Shown: positions 1 through 64,000 of the stretch, piece after piece | Numbering within the stretch: the stretch's first letter is position 1 | Layout of the letters: every line of letters begins with the position of its first letter | NCBI RefSeq assembly: GCF_032884065.1 | Contig: NC_088866.1 | Location: 60,934,168 to 60,998,167, forward strand | DNA from: Artemia franciscana | Taxonomy: Eukaryota; Arthropoda; Branchiopoda; Anostraca; Artemiidae | Length of the DNA: 64,000 nucleotides | Reading direction: 5' to 3' | Program-made: the position numbers and the translations under genes | The notes under the pieces: generated by a model | The model's input: only the letters and a program-made list of their open reading frames with translations | Databases searched by the model: none | What the model was told of the DNA's origin: nothing

Positions 1-1299
1 AATGTAGTGAAAACTTTAACAAATTTATAATTGGAAAACTTGGCCTTAAAAGGTCAAATTGCCCTTTTGGTCGTAATCATGTGTACTTGAGCAAGAAGTT
101 CGATAGTTCCTATAATTTGCTGATAAATTCCTACCGACAGATTTTTTTTTTTTTTTTTTTTATCGGATGAAATTTCGAGTTCTTCGAGCACGGCAACCTG
201 CAACCAGAGGAGAATATAACTGATGGCCTGTGGAAAATCAGGTCCCTAATAGATGTTATTCGCCAAAATTGCTTAACCACGAACCGGGACAGTGCATTGG
301 GATTGCTGAGCAGATGATCCCAAGATGTAATCTCACACACTACGTCTTACACCAAACAAGTCCAATGCATGGGACCAAGGCATATCATGAAGACTGAAGA
401 TATTCCTGTTGACTGGAGCAGAAGGTCTGGCTCCAGGGAAAGATCTCGTTCAATCCAGATCTGCAGTCTAAAGGCTTAGAAGCGACTGCTGTATTGCACC
501 CCACGCAGATTGTGATAAAAGGCTCGTGCCTCTTTTTGACAGGTATTTAACTAGCATTCAGCTTCTTGAAGAGCTCTCAGTTTTAGTAGTAAATGCAATA
601 GCAACAATCATGAAGAATCGACTAGAAGGCACCACAGAGAAAAGTGAGAAAGAGCTAAAGCGCCTAGGGAGAGGCATATTCAGCTTCGTTTGGAAAGAAA
701 AGGCTGCTGGCAGTTACCTAGTGGTTTGACAATAAACCAATCTCCTTTGCGTTGAGTTGCCATGCATATACCAATACCGAGATTCCAATACCGATTACAA
801 ACCGAGATTGCAAACTTAAATACCAATAACGAGGTATGACAAGTCTTTTGAGATTACATAGGTATACCTAGCTCCAACGATGGTTGCGGGTACAGTAAGT
901 TGATGGTAAGAGTAGACTTATGTGGCAGAATGATTAGTTATTATCATTGCTGAAGCCGTGCCAGCAAATGGACAGTGCGTGTCTTGAATGATTTTATTGA
1001 TCTCGCTTTGTCATATATCTGGCTTGTCTACAGAAAGGATGCTATGAAAGCTAAGGCTAGGTACGCACAGTTGATCAAATTCAGGCTCCAGGTTGCGTAA
1101 TACTTGGCTTTCGAAGTTGATCGAATGTTAGAGAGCAACTTTCACAACTTTGTTGAACGAGAATGGCCTCTGATATCACGACGGAGATATAGAGAGAACT
1201 AACAAGAGGAGGAAACGCTATTTTGTCTTCACAACAACAACAAAAAAGTTTAAGCACTTGCCAAGGTTAGATGTTACCCTGTGAGATGTCGCTTATTCG
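1..1299. other. no gene recognised
   Basis: I see no supported gene. A run of T at about 142-163 could be the reversed poly(A) of an old retrotransposed copy. The short ORFs here show no family motif. A stretch near 400-480 faintly resembles LINE reverse-transcriptase text, too weakly to call. Confidence 0.4.
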
Positions 1300-2440
1300 A
1301 TTGTGACAAAAAAAAGCAAAATTCTTCGGTGAAAAGTGCTAATTATTTTTACTAGTTACTTACTTGTGGTAGGAATCACGCGTTTTCACCCCGTCCGACA
1401 TCAATTGTCTGGAATACATCTTCGGAACACGCTGAGCGGTCTTTTGCCAACTGATATGCAGATACGAGCCATTGTGTTTACCATCTATGACCAAATTTTC
1501 TGAACCCCCGATAGGTTCAAGGTCTGGCTTTGCCAATTTCCACCAGTTCCTCCTCTGTGCTCCTTAGTGTCTCTTCCAGGAGATAAGAGGCTCGGATCTA
1601 AAATTATTTAGCGTGGCAGTTGCTCTCGTGGCTTTCATAATTTATGGCCCAACCATTGAGAGTTGGTAGTGAGCACAAAATGTTTCTGTATATTGCACAT
1701 TTGATGTAAATCCACTTTAGAGATGCGGTTGCGGAGTTTTATTCTAAGAATGTTTAGCAGGCAAGGTGCCTGAACACCCTCAGTGCATTCTCATGTTATA
1801 GCTTTGTCGACCATGTTTTGCATCGTTAAAGGAGAACGGTGCAGAATAGCGCAATGTACATTCACTGACTTCGTGGCGACTCCATTGCAGTTTCTGAAGG
1901 GAGACAAAGATTTTCTGTGTTTCCTTTATTGACTTTTTCGATTTGAACTTGATTGGCAGTTAGTAAGAATGGTCCTGGGTGGTTAATATCTATAATTTTC
2001 GTTTTCTTTGTCCTTATTTTCAAGCTGATTAGGCCTGTCCAGCCGACCACTCTTGTTTTGGGCTCCTCGGGGGCTGTGATGGTCTGCGTAATCGAAAGAG
2101 TTCTTTGTAGGCAAGGTGCCTGAACACCATCAATGCATTCTCGTGTTGCAGCCTTATTGACCATGTTTTGCAACTTCATTGGAGTTTCTGAAAGGAGACA
2201 GACTGTCTGTGCTTCCTGTATTGACTTTCTTGATCTGAACTTGATTGACATTTAGTAAGAATGGTTCTGCTTGGTTAATATCCATTATTTTCATTTTTTT
2301 TTTGTTCGGAATTTAAAACTGATTAGGTCTGCCCAGATCACTACTCATTTTTTGGGCTCCTTGCGATCTGAAAAGAGACTAACATATTCCGCGTGATCGA
2401 AACCAGTCAGTGAAAGACATTGTTCAATTTGATCTCCTGG
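1300..2440 (-). mobile_element. decayed non-LTR retrotransposon (LINE) 3' end
   Basis: Read on the minus strand, scattered frames resemble the C-terminal part of a LINE ORF2: segments like ENALRVFRHLAC and NGWAINYESHESNCHAK recall the region after the reverse transcriptase, where many LINEs have a conserved Leu-Arg-Val-Phe motif. There are many stops and frame changes. Part of it is tandemly duplicated. The call rests on weak text similarity. It could be another old repeat. Confidence 0.35.
1758..2440. repeat. two-copy tandem duplication, period about 350 bases
   Basis: The text GGCAAGGTGCCTGAACACC begins near 1759 and again near 2109. Each is followed by the same series: a GACCATGTTTTGCA block, a TTGACTTT block, a TTAGTAAGAATGGT block and a TTTTGGGCTCCT block. 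The copies have diverged by substitutions and small indels, so the duplication is old. Confidence 0.8.
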
Positions 2441-2691
2441 ATGAGAGGGCAGTGCATTTTTAAGCACTCAATTGAACAGAGTCAGGGAATGGTTGCACCC
2501 TTGCTAGTTATACCTCTGCTTCTATGTTGGTAAGGATGTCTGCAAGTGCTTCACTCTTTCCTACAAGTAAGAATCAAGCAACAACGATGGAATGTGTAGA
2601 GCTTCATTTTTTTTTTTTTATAGCGTTTCAGTTAAGTTTCATTTAATGTTGGATGTTTCTCTGTAATTTCTTTTAATTGTGTTCGTTCCAG

Positions 2692-3269
2692 GAGTTATTC
2701 TTTTCTTTTATTTCTGCTGCACACTAAATGCTAACCGGAGTGATCTAATTTTTGACGTTAAAAGTTCCCTGTCATCCGATAATGAATTCTGCTGTCAAGA
2801 GGCCTCACTTCAACTTCGAAGAAAGAACAAACCTGTTTCTGAAATCTGTCAAGAAAAGTTTTCATCATCGTTTTCTGACACAAAATCCCATCGTTCTTGG
2901 AAAAAGACAATTCTTAAGCGTTCTAAAGTGGTCGATAAGAGAAACGGCACTCAAATCCTCAGTTGGGATTTTGTAACGACAAAGTTGCCTTTCAATCATC
3001 CCCACGGACGCCGGCACTCTTTGAGACGCAATCAATATTTTTTTTTCGAGAAAAGAGACCAAACGAACATCATTTTCTTGGAAGTAAAGAAACTTTTTCA
3101 GATGGAAAATTACCGGTTCGCCGCGTTTTCCTTTCCCCATGACGCAGTGAAAAGGAAGTTTCTCATCGAAAAATTAATTATTTCTTTACTGGACATGCAA
3201 CGGAGAATGATTGCTAAAGCGAGACCGGAGATGAACTTGGACCATCCAAGACAAAATGAACAGGATTAG
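2692..3269 (+). CDS. unrecognised open frame, possible exon
   Basis: A frame of over 190 codons stays open to a TAG at 3267-3269, long for DNA this AT-rich. A good 3' splice-site-like sequence (pyrimidine tract ending TTCCAG at 2691) lies at its left edge, so 2692 is given as a possible exon start. No convincing ATG fits the N-terminus. The first residues are hydrophobic (VILFFYFCC), then the protein is basic and Ser/Lys/Arg-rich, ending in a helix-like stretch with IISLLDMQRRMIAKARPEM. I recognise no domain. Two shorter frames (plus 2752-2976, minus 2865-3140) overlap it, so the whole segment is low in stops. It may be an exon, a relic of a domesticated or dead element, or chance. Confidence 0.3.
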
Positions 3270-4369
3270 GAGGTTCTCACTCTGAAATGTTTAAAAGTCA
3301 ATTCATTCGTTTAATTATGCATCTGACAACCGGTTGGATGCTCTTAATCAGAAGGTGGTATCTGAAAGTGAGTAGATTTGTCTTTAACTGTAAATGTATG
3401 TAATCGAACTTCATTTTTTTCGGTTGTAAATTTTGAATCTTTTATTTATTTCTGTTTCTGGAGTTTTTGCCATTCTCTGTGCTGTTTATTGACGCATGGG
3501 ACCGAGAAAACAGGTTGGAAATATTTATCGTCCACAAAAAAAAATCGTCCACAAAAGTATTCTATGAAGTTGGAATGTGGACCATCTAATGCGAAATGAA
3601 TAGAAATTCGGAGATTAAACCTGTACAAAATCATCGTCACTAGCGTATTAAGCTGGTTAATTAATTAATCTTATTAATCTGGTTTAGTCCTTGAACTTTA
3701 CGCTTCTGATATTTCAAACATTAGAATAGTCTAAATTTTATTTTTTTAAAATAGAAGAAAGTATGTTCTTTTTAGAACAAAGATTAAGTTTTTAAGTTTT
3801 AGTGAATTAATCTTTCTTTGATTACATCAACTATGGTTGGAGCAGTGTATGTAACATAGTAAAGAGCGAACCACATTCCATAGTAATCGAAAATAATATT
3901 TAAAAAAAATGTTTTTTACAGACACTAATATTTCCCAACTGACACTAATTTAAAATATTGTCTTTTATCCATATTCAACTGAATATCAACAAGCAAAAAA
4001 GAAAAATCAGACAGCTACACGGAACAGCTCAAAGGGTTAATCGTCTGTAAAGGAGAATTGTAGTTACTGCCTTCTGTAAAAGTATACAATGGTATGGAAA
4101 ATAAAAAGGAAGAGTATATGAATTAATATGTTATGCCTCAGAACACAAGCATTCCTCTTTTCGTAGAACATAAACGTAGGGCAACCCAGGACGGATCTAG
4201 GCGATAATCTTAATCTGTCTGTAACTAATCTCCTAACTTCTGAGCATTGCTATGAACTTTTCATGCTTTTTCTAAATCGCCTTTTTTCCAGTTTACTTTT
4301 TCAGTTTGCAATAAAGGATAAAACAATTTTAAAATGATTGTATTTTCTTAAGATCCGTCTACAAGAGAC

Positions 4370-4400
<31 letters not shown>

Positions 4401-5039
4401 CAAGAGACAGTTTTGGCATCAGCATCTTGAAGTTTGGCAAAGCAATGTTACTCTGGCATTTTTGGACCTGGACCTCTCTTTCTTCTTCTATCTTTCTTTT
4501 CTTATTACATTTCATTAAGGTTTGTAAGAGACGTGGTCCCCCTGGAATGTACCTAAGACTTGGGTCTAGATTATTTCTGTTTCTTTGCAATGACATGTTT
4601 GTTTCACATCACATTTTCACATTTTCGCTTTTTCGTTTAAACCATTCTCTTACATCTTTGTTTGTCCATGTAAAATACACATTATCCTAAAACAAAAACA
4701 GTTTTAAGTGCAAAAATGAAAACATCTTCGCCTTTCTTATCGATTTATCTATTAAAGATAAATTCCTTTTTCTAACGTGTACTTTCTCCACCTTATCCCT
4801 TTCTAGAATTAAATGTGAAGTTTTTGCTTTTTACCCAGAAGAAAAGCTATTTATCGTCGTTATGAAAATTTATAATCTTTAGTTATGGAGGACTTTAGAC
4901 TAAAGGGTAATTGTCCAGGGTAAGTTTTCACCCGGATTGAATTGTCTAGAGAATAAATCCTTGGGAGGAGGTATTTTTCCGCGGAGGAGTAGCCAAATTT
5001 CCTGGCATTATTTAAAAAGCTATCAGAAATCAAATAAGA
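3270..5039. other. no gene recognised; 29-base T run
   Basis: AT-rich sequence without supportable coding text. An uninterrupted T run at 4372-4400 is followed by CAAGAGACAGTTTT, which also precedes the run (a short direct repeat). This fits a minus-strand retroposed tail or slippage. Confidence 0.4.
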
Positions 5040-5390
5040 AAACAAGTTATTTCATTTGAAAGTAAGGAGCAACATTAAAAATTAAAACGAACAGAAATTA
5101 TTACGTATCTTATTACTCCTCCGCAACACCTCGCTCTTTATGCTAAAGTTTGAATTCTGTCCTAATCTTTTAAGAACGATTCCTGAAACACTATGTTCGT
5201 CGAATTAAAAATTAAAGTTTCTTAGTACTTCTAAAAAAAAGCTTTTTTTAGAAGTACTAAGAAACTTGAGCGTTAAGAGCGAGACGTTATGGAGGAGTAA
5301 CCTACCCATTTACGTAATAATTTCTATTCGTTCTAAGTTTTAATATTGCTCCTTACTTTAAGTTTGAATTTTTTTATTTTATTTAATCTC
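5040..5390. repeat. foldback element, older palindromic copy
   Basis: Left arm (about 5040-5158) and right arm (about 5250-5390) are inverted copies of each other. They run from GAAAGTAAGGAGCAACATT through AAACGAACAGAAATTATTACG to CGCTCTTTATGCTAAAG. The same arm sequence recurs at 9.6-9.9 kb and 40.9-41.2 kb. The arms here have drifted more than in those copies. Confidence 0.8.
5215..5267. repeat. perfect 25-base-pair hairpin
   Basis: AAGTTTCTTAGTACTTCTAA begins a 25-base arm (5215-5239) repeated exactly inverted at 5243-5267, with a 3-base loop. It sits at the centre of the foldback element and is better preserved than the surrounding arms. Confidence 0.9.
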
Positions 5391-5502
5391 TTTATAGCCG
5401 AGAGTACTTTATCCATTTCATATGTTGGTGACCACTTTTACAACGGAGTAAATCTTTATTAAATTGAAGTTTCCCACTGGATTTTTTGGCTTTTTTTTCG
5501 TT

Positions 5503-6507
5503 ATCAAATCAAACAGTTCGTGGTAAGGAACTTTAGTAAGGAGCGACCCGGCTCTGTAGTAACCAAAACTCTAAAAAATCGAATTTTGATACCAATATCT
5601 ACATCAAAAGAATCGCATTTTAATGCTGATTTTAAATATATAAGTTTAATCAAGTTTAGTCTTGCCCATCAAAAGTTACGAGCCTGAGAAAATTTGCGTT
5701 ATTTTAGAAAATAGGGGGAAACGCCCCCTAGAAGTTTTAGAATCATAACGAAAATCACACCATCAGATTCCGCGTATCAGAGAACCCTACTGTAGAAGTT
5801 TCAAGCTCCTATCTACAAAAATGTGGAATTTTGTATTTTTTGCCAGAAGGCAGATCACGGATGCGTGTTTATTTGTTTTTTTTGTTTTTTTGTTTTTTTG
5901 TTTGTTTTTTTTTCTTTTTCCCAGGGGTGATCGTATCGACCCAGTTGTCCTAGAATGTTGCAAGAGGGCTCATTCTAACGGAAATGAAAAGTTCTAGTGC
6001 CCTTTTTAAGTGACCAAAAAAATTGGAGGGCAACTAGGCCCCCTCCCACGCTAATTATTTTACCAAAGTCAACGGATCAAAATTCTGAGATAGCCATTTT
6101 ATTCAGCGTAGTCGAAAAACCTTATAACTATGTCTTTGGGGACGACTTACTTCCCCACAGTCCCCGTGGGAGGGGCAACAAGTTACAAACTTTGACCAGT
6201 GCTTACATACAGTAATGGTTATTGGGAAGTGTACAGGCGTTTTCAGGAGGATTTTTTTGGTTGGGGGAGGGGTTGAGAAGAGGGGAATATGCTGGGGGAA
6301 CTTTCCATCGATAATTTGTCATGGGGGAAGAAAATCTTCATGAAGGGAGCGCAGGATTTACTAGCATTATTTAAAAAAAATAAATATGAAAAAGTTCTTT
6401 CAGCTGCAAGTAAGGAGCAGCATTAAAACTTAAACAAACAGAAATTATTACCCATTTGAGGGGCTCACCTCCTCCTAATACCTTGCTCTTTACGCTAAAG
6501 TATTTTG
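5503..6507 (+). mobile_element. foldback-family non-autonomous element, copy 1
   Basis: Starts at ATCAAACAGTTCGTGG and shares about 1 kb of recognisable text with copies beginning at 7900 and 39483. Shared blocks are AGTAAGGAGCGACCCGGCTC, AATAGGGGGAAACGCCCCCT, TGTGGAATTTTGTATTTTTT, CTAGTGCCCTTTTTAAGTGA, AACTATGTCTTTGGGG and ATTGGGAAGTGTACAGGCG. It ends with the arm sequence of the palindromic module (AAACAAACAGAAATTATTAC, near 6440). No open frame suggests a transposase, so the element is non-autonomous. Superfamily unknown. Confidence 0.8.
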
Positions 6508-6544
6508 CGGACCTGGTCAGGATTTTAAATCCTGACCAGGTCCG
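6508..6544. repeat. 37-base perfect palindrome
   Basis: CGGACCTGGTCAGGATTT is followed by one T and then its exact reverse complement. It sits at the junction between foldback copy 1 and the G-rich repeats to its right. Confidence 0.92.
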
Positions 6545-7430
6545 ATGACAATGGGGGAGTTGGAGGGGGAAACCGGAATTCTTGGAAAATGTGAAAATTG
6601 AGGTATCTTTATCTTACGAATAGGTGATCGGATCTTAATGAAACTCTATATATAGAAGGGTATTATGTCTCAGATGCTCCATTTTCAATTCGAATCCGAT
6701 CGGGGGACATGGGGGTTGGAGGGGGGAAACAGAAATCTTGGAAAACACTTAGAGTGGAGAGATCGGGATGAAACTTGATGGGAAGAATAAGCACAAGCTA
6801 TAGATACGTGATTGACATAATTGGAACGGATCTGTTCACTTGGGAGGAGCGGGGGGGGGTGTTGATTTGAAAAAAAATAAAAAATCGAGGAATTTTTAAC
6901 TTAAGAACGGGTGACCGGATCTTAATGAAATTTGATATTTAGAAGGAACGCATGACTCAGAGCTCTTATTTCAAATACCGACCAGATCTGTTGACATTGG
7001 GGGGAGTTGGAGGGGGAAACCGGAAATCTTGGAAAACGCTTAGAGTAGAGAAATTTGGATGAAACTTGGTGGGTAGAATAAGCAAATGTCGTAGATACGT
7101 GATTGACGTAACCGTACTGGATTCACTCTCTTTGGGGGAGTTAGGGGGTAGGTTTCAGTACTTTGGCGAGTTTGGTACTTCTGGACGTGCTAGGACGATG
7201 GATATTGGTAGGCGTGTCTTGGAGCTGCAGGATTTGACTTGATAAAGTCGAATTCCCCGATTAGACCATCTGGGGGGGGGCTGAAGGGAGAGGAAAAAGT
7301 TAAAAAATGAGGTATTTATAACTTACGAGTGGGTGATGGGATCTTAATGAATTTTGATATTTAGAAGGACCTCGGGACTCAGAGCTCTTATTTTAAATCC
7401 CAACCGGTATTAAGCCTCCGATTTTCCTTT
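6545..7430. repeat. degenerate G-rich tandem repeat
   Basis: Recurring blocks: GGATCTTAATGAAA (about 6632, 6911, 7339), TGGAAAAC(A/G)CTTAGAGT (about 6738, 7030), and GTTGGAGGGGGAAACCGG (about 6554, 7009). Spacing is irregular, about 280-430 bases. Runs of GGGGGG occur in each unit. No coding frame is supported. Confidence 0.75.
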
Positions 7431-7899
7431 TAAATCAATCTATTGATTCTTAAAATTTTGCTAGAGCTCATACCATATGAGCTCTTGGCTCTTGGCTTGT
7501 CCGGACTGGTCACAAGTGCCATATGAGCTCTTGGCTCTTGTTTGTAATTGAATTACAAAAGATTTTATAATTTTGCCGATATTTGAAAATATCACGAGTT
7601 AGTTTATTTGAGCCAGTTTTGTAGATATATCTTACGTAATCGGCGAAGCAATTATTTTCGTTTGTCTCAAGTTTCAGCTTTGATCTTTGGGGTTTTTTTT
7701 GTTTTTCTTCTTTGCACGAAGAAAAGAAGATTTCTATTCCTATTTCTCTTAGTTGTGAAAAGTTATGTTCAGACTTGGTTATAGATTCTCCCAGTTCCTC
7801 TGGCGTAATTTTTTTCGAGGATATAAAAAAACTTAATTTCTTCGTTAGCCATGCTGTAATATCAGTAGGCTTATATTTCTATTGCAATTATTTTTCATG
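7431..7899. other. no gene; short duplication
   Basis: Only a duplicated CATATGAGCTCTTGGCTCTT (near 7475 and 7511) stands out. The rest is AT-rich with no supported feature. Confidence 0.5.
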
Positions 7900-9905
7900 T
7901 TATCAAACAGTTCGTGGTAACGAACTGTAGTAAGGAGCGACCCGGCTCAATAGTAACCAAAACTCTAAAAATGGAATTTTGACACCAATAACTACATCAA
8001 AAGAAGCGCATTTAAAGGCTGATTTTAAGTATATAAGTTTCATCAAGTTTAGTCCTACCCATCTAAAGTTACGAGCCTGAGGAAATTTGCGTTATTTTAG
8101 AAAATAGGGGGAAACACCCCCTAAAAGTCATAGACTCTTAACGAAAATCAAGCTCCTATCTATAAAAATGTGGAATTTTGTATTTTTTGCCAGAAGAAAG
8201 ATCACGGATACGTCTTTATTTATTCTTATTTTTTTCAGGGGTGATCGTATAGACGCTGTGGTCTTAGAATAATGGGAGAGGGTTCACTTTAATAGAAATT
8301 CAGTGTGTTCACGGATGCGTGTTTATTTGTTAGTTTTTTTTTTTTTTTTAAGGGGTGATTGTATCTATAAAAATGGAAAATGGTGAAAAATGGTGATTGT
8401 ATCTATAAAAATGTGGAATTTTGTATTTTTTGCCAGAAGAAAGATCACGGATACGTCTTTATTTATTCTTTTTTTTTTCAGGGGTGATCGTATAGAACCT
8501 GTGGTCTTAGAATAATGGGAGAGGGTTCACTTTGATAGAAATTCAGCGTGTTCACGGATGCGTGTTTATTTGTTAGTTTTTTTTTTAAGGGGTGATTGTA
8601 TCGACCCAGTTGTCGTAGAATGTTACGAGAGGGCTCATTCTAACGGAAATGAAAAGTTCTAGTGCCCCTTTTAAGTGACCCAAAAAATTGGAGGGCACCT
8701 AGGCCCCCTCCCACGCTAATTATTTTCCCAAAGTCAACGGATAAAAATTCTGAGATAGCCATTTTATTCAGTGTAGTCGAAAAACCTTATAACTATGTCT
8801 TTGGGGACGACTTACACCCCCACAGTCCCCATGGGAGGGGCTACAAGTTACAAACTTTGACCAGGGCTTACATATTGTAATGGTTATTGGAAAGTGTACA
8901 GGCGTTTTCATGATGATTTTTTGGTTGGGGAGGGGTTTTGAAAAGGGGGATATGCTAGGGGAACTTTCCATCGAGGAATTTGTCATGCGGGAAGAAAATT
9001 TCCATGAAGGAAGCGCAGGATTTACTAGCATTATTTAAAAAAGAACAATGAAAAAATAGATATGAAAAAGTTTTTTTTTTCAGCTGGAAGTAAGGAGCAG
9101 TTTTAAAACTTAAAACGAACAGAAATTATTACGCATATGAGGGGCTCACTTCCTCCTAATACCTCGCTCTTTTTCGCTAAAGTATTTTTAGTGATTTCAA
9201 CTATTTATTCTACGGCTTTTGTGATTCAGGGGTCATTCTTAATGAATTGGGTCAAAATTTAATTTTTATTGTAAAGAGCGAGGTACTGACGAGGGGGCTA
9301 GCCCCTCATATATGTAATAAAACATGAGATTACAAAAGTTCCTTACGCAAGCTAATTTATAAGTTACGTTTGTCTTTTACTAATAAAAACATTCGTAAAA
9401 AATTAAAAATTCTAGTTGCCTTTTTAAGTAACCAAAAAATCGCAGGGCAACTAGGCTTCCTCCACCGTTCCTTTTTTTTCTCAAAATCATTCGATCAAAA
9501 CTATGAGAAAGCCATTTAGCAAAAAAAATAAACTTGCAAATTTCGTGTTAATTATTCCTCTGCGGAAAGCCAAAATCAAAACATGTGTTGATTCAAAAAC
9601 GTTCAGAAATTAAATAAAAAAAACAAGTTTTTGTTAGCTGAAAGTAAGGAGCGACAGAAAAACTTAAAACGAACAGAAATTACTTCGTATATGAAAGGGG
9701 CTGCTTCCTCATCAACGCCCCGCTCTTCACGCTAAAGTTTTTTACTGTTTTAAAAAGCAGAGTTGAGAGAAAGAGTCAAACTTTAGCGTAAAGAGCGGGG
9801 CGTGGATGAGTAAGTCCTTTCATATACGAAGTAATTTCTGTTCGTTTTAAGTTTTAATGTCGCTCCTTACTTTCAGCTAAAAAAAACTTTTTATTTTTTA
9901 TTTAA
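7900..9905 (+). mobile_element. foldback-family element, copy 2 (about 2 kb)
   Basis: Begins TTATCAAACAGTTCGTGGTA and runs through the blocks shared with copy 1. It then has a right half (AATTGGGTCAAAATT, CTAGTTGCCTTTTTAAGTAA) shared with copy 3, and ends in a palindromic module (9610-9905). The left end carries AGTAAGGAGCGACC and the right end its inverse GGTC/GTCGCTCCTTACTTTCAG, so the termini look like short inverted repeats. A segment of about 240 bases (near 8155-8590) is tandemly duplicated inside it. Confidence 0.8.
9610..9905. repeat. palindromic module of foldback copy 2
   Basis: Arms of about 120 bases: GTTAGCTGAAAGTAAGGAGC to CGCTCTTCACGCTAAAGTTT on the left, and the inverse AACTTTAGCGTAAAGAGCGG to GCTCCTTACTTTCAGCTAAA on the right. 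The spacer is about 45 bases. A few mismatches separate the arms. Confidence 0.9.
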
Positions 9906-10019
9906 TCGAATACTAAAATGTCAACAGTGTTCAAAAAGACTAGCATGTTATTTTTATTCCAAAAAAGACTAGCCGTTTATTTATTTTTTTGGCATAGTAT
10001 ACGTATAAAAATTCTATTG

Positions 10020-12110
10020 ATTTGAAATTTTTCATTATAAAAATGTACCGCTTCCTGATTTGATTGCACTTTCCCCTGTTACCCTGGCAATATTTTTCTC
10101 CGGGATTTAGAAATTTTTTTTTTTTTTTTTTTAATTAGCTATTCTTTTATGAAACATAATGTATTATCAGAATTTCACCAATATACGTAGAAAAAAGGTC
10201 GTCTATTTTGCGTTATCGCAATTTGAAATTTTAAACGGCGTTGGAAAAGACAAGCATTCTTTCGCATAATTTTCAAAAGAATGCTTGTCTTGCAAAAATA
10301 AAAATTTTGGCAATATCCCTCGCCAAAATTTCCAAAATATTTTGTCCTGAATTAGCTTTTCCTTTATGACATATGCTGTACTGTCAAAATTTCTTCATTT
10401 TTCGCAGAATAAAAGGTCACTATTTTCATTTCCAGGCTTTGAGGGAATTTATGGCCTTTAGACCTCACTATGGATTTCCCAAGTTTTCCTACCGAAATAA
10501 GTGTTTAACTGGCCTTTAAAAAGAAACTACTAGTGCCCTTTGCAATAAATTTTGTTTCTAAGTTAAGTGCCAATCCTCCCATCCCCCTTAGATATGGTCC
10601 TGCCTGAAACCTGTTTCATCTGAAATATCTATTTATGTCCAGTGATTCTTACTCTTAAAACATTTAACCTAAATAACAGGCAATTGATTCAAAACAATAA
10701 AATTGTCAATTTTTGTTCAGTTTCATTCTCTTGTTTTATAGCACTTTTCAAACAATTTTGCTTAAATTACCTATTCCTTTGTGAAGCATGCTATGCTGTC
10801 AATAATTCTCCTGTACACGCTGAATAGAAGGCCACTACACTTTTTTCTCATCATTATGAAAATTTATCACCTTTAGACCTGACTATGGATTTCCCCCAGT
10901 TCTCCTGGCGAAGCAAGTGTTTAACTGGCCATTAAAATGAAAACGTTCGTATGGTTTGCAAAGAAATCAAGTTTATGATTTGGGAAAGTACTGGGTAATT
11001 CTCTCCTCTGGGTAATCCTTCCTTCCGAGTAGTTTTCAAACCGAACAATCTTCCCCTCCTTTCTTTATATTGTTTTGCCTGAAGCCAAATTTATCTGAAA
11101 GTGTATTTTTTTTTCAATTATTCCTACTCTTAATGTATTTAACCAAAGTAATAAACAATTGAATCAAAAAGAAAATAACAGTGACAACATCAGTTTCCAT
11201 TCAATTTTATTGCTCGGTCGTATCGCATTTTCAAAATCACTTTTCTTGAATTTACGAAACATTATAATGTCAATATTTCCCCACTATATACAGAACAAAT
11301 GGTAATTATCCCTGTTTCTCGTCATTGCCGTCTTTATACCAGAATGGATTTTCCCCAGTTCCCTCGGCGAAACAAGTGCTCAACTCGTCGTTAAAAAGAA
11401 ACTACGGTTTCCCTTTCCAAGAAGTTTCTTTTCTAATTGTATAATGCACGGGGAAATTCACTCTACTGGGTAATATCCTTAGATGGGTAATCTACCCTCC
11501 TTGCGAGATGTGACCCTGAATGAAACCTATTATATATAAAAGCGTCAATTGTTGTTCAGATATTCTTTGGCATAATACATTTGACCAAAGTAGCAAATAA
11601 TTAAATGAAAACCAGTGGCCCCAATTGGGAGGGGGTGGGGGAGCAAAGGCATTTGCTTCTAGATATTCCCCCCACCTTGATACTTTTGACCTATTTTTAT
11701 TTTAAGAACCTTTTGGTGGTATTTTCGCTGAAAAAAAAGATTTAAAACTACTCCCTGTAATTTGGAAAATACATTCCCCCTCCTCCCAACTATGTGTGAA
11801 TAGTTTCATTGATAAAAACAATCAAAGTGTGAATTTTTGTTCAATTTTTATTCTTCTGCCACATAGTATTTAAAAAAAATTTCGAGTTTATGAAACATAC
11901 TAAAATATCGATATTTCTCCATTAAGCACAGAATACAAGGTCGCTAATTCCTATTTCTTATCCTTATGGAAATTTATCGCCTTTAGACCTGACTATAGGT
12001 TTTCCCCAGTTCTCCTGGCGAAACAAGTGTTTAACTGGTCGTTAAAAAGAAACTACTGGTACGCTTTGCAAGAAATTACGTTTCTAATTTGTCATGCGAT
12101 CCTGGAATTT
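10020..12110. repeat. long-period satellite-like array
   Basis: Degenerate units repeat CTTTAGACCTGACTATGGAT (about 10456, 10871, 11980; variant near 11330), followed by CAGTTCTCCTGGCGAA and AAGTGTTTAACTGG. A second marker is a GAAACAT-type block before a run ending in GAATA(C/G)AAGGTC (about 10150, 10369, 10782, 11258, 11890). Spacing varies from roughly 200 to 650 bases. No coding frame is supported. Confidence 0.7.
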
Positions 12111-12452
12111 TCCAAGAAAAACTACCAGATTTCGTGTTGTACAAATACTAACAAAATTGACTCTAAGGCAAAATTTTTCTAAGGAAGAAAATAGAGAAAT
12201 CGATTTCTAAGTGATGAAGGAACGTGGTTCCATTAGAAATTTTTGACTGATGTGAAATGAACAGGAAACTGTGAAGTTTCTATATGAAAAAAATAAGTAA
12301 AATAGAAAATGTATAGCACGAAACAGTTATAAAAAGTGGACCACTTTACGTGAAGAGATAAAATCAAAAATACATTTCTCTTTTCTTTGAATGGTTTGAA
12401 GCAAAGATTCTGAGAGTCAAAGGTCTCACGCCGTTTTCTGAGGGAACTCGTC

Positions 12453-12453
<1 letters not shown>

Positions 12454-12515
<62 letters not shown>
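12454..12515. repeat. 62-base poly(A) run
   Basis: An uninterrupted A run. The long poly-Phe frame on the other strand is an artefact of it. It could be the tail of a plus-strand retroposed copy, but no parent could be identified upstream. Confidence 0.95.
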
Positions 12516-12516
<1 letters not shown>

Positions 12517-12780
12517 GGTGAAAAATTTTGGTGAGTAAATGCAAATGTTTTGACCGAGACTTCCGTTCAACCGTGCTTAACGGAAAAAGAAGAAAGGTGT
12601 AAAATAGAATAGAATACGCAAAAGACACATGTAAAAAAAATGTAATTAATCAATTTATTACATGTAATTAAACAATTTATGCAATCCAATGATCATTGAG
12701 GAACTACTCACTCTCTTGAATAAAGTACATTCATGTGTTTATTTGTCTCCAAGAGTTCGTAAAAAGTTACTCAGTGTCTT

Positions 12781-13313
12781 GGCCGAGCAAAAAATGTAAT
12801 TAAACGAGCCATTTCAAACATTCAAACATTTCAAACATTTCAGCGTTTTCACTCTCGAAGCGTTCTAAAAAAAAGTTTAAATAAAAATGCCCAAAAACCC
12901 TTTTTCAGGCTGAGCTTTATCTCTCACCGGTTGAATGAATTTTTGTCCTCCTGGTCCTTTGTCCAAATCCTTTGGTAATCTTTACTCAGTCTTTACCCTG
13001 TCTTCAGCTACATCTTCGGACCCTCTCAATCGCTCCGAATCCTCCTTAAATGTTTTTTGTCGTCCTGTTCTCTGTCTTCAGCCATGTCTTCTGACTATCC
13101 CAACGGCTCCGAATCTTCCATAAATGTTTGTTCTCCTGGTCTTCGTTTCCAGGGACCTACTGGTCCACAGACTAGGAAGTATCTGGTTTTCGGGGTGACT
13201 CAAAGCGTGTCGTGTATCGTATTGCAAAAACAAACTGCTCAAAGTTTGTATAACTGCGTCTTTATTACGGCCCATTTGTCTTGGGCCGAGCAAAAAATGT
13301 AATTAAACGAGCC
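12781..13313. repeat. 30-base perfect direct repeats flanking a 74-base tandem repeat
   Basis: GGCCGAGCAAAAAATGTAAT and its next ten bases occur identically at 12781-12810 and 13284-13313. Between them lie two copies (from about 12998 and 13072) of a 74-base unit, CTGTCTTCAGC...GCTCCGAATC...TAAATGTTT, plus a partial third near 12930. The overlapping short frames are products of this repetition. It may be a small unrecognised composite element. Confidence 0.75.
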
Positions 13314-13793
13314 GCCTAATCACAACCACTGTAAAAAGATGACTGATGAATAAATCTGTTTAGCGATGAATGATTAAACATTCTTCGAGAATGTAATTTA
13401 TCTAAGGCCCTTAAAAGACCAAACCCTTGCTAAGGATTGAAGAATCTGAATTTTATGTAGGCCGGGATATAACGCTTGCTGGTATCCAGACGTGTAGGTG
13501 ACGAGCGAACTCCTAAAGCGAACTCCTGACATGTCTTTAAGTTCACTGAGTACTCAGCCATCCAACTGATTATGTATGTGACTGGGAACTGCTCATACAC
13601 GGATATCTCGTAGATGACACATGTTAAGGAGCGAAAATCTACCTTGATAGGCAAGTGAGTGCTACTAATATCTTGCAAATATACTAAAACTTATGACCTC
13701 TCAGTTGTTTTTTTTTTTACATTTTCAAAAACTAAGCTATTTTTCTTGAGCAAAAGGTTTGAATCATAATAATTATTAAACTTCTTTTTGCAG

Positions 13794-13832
13794 ATTCCGT
13801 CGCGTCGGTTCCACTAAAGAAGAAACGAAAAA
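13794..13832 (+). CDS. exon of CAAP1-like gene (basic NLS-like segment)
   Basis: A 39-base exon between a good acceptor (CTTCTTTTTGCAG, ending 13793) and a consensus donor (AAAAA|GTGAGT at 13833). It enters with two bases completing a codon, encodes SVASVPLKKKRK, and leaves one base. That base joins the two-base overhang of the exon at 17695 to make Lys, so the phases agree. PLKKKRK resembles a monopartite nuclear localisation signal. The exon length is a multiple of three, so skipping would keep frame. Upstream exons were not found. CAAP1 proteins have a larger N-terminal domain that should lie upstream or outside the window. The exon is inferred from splice signals and phase only. Confidence 0.55.
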
Positions 13833-13984
13833 GTGAGTGAAGTTTTGTTTACAGATTAAAATGAGCAAACACGAAAGCTATCCGCTTGCGCAGTAAGAGT
13901 TTTTTTTGTAATGAAAAGTTTTTTGCCTGTCCAGGGTTTTAAGTTGTGAGTGATGGAGATTGTAATGAAAGAAATCTTAAGATT

Positions 13985-14185
13985 ACTAGGGCTTTTTGGC
14001 TGTTCATCTGCGGCCAACCGAAAAGCAAGTCGTTCACAAATGGGGCGGGAAGAAGTTGTAAGAACGGGTAAGAGAATTTAAACTTTACGGGAGGGAGTTA
14101 AGAGTTCAGCTTTGAATAGATTGGGATGGAGGTGGCGTTATTGACCTCAGGCGGCTTAATTAAATAAGTTAATAGTAGCGGGAGT
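13985..14185 (+). mobile_element. LINE 3' tail fragment (family of 36.3 kb)
   Basis: Matches the 3' end of the plus-strand LINE at 36345-37885: GCGGCCAACCG, GCAAGTCGT, AATAGATTGGGATGGAGG, GACCTCAGGCGGCTTA, then a TAATAGTAG-type end. It lies in the first visible intron of the CAAP1-like gene and is heavily 5'-truncated. Confidence 0.75.
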
Positions 14186-14214
14186 ACCACTTATGATAAC
14201 CTCATTACTAGTAA

Positions 14215-14625
14215 ATGTATGTACTTATTTTTTGCGCGTCCCAAAAAAATATGTATTCAGTTTTAGATAAATTTGGTACTAAGTAGTTATTCTTGAACCG
14301 CTTATTCATCGACTGTATTACATTTTTCATCCAAGAAGGAGGTGATTTCCCTTCTTCAACTACTATAGTACTATCAGCAAAAGCCATTGCAGTATTAGCA
14401 TAATGGTTCGCGCAGTTAGCAAGGGCATTTGTATAGACCAAGAAATATAAACACCTACCGAATCTTGTGGGACTCCAATATTATTAAGAGTTAGAATGCT
14501 TAATAAAATGCCCTGTAGATAAGATCTTAGTAAATCAGGACCTTTTCCATTGGCTCCATAATTATTCAACTTATCTAATAAAACATCCTGATTGGGAGGG
14601 CAAAAAGCCTACTTTATATCATAAG
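14215..14625 (-). mobile_element. LINE reverse-transcriptase fragment
   Basis: Minus-strand frames give consecutive reverse-transcriptase text: LDKLNNYGANGKGP, LLRSYLQG, NIGVPQDSVG (the family's G-V-P-Q-G-S motif, with Asp replacing Gly), then FADSTIVVEE (the F-A-D-D catalytic box with Ser for the second Asp) and NLSKTEYIFF. A frameshift separates the two halves. The altered catalytic box shows it is dead. The pattern fits the CR1/L2/Jockey-like groups. It lies inside the intron of the CAAP1-like gene, opposite in strand. Confidence 0.8.
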
Positions 14626-15097
14626 AATGAGTAGCATGTGAATATGTTTTCAACGATTTTTTAACATTCAGAAAATGATTTTGATTTTGGAAAAAAAGTA
14701 TTAGTTTTTTGAAAATCCATCAGTTTTTTAAAAAATTATTAGAAAATGATGGATTTTGGAAAAAAAAAGTATTAGTTGTCCTAATACTCAAAAAGAGTTT
14801 ATTAATTTCTCGAAGATTTTCGAAATTGGCCAATGAATTATTACCACACGTTTCTTTCCTTTTTTATAGAAAAAAAGAAGCCGAGGAGTTTTCTATTTTT
14901 CTTGTAAAGGATTATAAAATAAGAGTCCAAGTGTGAATAACGGGCACAAAGATAGCATGCAAAATATCCTATTAATTAGCATTAGATACTTCATTTTGTC
15001 CTATAATTTTCTCTCTTTAGAGGATAAACATTATTTCTGTAGTTCGGGAAAAGTAGTTGACGCAAAAAAAAAATAAAGATAAAAAAGGCTTGACAAG

Positions 15098-15175
15098 ATC
15101 GCAGCCGGTGGGTTTCGAACTCACGAGCGCTCTTAAGCATAAGCCAAGACATACGAGGCAGCGTTTCCATAGCGT
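15098..15175 (-). repeat. tRNA-derived sequence (SINE head or tRNA pseudogene)
   Basis: On the minus strand a box-A-like TTGGCTTATGCTTAAGAGC is followed by a T-arm-like GTGAGTTCGAAACCCAC (box B). The interval between them is too short for an anticodon arm, so this is not an intact tRNA gene. The flanking CGGCTGCGA does not pair well as an acceptor stem. Confidence 0.4.
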
Positions 15176-17370
15176 TTAATGTAGACTTTATTGTTCAAGA
15201 CAGCAGCTCTATTTGTAATTTATTTGCACTGGGCTCAGTCATGCTTGTCAAAGGAGGAGTGCTGGTCTCTGGCTTTATATTTTAATTGATACATTCACTG
15301 TTATATCTATCTTTCGTTTCAAATATTGATCAGCTTATTGGTTTGTTAGTACATTTGTTTTGTCAGAATCGGGTATATTTGTCACAAGAAGAGAAAAGAT
15401 GCATTTAAATTCTATTAATAAAAACCAGGTGTTTGGAGCGGGGCCTCTTCCGTCTTTGTCCTAATGGTGTTTCTAATCCTTATAAGTCTAGCCTTTTTGC
15501 GTACTTTCCTTCGCCTTTTAATTTTTTATATTTTTGTCTGCTATATGAGATAATTAAAAGTCCTTTTAAATGAGTCTGCACAAGGCATTGAGGCTTATAT
15601 TGCAGATGAAAATATAGATCATTACATTAAGGAAAAACATCAAAAAAATAAATACAAGAAAAAAAATCGATTGTCATAGGTATCCTGATGCTAGAGCATG
15701 GTTGATTTAAAGAAAATAGCGCAGAGATGTAGATGGCATAGCTGTCATGAAAGACTTCGAATTCATCTTAACTTTATACATTCCTTAACTTTTGGTCTCG
15801 GGCTTACTATAGAGAAACCAGGAGAAAAAAAATCTAGTTAAAATGAATCAGAATAAATAAGCTGGCACAAGAAAAAAAATGCAACTCTCTAGATAGGAAG
15901 ACTAATATGGTTCAATTAAATAAGCTATTTGAAAGAGTTGATAATATAAAAGTAAACCCTATTTAAAGTTTAAATACAGTGCCGTCTGAAGTCTTTCTTT
16001 TAAGTTTCCTTTAAGAAGACAAGCTCTAGCCTACAATAAAGGGTCAGTTGTTGGTAGTGATAGCCAACCTATACCCCTCGTTAAACGGAGCTTGTTGCAA
16101 TTAATTGGGATGAATTGTTGAATACATGTAATTATTGTGCTTGATTGAACGTAGTTTGAACATCAGCATGAATTTCTTGCAACAAAAAAAGGAAAAAAAA
16201 AATCTTGCAAACCCATGGAACCTCCGAAATTTGCCAAAAATTAGCTTATGCTCATTGATAAATGTATCAATAATGTTGTATCTGTTAATGGACGAATTAC
16301 AGTTTATTGAGCTCGGGTGCACTGTAAACGAGTAATTAATTGTAATAGGTTTTAATAAGTGCTTTTCAGAACAATTCGATAATTGTGAGTACTTATTGAA
16401 CGACAAAATTACAATAATGAACGCGAGGCTAATTTCAGTGGCTGTGGAGAGATAAAAAAATGTATTTTTTGGGGGATAATCCTAAATAGCAGCAAATGTG
16501 CAGAAATTTTTCTCCTTTCCATATTTCCTCAAAGTAGCAGATCAATTCGGTAGCTTTTATTCGACAACTCTACTCCCCTTCAGAGTTGTGTGATTGAGCT
16601 GAAACCAATATGTCTATTAATCCTTGAGCTGGATTTCGAATTGTCAGTCTGATCGGGTTTCCCTTTTCATGTTTTTCAGAAACCCGTCTTTTTAAGGACT
16701 TATGTTTTGCTAGACCGCACTGTACGTAAGGTAAATCCAGAATTTTGCTATCTCTCTAAAAAAATTTCATAAGTCCAGAATTACTTTAATATTCCTCCCT
16801 CTTCCATGGCTCCGCTGCTTAATGTACGTTGATGTCAGGTTACATAATTGTTGTTTATGCTGGATTATATTTACCATATTGTTCGTATGCAGAGTACTGT
16901 GTTCTTGATCTTCCAAAAATATGTTGTGAATTTCTTTCTGTCGAAAGTATTTTCGTTTTGTGATGTTGGAGCTAATGTCAGCAAAGATCTTCAAATTTTA
17001 ACGTAAGAAAGCATAGATCCGAAGACATTAGGCTTCACAGATCAGCCATGGAAATTGGTTTCATGGCCATTCTTTTCCTAATCTCGCATGATCGACTATG
17101 ATTTTTTACCTTGTCATATCTTTCTTTAGGCTTAAAGTTGCAAGTTTGATAGTCTACCACTAGGACTAAACCAAAACACTCAAAAAAGCAAAATAATTTC
17201 GCTTAGAGAGATAATTTTCATAAAATATGATTTTCTAAGGAAAGAGGCAAGGGATCATTAGTCCTAGTTACTGTAATATCCTTTATAAAGCCTTGTGCTG
17301 TGTAAGGTTCTTTATTTTGTCTTTTAAATCATTCTCTTCATTTAGTCCTAGTGACTAAATTTTTTGACGT
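15176..17370. other. intron sequence, nothing recognised
   Basis: AT-rich intron of the CAAP1-like gene. I see no coding text, RNA gene or clear repeat beyond short A/T runs. The ORFs at 16.1-16.4 kb overlap on opposite strands and look like chance. Confidence 0.5.
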
Positions 17371-17694
17371 GCCTGTATAATGAAGTATATATTTTTGAAG
17401 AAATTTCTTAAAATTCAAGAAATCAGTAAAGCGTATCACACCTATGCTGGGGTTATTTATCTTGAGTGCATGTTTAATCTTTTATCTTTTAACTAATTAA
17501 TCATTCTTCCATTTAAAACTTGCTTATATAATGAAGTATGCATTGCCTTTGACTTGCCTGTATAATGAAGTATATATTTTTGGGAAAATATCTTAAAATT
17601 CAAATAAATTAGTAAAGCGTATCATCCCTATGCTGTGGTTATTTATGTTGAGCGTATGTTTAGCGTTTAATTAATTAGTCATTCTTCATTTTAG
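17371..17694 (+). repeat. tandem duplication of an intron end, including the 3' splice-site region
   Basis: GCCTGTATAATGAAGTATAT starts at 17371 and again at 17556. Both copies go through CTTAAAATTCAA, AGTAAAGCGTATCA and TATGCTG, to a pyrimidine-rich end: CATTCTTCCATTTAAAAC in the first, CATTCTTCATTTTAGAGAAG in the second. Only the second keeps the AG used as acceptor at 17693-17694. The duplication period is 185 bases. Confidence 0.85.
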
Positions 17695-18458
17695 AGAAGC
17701 AAAAAGAAACAAAGAAAAAAAAGAAGAAAGAAATTAAGGAAAAAAGACCGGCTGATAAAGAAGAAAATGATAGTAGAACTCTGATGGAGCTGCTTGAGCT
17801 TGAAATGCGCGCGAAAGCTATTAAAGCTCTTCTTGAAAATGAAACAAAAAATAAAGAAACTACCGAAACTGAAAAAAATTTGAATACGGACATCAAAACA
17901 GAAGTTCATGAAGAAGATACTGTGGATGAGGAGACAGAAGCTGGAGTAGCTGATGAAGATACTGATAGAACAATTAGTGAACTTATAGCTGATGATAAAA
18001 AGATGGATGTTGTTAGTCATGAAAGCAGTGAAGAAGAAATTGGTGAAATTAGAACAGGAGATGCTGATAAGGGAACAATAAGGTGGATATCAAAAGAAAC
18101 GAAGAAAGTGAAGCAAAAGAAGAGACGGAGGGAAAAATCTGAAAAGATTGAAAAAACAAGAAGGCAGTATAGGAGAAGAGGTGCAGCACTATCTACGCCA
18201 TCTTTATCATCTGAAGAAGAACGAGAGATCTCTGAAACCGATCATTCAGGCACCAAAGACCAAAAAGAAAATATTGAGTCAGAAGAAGGGGAATTTTCAA
18301 GTGATGAAAATAAGGAAAAAATTGGAAGCAAATTTGGGATGTCCGAGTGTAGAACAGTGGTAGAAGAAGTTGAATCTGAATCAGAGGAAATGATGGATGA
18401 AGATTATGATGTTCATGTCGAATCACCCTCATCAGACGAAAAGGAAAATTCAATTAAG
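17695..18458 (+). CDS. CAAP1-like protein, exon with the conserved LELEMRA motif
   Basis: The exon follows the acceptor CATTTTAG. Coding frame begins at 17697 after two bases shared with the preceding exon. It opens with a Lys/Glu-rich stretch, then MELLELEMRAKAIKALL (from 17784). This is nearly the same as the short C-terminal motif of vertebrate CAAP1 (caspase activity and apoptosis inhibitor 1), where I recall LELLELEMRARAIKALM. A long Glu/Asp/Lys/Ser-rich region follows, probably disordered, with acidic serine clusters resembling CK2 sites (SSEEE, SESEE). The end is uncertain. A donor AAG|GTAATA at 18458 is in phase 0 with the acceptor at 21795. If unused, the frame reads on to a TAA at 18510-18512. 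In vertebrates the motif is near the C-terminus, so the long acidic extension is unlike human CAAP1. Nuclear location is inferred from the basic tracts. Confidence 0.6.
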
Positions 18459-18727
18459 GTAATAATAAAGTTGGAGAAAAAATTTTCCCTTGAAGATTTT
18501 TCGAAAGTTTAACAGAAAAAAATTAGTAAGAATCACGAAGGTGGAACTTTTACGTAAAGTTTGGTTAAGAGAAATTCTTCTAGAAAAAACTATTCTGTTG
18601 AGACCTGCGCAATTCAACTGTCTACTAATTCAATTCGGTATGAAACGCAATTAGAAGCAACCGTGGCTGACATAAAAAGTTTTAATTTCAATTCTAGATA
18701 TTCAGTATATAACTACTACTACTATTA

Positions 18728-18806
18728 CTAAAGCCGAGTGGTTAACACGCCAGATGTGAAATCCTTAGTCTATGAGGACAGAGGTTCGAGTCCTATTTTC
18801 GCTGGT
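18728..18806 (+). tRNA. tRNA-Ser-like sequence, probably pseudogene
   Basis: Contains box A GCCGAGTGGTTAA and box B GGTTCGAGTCC with spacing suited to a long-variable-arm tRNA. A TGTGAAA loop-like sequence would place anticodon TGA (Ser). The anticodon stem pairs poorly and the acceptor stem is not closed, so it is more likely a degenerate tRNA or SINE head. A TACTACTACTATTACTA run lies just upstream. It is inside the second visible intron of the CAAP1-like gene. Confidence 0.4.
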
Positions 18807-19639
18807 TATTTGGTTTGGAAAAGGGGGTTGGTTCTTTAAACTCTTTTCTTTCAGTCGTTTTGTTTTACTAGTTGATTTAAATCTTAACAAACGAAAACAT
18901 AAGAATTAGAATTGTTCAATAAAACTGAGTAGGCTATCCACAAGCGAATTTGCTGATCAAATTTAAACTATTTTGTCTTAATTAACATAGTTAAGCATGT
19001 TGTTATATGCTTATCATTTAAAAATGACAATAAATCCGGAGTTGTAATAGCTAAATAAGCTATCAGTCTCAAAGGCTAACCCTTTTGTTAATATTGTTAT
19101 TTATTATATGAAGTGCAAATATCTATCTTAACTCTCCTAAGCACTAACACCCCCTCTCCTCCTAAAAACTATTGACCACACCACTGGATGGACGTGGTTG
19201 TGCTAGGAAACTGGGATTATATTTTAGTTAATTCCACAAAATAGTAAGGTTACAGAAGAATTTTCCTGCTTTCGGAAAAAAGCTTAAAATTATCAGTTGT
19301 TATTTTTTCTTCTCTTTCTTTAATATTGTGATTTATTTAGTTTTATTTTCATTGAACTTAACACACTTTCAATAACAGATATTTTATATAGTGCGAAAGT
19401 ATAGCAAATAAATAGTTGTCCAAAAGTCACACAAGATATTCCTTTCTATAAAGAAAAAACTGTTTTGCATTTTTGCTTGTGTTTTTTTTTTTAACATTTA
19501 GAGTATAATTTCACAGAGCTGTGCGTAAAGTGGACTGCCATTTAAGCGTCTTCTATAACCCCTTAGGTAAACAGCAATTTAAAACTCAATTTGTAATTAA
19601 TTTTAGGAAATGTATAGGTCAAGAGTCATTGGGAGTTTT
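18807..19639. other. intron sequence, nothing recognised
   Basis: AT-rich with short homopolymers. No supported feature. Confidence 0.5.
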
Positions 19640-20290
19640 GAAGCTTTATTGAGGCTGGTCTACGTGCGCAGCAGTGTTGGCCTTGGTGGTTTGATGGTGC
19701 ATCGGGTTGATAGTAGTAGTTGTATTGGTTGTTGATATAGCCATGGTTGACGTTTGATCGATATTTACTTGCAATATACAGTAGTAATAATAGATCATTT
19801 TTTTTAAATGAAAAAGCTTGCCTTCAGTCTTCTCCAAGTAGCCATAGCCCTGTCCAGGGCTAAGGATGGGGCCTCATTTGGGTTGATGTTGCGATTGAGC
19901 AGGCGTTGGTGTATTTCATCAGCCCATCTAGTGCGTGGCCTTCCTCGAGGGTGTTTCCAGCCATTTTCCGAGGGATTGTATGCCGAGATGATCCTTGTGG
20001 GGGTACTTAGCGAGAGACAGAGTAGGTGGCCGTACCACCTTAGAGAGCGGTCTTCTACTTGGGTAGAGATGTTCGCCTGCTTGAAGGTCTTCAGGATCTC
20101 AGTATTGCGGATCTTGTCATACCATTTGAAGCCTTCGACTCGACTCAGGTGTCTAGCCTGAACAGCATCGACCCTTCTTAGCTGTGTCTGGGTTATCGGT
20201 CATGTCTCATATGCTTACAACATGATGCTTGAGACTGTGGCGTTGTAATTGGACGAAGATATTTTGTAGAATCACTATAGAAAGTAGATA
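19640..20290 (-). mobile_element. LINE ORF2 C-terminal fragment and 3' end
   Basis: Minus-strand translation gives the usual post-reverse-transcriptase LINE text: LRRVDAVQARHLSRVEGFKW, then YDKIRNTEIL, RSLRWYGHLLCLSLSTPTRI, GWKHPRGRPRTRWADEIHQR and ALDRATW. These are the R-W-x-G-H and G-R-P-R-x-R-W motifs. A short A/T trinucleotide tail (ATTATTACTACTG) follows. It is a different family from the 36.3 kb LINE, judged by sequence. 5'-truncated, with a few stops. The plus-strand frame here (19808-20161) is its shadow. Confidence 0.85.
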
Positions 20291-20861
20291 AAAGGGAACG
20301 GAAATAAAAGCCAAACTAACCTGTTTTATTGTGGAAAAAGAACAGGAAATTTGTAAGCAAAAACATAATAACGCCGTGATTATTAGTCATATGGATTGGA
20401 GAATATTCTGCATTACCCTTGTTCCCAAAGTCTCAAAATTTCACTTTTTCCCTAATTATAATTATACATAATTTTCTTAAATGTTCGTATAATTTGTCTG
20501 CTTCCGAATGTTTTGACCCCCTTTCTTTAGTCTGAAAATAATTTGATGAAGACTTGTCTGGTTTAAATAGAATAAATTGATTTTTATTTTAACTTAAAAG
20601 ATAGATTATTCAAAGTCATTAAATCTAACGCAAGACAAAGTAATAAATTTGGAATATTTCTATGTTTCTTCTTACAAAGATGGAGAAAAAAATAATATAG
20701 TGTATTCCTGTAGAACAAATATTTGAAATAGCATAGAATTAATGCCTGATCGACATCGATAGCTTTGAACTGTAGAAGGATTCTTTACTTATAATTGGGA
20801 CAGAAAGAACTTCAGTAATGAAAATAATGAAATTTTTTCGCATTTCTCCTATCAGCGTTCT
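20291..20861. other. intron sequence, nothing recognised
   Basis: AT-rich with no coding, RNA or repeat signal that I can support. Confidence 0.5.
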
Positions 20862-21292
20862 ACGGTTCCCGTACAACTGAACCCTAGTTTACCTGAAGTG
20901 ATTCAACTGAACCCTCGTGTAATTCACCCCCGTTTAACACAACCTCGTTTAACTAAATCCCCATTCAAGTCAACCCCCATGCAACTCAAACCCCTTAAAT
21001 ATAACTCTGGTTTACCTCGCCCCCATTCAACTCAATTCCCGTGCATCTTCTCACTGCTTCAAGTTTGAATTTTTTGCGTCGAATTCAGCATCATATTGCG
21101 TTCATGAGTTGGGACCGAACACGCTTAAATTTCATCGTTGTGGCAATCGGGTTGAATAGAGGGTTTGATTAAATAGGGTTAAATTGCAAGAGAGTTCAGT
21201 TAGATAAGAGTTGAAGTTCATGGAGTTGAGTTGCATTGAGGTTGAGTGAAATGAGAGTTGAATTGCTTGGGGTTCAGTTACACGCAAACCGT
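20862..21292. mobile_element. 431-base inverted-repeat element built from opposed minisatellites
   Basis: Ends match as an inverted repeat: ACGGTTCCCGTACAACTGAA on the left against the complement ACGGTTTGCGTGTAACTGAA on the right. Inside the left end (about 20875-21045) is a degenerate array of about 20-base units of the type CAACTNAACCCCCGTT. Inside the right end (about 21150-21285) the array appears inverted (GGGTTNAGTTGAAT types). The middle is unrelated. The plan is that of a foldback or MITE-like element. No transposase. It lies in the intron of the CAAP1-like gene. Confidence 0.7.
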
Positions 21293-21794
21293 ATTTTATT
21301 ATTACATTATATCTTCTGAGGAGTAGTGGTATATTTTACCGCTGTAATTAATAACTGCATTTATTTACCACTTGTACTCTAAAATAAGCGAGTTCGAAAT
21401 CTTTACAGATTACAATTAATTTTTAAATTCGACCAGTTAAAACCAGATTTAATTTTGGGGTATACTGGAACCATTTACTATTATTAAACACCTGCCAGGC
21501 CGCTTTCTCCTTCCGTCAAGAATTCCAGTTTTCACTAAAAAAATTCAACTGTGCACAAAATTGTCTTTTTTGTGTGTGTAGAATTGACAAATTTTGGCCA
21601 GGCAGTTAGCCATTGGCCAGTATTCGATTTTTCTTTTCTTTTTTTTCTTTTTTTTTACGTAATTACAGCTTCTTGAGAACACTTAGTGTTTATTCGACTA
21701 TTTTTGTGTGCGCTAATAAAAATTCAAAATTTTACATGTATCATTTCCAATCAATCACGAACTTTTCTGAAAATTACCAACTTTTTTCTTTAAG

Positions 21795-23516
21795 GAGATG
21801 TCTGGTTCAACTGACGAGTTTAATCGTAAAGAAGCGGAAAAAACAAATGTTTTTGTTACGAGCAAAGGGGAAATCATTGGTTCGTTATCTCCTTACATTC
21901 TACAAGAAAATGGTGAATCTGTGAAATCAGAAGTAAAAATTCAACCATATATAACCAATACTAAGACTCAGCAAGCTGTGGACGAAAAGAAGTCTTCGAA
22001 TGAAGATTATATTTCTGATGATAGCATTGACTCGGCCCCATCCTCTACAGGTAGTGTAGAAAACTTGGAAGGTCAAGTGGAAGAAGAAAGTATGCATCAA
22101 GATCAAGAAGCATGTAGTCAAAGAAACGAAAGTATAGATTACAAAAAGTCAAAAGATCAAAGTACAAAAGAAGATACTATGAGTAAAGGGGAACTCCAGG
22201 GTGTTGAAAACAGAGAAACATTGGATGGTATAAATACTGAAGCTCAAAATCCGAATGAAATTGTAGCTAAAGGTAACATTCGTAAAAATGAAGATGTTTT
22301 AAAAAGAGAAGAAGGTCAGTGTACACAACAAGAAGCTTCAATAGACAAAATAAATGAAAAAGAAAATGTTCTAGATGACAAAGAAGCCAATCAAGAGATT
22401 TTAGATGACCATAGAAAAGAGGAAAATAAAAATACCAAAGAGGAAAATTTAGAAAATAAAGAAATAGCTGATGAAGATAAAGACTCTGTCAATGACAAAC
22501 AAGCCCAAAAAGAGAATAAAAAAGACACGAGCCGAAGTGACAAAATTTTAGAGGAGAAAGAAACAGTTGCGATAAATGAAGAGACTCTAGAGGACAAACG
22601 AGCTGACAAAGAGAGTTCGGACCATATAAAAGGGGAAAATAATAGCGCAATAAAACAGGTTTCACTGAAAGGAAAAGAAAAGGCTGAACAAAGCGCAATA
22701 ACAGTATATGATAAAAATATAGAAACTGAGGACAAGAAAGACGAGACTATACTAAAAGAGGAGGAGGCCAATGAGTCTGAGGCCCCGGTTGGTGATGATG
22801 GTTTTTGGAAAGGAGATTATGATGAGATTAATATAGAAGAGGAAGTAAGAGAAGAAGATATTTTAAATGACTTTAACTTTAATACCGATTCAGTGCCAGT
22901 GGTAGTGGAATATACAGTTGAAAGACCATTAACGAAATTTACGTTTCAGAGTGCTAAAAGAACTGCTCCAACTAAAGGAGGACTTAAAAGGATTAATTTA
23001 GGTTCAAGCAGAAGCGGGTCTCTAGAGGGACCTGTAGTAAAAAAGCCACTATTTATTGAGGGTGCTAAAGAAAGCAAACGGTGTGCTGCAGAAGATGGCA
23101 GAGAAATAAAGGAAATCCCTGTAGAAACCACCCAAAAACCTGTTCCACCTCTTATCCCCAAACCTCATGTAGTCCCTAAAAGGTCGGACTCTGGTGATAC
23201 AAAGGTTAAAAATTCTTCAACAGAAGAAAGTTGGAAAAGTCGTTACGTTACTAGTGACAAGGTTCAAAGAATAGTCGAAACGAGTAAAATTCTTTCGAAA
23301 GTCAGGTCTAAGATTAAAGAAAAGGCAACAAAAGAGGTGGAAAACCAAGAAAAGAACTTAGAGCAGGTTCAAGATAAAACGGTGGTCATCGGGACCCTTG
23401 AAGAATATGAAAGAATATCTGGTAAGAAAGTGGGAACAACTGCTGAAATAATTGACGATAATGAGGAAGAAGATGAAGAAGAATCTGCCCTTTGGAGTGA
23501 TATTTTTGGGAAATGA
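21795..23516 (+). CDS. acidic, low-complexity protein; last exon of the CAAP1-like gene or a separate gene
   Basis: An open frame of over 570 codons ends in TGA at 23514-23516. A splice acceptor (CTTTTTTCTTTAAG) precedes GAG ATG, so the exon may begin at 21795 in phase 0, matching the donor at 18458. Otherwise ATG 21798 could be a true start. Residues about 1-60 include VFVTSKGEIIGSLSPYILQE. Residues about 70-330 are a Glu/Lys/Asp/Asn-rich stretch with loose repeats (LEDKRADKE, LENKEIADED, LDDKEANQE), likely coiled or disordered. Residues 330-380 hold DDGFWKGDYDEINIEEE. The C-terminal third is more conserved-looking (VVVEYTVERPLTKFTF; KSRYVTSDKVQRIVETSKIL) and ends in an acidic run and SALWSDIFGK. 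I do not recognise the family. It is certainly coding by length and codon pattern. A Helitron begins about 45 bases past the stop. Confidence 0.75.
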   Translation, partial: EMSGSTDEFNRKEAEKTNVFVTSKGEIIGSLSPYILQENGESVKSEVKIQPYITNTKTQQAVDEKKSSNEDYISDDSIDSAPSSTGSVENLEGQVEEESMHQDQEACSQRNESIDYKKSKDQSTKEDTMSKGELQGVENRETLDGINTEAQNPNEIVAKGNIRKNEDVLKREEGQCTQQEASIDKINEKENVLDDKEANQEILDDHRKEENKNTKEENLENKEIADEDKDSVNDKQAQKENKKDTSRSDKILEEKETVAINEETLEDKRADKESSDHIKGENNSAIKQVSLKGKEKAEQSAITVYDKNIETEDKKDETILKEEEANESEAPVGDDGFWKGDYDEINIEEEVREEDILNDFNFNTDSVPVVVEYTVERPLTKFTFQSAKRTAPTKGGLKRINLGSSRSGSLEGPVVKKPLFIEGAKESKRCAAEDGREIKEIPVETTQKPVPPLIPKPHVVPKRSDSGDTKVKNSSTEESWKSRYVTSDKVQRIVETSKILSKVRSKIKEKATKEVENQEKNLEQVQDKTVVIGTLEEYERISGKKVGTTAEIIDDNEEEDEEESALWSDIFGK

Positions 23517-23561
23517 AATGTTACTTTAAATGAAAAAATTTATTATTTTTAAATTATATAT

Positions 23562-24528
23562 AATATATATAAAAATAAGTTGTTTGTTTCTGTGTCTGTC
23601 GACTGACGTCATGTTTGTGTGTCGACTGATGTCATGTTTGTCGACTGACGTCATTATAAGGATTGAGCTGTATGTCGTAATGAAGTTGTTTGTCGACTGA
23701 CGAAATTACAGGTCGGGACACCGGGACACAAATGACGACCGGGACACTCAAAGAGAAATTACAGACTGGGACACCGGGACACAAATAACGACCGGGACAC
23801 AGGGAATATAAATGACGACCGGGAAACAGGGACACAACTACAACGGGGACGCGGGGGGGCACAGGGGGAATATATAAATGACGACCGGGACACAGGGAAT
23901 GTTCGATTAGCAATCACCATCAACAAAGCTCAAGGGCAATCATTATAATAATGAGGTATAGATCTGAATACGGATTGTTTTTCCCTTGCACAATTATATG
24001 TTGCATGTTCAAGAGTCGGTAAACCTGACAATCTATTTATATGCACAGACAATGGGACAGCGAAGAATGTTGTATATTCGCAAGTTTTACAAACATATAT
24101 AAATCTATCTATATTCACAAGTGGGACACAGGGACACAACTACAATGGCGCGTAACTAATATGGCGCGAAAAAGGCTAAAAAAAGAAAAAACCTAAAAAG
24201 AAAAAAACTTTTAAAAAAGGAAAAAAATAAAACACCGGGACACAAATGAAGACCGGGACACAGGGAATATAAATGACGACCGGGACACAGGGACACAACT
24301 ACAACGGGGACGTCAGGGGGCACAGGGGGATATATAAATGACGACGGGGACACGCAATGGGACAGCGAAGAATGTTGTATATTCGCAAGTTTTACGTAGT
24401 TAAAAACATATATATATCTATCCATCTTCACAGGTGGGACACAGGGACACAACTACAATGGCGCGTAACGACTTACGCGCGCGGGGGCGCTTGGTGGGGT
24501 GGTGGCGCGAAGCGCCCCCACCAACTAG
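23562..24528 (+). mobile_element. Helitron, non-autonomous relic 1
   Basis: The 5' end ATATATAAAAATAAGTTGTT is followed by GTCGACTGACGTCATG repeats and GACGACCGGGACACAGGGA subrepeats. The 3' end is a GC-rich hairpin (GGGGGCGCTTCGCGCC type, complement GGCGCGAAGCGCCCC) followed by CTAG at 24525-24528, the Helitron terminal signature. At 23907-24110 broken frames give LAITINKAQGQS, then CFSLAQLYVACSRVGKPDNL and FICTDNGTAKNVVYSQVL. This is the C-terminal end of the Pif1-like helicase of the RepHel protein. A second copy of the tail (from about 24350) shows internal duplication. Not autonomous: no Rep motif seen. Confidence 0.85.
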
Positions 24529-25720
24529 GAAATAACTGTATATGTATTTATCTGTTTATTTTTTCTCGAAAATGGCTCCATATTTTTTCAGGAAAATCTT
24601 GGGACATTCTCGCATAAAAAACGATATAGACGGTTCAGAAGCCTGAGAAAATTCGCTTAATTTTGGTTTTTGCAAGTGACGTCATGTACTATGTTAGCAC
24701 ATCATATAAGCATTATTTTGTATGATGTGATGCAGAGCACAAATAAGATTGTTGAGCTTCCAAGTTATCAGTTATTCATATAATATAATGTCTGTTGGAA
24801 GGCCCAAAGAACAAAAATTTGGCTCAAACAAATAAAACCCAAAAAAAGAAAATTTGGATCAAAATATTAAAAACAATACGAGCAGCTAAAGCAAGGAGCA
24901 TTGCTGAATTGTCTTAAGTAATGAAAATCCAAAAACATGTCAAAAATGAAAATGAAGAGATAAGATACGGGCGTTTAGAACATGCGACAATTAGATCGTG
25001 ACAAAATGGAAATGGAGCTAAGACACACCCCGTTAGAAGACATGCGACACCAAGTAAGTGACAAGGGTCAAAAATGAAAATGAAGAGCAAAGACACACGC
25101 CGTTAGGAGACAAGTGACACCGAGCATGTGACCGAGTCAAAAATGAAGATGAAGAGCAAAGACACGCGGTTAGAAGACATGCGACACAGAACATGTGAGC
25201 GAGTCAATGAAAATCAACTTGGACAGTGAGAATCAAAACGTTCCAAAATTTGAAATGATAGAGATGATGATTGGGTTTGGGATTTGGACAAGGATAAGGT
25301 CATCAATGCCTACCATACCTTTGTTTAAAAAAACAAAGGTTTTGCGATATGTATTTCATAATGACGAGACAAGCCGAATGTCTTTCACAATGTCAAAAAA
25401 CAAGCTGAGGCAAAAGAAGACGTTTTTGTCCCACCACCTGAGCAATAAAAAGAAACAAAGGTCCTACCACCTGAGAAAAGTTTTTGTCCCACCATTTTAA
25501 AAATTTTAAAGAAACAAAGGTTCAATGATATGTTTTTCAAAATGACAAATCACAAGCTGAGGCAGAAGTCAAAGGTGCAATAAAAAAAAAACGTGATTTA
25601 TCAAGGTACTACGTCTAATTTAAGGTCCATTTGAAAGTCTTGACATCAAGAAAAGGCTCAAATTGTCTGCGTTTAGATGACAAGCGGCAATGAGAATCCA
25701 TATATAGAAGCATATATCTA
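24529..25720 (+). other. inter-Helitron region with a four-copy minisatellite
   Basis: From about 24935 to 25210, four copies of a 65-70 base unit repeat: TCAAAAATGAAAATGAAGAG, AAGACACACGCCGTTAG, GACATGCGACACC. An ATG at 24789 opens MSVGRPKEQKFGSNK before a stop. The basic, repetitive text faintly recalls the N-terminal repeats of Helitron RepHel proteins, so this may be the decayed 5' part of a longer Helitron. That link is a guess. No intact gene. Confidence 0.35.
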
Positions 25721-26553
25721 TCTATATATATAAAAATAAGTTGTTTGTGTGTGTGTGTCGAGTGACGTCATGTTTGTGTGTCGACTGACGTCATGTTTGT
25801 CGACTGACGTCATTTTAAGGATTAAGCTGTATGCGTCATGAAGTTGTTTGTCGACTGACGTCATGTTTGTCAACTGATGAAATTACATACCGGGACACAA
25901 ATGACGACCGGGACACAGGGAATATAAATGACGACCGGGAACCTCAAAGAGAAATTACAGACTGTGACACCCGAACACAAATCACGACCGGGACACAGGG
26001 AATATAAATGACGACCGGGACACAGGGACACAACTACAACGGGGACGGCGGGGGCACAGGCGGGATATATAAATGACGATCGGGACACAGGGATTGTTCG
26101 AATAGAAATTACAGACCGGGACACAAATGACGACCGGGACACAGGGAATATAAAGACGACCTGGATACTCAAAGAGAAATTACAAACTGGGACACCGGGA
26201 CACAGGGAATATAAATGACGACCAGGGCACAGGGACGCATGATTAGAATAATGAGGTATAGATCTGAATACGGATTGTTTTTCCCATGGACAATTATATG
26301 TTGCATGTTCAAGAGTCAGTAAACCTGACAATCTATTTATATGCATAGACACTGGGACAGCGAATAATGTTGTATATTCGCATGTTTTACGTAGTTAAAA
26401 ACATATATATATATCTATCTCTATTCACAGGTGGGACACAACTACAATGGCGCGTAACTAATATGGCGTGTAACGACTTTCGCGCGCGGGGGGGGCGCGA
26501 AGCGCCCCACCAACTAGGTGTTGGGGTGGCGCGAAGCGCCACCCCAACAGCTA

Positions 26554-26554
<1 letters not shown>
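25721..26554 (+). mobile_element. Helitron, non-autonomous relic 2, with two 3' termini
   Basis: Starts TCTATATATATAAAAATAAG after an A, and ends CTAG followed by T at 26555, matching Helitron insertion between A and T. It shares the GTCGACTGACGTCATG block, the GGGACAC subrepeats and the helicase C-terminal remnant (about 26225-26400) with relic 1. It has two successive terminal hairpins, each ending in CTAG: one at 26514-26517 and one at 26551-26554. The second hairpin, GGGGTGGCGCGAAGCGCCAC with its complement, is perfect. Confidence 0.88.

Positions 26555-26645
<91 letters not shown>
26555..26645. repeat. (TA)n microsatellite
   Basis: About 45 TA units directly abut the Helitron 3' end. 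Helitron insertion next to TA is expected, and later expansion of the flank is the simplest explanation. Confidence 0.97.
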
Positions 26646-26647
<2 letters not shown>

Positions 26648-26659
26648 GACTTTTCATCT

Positions 26660-29505
26660 TGATTTTGTAGTAGATAATTTCTTAAATTTCTCTGCAAGAG
26701 TAATATTACATTGATGAGAGTTTGAGTCAAGATAAGTAGTCCAAAATAAGAGTCGTTTAGTGTGAGGTCGATCCTGGTGTTGAATGCGTTTACTGTATAT
26801 AAGAAAATGCTCACCATAGGAATCAGTAAAAACTTAACATTATTTCAAAAACTGTGAGGTACAATCTCTCTAAAGGTCAAGCTCTACAGTCGTTTCTTTT
26901 TTGTTTCCCTAGTTCCTTCTCTGTAAAACCTTGCATGATTTAGTAAAAGAAGAAATTTTAATTGTTTATCACCCACACGATACATAAAGTTAGCATGGCG
27001 GAATAAGAATAAATAAAAAAAACGGAAAGAGAAAAACAACTATGCACACAAAGTCAATGAAAGAAACGGATAAGACGGTGATGAGGGGATAGGCGCGCAT
27101 AAACTGTACTGGAGTTTTCTGTGTAGATTCTCCAACTTTAAAGTTATATCAGGAGCTGAGAATTTGCTAACAAGAATCCAGTCTTTTTCTTTTTGTCCAA
27201 GGTGCAAGATACAGAAGAAATTTGCAAAATTTGAAATAATTTATCCAGATTCTCTTTAAATCACCTTTCTTAAGAAGGGGGAAAGGCCTGAAGCATAAAG
27301 GACAGAATAATCACAGAAAGTTGAATAACGTTTGGCCAGCATACGTCTATTATACTTCCCTCTGTTTGCAACAATCTTTGCATAGCCAATTTGGATCTTT
27401 TTACTTATATCACAAACAGTACGCTGACTCAAGCTCGAAAGATTGTTAGTAATAGAGATACCAAGCCAACGGATACAATCAACAAGAGGGATATTGAAGT
27501 TATTACAATAAAGGGGAGTAGTAGTAGTACAGTTATAGGGAAGAGACTCACATTTATATATTTTAAGTGAAAGGCCAATATCAGAAAAAGGCTCAGAAAC
27601 TGTAGAAGGGAAAGACCCTTTTTGGAACGGCTAATCAGAAGCAAGCCATCAGCATACGCAAGATAATAAACATCCGCAAGACCAGAAAGGTATGTACCTG
27701 AAATCTTAGCCAGCGCACTAGACATACAAATTTTAAAAAGCGTAGGGGACAAAAAACCACCCTGCCTTACTCCTCTTCGTACCCTTGTAATAGTGTCTGG
27801 TGGAGTTCTTAATTGAAGAAAAGACTTTGAATAACAAAACCTAAGAAGCATTATAACAGAGAGATTGACCCAGGAATTATACAGAGAAAAAAGGAGCTGA
27901 TTATGGACCACACTCAAACGCTTTAGAAAGATCCAAACCACAAATATAAAGACCATTTCCCTTGGAAGAATTATCAACCAGTAAAGAAGACAGAATCTTA
28001 TGCGCATGCTGACAACCCACCCCATGCCGAAAACCAAATTGGTTCTCACTCTCATTAATATTTTAGTCAGAAAAGAAGAAGGATGTACTCAAAAACCTTG
28101 CTTATGGTCCAAGAAACAGTAATAGGTAGATAGTAGGAACAATCAGTAGGTCACTTTCCCCTTTTTAAAATTGACGAAAAAGTGCCACACAGAAAACTCT
28201 CGGGTACGCTTGAAGTACATAGACATATTTGAAAAAGAAGATGAAGGTGAGATATAAGGAGGGTGCAATCAATCGACATATGCATCTTAGAAATATCATC
28301 CTTATCTATTGAATCAGATTTTAAACTTTTCTCAACATCAATTACGGAAGAAAAAGATATGGGCACTATATGGCTTTGCGAAAGGGTTGTACTGAAGGGG
28401 GGGGGGAGTAAGAATGGGAGTACATACAGAACGCACAGAATAGTTAATCACCGAAAAAATCGAAGAATAATGTTCAAACCAAGCTGAAGGTGGAAGGCAG
28501 TTACTTGTCACAGTATCATCATTTAACTTGTCAGAGTTGATTACTTTTCGCCAATCTTTCCTACTCACAAGAAAATCCATACCGCTGTAACGTGCCGACC
28601 TCAGATAGCGTTTATATTCGGTTTTTGTTTTACGTTAAGGATCAGCCAAACACCTAAAACTTGGCCGACCACATTTTTTCCATATCAGGAGCCATAGTTT
28701 CGCTATATTTTTTATCAACTTTAAACAAGGGTCCATTGACCAGATAGGTTTTTTTTTTTTTTTTTTTTTTTTTTACGAATACGTTGCCGAGGTACGGGAG
28801 CTTCTTCTGCCTTTTCCATACACATCTTAACAGTCAATATCGTCTTTGCATTCGTAGGTACCTGGTGCTGAAGAACATGGTATGGAATACGCAAGGTAGA
28901 AAGAAGGGCTGTCAAAGTAGATATTTAGTGCGGTATATTTACTATGCTCCATTTGCTTTTTTCAAACCACTTCGATTTTTCTCGCGAACAGTTAGTTTTC
29001 GATGGGTCAATATCCATTGTAAATGTCGTTGAAATTGGCATGTGGTCAGTATCTTGCTCGTTAACATGAACAGTAGCGGAAGAAGAGATATTACCAAGCG
29101 AGCAAATAATATGATCAATATCACTTGTACCTCCAGAGTGACAAATATACGCACAGTTGGGATCGGCAATGCATGGCTCGTTGTTTGTTGATATGTGCCA
29201 CCGTCCGCAACGAGTACATTTTGGGAGAACGCTGGGACAGTAGTTCTATAGATTGTCTAGTGATCGGCATTTAAAACAGCATTTGGGTAGGTCCTTATAC
29301 TCGTAAACAGGAAAAATTTCATAACCCATCCTGAGGCCATGCTTGAAAAACGTAGATTGAGCAAAAGAATCCAAAAATTCGTGTTTCACAGACTTAGATT
29401 GGTCCAATCTTTTAGCATCCTTGATACTGTGTTGGCTTTCAAGCAAAATTAAATGTAATCTTTCAAGATCTTGGTTATTTTCTGAAAACGACACTACCAA
29501 AGCAG
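26660..29505 (-). mobile_element. LINE with ORF1 zinc knuckle, endonuclease and reverse-transcriptase relics
   Basis: Read on the minus strand from 29505: an ORF1 (gag-like) end with CCHC-type knuckles (PKCCFKCRSLDNL, then CPSVLPKCTRCGRWHIS, about 29160-29290). Directly after comes the endonuclease C-terminus (HSGGTSDIDHIICS; DTDHMPISTTF, the S-D-H type motif with Thr in place of Ser). Then the linker and fingers (FCGTFSSILKRGK, about 28150-28200), ENQFGFRHGVGCQHAHKI (about 28030) and GVRQGGFLSPTLF (about 27760). The catalytic box is YLAYADGLLLIS (about 27650; second Asp replaced by Gly). Downstream text runs to about 27300. Several frameshifts, a T run at 28750-28775 and a missing N-terminal endonuclease make it dead. 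Probably CR1/L2-related. Confidence 0.8.
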
Positions 29506-30040
29506 AAGGAAGACAGATAATTTCTGTTTACTAAGAATTTGAACTTGGAGCAAAGTTTTCTTTCTAATTTTATTTATTATTACCATATTTTTAATTGACT
29601 ATTCTATACATGCCTATGTCAAGTCAAAATCTTCTGGAAGTTTGTGTTATTGGAAAAGTGGCATGTTGTCTAAAAAGGGTTTAGCCCAGGAGTGGATGTT
29701 GAAATAAAAATTAGTACGAGGGGGTAAAGGTGTGAGAAAAATGTCACTTTGCCCTGAACACCTTATTTATATCGAACCTCACAGAATTTTGCATTCACGA
29801 GGTTTTGAATTATGAGTTGTTTCCTTCTCTCTTCCCCTTGTGTGACCTTAGCTTAACCCTAGTTTTTCGTAAATGGGGCTGCTCTCCTTAAGCGAGCTTA
29901 TTTTTTTCTACAAACTCATCAAAAAATGGAAATAAAAAGAAGAGGTTATGGTTACTCCTCGTGAAATTCTTCGAGTCAAGACTTAGGCTGCTTAAAAGAT
30001 TAAACTAATTAGCCACATATCTCAAACTTTCTTTAGTCCT
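29506..30040. other. no gene recognised
   Basis: Nothing supportable between two minus-strand LINE fragments. It may be ORF1 or 5' UTR of the former, or 3' UTR of the latter. Confidence 0.4.
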
Positions 30041-30610
30041 TTTTTTTGCCAAAAGCCGTGTCTTAGTGGCAAAAAAGCGCCTGCGGTGAAAAGGCAAAGC
30101 GAGGCCGACTTATACGTTCGTTCGCTCATATTCGTTTATTGAAATGGCACTTGCAAAATATGGCAAGATAGAGTTTGCAATTCTGTTCGTACGACACATA
30201 AGGGTTGTACTTTACTGTGATGGCCTGTAATACTGCTGATCTATAAAGATGGTGGAAAAATAGGTCGGTGCTTGTCATTTGCTAATAGTGCTTCCCAAAT
30301 TTGATTATTAGATCATACCGTCGAGCAAATAAAGTGGGCAAGTTCAAAAACACTTTCGTAGTTGCTAAAGCAGGGGTCGACTGCTATTTTAGTAGCACGT
30401 AATTGAACATGTTCTAGTTCTGCTCTCATGTAAGCAATGTTTTGAACTTGGAGGCCCCAAACGGCATTGCAGTACTCGAGGATAGGCCGGGTGCTGGTTA
30501 TATAGGCCAGTAGCAGTTAGCAATCTGAGAAGCCAAACCTGCGCATATGACAGGCCTTTGAAGGTTATAGCTGATATTCGCGAATAACGAGTGAAAAAGC
30601 AAGTCATTCA
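30041..30610 (-). mobile_element. LINE 3'-terminal fragment (CR1/L2-like)
   Basis: Minus-strand frames give STRPILEYCNAVWGLQVQNI, ELEHVQLRATKIAVD and LPTLFARRYDLIIKFGKHY. These are the typical text after the reverse transcriptase in CR1/L2-like LINEs (I-L-E-Y..V-W, L-E..Q-R-A-T-K, L-P-T-L..R-R..D-L-I). 5'-truncated and frameshifted. Confidence 0.75.
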
Positions 30611-33600
30611 GAAATAGACCACGCTTCCATTGCTATAAACAAATTTTATAGCATAAACCAGTGTTAATAACTGGTCTCATCATTATCCTGCAAGGTTTTC
30701 AAAAATGTTATTAATTTCTTTAGGTAATTGATGATAGCAAGAAGAAAAAAAAGGTCAAAATTGGCGGTTTTATTGAAGTCATGAACATAATAAATCGCAT
30801 TTAGCAACTATGTCAAATACAACAATGCTATCTATCAAATACAGCGTAAGAAATATTCAATCTTGCTGAGAGTCTTTTTTTTCTAAAATAGATTAAACAA
30901 ATTCCCTTGCATGGACACATTTTCTAAAACAAACGATCTTAGAATATATCAAGATAGAAAAGAATTCTTGTGCACATGAGACATAATAAAATTCTAAAAT
31001 AAGAAATTGAGAAACAATGTCCTTACTGACTAAAAAAATTATGTCAATACATAACTACAATACTTTGCCCAGTTCGTAAACTAGTAACGCTACAAATGCT
31101 TTATTTTTTACTTGTTTTAATTTTTATTGTTAGAGTCAAGTACTTGGCTCGGTGACCTGGTCTACTAAATTAACTAAATATCCATTGTCAATTCAATCAC
31201 TTTAAAAGCAGTTCAGTTTTACTTTATTCTCCCCATATTGACAAGAGTTATTCATATTTCTTGCTAACTTTACAGACAGAAAAATGATTACTAGATAATA
31301 GATTAGACCATGATTAACACTAAGCCTCGTACTTCAGCTTAAACATAGCTTCACTTTGAGAAACGTATTTATGGGCATTCGCGCGCGAAGCTTCTGATGA
31401 CAATTAAGCGAGCTTCTCAATCAGATCTGCTGGGGATCAGATTTGAGGATTTGTAAGGTGGGAGACTGGATTTTGTATTTTCGTTGTTTTTTTTTGTATA
31501 TTTTACTTTTGTTTCTCCTTGGTTCCATCCTGGCCATGGAGCCTTACGGGAGAGAATATGTTTTAGTTTTTTCGGTGTAAATTTATTGTCGAATAACTCT
31601 GAAGATATTCAGATACAAATGAGAAATTTATACCGAAAAAAATCACATAGTTCGAGAACTAGTCTTACAGACTGATTTCATTAAAGGCGTTTTTTACCGT
31701 TGGCATTTCAAGATTTCCTTTTTAAACCTCTTGCCATTTACAAACCAACACGCCGCCAGTTGACATTTCTGCTTTTTCGCCATAACAAGTATTGATCCCA
31801 GACAACCTGCACACTACCATTCAAAATTTTACTACCACCGATGTTTTTATCGTTTTAGACCACAATTGCCTGAAAAAGTCTTTTGGCTTCATTCTTTTTC
31901 TTTCAGCGTACTTTTTAACGAAAACACCCATCCCTCCCCTTATGCCATTTATTCGTCATCAACTTGATTGTCCTTGGTGTTTTTTGGTGAGTTGAAATTA
32001 TAGTTGGATCACCAGTATTTCTTGAGGGGTGTGGACAAAAAATCGCGGGTATAAGATTCTTATCCTTATACCCGCGAGGGGTGTGGGCGATGCTCCATCA
32101 CCAAAAGCTGCCTAGATCTTTTTGTTAATATTGCACTGGTATAAGGATAAGAATCTTGTAAAGAATTAATCTATACGCTAGACGACCAAAGAGTAATTTA
32201 CGAAACTGAATTATAAAGTTTAACTTCGAACCTATATTAACTGGTTTGCGAATTCTAAAACTGAATTTGCAACATTTTGCACGCGGCGTTATTGTGAATT
32301 ATTTCATGCATGTCACCTCTGGTGATTATTCGTTGATAATGGCCTCCTTGAGGGTGGCAGCAATAAAATCGCTAAGGTATGTGGCGTAGTGACCTATTTC
32401 TAAAGTATATTAATTTAGACAGGACTCAGAAAGTATGTTTTAACTTGATTCTCAAACTTGATGTCATTAATCAGACTTAAGCGATGGTGTTGATGCAGAA
32501 CAACAAGGCAAAAAAAATAATGTTAATGTACTCCACATTTGATAGTCTAGATGCTACTTTTCTAACACATCTTACTCATTCAAATTAAAATTTGATAGAA
32601 AAAAAACAATAATTTTGGCGTGAAAACTAAAAGCAAGGTTAAACCTTAAAAAAAAAAAAAGTTGTCATAAATATTGAAAAGAGCTATCACCCCTCTCAAT
32701 CCCCAGTTTCGTAGGCTAAACTCTTTGCTACCATACTTAGAGACTGAAAGGAGTTGTGGAAAAGTTGTAGTCTTGTCAGCTGTATTTGCTTTGTACAGTA
32801 AAATTTTCTGTTCATATTCTTTGAAAGGTATTTTAAATAGAACACTTACTGTAATCGCACACTGGCTACATTTTAGTATGCTTTTAGTAAAACAAAAGAG
32901 TTGGGGTTAAAGGGGTGCCAGATCCCAGAACCAGTTGTAAGCGTTGAGGCGTGATACATAAATGGTTTCTAAATTTTAGTGGCACCCTTTGCCCTTAGCC
33001 CCCCCCCCCCTTAAAAGTCTCCAAGATTTGAAAATGAAATGTCTCACCAAAACGAGGATTGTATTAGATTTCTGCTTCCAGTAGTGTATTTTGAAGTGAA
33101 CCTCTCAGATAAGAATTGACCTCAATACTTGGCCTTATTTGCTTGAACATGACACAAATTCCCTTTTTTCCATAAACTCGGCAAGAACAAATTATTCAAT
33201 CTATTTTCTTTTTTTATCTGATTGTGTATTTAAAGTTGTCTTCCTTGCGGTTGAGTTGACCAATTTGTTCTTCGTACAAAAATCCCAGATAATTCTGAAA
33301 AAATATCTAGCTTGAAATCGTCACACTCGAACACAAAGTGATGATATAGGATCGTAAGAAATATAAAATTTTAAAACTATATTCAGTTTTTAAGATAGCA
33401 ATTTCCATAACCATGCCGTTCATAACCATTTATAGTTTGAAAAAAAGAAATATAGGCTATTTCCAGGAAATAACATATTTTTTTTTAAGATTTATTCATT
33501 TTCACAAATAGGTTACACTTCAGGAACCTTGCTCTTAACCAACCTTTTTAAGGTCCCATCAATAAACTGAATCCCTAAGCCTATGCCATTTAGGAAACCT

Positions 33601-34201
33601 CTCTTATACACTAGCGTAAATAAAGGGTTATGTGATGGGGCATTAACAACAAAAGCCCCATCCCCCTAATTTTCCTGGATTGACGCTACTGATCTTATAT
33701 TCTTAAAAACATAAACAATATAGTTGATTAAATTACATATCTCAGATTAATATTATTTGTACTTTCACACTGGTCCTTACTTGAAGACATTTACTTGTTG
33801 GATGCTAATACATATTAGCTTTGAAATGAATATTATTTAATATCCGAAAAAAAATCTCATACATGAAAATTTCACAATTTAAACATGAATTGCTAAAACA
33901 TAAACTATGGATGTGTTCTAGAACCCAATTATGATAAATAATCATTAATTAATTACTTATTATTCTGGTTCTGTGACAAGGGATAACACAAAATTATAAC
34001 AATTTTTTACCGCCATAATTGCGAAATGGACTATGAGATATGAACTATGATGCGGATAACCTATTTAGTGTATTATAAGCATTTCAGAGGGTAAATTTGT
34101 CGTTATTTGCTTTCTTAGGCTAGAGATAATAACAAGTAGCTAATGATCATTATTGATCAATCAGTTCCAGAACACACCCTATGGCTAAGGCAGAAGCCAA
34201 A
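30611..34201. other. no gene recognised; short hairpin and homopolymers
   Basis: AT-rich stretch with a C run at about 33000-33012 and T/A runs. It contains the presumed 3' UTR of the MED9/NCBP2AS2 transcript on the minus strand. The nearest polyadenylation-like signal there is ATTAAA (complement at 33837-33842), about 360 bases past the stop. ORFs in this stretch show no motif. Confidence 0.4.
32044..32076. repeat. perfect 12-base-pair hairpin
   Basis: CGCGGGTATAAG and its exact inverse CTTATACCCGCG are separated by nine bases. A related GTATAAGGATAAGAATCTTG lies inverted at about 32141. No gene or terminator context explains it. Confidence 0.85.
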
Positions 34202-34477
34202 TCAGCTTTTTTTACGTTCTTCTCCCTTCTTCAAGTTCTCCAATTCCTTTTTTAACTCCTCCTTAAAGGTTATTTTAAATTTGTCGATTCTGTCGGCTGC
34301 GTTTGTAGTAGTTTCTGATCGAACAAAATTTTCACCGGCTTCTTTCCCTTTAAGATAGGCGCCAACAACAATCTGTGCTGCTCTCTTCATTAATGGGGAT
34401 TCTGACAGTTTATGAACTAAGTGGGGGTCATTTAAGAAACGACCCATTAAAATCCTGGTAAGAAAACGGAGTGGCAT
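34202..34477 (-). CDS. NCBP2AS2: NCBP2AS2-like small mitochondrial-type protein
   Basis: A complete 91-codon frame starts at ATG 34477-34475 and ends in TGA at 34204-34202. The N-terminus MPLRFLTRILMGRFLNDPHL and then VHKLSESPLMKRAAQIVV match the family of human NCBP2AS2, where I recall MVLRRLLAALL, LVERLSES and RRAAQL. The family is about 100 residues long, so this one is full length. The N-terminus is basic and amphipathic, as in mitochondrial targeting. The C-terminus is Lys/Glu-rich. Its molecular function is poorly known. The ATG overlaps the stop codon of the upstream MED9 frame (TAATG), and both frames lie in one exon, so it is probably the second cistron of a shared mRNA. No separate promoter is evident. 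The name comes from the antisense location of the human gene and does not apply here. Confidence 0.85.
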   Translation of the reverse strand: MPLRFLTRILMGRFLNDPHLVHKLSESPLMKRAAQIVVGAYLKGKEAGENFVRSETTTNAADRIDKFKITFKEELKKELENLKKGEERKKS

Positions 34478-34623
34478 TATTGCTGTTCGTTTTGTCGCTC
34501 AAAGTTGCACAAAGATCTGTACTTGAGAAGAAGAGACCGTTTCAATTCAAGTTGCTGACGAAGATTTTCAATTTGTTTGAGTTGATCTTCAGGAGTCAAA
34601 TCGATTCCTTCAATTTTCTTAAC
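34477..34623 (-). CDS. MED9: Mediator complex subunit 9, C-terminal exon
   Basis: On the minus strand an acceptor CTTTCCTTCTAG is followed by 49 codons including the stop. The text VKKIEGIDLTPEDQLKQIEN, LRQQLELKRSLLLKYRSLCN and FERQNEQQ matches the C-terminus of MED9. The human protein, as I recall it, has MPGIHLSPEQQ...[22 protein letters not shown]. MED9 belongs to the middle module of the Mediator coactivator, which links transcription factors to RNA polymerase II in the nucleus. This part forms the long coiled-coil helix that pairs within the module. The exon starts in phase 0, matching the donor of the exon at 38809. The stop codon TAA (34479-34477) shares its last A with the ATG of the NCBP2AS2-like frame. 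Confidence 0.9.
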   Translation of the reverse strand, partial: VKKIEGIDLTPEDQLKQIENLRQQLELKRSLLLKYRSLCNFERQNEQQ

Positions 34624-36117
34624 CTAGAAGGAAAGTTTCCAATCAAATTTCAAAACTTGAACCGTGGAGATGCCCAACTCCATGGATGAATTATTTCATA
34701 TATAAATAAACCAATGTCTACTAATGCTCGATCAATCAGTTGGGGGGGGGGATTTCATAAAATATATATCAGAACCGTTATTTTAAAACAGAAAAAGTAT
34801 TAACTTGATTTGAATGATTCTGATTCAAATCCTGGGTCAGCTTTAATTGTTCAATTCCTGATTCAAAGCATACTTAATAATATTTCCTTACAGACTGTTT
34901 ATCGATAACAATAAGACTTGGTCACAAACCTAATCAGGTTTGATATTGAATATTTTTCTGATGCAACAGTTGAGGGTTAGTCCGAGATCCCCCCCCCCCC
35001 CCTTCTTATTTGCCTCAGTGAATACTGTGCTTTCAGTTTTAGACAATTTGGATCACTAAAAACGAAAAAAGGTCTAATCATTCTTTTTTGTTGCACAAAC
35101 TGACTTGCGGATCATTTCATAAATGGTGGGGAAAATGCTAGATGCTTCATATTGAAGCCCAAAGTTATTGAAAACTGTTGATTTCATCTGAAAATGGCTC
35201 AGATAAAACGTATTTAATCAGAATCTTCTGATTATTTTAGGAAAACACAATATACCTGTTGACTATGTTATGATGAAGCTCCAAAATAATTTTGATCAAT
35301 GAACTATCCGCATACAGTCGACGAAAAAAAAAACTGAAAACGAAAAAGGACAATAGAATAAGGAATTTCTAAAGCTTTATTTATGGCTAGAAAAGGGCTA
35401 ATTCTAAAGTTTTATGTTGCTTTTTGAGTATGAACACGAAGAGCCATCATGAGCAGTAATTAAACTAAGCTTAAAAACTTGGATTACATCAATTCCTTTT
35501 ACACAATAAATTTGTGGTATTCAAACATTTTATGCATCCTTGGAAGTTCCTTTTTCTCATTTACTCGTAGCAAACAAAGAGGGCCTGAATTATTTTAAAT
35601 ACAACATAAAAGATCAAAAATTGCTAAAGAGAATTCCTGTATTTGGCAAAACTTCTACAAAGCATTAGATTCAGTGTTTTGTATATTTCACCTAGAATAG
35701 TTAGTTTTGTGTTATAATATTTTTCTTTCTTTCGAATAACGGCAGCCCACACGAGAATCGTGGAATAAGCAACTTGTCCCTGACAATTTTAGCCTTTATA
35801 GCAGATTATGTTAGGTACCCCCCCTCCCTTGTTTTTACCCTGTTTATCAGGACATTTGGACACATGAGTCTGGTCACATGAGTTAATTTTAAAATCTGTA
35901 TAGCTAGCCATGATGGATTGAATAGGGGGAGGGGAGGAGGCTAACGAGAAGTAATCAAAATGGTTGCAACGAGCTGGAAAATGGTCCACTGACAGGTAAA
36001 AGTACGCAAAACTGTAGCCCCATGCTTTTGTATGGCACATTTTTAAGAAGATGACATCACAGTTCAATGAAAGATAAGAAACATAGGAGTTTGTCAAACT
36101 TCACCTAACGCTATTAA

Positions 36118-36145
36118 AAGGGGAAAAAACTAGTTTTTTCCCCTT
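36118..36145. repeat. 28-base perfect palindrome
   Basis: AAGGGGAAAAAACT followed by its exact inverse AGTTTTTTCCCCTT. A GTCGCTCC fragment of the foldback-family end lies about 15 bases to the right, hinting at a remnant of that family. Confidence 0.85.
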
Positions 36146-36344
36146 ACTAACTTTGTTAAGTCGCTCCTAAAAAACAGTTTATAAACAAATTTATCTTTTG
36201 ATATCAAAACGGTGTAATTATCATGGTATCAAGCCAGTGCATTGTCGGAAACTATACTAGTGTAAAAATTTGGAGGCGCGGGGATCGTTTAACTAGCATA
36301 ATAAACTTAATGTGCTACACCAAGATAGAGTTTCAGAAAAAAAA

Positions 36345-37885
36345 ATACAGAGGAAAATTTAAAGAAATTTTAAAGAAAGATTAAAAAATAAAAAGGCTCC
36401 AGGTACTGATAGTGCGTAATGAGTTTCTTAAATATGGTGGCTCTGAGGTTAGAAATAAGTTACTGAATATTAAGAATACGATTTTTGAAAAAGGGGAAGT
36501 ACATAAGGATAAGGAAAACCTTAATTAAAAAACTGTATAAGAAAGGTGATAGAGTGAGTGTGATAATTATCGAGGCATTAGTCCAGTCTCTGTAGGTAGA
36601 AAATTACTTAGTAATAAGATACTTTTTCGACTCAGAGATGCTGTAGACAAAGTTTTAAGAGAAGAACAGTGCAGTTTTAGAAAAGGTAGAGGATGTGTCG
36701 ACCAAATTTTCACTTTTAGGTTAATAATTGAGAAGTGCCTGAGTTGTCAAACACCTTTGGTCCTCAGTCTTATAGATTATGAGCAAGCGTTCGATTCTGT
36801 TTATAGAAGGGCTTTAGCAAAGGTCTTGTCCTTGTACGGTATATCAGACAAATATATTAAAGTGATTAGTGCTAAGCATGAGAATAAAACTGCTGCGGTT
36901 AAGGTAGGAAATGAGGTTAGCAGCTGGTTTTCTATTAAATCAAGAGTTAAGCAGGGTTTTGTTCTATCCCCTTTATATGGATCATTTTGATGGACTTCGT
37001 CTTAAGGAGCACAGGAAAGGCAATGGGAAAACAAGGAATCAAATGGCGAGGAAAACTCTCCTTGACCTAGATTATGCTGATGATTTAAGCATCCTAGATG
37101 AAAGTGTGAGCAAAGTGAATGAACTTTTAGACGTTTTGCAAGTTCAGGGTGCTGGGATAGGTTTGAAATTAATTTTAAGAAGACTAAGTCGCTAAGGCTA
37201 GTAATAAGTGAAGATGAAAAGGTGATGCTGGGAAACGAAAAGATTGATCAGGTGGGCAGCTTTACTTACCTTGGTAGTATTATTAGTAAAGACGATGGGA
37301 GCAGTGAAGATGTTAAAAGTAAAATAGCCAAGGCTCGGGGTGTTTTTCCACAATTAAAAAAGTTTGGAAGAATAGGAAGATAAATCTACAAACCCAGATT
37401 AGAATATAAGAAGCTACAGAGGACAGTGGTCAAACATGGGTCTGAAGCATACGCGCTCCGAATTAAGATTTGCTAGATGTTTTCCAGAGAATTTGCCTAC
37501 GGATTGTTCTGGGTACCCGGCTGATTGACCGTATGTCAAACAGTAGGCTGTACGAAAAATATGGTTCAATCACGCTTTCTAGGGCTATAATGAAAGAAAG
37601 GTTAGGATGGATAGGGCACTTTGTGCGGATGAGAAAATTGACAAAGATTGTCCTTTTCGACCAACCGTCTAGGACTAAACAGAAAGCAAGTTGTCCTCGT
37701 CTTTGGTGGGAGGACGTCATAAAGAAAGATTTAAAATAAATGGGAACTTCCTGGGGGGTGTAAAAAGGGAGGCTTTTAATACATTGGGATGAAGGGGGAG
37801 CGTGCTTAGCTGTGTTGGTCTCAGGCGGCTTGGTGCTGCGGTGAATTGTTGTTAGTAGCAGTAGTAGTATTTGGATAAAAAAAAA
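36345..37885 (+). mobile_element. LINE (non-LTR retrotransposon), RT to 3' end, decayed
   Basis: Plus-strand frames with frameshifts give, in order: KNKKAPGTDS (36395 region), LYKKGDR, then SLIDYEQAFDSVYRRALAKV (36757; LINE F-D-S-V block). Next come VKQGFVLSPL (36950), LLDLDYADDLSILDESVSKV (37060; intact Y-A-D-D catalytic box), GNEKIDQVGSFTYLGSIISK (37235), then FQRICLRIVLGTRLIDRMSN (37480). The end has RLGWIGHFVRM and CPRLWWEDVIKKDLK (G-H and R-P-R-x-x-W-x-D motifs). It closes with GGTCTCAGGCGGCTTGGTGC and a TAG trinucleotide tail. 5'-truncated. RTE- or BovB-like in style, clade unresolved. Other fragments of the family at 13985, 57975 and 62381 are on the same strand. Confidence 0.9.
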
Positions 37886-38808
37886 ATAACTTCTTGCTTA
37901 AATTAACATTTAGAGGAATTGTTGGTACAATTTTTTTATTTGGTACTCTTGAAAGCTACCTTATATTTCTAATGGGCCATTAAATCTGTATTTTGGAAGC
38001 TTTTACTATGTTCATGTTAAAATCAGTGTTCCCACATTACCAATGACCCTAACAAAGATAAAAATGTAACGAAAATACAATAAACAAAAATATCCCTTCC
38101 CCTCTTCTACAGTTAACACTTTTTGAAAAATACTTGTTTAAAAAAGCATAATAAGTCATTATAAGATTTTAAATAAGCTATGGAATGCTGTCTATAATTA
38201 TGAATTGAAAATTAACTAAAACTTGTGTATTCATACCCGATATGCTACTCAATACACATGCTGAACAAATATGAGAGGGGGGACAGGTTCCACTCAAAAT
38301 TAGTGCGAAAAAAACCTTCTAGATTAATTCCTGGAAACTATTCTCCTTCTTCTTAAAAGTTACATATGTTCGTTAAGGCTACAGATATTCGCACTTTAAA
38401 GGTGTAACTCCCCTCAGATTGTTTCAAAGGACCACACCACATTTCCCATGAAAAGATCATGGCTTTAAAACGTATTTTTTCCTATATTCAGGTACGGGTC
38501 GGGTCCAAAAATATGCTAGCACGTGAAAAAGTATGTTTTTATCACTCAAATATTGTATTTTTGGAAGATAGGCCCGTCACGCCAAAAGGTGGGGAATTTC
38601 CATGTGAGCAAGTAGTGGGTTATTGGTTAATTAGAGCAGTAGAAATTGACCAGACCATCAAAACTTTCCTAAGAAAAATATATACCTTGAACTTTTTAAG
38701 GTGGCAGGACCATAACCTTAGATACATTCTTTTGACAACGTCACTCCCCCTGTCCCATTCCCAAAGTGTATTTGGGGAAAATAAATTTCGAAATTGCATG
38801 CAATTTAC

Positions 38809-38914
38809 CAATTCTCGAGCTATGTCAATTTTCTTATGTAGTTCAAGTAGTTTTTGTGAAGCCTCTTGGGAGTCTGCTTTCCTTTGACTAATATCAGCAG
38901 TATCTTTTTCAAAT
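38809..38914 (-). CDS. MED9: Mediator complex subunit 9, internal exon
   Basis: A 106-base exon on the minus strand between acceptor TTTTATTTTTCAG and donor GAATTG|GTAAAT. After one base of a split codon it encodes 35 residues, starting FEKDTADISQRKADSQEA and ending SQKLLELHKKIDIAREL. It joins in frame to VKKIEGIDL of the next exon. It aligns with the human MED9 segment containing [20 protein letters not shown] and MRKL. Together the two exons give 83 residues, which covers most of the conserved Med9 domain. The first exon, which should encode the F-L-P-L-V/I type motif and end two bases into a codon, was not found up to 64 kb and may be short or outside the window. The overlapping plus-strand frame at 38459-38887 is its shadow. 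Confidence 0.88.
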
Positions 38915-39288
38915 CTGAAAAATAAAACAATTTAAATAACATCCAAAAGAATAAGTAATTGTCATGATAAAATTTAAGAATATTTAATGTTTTCTACACA
39001 AATTAGAAAACTTTTCTTGTAGTACACAAGTGTGTCAACATAACTTTAGCTGGTTCTTCCAAATTAGGGGAGAGCTGCAATTCTGGACATAATCTAAGTT
39101 CAAGCAAGTTTCACCAAAAATCCATTTAGGAAGTACAAGTGATATTTTTTTTTTATTTTAAAAAAAATGGTAAATTGTAAATATGATAGAAAGTACCCTC
39201 ACAACCACGCAATTAGGATTTCCAATCTTGAAAAGCGTAATGAATCTGGGCCCGAAGTTTATTCCCGTTTTTCGTTTTCTTTTCAAGT

Positions 39289-39561
39289 ATGATGGAAAAA
39301 AAGATGTTATTTATTGCATTCGTATTGCTTTTTCTTGTCAACCAGTCTTTTAAATTTAACTGCCATTTGGACTACGTCCATGTATCAAAATTTGCATCAA
39401 GTGAGCGTTGTATTGGTTGCAATGGCCTGCATGTTGGCTACAGATATTTGACCTGCAAATATCCAAACTTGGGCAGCCCATGTTGTATCAAACAGTTCGT
39501 GGTAACGAACTGTAGTAAGGAGCGACCCGGCTCAATAGTAACCAAAACTCTAAAAAATTGA
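39289..39561 (+). CDS. small secreted cysteine-rich peptide, interrupted by a transposable element
   Basis: The frame has ATGs at 39290 and 39293, just after a splice-acceptor-like TTTTCGTTTTCTTTTCAAG. The N-terminus MEKKMLFIAFVLLFLVNQSF is a textbook signal peptide. The predicted mature part has Cys spaced C-x15-C-x2-C-x11-C-x8-C-C, ending GSPCC. A closing Cys pair is common in defensin-like and other disulfide-rich secreted peptides, but I cannot assign a family. From about 39483 the frame runs into the left end of the foldback element (IKQFVVTNCSKERPG...) and stops at 39561. So the native C-terminus is probably lost or replaced by about 25 transposon-derived residues. It may be a real gene with a disrupted or exonised 3' end, or a gene relic. 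The true first exon, if any, is not identified. Confidence 0.45.
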   Translation: MMEKKMLFIAFVLLFLVNQSFKFNCHLDYVHVSKFASSERCIGCNGLHVGYRYLTCKYPNLGSPCCIKQFVVTNCSKERPGSIVTKTLKN

Positions 39562-40450
39562 ATTTTGATATCAATAGCTACATCAAAAGAATCGCATTTT
39601 AATGCTGATTTTAAATATATAAGTTTCATCAAGTTTGATCTTACCCATCAAAAGTTACGAGCCTGAGAAAATTTGCCTTATTTAGGAAAATAGGGGGAAA
39701 CACCCCCTAAAAGTCGTAGGATCTTAACGAAAATGACACCATCAGATTCAGCGTATCAAAGAACCATACTGTAGAAGTTTCAAGCTCCAATCTACAAAAA
39801 TGTGGAATTTTGTATTTTTTGCCAGAAGACAAATCACGGGTGCGTGTTTATTTGTTTGTTTTTTTTTTGTTTTTTTGTTTTTTCTTTTCCCCAGGGGTCA
39901 TCGTATCGACCAAGTGGTCAAGAATGTCGCAAGATGGCTCATTCTAACGGAAATGAAAAGTTCTAGTGCCCTTTTTAAGTGACCGAAAAAAGTGGAGGGC
40001 ATCTAGGCCCCCTCCCACGCTCATTTTTTTCCCAAAGTCAACGGATCAAAATTTTGAGATAGCCATTATGTTCAGCATAGTCGAAAACCATAATAACTAT
40101 GTCTTTGGGGATGATTTACTCCCCCACAATCCCTGGGGGAGGGGCTGCAAGTTACAAACTTTGACCAGTGTTTACATATAGTAATGGTTATTGGGAAGTG
40201 TACAGACGTTTTCAGGGGGATTTTATTTTGTTTGGGGGTGGGGCTGAGGAGAGGGGGGCTATGTTGGAGGATCTTTCCTTGGAGGAATCTGTCATGGGGG
40301 AAGAAAAATTCAATGACAAGGGCGCAGGATTCTCTGGCATTACTATAAGAAAACAATGAAAAATAAACATGAAAACGTTTTTTCAAATGAAAGAAGAAGT
40401 AGCATTGAAACTTAAAACGAACAGAGATTATTACGCATATGAGGGGTTCT

Positions 40451-40524
40451 AAAAATACTTTAGCATAAAGAGCGAGGTGTTTACGAGGAGATAAATACCT
40501 TGCTCTTTATGCTAAAGTATTTTT
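40451..40524. repeat. inner inverted repeat of foldback copy 3
   Basis: AAAAATACTTTAGCATAAAG AGCGAGGT on the left and the inverse ACCTTGCTCTTTATGCTAAA GTATTTTT on the right, arms of 28 bases with one mismatch and an 18-base loop. Confidence 0.85.
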
Positions 40525-40945
40525 AGTAATTTCAACTATTTATTCTACGGCCTTTCTGATTCAGGGGTCATTATTAAAGAATTGGGACAAAACTTACGAT
40601 TTAGTGTAAAGAGCGAGGTATTAACGAGGGTACAAATCCCCTCGTATACATAATAAAAATATAAGGTTATGAAAGTTTGTTACGTAAGTTAATTCTTAAG
40701 TTACGTATATTTTTTACTAATAAAAACGTTCGTTAAAAATTAAAAGTTCTAGTTGCCTGTTTAAGTAACCGAAAAATTGGAGGGCAACTAGGCCTCCTTC
40801 TCCACCCCTTATTTCTCAAAATCGTCTGATCATAACTAATAGAAAGCCATTTAGCCAAAAAAAGAATTAATATACAAATTTCATTTTAATAATTTATGTG
40901 CGGAGAGCCAAAACCAAACATGCATTAATTCAAAAACGTTCAGAA

Positions 40946-41248
40946 ATTAAATTAAAAAAAAACTAATTTTTTTAGCTGAAAGTAAGGAGCGACATTAAAA
41001 CTTAAAACGAACAGAAATTACTCCGTATATGAAATGAGTTGTCCCCTCCGCAATCCCTCGCTCTTTACGCTAAAGTTTGACTCTTTGCCACAATTCTACT
41101 TTTTAAGACAATTTAAAGCTTTAGCGTAAAGAGCGAGGGATTGCGGAGGGGACAACTCATTTCATATACGGAGTAATTTCTGTTCGTTTTAAGTTTTAAT
41201 GTCGCTCCTTACTTTCAGCTAAAAAAATTAGTTTTTTTTTAATTTAAT
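40946..41248. repeat. essentially perfect 130-base inverted repeat
   Basis: Left arm 40946-41075 and right arm 41119-41248 are inverse complements with almost no mismatch. They run from the A/T-rich outer end through TTTAGCTGAAAGTAAGGAGC, AAACGAACAGAAATTACTCC and CGCTCTTTACGCTAAAG. The loop is 43 bases. Arms this similar imply recent insertion or ongoing gene conversion between arms. Confidence 0.93.
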
Positions 41249-41336
41249 CCAGTCATAAATCCGAAGTCAGAGTCTTATTTTCTTAGGCAATACCTTAGAA
41301 CAAGTTCCTCTCTTATTAAACATCCCTCAATGCTCA

Positions 41337-41855
41337 ATGGATCCTATCCTGTCAACCCCGCCACCCAACCCTCGTGGATCACTTTACTTTGCTCAGACTC
41401 TTCCCCAATCTCATATTACATATATTCCTCCTAGACACACGCTTCCTTGCAGCTCTGATCCTTGTCTGGCTTCCAAGAAGTTGCCCATTTTTTGGGGCCT
41501 TCGTCCCTCATTTGCTAAAATAAACCCAGTCCTCTCCTCTCAGACACGCTCCATCCTACTCCCGTTTTCCAGAACCATCTTACTTTCTGAGCCCTCCTCT
41601 CAAGAACCTTCGAAAGCCGACTTCTTCCTAAACTATCCCCATGACCCCACTTCATTTCATCCCTTTCGGCAACCTTATCAATATGACTTAGGTTTGACAG
41701 TCCTTGCATGTAGAAATTATCCTGTAATAAAAATTAGTTATTCTCCCTTGCTGTCTACTGATCACCAACATTACCTTCCTGATTGCTCTGTCAATGATTA
41801 CGTTCCATCATCCCTGAACCCTGTCTTCCTGCCCGCAACAGACCGTCCCAATTAA
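41337..41855 (+). CDS. unrecognised Pro/Ser-rich open frame
   Basis: A frame of 172 codons starts at ATG 41337 (preceded by CAATGCTCA) and ends in TAA. It is Pro-, Ser- and Leu-rich (MDPILSTPPPNPRGSLYFAQ; SEPSSQEPSKADFFLNYPHD) and richer in C than its surroundings. No signal peptide or domain is recognisable. It lies between the foldback element and a plus-strand LINE that begins about 450 bases further on. It could be ORF1 or 5' leader of that LINE, or an orphan exon. Length alone makes chance unlikely, though C-rich composition lowers the stop rate. Confidence 0.3.
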   Translation: MDPILSTPPPNPRGSLYFAQTLPQSHITYIPPRHTLPCSSDPCLASKKLPIFWGLRPSFAKINPVLSSQTRSILLPFSRTILLSEPSSQEPSKADFFLNYPHDPTSFHPFRQPYQYDLGLTVLACRNYPVIKISYSPLLSTDHQHYLPDCSVNDYVPSSLNPVFLPATDRPN

Positions 41856-42299
41856 AATCCCAAAAAGTCCCCCAACTAATTTCCATCCCCGCTAAACATG
41901 AAAGATATCGGAAGACTTTTGTTCCGAGTTTTTTTTTTAGTTGAATAATAACCAGGGAAACTAGTCATAAATTTTATTGTTATCTATTTTTTTTTTTTTT
42001 TCTTGTTGGCTTTTCAACTAAGTTTTGACTCATCTTTATTTGTTTATTTTGTACCATGAATTATGTTTGACACTAAGGTCAAATTCTTTCGATATGATAT
42101 ATGTATATATAATTAGTACTATTTGTGACATAAAACTCAAATTCGGCAACCATGCTGTGAAAAAAAATTTTAAACTATTTTATTCTACCTTGCTATTTTC
42201 TCCACCTCTCAACATAATTTCACCCTAACCCTGCCTTTCAAAGGTCCCAGCAGCCAAAGATAAAAACCCTTCTTAAGAACAAGCCAAATTCATTGACAG

Positions 42300-44760
42300 T
42301 CGCGTCAAAATGACAGTCGTCTCGAATCATTTTAGATTCCCTAAATTCTTATTTATTAATGCCAAAAGCCATAGTTTGGCAAGCTTACCACAATAGATAT
42401 GCCACCAGAATTGAATCAAATAGATGTTATAGCTGTTACGGAAGTACAGTCCTATGATACAGGGTCCCTTGTTCTATCAAATACTCCAAGTATTCAGACT
42501 GAAAGCACTAAATAAAAATAATTCACAGACAGAAAGTACTTCCCCTCTCCATTAATATTATCGCAATAGCTGTTTTCTATTACTCGCCAAACCAAATTAC
42601 AGGCGAAAACTAGAATCATCTAGCAATTGCCAACAATTACTGACTTTCTTATTTCTAAGCATCCCATTGCCTGATTCTTTTTTAGTTGGTGACTCTGATG
42701 ATCTTGAGGTTGATTTAATTTGCTCCTCTCTTAAAGTCATGCAAAAAGTTAATATACAACTACTGCTAGGAACATCTCTCTTGACTAATACAAGAAAATT
42801 TTAAATCTCCCCCTCAGCTTTTCTCCATTGGGTGGGAGTTATCAGCTCTTCCTCCTTTTGTCTCCAACTTCAACCTTTAAGCATTGTTTTCAACCACATA
42901 TAGTGCTTATCAGCATCTTAGTAAATCTGGCCTTCTTTTCTTTGGCACATAATTTAATACGAAAGATTGGTCAAATATTTACAATTTACAAAATCCTGAG
43001 GAAAAAACTGCTACTTTCCATTAAAAATCAAACGATAAATATTTAATTATTTTCTCGAATTTTATGCTCCAGTGATAAGCCCTATATACGGTAAATTGGA
43101 CGACACCAATAAACTACAAAAAAAATACAAAAAAAGAAATTCGTAAAATTACTCTGTTCTACTATAAAAATAAGGTCAAAAAATTGTTTAAAAACAAACC
43201 AAAAACTGATTTTCAGTAGTTAAAAAGTTGGGTGGCAAGAGACTTGATCAGCTAAATTTCAACCTATCTGAGCCCCCTGAAGTTACCATCGATAGCCTTA
43301 ACAAAATTCCTTGCTTTCATTGTCCAAGCCTTCCAGTATTGTCTTATCAATCACCAGTTGTTGATCTTCCCCATTCTTTACCGTTTAGTTTTCCTTTGGA
43401 GATCAAAAGAGGAATTGGGATGGTAATAAAACAAGTGTCCGCCCAGTGGATATCCCGTGTCCCTTTTTTAGTGCCAATAGCTATTTTCTTTCAATACCCT
43501 TGTCTGTCCTTTGTGCTATGGAAGCAGGCTTTCATAGCCCCTTAAGAAAGAAAAATGGAAAGTCTGGTTTTAAAGGTGTTTGCCTGTTTCTGTCACTCCT
43601 ATATTCTTGAAACCTTATGAAGAATTCCTTGCACAGGGGCTCAAGGAACAAACCCAATTTGAGGCAATTCAGAAACTTCAAATCCGCTTCAACTCCAATT
43701 ACCTTGTCCATCTTGTGAACATAAATTGGAAAAACTCTTGAAAAACCTAAAACTTGGCTCAATATAATTAATATTGATCTTGAGAAAAATTTTGGTCTTG
43801 TTAATCACAATACATTAGTTGAAAAACTTGTTATTGAATTTAGTATTAATCTAACTTGGTTAAATTGGTTACCTCCTTCTTATCAAATAGATCAGACTTA
43901 GTTAAATATTAGAATCGTTACTCCAATCCTCTCCCTCTGCATATTGGAATTCCTCAAGGTATTCTCCAAGAGCCCCTCCTTTTGTCAGTTGTGATGAACA
44001 GCCTGACTAGGGAATCTCTTGACAGATACAAATTCGTTGAACACATTACAGTTGTTGAAACTTGCTAGAGAAATTTACATGATGGTAAACCTTTCTAATC
44101 CATTACAATGCCTACTTATTTCGCTAAAAATCCGTGCCATTTTTTTATTCATATCCTTCCCGATATTCCTGTATCCTTCTTTAGATTACCCGTGTCATAA
44201 TCTCTTCTTACTTAATCTGTTTCTTATCCTTTTTTATATGTGTTTAAAAATATCATTCATTTAACTAATGTACTTTTCTCCCTGCTTAAGCATCTAATAG
44301 ATTTTACATTCCTCTCCTTGTTCTTTAAGGATTTATACTCCTTTCCCCCCTTAATTTTGGATGTGCTTGTCCAGTTTGGCACCCTGGTATTTCCAGGAAG
44401 TCCTATACTCTCCCTTTCTAAAAAAAAAGGAGCTAGATCAGAAACGCTTGGTTTCAGGAGATGTATACTAAGCCACAATTTAAAGAAATGCAACAACAAA
44501 CCCTTGCACAGAACACATTTTACCAAAAAGACATTCCCCACGCAGATTTAACCCTTTTAGGTCATTCCCCAGACTGCTCCTACCATATCCCCCATTTGTA
44601 GCTATACATCCAGGTATGAGAAAAACTGTGTACCTTATATTAAGAAAATGATAAACAAAACATCCTACTAGTTTCACTGGGCTATTCTCATTAATTGGTA
44701 CAGGCAATGCCCAAATTTTGGATTCGTTCACTTGTTTTGTTTTTCTTTCCTTTTTTAGAA
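42300..44760 (+). mobile_element. LINE (CR1-like), endonuclease to 3' end, heavily decayed
   Basis: Frames switch often. In order: NAKSHSLASL and ELNQIDVIAVTEVQ (endonuclease start, 42360-42450), IIAIAVFYYSPNQ and LVGDSDDLEVD (42550-42710). Next come EIKRGIGMVIKQVSAQ (43400), INIDLEKNFGLVNHNTLVEK (43770; D-L-x-x-A-F block) and GIPQGILQEPLLLSVVMNSL-type text (43950). The thumb and C-terminus follow (VWHPGISRK, 44370; LHRTHFTKKT, 44510). The Y-A-D-D box is lost in frameshifts. No tail is clear. Confidence 0.75.
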
Positions 44761-45481
44761 CCCCTTTAATTTTTTTTGTACTTATATCCTTTTTTATTGT
44801 TTCATTGACTTTAACCAGTTTTTACCTTTTTAACGTGCTATATCTAATCTAAATTTAAATATTGACTAATGGATGGTTTTTCATGCTGATAATTCTAATT
44901 TCGGCATTTTTTTTCTAGTCTTTTAGCTTTCGTTCCATTTAATGTTTTTGTGTTCGTCCTGTTTTTATTTACTGACCCCAAAATTTGAATTTGGCCATTA
45001 AGGGCTTGTGATAGCAATTTTTTGAAATAATAATATTACTGCATCCTAATTGTGTACAAATGCTCTTAAAACATATATAAGTTTGCTTAATTGAAAAGAA
45101 AGCTTTAAAATAAGAAAGTGTCAGAATATACAACTCTGCCAAAGGCAGAAGTAGTTGGGGATGTCTAAATGCAGAAAATGGATATTATAAACAAACAATT
45201 ATATGAAAAGATAAAATAAGACTTTCAAGGCTTAATGCAGTTTGGCTGTTACAAAAATGACATGGTACAAAGACTAGCTAATTCCTTATTCACTTTAAAC
45301 AGGGGGAAGTCCTGGTTTGGTGCTAAGTCCGCAAACGACAAAGGTCAGTTTATCTGACCTATCAGTTTATCAGTTTATCAGTCTTTTTAGTCAGTTTATC
45401 ATCTCCCATACCATTTCCTGATAATTCCAAATTAATATACTCAGTCATTCCGGAGTTGCACCTTTTTAACAACCCATATAC
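44761..45481. other. no gene recognised
   Basis: T-rich sequence then AT-rich sequence with TCAGTTTATC repeated four times near 45340-45400. Nothing else supportable. Confidence 0.45.
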
Positions 45482-45642
45482 ATATAAACATGTTTTGATT
45501 AAGTTCAGCACTTCCCTCAACATTCCCTGAAAGACTCATCTTAATGCCCTATGTATTTTGGGAAAGCAGAAGTCAAACATGCATACCTTTTTTCCATAAC
45601 ATATACTATATGTAAACAATGAACAAATTACAGAACTTTAAT
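45482..45642. repeat. flanking repeat A, left of the Gypsy element
   Basis: From TATAAACATGTTTTGATTAA to ACAAATTACAGAACTTT. The same text, with scattered differences, follows the right LTR at 48421-48580 in the same orientation. Confidence 0.85.
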
Positions 45643-45810
45643 CGTTTAAGTCTGGTATATTTAATCGATTTAATATGACCCAGGCACCTGTAAACATAAT
45701 ATAATCAACAAATAAGCAAGCAAAGCAAAGCAAACGAACAAATTTAAGCAAATAATAAACAAAACGACAACTCATTTACTAAGGCAATCAAACCATAGCG
45801 GGATACTACA
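45643..45810 (-). repeat. 3' LTR of the Gypsy element
   Basis: Shares AATATGACCCAGGCACC, ATAATCAACA, AATTTAAGCAAATAATAA and ATAGCGGGA with the right LTR. The outer terminal dinucleotide is CG here where the right LTR has TG (a single substitution). It ends CTACA on the plus strand. Confidence 0.88.
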
Positions 45811-45826
45811 TCTTCCCTTTTCTGAA
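45811..45826 (-). other. polypurine tract
   Basis: On the minus strand CAGAAAAGGGAAGA directly precedes the 3' LTR start TGTAGT, as expected for plus-strand DNA priming. Confidence 0.8.
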
Positions 45827-46149
45827 AAAATCATACTCTTAATCTTCAGAGATCCAACCTCTTGAGTTTCATTACAGATCTGCCGGATCATGTTTTATTT
45901 ATATTTGGTGATGCTCTTGGCTCTTGTTGTGCACTTCCACTAGCACGGAAAGATGCATTTATCCCATTGTCTAATGTTCGATTGAAATGCGTGCAATCAG
46001 CTTTGCTTGTTAATTTGGCAGAAGCTCAGCTGTGGAAAGTGATAGTTTTGATTATAGTTGTATCAGGCTTAGATTTTTCATTTGGCTCACTTTCATGTCT
46101 TATTCGAGATACTTCTCTACTTTCTTCTTTTCTATGAGATATTCTAACT

Positions 46150-47720
46150 CTGTTGTGTCGGATGGATGGTCTGTCATCAGCAAGAACCTTGTATGATTGT
46201 GGTTGAGGGCAAGTTTCAGTTACTATTCCTCTTTTCTAAGGACTGTTTGGTATTGCCTGGACATGTACTTCTGATCTTACTTTATTTCTGGCAGGGATTT
46301 GGCAGTCCCATCGTAATAATCTTTTTGGCGTGCTCTGCTTTGTTTTCTATATGACACAAACTTATTTTCAGGCACTAGTTGCTTTTCTTGATGCTTCTCT
46401 GTGACAGGGAGTACTGATTGCAACTGCAGGTCATGAACAGCTGGACTGGGGCTGCCATTCCATCCACAGGTATGTTATGGTATTCAAGCAGGCCAGTGTA
46501 TGAATCTCGTCCACTTAGCATAAATTTATTGTCTTTTTTCAGGTCTGCATGCTCTTTTCAACACATGCATTTGTCGTGGGGTGGTAGGGACTAGGTGCGT
46601 TGTGATACCCCAATCTTGGGTGAATAACTGAAATTCCCTGGAGTTGTTTGGGGGCCATTATCTGTTGGAAGGATTGCTGGTATACTTTTGCGTGCGAATT
46701 GCCCCTTCAGCTTAGTAACCACTTGGGTAGTGGTAGTAGAGGTTAAGCTATCAACCTCTGCTATATTAGTCAACAGGTATAATATAGTGTTTGCTGTTCC
46801 ACTAAAACAGGTCGCACCCCAGATGTTGCCAGGGTAAGGCTGGAAGTAGTGTGCAAACCATTGGTTCTTTTTGGTTGTTGGCTTTTGTATGAATGCAGAC
46901 ATTGCACTTTTGGATAAATATCTGGATTTGTTTTCCAATGCCGGGTCAGTAGACTATCATTTGAGCTGACTGCTTTGTTTTGTCTGCACCCAAGTGTGAG
47001 GAGTGCAAAACCTTTAAAATTCTTTCTTGTAAAATGGCAGGGATGAAAATTCTGGACCCTTTAAAGATTAAATTATCATACATTGAAAGGTCCAGACAGA
47101 TGTTCCAGTAGTGCACTATTGTTTTGAGCATGATTTTCCATTACTTGACCAACAATCTTGAACAGTCTTTCTCAGTGTTGTCAGTTCGTGATCTATGGCA
47201 GTATTTTGCCTAATTCTAGTTTGTTGTCTGTAGCAGGTAGAGTTGTTCGTTCGTGATATATAGCAGTCTTTTTCCTGATTTCCTCTAGTTTGTTGTTTGT
47301 AGCAGGTAGAGCTTTAACGAATGAGTGGACAAATATTTTGATTTCTTCTTGCATATGTTCATCCACATCTGGCAAATGAAGTATTGATAGTTGTACGACT
47401 GGATATACATCATAAGGCGTTGAATTCTTGGTGAAGCTGTTTGAAGAGGTTCTGTATCGTTTCGAGGGGTCAATGATCTGTAATGACTTTTAAAGATGTA
47501 ATGATGGAAATGGAGGCAACCATAGACAATAGCAAACAGTTCTTTTTCTAATTGGGAATAATTCTGCTCCAACTTACTCGGTGATCTTGATGCATATGCA
47601 AAAACTTTCCTGTTTGTAGATATTTAGGCTCCAAGTCCATGTTTTTAGTCATCAACTTCCAGCTCTAGAGTCTGGCTGGAACTATCATAGAAAGCCCAGT
47701 TCATGACTTTAGATTCTTTG
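46150..47720 (-). pseudogene. Gypsy pol remnant: RT end, RNase H, integrase
   Basis: Minus-strand text in order: MNWAFYDSSQTLELEVDD (end of RT), YASRSPSKLEQNYSQLEKEL and FAIVYGCLHFHHYIF (RNase H, about 47520-47600), RIQRLMMYIQSYNYQYFICQ. Then the integrase H2C2 region (ERILKVLHSSHLGADKTK, about 47000), core end IPAILPTDNGPQTTPGNFSY (about 46640), YTGLLEYHNIPVDGMAAPVQ (about 46430). Last is a C-terminal KVLADDRPSIRHNRVRI-like tail (about 46180). Stops and frameshifts are frequent. A segment of about 70 bases near 47193-47310 is tandemly duplicated (TTGTTGTCTGTAGCAGGTAG and TTGTTGTTTGTAGCAGGTAG). Confidence 0.82.
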
Positions 47721-47779
47721 ATATGCTTTAGGCAGGTTGTGTGAAAGTCCTTAATTTGTTTTCTGTGTGTCTGTGTTTT

Positions 47780-48240
47780 TCTTTCTTTTTTGTATTTGAC
47801 AAATTTTATCTGATTGTAATACCTAACACAAAGCGATAATTCGGTGCCACGCGCTGCGAAAGTTGCTTAACTAGCAACTTTAACTCAGTAATATATTTCT
47901 TGGGTGTTTTTTCTTCATGCTGGTCATGTCTTTGAAAAATATATCAAGTAAATATTTTGTTTTTCTTTAGAGCTGCATATTGTAGAAGCTTTAAAACCTA
48001 TGGCTCAATTTATTCTTATTTTCCTCTTTGATTTCTAATGTTTTAAAAATGCATCTTCCTTTTCCACCAATCGAGATAAGTAGATATGCACAACGGATCT
48101 TCCCTGTTTTACCAGATAGAGGACCAAGAAAAATTAGTTTGGCATGCTCTTCAAACTTTGACCACTCTTTATTTAGGTTTTCTTACTCCCACTTCATCGA
48201 CGGGGGTGTTACTCCTTCCAAAATTATTTTCTGATTGCAG
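47780..48240 (-). pseudogene. Gypsy gag remnant
   Basis: Just inside the primer-binding site the minus strand reads VTPPSMKWE, NKEWSKFEEHAKLIFLGPLS, IRCAYLLISIGGKGRCIFKT and later KTPKKYITELKLLVKQ. This is the pattern of retrotransposon Gag capsid regions (N-x-x-W-x-x-F, A-x-L-L-x-x-I-G). It is truncated and then joins straight to the RT end, showing a large internal deletion. Confidence 0.7.
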
Positions 48241-48258
48241 ATCCCACTTCTGACACCA
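48241..48258 (-). other. primer-binding site
   Basis: TGGTGTCAGAAGTGGGAT on the minus strand abuts the 5' LTR end with no gap. The leading TGG would pair with the CCA end of a primer tRNA. Which tRNA cannot be settled by eye. Confidence 0.85.
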
Positions 48259-48420
48259 TGTATGAGTCTAGCATATTTAATCGTTTAATATGACCCAGGC
48301 ACCCCTAAACATGATATAATCAACAGGTAGGCAAGCAGAGCAAACAAAAAAATTTAAGCAAATAATAAGCAAAACAATAACTAATGCACTAAAGCAAGCA
48401 AATTATAGCGGGACGCTACA
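48259..48420 (-). repeat. 5' LTR of the Gypsy element
   Basis: 162 bases, TG...CA on the plus strand (TGTATGAGTC to GGACGCTACA), directly repeated at 45643-45810. Confidence 0.9.
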
Positions 48421-48580
48421 ATATAAACGTAATATGTTTTGATTTAGTTCAACACTCCCGCCAACATTCCCTGGAAGACTTATCTTACTACCCCTTGTAT
48501 TTCGGGAAAACAGAAGTCAAACATGCTTACCTTCTCTCCATAACATATATTATATGTAAACAATGAACAAATTGCATAAC
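48421..48580. repeat. flanking repeat A', right of the Gypsy element
   Basis: From ATATAAACGTAATATGTTTT to AACAAATTGCATAACTTT. It is a direct copy of 45482-45642, so the LTR element sits between two copies of the same 160-base sequence. Confidence 0.85.
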
Positions 48581-48589
48581 TTTCAGCCC

Positions 48590-51000
48590 TTGCCCTGAGG
48601 CCTTGGGGAGGGGGGGGGACATCCTCAAACGCATAATTAATAAAACTTTCAGCAATGCTGAACAAAATTGATGTTTCAAAATTTTGTTTGGATGTTGGTT
48701 TTGGGAAATAATGCGCGTGAGAGGGGGGGGGTCAAATCACTTTGTCTCTTAAAAAGGGCCCTGTAACTACCAATTTAAAATCAAATGAGAATCATTTGAG
48801 TTTAATACAGCCAACCATTACGTAAGAACTTATTTGCCCTAGGACATAACTTAAAGCCCTTGTCCCAGGGTTCTGGAGGGCTGTGTCCACCCTGGAGGCA
48901 TTGTTATATGTTCTTTGGACTATTTTGAACAAGATTGCCATCGCAAAATAATAATCAGATATGTTTGGGTGAAAAAATGGATAGTTGGGGGGGTTGTTGT
49001 TGTTGACCTTCATCACTTTTGACTTTTAAAAGGGAACTAGAACTTCCATTTTCAACCAAATGGACCATCTCTAAAGTTTATACACCCATCCCTTCCACAA
49101 GAACCTTAAATGACCCAGGGGCATAGCTTACAACCCTAGCAGTCAGGCCCAGGTGGTTTGTATCAACCCCAAAAGCCTTGTTATATGATCTTTGGATTAG
49201 TTTGAATAAAAGAACTGTCTCAAAATTTCTACTGGATGTGTATCGGAAAAACAAGATGTGTGTGGGGGGGGGAGGGTAGCTGCACTCTGATTGCTTTGAC
49301 TCTTACTAATTACTAATTAGTTTGATACTAATTCAATGAGTCCCTTCCAAAGCATATACAACACACTTTCTATAAGAAGCTTGTACCTATGAAACAAAGA
49401 AGAGAAAATATAGTCAATAAAAAAAAATAAACTTCTAAAGTAGACTACACAGAAGACATATAGATCGTCTCTTTTGTCTCTTGTGTAATCTACTTCAAAA
49501 GGTTAGATTTTTTTTGCACTCAGGACGACTTAGCGGAGGTTCTTGGAGAAATATTTGCTTATTTTCTCTTCATGTTGTTCCATGTTGTTGTGTCTCTACT
49601 TTTTTATTTTTTTTCACTTATAATATTTTTTCTTCTTTGTTTCATAGGTCATGTATAGCCAGTGTGGTCTTGCAATGCTTTTAAGAACCTTATTTGCCAC
49701 CAGGGCATAGTTCACAACCATAGCCCCAAGAGCTGAAGAGGAGGGGGGGAGTCTTCCTCGCAGACATATTTCCAGACCCTTCAACTACAGTGAACAACAT
49801 TGCTATCTCCAAATTTTGATTGGATGTATTAAGGGAAATTATGAGTCGAGGGGCAGGGGGCTGGCTGCTCTCAAATATGCCCTTGTGGCATAACTTAAAA
49901 CCCTCTCCCTGGGGCGCTGGGGGGTTGTGTCAATCCTAGAGGCATTATTATATGTTCTTCTTAAATGCCCTTCATCAATTCTGACTCTTAAACAGGAACT
50001 AGACCTTCCAATTTTCAACCAAACGAGATATTCTAAAGTTAAACATAAAAACTTTAAATCCCCCTGCAGCATAGCTGACAACCCTTGCCCCCAGGTTCTG
50101 GTAGTTTGTATCAACCCCAAAAGCAGAGTTATTTGATCTTTGGACTATTTTGCATAAAATGACTGTTTCAAAATTTCTATTGGATGTATATCTGGCGAAC
50201 ATGAAGTGTGTGTGTGTGGGGGGGGGGGTTAGCTGCCCTCTGATCTCGACTCTTAAACAGTGCACTAGAAATTGTGATTACCAATCCAATGAGTCCCCTT
50301 TGAAGTAGGCCATTCTTTCTATAAAAGCCTTACATGCCCACAGGAATTAACTTACAACTCTTGCCTTGAGAGCTATGGGGTGGGGGGTCTTCCAATCAGA
50401 TTCGTTTGGTGAAAAAAGCGATAGTCAGGGGAAGGGGGGGGGGCATCTGCCCTCCATCATTTTCGACTCTGAAAAGGAACTAGAACTTTACATTTTCAAC
50501 TAAACAAGCCTCTTCTAGAATTTATACAACCATCCCTTTGATAGAAACCTTAAATGCCCCCAGGGCATAACTTGCAACCCTTGCCCCCAGGCTCTGAGTT
50601 TTTCAACCCCATGTGTGTTGGGGGGGGGGGGTAGCTGCCCTCTGGTCACTTTGAATCTTAAAAAGGGCACTAGAGCTTTTGATTACCAATAACATAAGCA
50701 CCCTCCAAAGTTTATATGACTGCACTTCCTAAAAGAAAACCTTATATACCCTTCGGTAATAACTTACAACCCTAGCCCTGAGGGCTGTGGAGGGTTGTCA
50801 TCCTTAAAGACATAATTTCCAGACCTTTCAACTGTGTTGAACAAAATGGCTGTCTCAAAATATTGATCAGAATGGTCTGGGAAAATATGTTTGGGAGGGG
50901 TAGGGGCATTTGCCCTCTGATCAATTTTGACTACGAAAAAGGGCATTAGTCCTCTCAATTTCCAAATAAATGACCCATGATCAAAGATTCTATGACAAAT
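48590..51000. repeat. satellite-like array with long G runs
   Basis: Units begin with GGCATAACTTACAACCCTTGCCC-type text (about 48590, 48843, 49120, 49705, 49887, 50069, 50342, 50565, 50753). Each runs through a GGTTGTCAACCC-type block, TTTTGAACAAAATGGC, TTTGATCAGAT and a run of G of 8-11, then AAAAAGGGCACTAGAAC. At least two unit types alternate, so the true repeat may be a dimer of about 430 bases. Divergence between units is high. A MITE-like element interrupts it at 49385-49649. Confidence 0.82.
49385..49649. mobile_element. MITE-like insertion with terminal inverted repeats
   Basis: Left end CCTATGAAACAAAGAAGA(G)AAAATAT and right end ATATTTTTTCTTCTTTGTTTCATAGG are inverse copies. A second inverted pair lies inside (GTAGACTACACAGAAGAC and GTCTCTTGTGTAATCTAC). 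It splits a satellite unit (AGAAGCTTGT before, TTTTAAGAACCTTATTTGCC after). Target duplication is unclear. Confidence 0.75.
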
Positions 51001-51120
51001 CCTTCAATATGAAGTGCCCTGGTCTAAAATACACAAGCAAGTCAACAAAAATAAAATAATAATAAATAACACATTGTGCCAACATTGTGAATAGAATTGG
51101 CTATAATAGAGTATTTTATT

Positions 51121-51830
51121 TTTATTTTTCAAATGCTGTTTTCGATAGAGTCGTTTAAATCAAACTACATTTAAAGGTACTGGATTGGTAGCAACTCATG
51201 CCTTAAAAACCTGTGTATGCTTGCACATGATTTGCTTTTGTGTGGTCATTCAGATCTAGCCCCTACTTTTTGTGAAGTCATTTAAGCTGTCTATTTTGGT
51301 TGCTCTGTTTTAATTTTCAAATGCTGTTTTCAATAGAGTCGTTTAAATCAAACTACATTTAAAGGTACTGGATTGGTAGCAACTCAGGCCTTAAAAACCT
51401 GTGAATGCTTGCATATGACTTGCTTTTGTCTGGTCATTCAGATCTAGCCCCTACTTTTTGTGAAGTCATTTAAGTTGTCTATTTTGGCCTTATCCAGTTG
51501 TCAGGTGCTCAATTCAGTCAAAGACAGTCTGCATTGCATTTTCCTGCTCCTGAAAATACTTTGCTTTCTTCAGGCTTTTCAGCAGGAAAATGGTTAATTT
51601 CAGCCTTGCTTTGATTCAGTTGAAGATACCAAAAACTGAACTTGCATGTAAATAGAATAGAGTTGTTTTATTCTATTGTTTAGTTCTTCTTTTTAATAAT
51701 CTCACATTTAAACAGAGTTGTTTAAAATAAACCAGGTTTAAAGGGACTGATCTGGTAGCCTAGCATATGGCCTTAAAAATAAGTTTATGCTTGCACATAA
51801 TTTATTTCTGTCTGATGGCTCAATTTGGGA
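51121..51830. repeat. 188-base tandem repeat, two close copies and one diverged
   Basis: CAAATGCTGTTTTCGATAGA at 51130 recurs as CAAATGCTGTTTTCAATAGA at 51318. The following text (AAACTACATTTAAAGGTACT, CATTCAGATCTAGCCCCTAC) is almost identical. A third, diverged copy begins near 51712 (GAGTTGTTTAAAATAAACC). Confidence 0.9.
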
Positions 51831-52489
51831 AATCTCAACTGAAGCCTGAAAAGATAATATGATCCAACTAAAAGCAAGAGCCAAGGTTATGTGCATGGAT
51901 TGTTGGTCAAACTTTGACTATGAGCAGAAAAGAAGGCAGGAAATTTCTAAACACAATGGAAAGTAATTAGAATTTGAAGAAAAGGAGTCCCACAAGACCC
52001 TTTCAAAGCAAGTACATCAAGGGTAGTGAAAAAAACAACAACTTATTTGCAATACAAGGTTGATAGGAATACAACAATTGAAAAGGGCAAGCAAGACTTG
52101 GCTGTGTACCCAGAATTTGTTTTTCCCTAGAACAGGAGTGGTTTTGAAGATTCTGGAATAGCTCATTAGAGTTGAGAGGTAAGTATTTGACAGGGATGAA
52201 AGTAACAAGCTATGTTAAATATGTGCCTCTGGCTCTTTACAATAATTTTGATGTCACACCATCAATCAACACAGATTATAAGAAGGAGTCAAATATCAGG
52301 CAAGATATTTCCGATCAAAGACCCAATAATGAATTTGTTTTACATGCTTTAGGAAGCTGGAATACATTATATCATTACTTATTGGTTATAATGACATTGT
52401 TAAGATTGTCTTAGAAAATTTCTTGTTGAATACAAGAGATCTCAGGTGATCTGAGATCTAGTCATATAAGGGGCTTGTACAACAATGTC

Positions 52490-52960
52490 TAGAGGTTGGA
52501 ACATCATTGGCTGCTCCTTTTTTCAAAAAAGATAAGAAGTTGCTTGAGGATGTCCAGCATCATGCCACTAAGATGGTTAGCAGCATGAATAAACATCCAT
52601 ACAAAGAAAGACTACAACATTTGAAGCTGCCAACACTGACATACCAAAGGAAAAGGGTGATATGATTTTAACCAAAAAAAAATCTAATAACACCCTTCCT
52701 GGTCTCTTTGCATAGCCCTTGCACTCTGGTACTAGAGGGCATTCATTGAAGCTCCCCATGCACCATTTGATGAGTAGACCTAGAAATAATTTTTTCAGCC
52801 AAAGAGTCATTAATCTGTGGAATCAACTGTCTGAGGAAACAGTTTCTGCAACTTCAACTGACACATTCAAGTCTCACCTTGATAAGGAATGGCTCTGCAA
52901 GGAGTTAACTTTACAATTGGGAAGCTGCAGAGTCCTCCAGAAGAGTCTAGATCAACAACC
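52490..52960 (+). mobile_element. LINE 3'-terminal fragment (CR1/L2-like)
   Basis: Frames give FFKKDKKLLEDVQHHATKMV, YKERLQHLKLPTLTYQRKR, then RGHSLKLPMHHLM, RNNFFSQRVINLWNQLSEET and FKSHLDKEW. This is the standard end of CR1/L2-like ORF2 (L-E-x-V-Q-x-R-A-T-K; R-x-N-F-F-S-x-R-V-I-x-L-W-N-x-L-P; F-K-x-x-L-D-K-x-W). One frameshift near 52660. No earlier RT text is visible upstream. Confidence 0.85.
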
Positions 52961-55900
52961 ACAACCTACACCAAACAGTTTTTTTTTCATCACTGGAGCA
53001 TCACAAGGATGGAAAATCCTTATATCTCTCCAAGCTGCAATTCAAGATAATACAATCTACATCATATTCTGTGTTTGAGCTATGTAAAGAGTTGACAGTC
53101 AATTTGACTAAAGAACTTCTTGATATTTCAATAATTGGCAGAGCTGTTGTTGAAAGTTCCAGTGATAATTTTAGAATTATAGTTCACAAGGGTCCAGGAA
53201 TAAGGAAGACAATCTCTAGGAAAACCAAAGGAAGTACCTTATTTCATTTGGTCTAAATTAACCAAAGCTGAGCATCTTCCCAATTGATTCTTCAATATAA
53301 GAAATGTAACAGTGGCATTTTTATCCAGGATGGTATAAGGATTACCAGTTCTTCAAATACAATATTGAGTAAAATAGTACCTTCTACTTCATGTGTTTTC
53401 TTTTCTCTAGAGGTCCTGGCAGCAACCAATTTGAAAAAGCTTGGGTGAAAGCTGATCTGCAGCAATGGCACAAAATGAAGAGCATACCAAGGACAATTAG
53501 CAAGTTATTTCTTTTCTGAGTCACAAAAAGCAGCTTTGTTCTATTTTTGTCACTTTGTCAATAACAGCAGTCATGTGGATTTCTTACTTGATAAAGGCAC
53601 CAAAACTAAGGTTTACAGCAAGATAAGGGTGAAGAGACAAACAGAAAAATTTAGATTTTTTTTTCAACACTGCAGGGACCCTAGCAATACAGGGAATTGG
53701 CTTTACAATAACTGAATAAGAAATTGGCACCTTTGTTCAAATTACTCAACTTCTAGCAATATATGTGGCAGGCCTTGATACCCATTATAGTTCATTGACT
53801 TTCTTTCAGCAGAAGTCAGGGAGAAGTTCTTCAATAGAATTTTGGATCCAGAATTTCATTCTATGATACAACACATGATGCTTCAAATTCTGATAAGCTT
53901 GTGGGCATAATTTGCAATGCCAGCTCAGAAAGGACACATAGAAAGAGACTATTAGATGTTGGCAAGACTAATAATGAAAACTTGTCAAGGTGTGGCAGAG
54001 AGTATAGTAAGAAAATTGTCAAAGAGAGGAATCCCTATGGATAAACTAGCTTTCTAGTCTTATTACTATGCAAGTATGATGTCTGCTCAATTTAATACCC
54101 AGCAGGAAATATATGAACTTTTGATTGCCTTGTACCCTTTATTCCCTGACAGGCCCACAGACTAAACATTGCTATAACACAGTGTGGCAATTCATCTCTT
54201 TGGATAGTTGAGCTGTTCAACATCCTTGACAAAGTATGTGTTCTTCTCTTCATCTACAAAACATTTTGCCACCCTTAAAGGAAAACTCTCCTCAATTGAA
54301 AATAGCCTTAATCTCTGAAACTTGTCACATATATACAGTAGTTACTTAGTTTTAAGCAGTACTTTCAGCCATTTACAAAACAAAGCAGATAAAGATCACA
54401 AATAAAAAGTCAAAAGCAGAAGCTATCAGCCTCTGAAAAGGATTCTAAATTTTGATTTTATTGCTTGCCTTATCTTTACAAAAAAAAATCATGTACAAGA
54501 TCAGGATAGCAAATGAAAAATTTAAAGAAAAGAAGATCAACATCATCTAACACTATTGAGATACTTGAAGCAACAATAAAACTTGTGATAAAATATTGGA
54601 AGATGAAACAAACAATTTCATTGATAGTACAAAAGTGTTTGCCAGAATGAGAGAAGTCAATCCAGAGGTAGGTTTCATCTTACATCATTGTTGGCAACAT
54701 GAACTATCATGTTTTGACAGTCAAGCTCTTAGCTTCTTGTTTGTCTCTGTAGACAAGCATTAATGATAGAACACTAATTATAGCAAATTTTCAAGAGTTA
54801 CATAATATGACCAAGGAGTCATTTAAAAGATATTATTCCCAACCTACCCCCTGGCCCTTTGATCCAGCCCTGTAGTCATTACCCAGACAATGCACCCACT
54901 CACCCCAATGTGTCTATATATAACCCTAATAAGATCTTGTACATGTGTATATACTTATTAACTATTCTATATACAGAGTTGGTAGGCTAGGTATCAAAAG
55001 TATTATATTGTCATCATATTTTGGGATATTTAATTATGATTAACCTAACCACTTCTTGAGTGTGGTCACTATAATATGTAGGTACTGGTGTTTATACTGT
55101 TTGAAGTGTTGTATAATGGGAATCTGTTGTATAGACTCAAAGATATCCACTTTAGCCTGAGTAACCCTACCAGATTGAATCTTTGATAAGATGCTTTAGA
55201 TTTCAGGAACTGATTTTTTCAAAAAAGAAGAATTAGAAATACAATTTTAAAAGGGGTTTAAAATATGAGAAATTGGAGCAAACACAATTTTTGAATGATA
55301 TAAATAGCCTATACTGCATAGCATATACCTATTAAAAATAGGAATTCCATTGTTTTAATATTTTTTTTTTAAGTTTGACATAGACTATATCTAAATACTA
55401 TATATATGACCAACAGGGGAGGGTGAATTAGCACAAAAATGCCTTTAGCCAGGAAAGAGCATAAAATTGGCAATATTAAAATGGCTCTTATTTTGTTTTA
55501 GAAGGTCTCCTTCTAGAAAGCTGCAACTCTTCACCTTTACCTTCTGCTGCTTGCATTGGAAGAATCATTTCAAATTACAGACTTAACCTACATGATACAA
55601 AGCATTGGTAATTATTTAACCTAGTAAGCCCAATTCTGGCCTAGCCAACATTCCATGAGGAAACATATTAAAACAAAGAGTACTACTATTAGATTTCTTA
55701 GTTATTTATAAATCTACTGGTTAATTTTCTGTAAAATTCAGTGAAAAATGAAAAATAGCCTATCCTTGGCAAGACCAGCAGTTCAAGAGAAGTAGAGTAG
55801 CCAAGCCAAATTTGTTTTTCCCAAACAAGGTATGTGTTCTTTCAATTTGATGAAAGCTTTAAGATATTCCTATGTAGACCTTTCAACAAGAAATTATCCC

Positions 55901-57555
55901 GAAATATGCTCTTACATTTTCAAGACTTCATAAATAGTTGGCAGTAAGTTGAACTCTTTTTCGTAAACAAGTGACATAATTTTTTATAATTATTGCCAAT
56001 TGACGAATCTTGCCTTATGTAAGGCGACGTTAAGACTCGCCGTTTTCCGAAAAACTGGGACAGAAATTGGAGGTATAGGTATAGCCTAAGCTGTAATTCC
56101 ACTTTGTTGAGATCAAAATGCACCTTTGTGATATATTTATTATTGCTTTGCCTTAAATCAGGCTTTTGGGCTTAATTCAGAGCTTAGCAGATAGAAATCG
56201 GTCAACATTTGTCTATGAGACAAAACTGCAAACCTGTTGCGCCTTGACTTCCACTTTCCCGAGTCACTTTTTCTGACATTGTTTTATCATAGTAGTGCCT
56301 CAGACACTGCATCCTCAATCTTATCTCCAAAAGATACATTTTTTGGAAGAAATAATTCCACGTTGATGACTACTTTCTCTTGGCTATAAGTGTTTGAAAA
56401 TAGGTCATATTTTCGACATGAAATTAAATTTGTCCTTCCATGTTTTGTTATCGAAAAAGTCTGTTCATTTCCCTATTTCTGAATGTTTAATTTTTCTTAT
56501 CGTTATCTTCTCTGGGAAACTTAATGTTTTTTTTTTTTTCAAATATATGGCTTGATAAGAATCCTAGATGACGGAACAACCCATCTTCACTGTTGTCTTT
56601 CTATCATGTTAGCCCATTTATTGGCACTTTTTCGTGCCATATTGAAAAACAAAACATAAATCAGTTTATAAAATGGGTCAACACTTAATAGTTTCCCAAG
56701 CTTTCGTTTCAGTTTTCCCGAAAATGCCAACTATATAATACAAGATGGAAAAAGTCTTTTGGTTCGAATAAATATCTGTTTTGTCCTTGATTCCTTCGTC
56801 AAAAGTCTGTTTTCGCTTTCGTCCCCATCTCATCCATCATTTCTTCTTAAGCTGTGCAAAGTTTTCGCCTTGAGACTGGAATAGCAATCAATTTGTGTAA
56901 AATAATACATATAACTAATGAAATTTGAAGTCTTTTAGGAAATCTTTGAAATTTTAAAGGCCTGAAGCCTTTTAGAAATTTTCTAGATATCCAAACAGAA
57001 CTTTTTCCCATATCGGGTATTAATAAAGCATTTAGATATTTTCTATCTGACTTGAGGAACTTGCTAGAATAAATTTGTGTTTTGAGCATAGATTTAGATG
57101 CTGGAAAAAATCTATCTTTTCATTCAATGAATGGTCGCCTTAGTGAGGAAAGCGCATGAGTGGGATTTTAACTGTCATCTATTTTAAATGAGTTGCTGAG
57201 TTTTGCTGTGTTCAAATAAGCAATTTTAACTCAGATTTGTGGCCTGCTTTGTGGCTAATCAATCCGTTTAGATAGGAAGGGTTGAACAGATTCAATTTTT
57301 AAAGAGCGTTTGCTTGGGACAAAAAAGATGGATTTTTCATATAAAAAGTAGCCTATTATCTTTTGGTAAATTACATTTGAAATTATAAAATAAGGACACA
57401 TAAAAAAATAAATATTTCTAAGAATATTTTTCGTGAATCCTGGCTTATGAAATCAATCATGTTGTAAATAAACGCACTTTTGATGTGAAGTCAGTTTACC
57501 CCAAAGCTGACTAATCTTGGAATCAATTTCAACTGGAAGTCCCAAATTAGAGTCA
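52961..57555. other. no gene recognised
   Basis: Long AT-rich stretch. At 53.4-54.2 kb broken frames (AIYVAGLDTHYSSLTFFQQK; VAESIVRKLSKRGIPMDKLA) read like protein-coding sequence that has decayed. I cannot name the family: a dead DNA transposon is possible. From 54.3 kb on I see nothing supportable. The frames at 53071, 55920 and 56847 lack motifs. Confidence 0.4.

Positions 57556-57640
<85 letters not shown>
57556..57640. repeat. (TA)n microsatellite
   Basis: About 40 TA units with one TG interruption near 57571. Confidence 0.97.
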
Positions 57641-57644
<4 letters not shown>

Positions 57645-57974
57645 CTTATGCATATTCCTTTACTGAAACCCTGCCTTGGGAGATGAATCCACCAAGTCGT
57701 CAAGTGGAACTTATTTCGATAATTAAAAACGTGATTCCCCTTTATTAGGTCTAGACTATTTTCATTAAACAGATGATAAAACTGTCTCTACTCAGAAAAA
57801 AAAATTCAGATGGATCTCTTCAGGGTGAGAGAGCGGGAGTAGGAGCATATATCGTATCCCTAGACCTTAACCATAATTTGAAGATACTATTTTGAAGTCA
57901 AAAGGTCTAAAAGGACTAAATGGTAATCTATACACCTTTATAAAAATTTTGTTCATTATCATTTCATTGTTCAT

Positions 57975-58906
57975 AATTATTATTCAAGCATCTTTGGTCC
58001 TTAGTTTTATAGAATATGAGCAAGCGTTCGATTCTGTTGTAACATGAGCTTTATCCTTATGTGGATAAAGCTCAATCCTCAAAGATCTTATCCTTGTATG
58101 GTATATCTGACAAATACATTAAAGTGATTAGTGCAATCTACGAGAATAACACTGCTGAGGTTAAGGTAGGAAATGAGGATAGAACCTTGTTTTGTGTTAA
58201 ATGAGGAGCTAGGCAACATTGTGTTCTATCCATCTTTATATGGATAATTTTGGTGAACTTTATCTTAAGCTGAATTAGAAAGGCAATGGGAGACCACAGA
58301 ATCAAATGGGGAGGAAAAGATCTTCCGGACTTGAGCATCCTTGATGAATTAAGCATCCTAGATGAAAGTATGAGCAAAATAAATGAACTTCAATAGGTTT
58401 TGTGAGTTCAGGATGCTAGAATAGGCTTGAAAATTAACGTTAAGAAGACTAAGTCACTAAGAATAGAAATAAGTGAAGATAAAAAGGTGACGTTGGGTAA
58501 CGAAAAGATTGATAAGGTGGGCAGCTTCACTTACCTTTGTAGTATTATTAGTAAAAACTACCAGAGCAGTGAAAATGTTAAAAGTAGATTAGCCAAGGCT
58601 CAGGGTGTTTTTTCACGGTTAAAAAAAAGTTTGAAAGACTAAGATGATGAGTCTGCAAGCCAAGATTAGAATATTATAAACTAAAGTGATGTCATTGGTC
58701 AAATCTGGCTCTGAAGTATAGGCGCTCTGAAAAGAGGATGAAGATTTACTAGATGTTTTCCAGAGAAATTGCTTATGGATTTTTCGGGGTGTCCGGCTGA
58801 ATGACTGTATGTCAAACAGTAGGCTGTACGAAAAATGTGGTCCAATTCCGCTTTCAAAGGCTCTAATGAAAGAAGGATTGAGATGGCAAAGGCACGTTAT
58901 GTGGAT
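57975..58906 (+). mobile_element. LINE, left part of a copy split by a later insertion
   Basis: Same family as 36345-37885. Contains LVLSFIEYEQAFDSV (58000), YGISDKYIKVISAIYEN-type text, MKINVKKTKSLRIEISEDKK (58427), GNEKIDKVGSFTYLCSIISK and RLAKAQGVFSRLKKS. It then runs to CGCTTTCAAAGGCTCTAATG and GGCACGTTATGTGGAT, where homology stops abruptly at 58906. The rest of the same copy resumes at 62381. A 40-base insert with a GAGCTTTATCC inverted repeat interrupts the F-D-S-V block near 58045. Confidence 0.88.
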
Positions 58907-59439
58907 CCAGTTCCAGATCCAGAATTTGTGTGAGGGTATATGAGCTACTATGCAGTCCTTTCACCCCTTTGACTTCAAACTAATATCTCCAATCCATCTT
59001 TTCCTTCAGCAGTTATTGTGAAAATGGCCAGCAATAATTCTTTGTCTTCATAAAATCAACACCTGAAATAAAAAATACACTCCACTGGGCATGTCAATTG
59101 AAAGTTACTATTTTTTGATGGATTGTGGGAAGCGCAAGTACCTGAGCTGCCTGTTCCCAGTAGTTTAAGGCCAATAGGCCGGCTGGTACCAATACTTCTC
59201 CTCCTACGTATTCTTGCTCTTTTCTGCACTACAGAGTTCTGCTAATGCTCTATTGTCTTCTTCATGATTTCAATCATCAAATTATAGATTCGTCTTTAAT
59301 CGGTAGGATGCAGTTGTAAATTAATGACGGAATCAAATGTTTCTGGAACACTTATTTTCTGGCAGCCTATCTTAATCTTTGTGGTTTGTGATGCCAGAAA
59401 GAAACACTCGAAAAGGATAAAGTTGGGTGGTTTTCTGCT

Positions 59440-59599
59440 CAAACAAACATAACTTAGAAACAATAAGAAACACTTTAAAGACAGTGGAATTCAATTCAGT
59501 GAACAATTTGGCTCTTGGAAATAGGGCTGAAATATTCACTGAATTGAATTCCACTGTCTTGAAAAACATCTCTATTGTTTCTAAGTTGTGTTTGTTTGA
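59440..59599. repeat. foldback sequence, arms of about 70 bases
   Basis: ACAAACATAACTTAGAAACA and AAGACAGTGGAATTCAATTC on the left mirror GAATTGAATTCCACTGTCTT and TGTTTCTAAGTTGTGTTTGT on the right. The loop TTTGGCTCTTGGAAATAGGG is short. It lies in the 3' region of the I-like LINE and may be a MITE inserted there. Confidence 0.8.
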
Positions 59600-59731
59600 T
59601 ATGGAAAGGAAGTGTAGTATTCATCGTCATTAACGGTTAGCCTGTGGGGTTTATATTGACGTTGAACACCACCTACATAGCGGTGAATGATGAAGATTCC
59701 ATTGGAATCGAAAAAAATTCAGTAACAGGTG

Positions 59732-59806
59732 TCCTAATTGGTAATACCAATTAGTAATACCCCAATTAGTAATACCAATTAGTAATACCAATTGGTAATA
59801 CCAATG
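59732..59806. repeat. short tandem repeat, AATTGGTAATACC units
   Basis: Five or six copies of CCAATTAGTAATA / CCAATTGGTAATA variants of about 13 bases. A simple repeat of this sort often forms the 3' end of an I-like LINE. Confidence 0.85.
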
Positions 59807-61564
59807 AATCCTCCCTTGATTGAAATGGGGAATCAGGAAATGAAGTGAACTTTACTTTTCCACGGTCTTTTACAATATCTCAAAGATTACTAGGTTTTTA
59901 GTCTGGAGGGGCGCAAGCATTTGTTTTTTCATTTGCTAGCCTATCAGCTGTCACATTGTGGGTCAGTCCTTAATAGTTGGGGATGTGGCGGAAGCAAACT
60001 GAAGTGTTAACATTCATAAGGCTTAGGAGAGAATATCCAATAGATTTTAAATCTGAATCATCAGCCTCATAATTAGTGCTTTTGATTAGTTCGATGGCGG
60101 ACTTAGAATCTATGAGAAATAAAACGTTTTTTTAAAGCAGGTCTGAGGTTGACCATGATTTACAGTGCTTTTTGAATGGAAAATAGCTCTGCTGACGAAA
60201 TTGAAGCATTGGATTGATAAGCTGCTGATATATTCAATGAAACATAAAGAATACAAATCCCTGCTCCTGCATTTTATCCCTTTACAGAGTTATCTTTGTA
60301 AACTCGAGTATGTCCAGGAACTAGTAGGGACATTTTATTGAAAAAAAGCTGACAAACGCACTGATAAGTATAACAAGATTTATCCTTAGGGAGCAATTGG
60401 AGATGACACTCAGGGGCTGCCATTTCCTATAGTAGAGAATTTGGAAAACGGTAACTACCTGTTTTTTCATTTCTCTAATTTGGATTATCTTTCAGATATT
60501 GACACCAGGAAGACATTTGGTGCTGAAGCTTAATAGGGTTTGCAAAAGTTACTGGAAAGACTTCATGTTTATCACCATAATATAAAATTTTTGTAAGTAA
60601 CGGTTTCTCTGCACAGTATCTTTCAGAACAGATAGTCCAGAGAGTTCTTATAGCTTAGTTACGGCAGTATGCTTATGGAGCCCTGATACAGTTCTCATGG
60701 CTGAATTTTGGAATGTCTCTGGGATTTTAGACAAAGTTACTGGGATATTTACAAAGAATTGAATGCCATATTTCATTTTAGATCGAATATACAGTTAAAA
60801 AAAAAAATCAATAATCATTTTTGGGGGAGATCCCCATTTAGATCCTGTAAGTGACTTTAGGATGATGGGTAGTTTTAAATTGTCCTTCTCAACATCATCA
60901 CATGTGGTTACCATTTTAAACGAGAGTCAAGTGTCATACCCAGTAGACATAAAGATGAGAAAGATCCCTTCTATCATAAGAGTTTAGGGTCGGTTGCTTG
61001 TGGGTTGTAAAACAATGTTGCCTTTGTTTTTGGAACAGAAATGAGCTGACTAAAAACTTTGGAAAAGAGGTAAACATCATCAATGTCTTCCTGACTTATA
61101 CTTTGGAGTAAGGTTACACTCTTGTGTCTATTCCACGCCAGAAAATCATTAGCGAATCCTCCATTTTTTTACTGACTTCTAAGATTTAATTTTGAGATAT
61201 ACAGTGTAAATAAGGCGGACTTACGACAGTTGCTTTTGGGAAACCATCTATAACTTGTTTTCTTATAGACAGAGTTTCATTTACCTGAGCTTGAAAAGAA
61301 TGACCCCATAACAGATCATCTATCATTGATAACACTATAGATGGAAAATTTTTATTATTCATAACTTCTAGTAACTTTTTGTGTTTGACATTTCCATATG
61401 CATTTGTCCAATCAAACAGTACAGCGTATCCAAATTCACCTTCCTTTAAAGCCTCTGCCTTGTCTCTTTCTATTATGGTTATTTTGTCGATTGCTCTGTG
61501 ACCCTTTCCAAAACCTGTTCAGGATTGAGGTATCATTTGATTGACCTCTGCAAACCCTTCTATT

Positions 61565-61705
61565 TTATTATTATTTAAGAATTAACGACGCTTCTTGACT
61601 ACTAAGGTCCCTGCGTCGGCCCTGCAGTGCATTCCAGCAGCGTGATTCGATTTTTGGGTCCCGTATTACCAAGCTAAGGTCAAATCCACTGCGCCACCAC
61701 AGGAC
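61565..61705 (-). mobile_element. tRNA-derived SINE with target-site duplications
   Basis: On the minus strand it reads GTCCTGTGGTGGCGCAGTGG (box A), later AATCGAATCACGCTGCTGG (box B-like), then GGGCCGACGCAGGGACCTTA and an AATAATAATAAAATA tail. It is flanked by GCAAACCCTTCTATT (61550-61564) and GCAAACCATTCTAAT (61706-61720), a 15-base target duplication with two mismatches. Removing it restores continuous LINE reading (KRLE followed by GFAEVNQ). Confidence 0.9.
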
Positions 61706-62380
61706 GCAAACCATTCTAATCTCTTTAAAATCATACTTTCAAATATTTTCAGTAGATGTACATTCCCACAATATACGATATAAAACGTATCTCAAATATA
61801 CATTCATATATAAAATGGTCTGTAAAATATTGGGTTAGGCTATCAGGTGATTTCCCAGGTTTGAGGATTGGTTGAATTAAAGGGATTTTTAAGGAATGAG
61901 AGAATTTCCCTTTTCTACGTGCCTTATTACATACTTCAAATATTTTTTTTTTGAAAGTTATGGAATGATTCAATCAGACACTTGATATGTCCTTCATCAA
62001 ACTCCGGTGCTGAATTTAGATTGTATTCTTCAATGGCTGCATCTAACTGAAATAACAAAAAAGGTAAAATTAAAGATTTGCTACTGATTGTGCTACTGAT
62101 TGGTTTGAAAAAATAGCTTCTTAATTACTCAGATAATCTTAGATACTGCAGCGTGATGGTTTTCTCTAGTCATGAATTTATTTCATGCCTTATTTAGCCT
62201 GTAGATGTGTCTTTTTTCATTTTAGCCGAGCGACGCTTATATTCAGTTGCTATGATCATTGATAGATATCTTTGAAATGCCTTTCTTGCCATGTATCGAG
62301 CTTCCTCTGCAGCAGTGCATAAATAATTCCAGCAGTCTTTAATTCTTTTATTGGCAGAAGGGGCCTAATGTTGTGCAGAT

Positions 62381-62612
62381 GAAGGATGACAGATTGCCGA
62401 AGATTGTCTTTTTCGGCCAACCGCTTAGGGCTAAACGGAAAGCAGGTCGTCCTCGTCTGGGGTGGGAGGACGTCATAAAGAAAGATTTAAAGAAAATGGA
62501 AATTTCCTGGTAGTATGTAGAAAAGAAGGCTTTGAATAGATTGGGATGAAGGAAGAGTGTGTGCAGCTGTGTTGACCTCAGGCGGCTTGGTGCTGAGGTG
62601 AGATGTTAGTAG
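62381..62612 (+). mobile_element. LINE 3' end, right part of the copy split at 58906
   Basis: Resumes at ATGAAGGATGACAGATTGCC and continues KIVFFGQPLRAKRKAGRPRL, GWEDVIKKDLKKMEISW, then AGGCTTTGAATAGATTGGGA, GACCTCAGGCGGCTTGGTGC and a TTAGTAGTAGTC tail. Collinear with the 58906 break of the same family. Confidence 0.9.
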
Positions 62613-63769
62613 TAGTCGACAATCGTAGTTTTACGTCCTTTCAGCGGTATTATTTTGACTAGTTATATTTGTTCTAGATGGCACAGTTAGCTTAAAATTC
62701 AACCATCTTGCAGCATGGAAGGCAATAATAATTTGGTAATGAATCCCTTTTTGAAAGTAAATAACAGTCTGTTAGAGAATACGTTAGAAAATCTGATGAA
62801 ATTTTTAGAAGTACAGCTAATTTTTTTAATGAAGCAATTTTCTCTTCATCTAAAGCTGCGTCTTATGAGAATGGTATTTACATTTGTAGGCTTGGAAAGA
62901 GAGCCTAGGCTGGCTTATATCCTGACAAGGTGTTTCAAACTCTTAGTTCTATTTGGATCTATTTATAAAGCTGAATAATGAATAGAAGACAAGTCTGCTT
63001 AAATTTGTAGTGGATAGTCATTGAGAAGTGAATATTCTAAACAAATAAAAGTGTTATCATTAGATTTCTTATTTTGTGCTCTTTCCAGATATCATGGTAA
63101 TTTTTTTAACATTACACCCCCCTTTTTTCCAGATATAGCCCTAGAATTATTTCAGCAACAAAATAATATAATATTATGTTTATGATGTGCTATATATCTC
63201 TTTTAAGCAGATTATCATGTTTTGTTTCCCATTTTTATCATTTTTCAGAATCATGGCAAATAATTTAATAAAATTCTAGATGGACTACTTTTCATCAGCC
63301 TATCTTAAAAAGTGTTTAGGTTAGAAAAATAAAACCTATATTAATGACAGCCAAAGACATTGGCTTACTGTGGGAAGGTATTACAATGCTATTATTTTAA
63401 CCTTTTATTTTGTTTTTATGTCTTAGAAATTTGTGCATTTGACAGGTCTATCACTCATTAGAGTATAGACAAAACAACACTAGGCTACACCTTAATTTTC
63501 AGTTTCTTTTTTTCTGTTTTAATTTTGAAATAGCAATTCCTGTTAATTGAGCAAAATTTTAAGCCATATCAACAGGTTTTTAACTAAATTTAGGAAATGT
63601 ATTTTCAGATCTTTGAAACCTCATAAATTGGGATTAAGCGAAGTTGTGAAGCTGAAGATACTTTGCTTGCAATAAATTTGAGCAGAAGATCTAATTTGTA
63701 AAGTTTCACTTTTATAAAACATGGATTTTTAAAGATCATCAAAATTACTGTGGATCATAGTAGATCCTC
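62613..63769. other. no gene recognised
   Basis: AT-rich. An 87-codon frame at 62715-62978 has no motif and is Leu/Phe-rich. Nothing else to report. Confidence 0.45.
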
Positions 63770-64000
63770 CTTTCTGATAGAATCAAGATTGTCACTGTTT
63801 ATGATGAAAAAGGTGACCTCATCTACTCCACATCAGTTCAGGTTATGAGTGGTTCCCCAAGGGACCAAACTAAGCCCAACACTTTTTAACCTCTGTGTAA
63901 ATGAACCTCCTTGAGTGGTCAAGAATGGCTTAGAACTTTTCAGACAATACCAAACTCTGGTCCAGCAGCCCCAACAGAAAATGATCTTCTCTGCAAGAAG
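63770..64000 (+). mobile_element. LINE reverse-transcriptase fragment, cut by window end
   Basis: Frames give SGVPQGTKLSPTLFNLCVNE-type text (63850-63910) and NGLELFRQYQTLVQQ, where a shifted frame reads LFSDNTKLWSSSPTENDLLC. This is the V-P-Q-G-S..L-S-P-x-L-F and L-F-A-D-D-T-K-L region of CR1/L2-like reverse transcriptase, with the second catalytic Asp changed to Asn. It continues past 64000. Confidence 0.8.

Follow-up and report, generated by a model that had tools for sequence, protein, structure and literature searches.

A candidate dicistronic gene in Artemia franciscana with MED9 and an NCBP2AS2-like frame overlapping at TAATG

On the minus strand of a 64-kb window (the term used here for the whole stretch of DNA analysed), the stop codon of a MED9 gene (TAA, 34479-34477) shares one base with the start codon of a second, complete frame similar to NCBP2AS2 (ATG, 34477-34475), the two forming a TAATG stop-start overlap at 34475..34479. 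The reading that in our view best explains this arrangement, and to which we give roughly even odds (about 0.5), is that of a genuine dicistronic nuclear gene: its mature mRNA would carry both MED9 and the NCBP2AS2-like protein, with the latter read mainly by leaky scanning. If one mRNA does make both products, expression of a core subunit of the transcription machinery would be locked to that of a small protein about which little is understood, and the arrangement would hint at what the NCBP2AS2 family does.

The two overlapping frames

The coding part of predicted exon 3 (34202..34623, minus strand) contains the end of MED9 and the entire second frame. Its acceptor, CTTTCCTTCTAG, ends at 34624, with the exon running from 34623, and ranks only 401 of the 3660 AG sites scored with a home-made splice matrix. 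When re-read, the acceptor, the TAA and the ATG all fall exactly where the preliminary description had placed them, and both frames are intact, on the same strand and in one predicted exon. The MED9 portion of this exon (34477..34623, minus strand) comprises 48 codons plus TAA; by itself it matches the Pfam Med9 model with E = 1.3e-10 (41.6 bits, profile positions 42-80) and the solved MED9 chains in the PDB with a best E of 9.7e-8.

The N-terminal part of MED9 is predicted to come from two further exons. A scan of the three minus-strand frames over 29,377 nt upstream recovered a single match to the MED9 motif, near 55953. The frame containing it is short, beginning with an ATG at 55977 and reaching a GTAAGA donor after 55916, and thus defines the coding part of exon 1 (55916..55977, minus strand; MSLVYEKEFNLLPTIYEVLK plus AT). 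An in-frame stop at 55986 lies ahead of this start, and the same matrix puts the donor 24th of 3013 GT sites. Exon 2 (38809..38914, minus strand; (I)FEKDTADISQRKADSQEASQKLLELHKKIDIAREL) was obtained from an exon scan; its acceptor, TTTTTCAG, ranks 24 of 3660 AG sites and its donor, GTAAAT, 109 of 3013 GT sites, and its phase is compatible with both exon 1 and exon 3. This form was picked on phase, its raw score of 31 not being the highest among the best 31 rows of the scan. Four longer forms with a score of 39 (two with the same start and two from 38903) are out of phase by arithmetic, and an unrelated candidate at 39639-39442 (score 33) does not join exons 1 and 3 in phase; among these six candidates, only 38914-38809 does so by the same arithmetic. 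Joined, the three coding parts (62 + 106 + 147 nt) encode a protein of 104 aa, which matches Pfam Med9 (PF07544) with E = 2.4e-20 and 72.8 bits against a cut-off of 26.9, over positions 2-80 of the 80 in the profile, a test that covered the joined protein with the chosen exon 2 form only. The introns measure ~17.0 kb and ~4.2 kb; an RVT_1 fragment on the opposite strand, at 36553-36990 (+), sits within the second of them.

The second frame (34202..34477, minus strand, with its stop at 34204-34202) is complete and encodes 91 aa, a length close to the 99 aa of human NCBP2AS2 (KRASIM/HIAR). The human reference used throughout is a working version of the sequence, of which the length of 99 aa is confirmed in print. 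Local alignment of the two scores 91 over residues 8-79, above every one of 20,000 shuffles (maximum 54), and when all 1166 open stretches in the window with 30 codons or more are compared with the human protein, the second frame comes first and the runner-up reaches 41. Together with the Med9 profile match of the spliced protein, this upholds the earlier statement that both frames are recognisable and neither is chance. As the matched segments, RILMGRFLNDPHLV and RRLLAALLHSPQLV, already start at residue 8, the ATG of the overlap is a better candidate for the start codon than the next methionine, at residue 11. On this alignment, the second frame is similar to NCBP2AS2 over most of the protein. 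An acceptor-like site at 34454 (minus strand; TTTTCTTACCAG), just inside the second frame, is the best in 34800-34202 by the home-made matrix; splicing there would drop the first ATG of the frame and leave Met 11.

No Pfam match was found for the second protein at E <= 10, and human NCBP2AS2 likewise has no Pfam model above cut-off (best E 0.055). A PDB profile search with an alignment of these two proteins returned three matches, the best with E 0.35, which were rejected. A single-sequence AlphaFold2 model is all-helical, with a mean pLDDT of 68 and a pTM of 0.46; a Foldseek search of the PDB with this model gave 25 matches at E <= 10 and none at E <= 0.001, so that its fold is left unassigned. 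The preliminary description had called this partner a probable mitochondrial protein, a view that its N-terminus does not bear out: helical moments are low (0.14-0.28) in all of the first four 18-residue segments, and residues 1-30 carry a net charge of +2. Human NCBP2AS2 is described as a hypoxia-induced, secreted protein whose function is essentially unknown (PMC13326166).

How far the overlap geometry speaks for itself can be gauged from shuffled sequence. Sixty Markov-shuffled 64-kb strands yielded a single stop-start overlap in which the open frames reached at least 48 and at least 91 codons (0.017 per strand). Under looser limits (at least 40 and at least 60 codons) the figure rose to 0.65 per shuffled strand; in the real window, five such matches were counted over both strands, at four places that include the MED9 locus. 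The other places are at 39290 (+), 18019 (-) and 37719 (-). As overlaps under the looser limits recur in both shuffled and real strands, the geometry by itself is weak evidence; judged from the sequence comparisons above, the overlap is real by virtue of the homology of both frames.

Copy number and the integrity of the locus

The whole 1.27-Gb genome was searched for further copies, with only the best candidates scored in each search. Human NCBP2AS2 as query gave one match at E <= 10, namely the second frame, with a modest E of 0.0079 (2 candidates scored), and the second-frame protein as query matched only itself (6 candidates scored). The Med9 profile, for which 12 candidates were scored, gave one match over its cut-off and three that fell short of it, with E 2.57-8.3, while MED9 exon matches numbered three, all in the window on contig C4 (4 candidates scored). 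Since no second copy of either gene was found in these searches, this exon is unlikely to be a processed fusion of genes that persist intact elsewhere, and the concern that the true genes might lie outside the locus is thus answered within this genome. More generally, retroelement fragments are present in the window and many COX1 copies lie in the genome outside the mitochondrial contig, both of which could point to an artefact, be it a pseudogene, a processed fusion or an assembly error; but both frames are intact, MED9 has introns, the best candidates scored include no other strong copy of MED9 or of the second frame, and the locus is inside a 63-Mb contig. We consider an artefact very improbable.

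The human NCBP2AS2 gene owes its name to lying antisense to NCBP2. The locus described here differs in this respect: with a working version of human NCBP2 as query the best matches in the genome are on contig C16, whereas the MED9/second-frame pair is on C4. In all five of five scans of viral and prokaryotic contig collections, run with sequences or alignments of the pair, no relative was confirmed; given the composition of these collections, absence from them is uninformative on arthropods.

A probable shared transcript and the translation of its second frame

The first AATAAA or ATTAAA signal after the MED9 stop is a candidate ATTAAA at 33836..33841 (minus strand), 361 nt past the second stop; neither hexamer occurs on the minus strand between the start of exon 3 and 33841, so a MED9 mRNA should carry both frames. 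Weaker variants of the poly(A) signal are present inside the second frame (CATAAA at 34414, AATGAA at 34391) and from the second stop to 33841 (AAGAAA at 34116, AATACA at 34074, ACTAAA at 34069). The MED9 stop would probably lie in the last exon, and a single mRNA with MED9 and the second frame is the simplest model, one that we hold to be quite likely. Of the bicistronic gene proposed in the preliminary description, what stands is the pair of intact, adjacent frames in one predicted exon ahead of any such signal; the shared mRNA itself is what we infer from them.

The opposing model places the second frame on a transcript of its own, which would either start from a promoter within intron 2 or within exon 3, or arise by alternative or trans-splicing to an acceptor, e.g. 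the one before 34516. Trans-splicing occurs in some crustaceans, and there is an acceptor-like site at 34517..34536 (minus strand; TCTCTTCTTCTCAAGTACAG), whose use would place an exon start at 34516, 39 nt ahead of the second ATG. This site outscores the predicted acceptor at 34624 (4.55 against 2.44), which would allow for a separate, shorter second mRNA. However, its pyrimidine run encodes the conserved MED9 stretch LLLKYRSLC, for which reason the likeness to an acceptor is probably due to chance, and 158 of the 3660 minus-strand AG sites score at least as high. From the literature on flies, it may be added in favour of two mRNAs that, of the 159 dicistronic gene pairs in FlyBase release 6.04, just 45 depend on a dicistronic transcript to make both products (PMC4528330). 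Taken together, we regard separate mRNAs as unlikely.

On a shared mRNA, the second start could be reached by several routes, among which leaky scanning is slightly favoured as the main one, taking somewhat over half of the odds given to such an mRNA. A ribosome that scans on from the MED9 start would meet just one AUG, with a U at -3 and a frame of three codons, before it reaches the second start; codon-shuffled versions of MED9 contain 2.35 on average, a scarcity that is not significant (P = 0.19). The start contexts are AAAATTATGT for MED9 and GCAATAATGC for the second frame, with an A at -3 in both and, at the MED9 AUG, a U at -1, -2 and +4. In the 323 nt examined ahead of the MED9 start, upstream AUGs are found at 56290, 56279 and 56208, i.e. 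231 to 313 nt before it, and none nearer; should the transcript start above these, scanning would be hindered. Moreover, if leaky scanning were the sole route, the tight stop-start overlap would have to be a coincidence.

It is this overlap that speaks for coupled termination-reinitiation, the mechanism suggested in the preliminary description, in which a ribosome terminating at the UAA of MED9 would slip back onto the overlapping AUG and initiate anew, as happens at the UAAUG of influenza B segment 7. The UAAUG fit is exact, and this layout is among those listed for coupled restart, which in influenza B reaches about 10% (PMC5972666). Against it, neither the UGGGA core of the viral element nor GGGA or TGGG occurs in the spliced mRNA over the 330 nt that extend from the MED9 AUG to a point shortly beyond the overlap, and folding of the region is ordinary (z = 0.24 for one 194-nt stretch, with 120 of 200 shuffles folding at least as well). 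Restart after long ORFs is, moreover, presumably very rare according to one review (PMC5972666), and another cites a prediction that ORFs of more than 55 codons prevent it (PMC4705651). The layout is therefore what remains of the suggestion as originally made, leaky scanning fitting the locus equally, and we treat reinitiation as a tentative and rather doubtful explanation. A -1 frameshift late in MED9, yielding a MED9-NCBP2AS2 fusion, could draw on the second frame being open for seven codons upstream of its ATG; yet by eye these codons contain no X-XXY-YYZ slippery site, and the alignment to human NCBP2AS2 requires nothing upstream of the second ATG, leaving such a fusion barely credible.

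The preferred dicistronic reading can be put as a sequence of predicted steps. A promoter upstream of 55977 would give rise to a pre-mRNA from which the introns of ~17.0 kb and ~4.2 kb are spliced out; the mature mRNA would contain the MED9 frame (104 aa), the one-base overlap and the frame of the NCBP2AS2-like protein (91 aa), and would end beyond 34202. Some ribosomes would bypass the MED9 start, meet the one weak AUG and then initiate at the second start with its A at -3, and reinitiation at the UAAUG may make some additional contribution to the second protein. Production of a transcription subunit and of a small, probably helical protein would in this way be linked. A much bolder extension, which we think decidedly improbable, is that MED9 and the NCBP2AS2 family form an arthropod-wide unit predating the crustacean-insect split, with UAAUG-coupled restart that follows a full-length cellular protein and does without the viral 18S-binding element. 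If true, cells would have here a new kind of termination-reinitiation system. The UAAUG case given in the review is a viral one (PMC5972666). In any event, a UAAUG after a 104-codon cellular protein provides a clean animal test of leaky scanning versus reinitiation after a long frame.

Known dicistronic systems and the genomic surroundings

The preliminary description had termed termination-reinitiation rare in nuclear animal genes. The word calls for some qualification in view of the 159 dicistronic fly pairs (PMC4528330); the MED9/NCBP2AS2-like pair is unusual in animals, where dicistronic genes are nevertheless already established. It resembles the FlyBase pairs in having two frames on one strand, in a spacing that falls in the range of -34 to 319 nt seen for fly loci with only polycistronic transcripts, and in the small size of its products, small proteins being over-represented among those pairs (PMC4528330); it differs from them in being known here from genomic sequence alone. 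The closest known case in spirit is, by analogy, the human RPP14/HTD2 mRNA, in which a subunit of a nuclear RNA machine (RNase P) is likewise followed by an unrelated protein (PMC5932603). This bicistronic relation is reported to be conserved over 400 million years (PMC5932603). The proteins are other ones, however, and HTD2, a mitochondrial enzyme of known function, is encoded within the 3' UTR (PMC5932603).

Two further groups of systems bear on the mechanism. Termination-reinitiation in influenza B segment 7 and in caliciviruses shares the stop-start overlap, which is UAAUG in influenza B (PMC5972666), but depends on an element (TURBS) whose motif 1, UGGGA, is complementary to helix 26 of 18S rRNA and is missing from the 330 nt of spliced MED9 mRNA examined; structure is also no better than chance in the one 194-nt stretch folded. 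In bicistronic genes of green algae, for which tests fit leaky scanning, few AUGs precede the second start and this start has an A at -3 (PMC11892635), both as at the present locus; unlike in the algal genes, the MED9 AUG is not clearly weak and the scarcity of AUGs falls short of significance.

For Drosophila, MED9 (CG42517) had been put forward in the preliminary description as part of a dicistronic locus split from an older gene model. In the portion of the literature searched, MED9 was not found in any dicistronic, bicistronic or polycistronic locus, CG42517 included. CG42518 is named there as an RNA-editing target, and the main text of a study of fly 3q29 genes makes no mention of NCBP2AS2 (PMC7043793). 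CG42503 is one half of the Mocs2 dicistron (PMC4528330), and a CG number neighbouring it, as with CG42517, would suit a split dicistronic locus.

Elsewhere in the window, neither tRNA genes nor Rfam matches at gathering score were found. Besides the RVT_1 fragment in the second MED9 intron, two others are present at 27429-28088 (-) and 61186-61518 (-), the three having Pfam E-values of 2.8e-14, 2e-9 and, below the cut-off, 0.0012; an RT_RNaseH retroelement fragment lies at 47285-47623 (-) (Pfam E 5.6e-13). Two long Glu/Lys-rich open frames, at 17679-18512 (+) and 21771-23516 (+), span 277 and 581 codons and have no Pfam match at E <= 0.01. A frame at 25870-26394 (-) consists of repeated PGRHLYSLCPG-like units and is overlapped by one at 26349-26714 (+) that reads IYIYIY, a TA-type simple repeat.

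Across the genome, COX1 gives at least 65 matches at E <= 1e-10, distributed over long and short contigs, while the plasmid collection contains nothing close to it. Eleven of these matches extend over 435 or all 436 positions and have no stops other than TGA, one of them being a contig of 15,822 bases, whose COX1 reads in the invertebrate mitochondrial code. Judging by these matches, the genome looks rich in nuclear mitochondrial copies.
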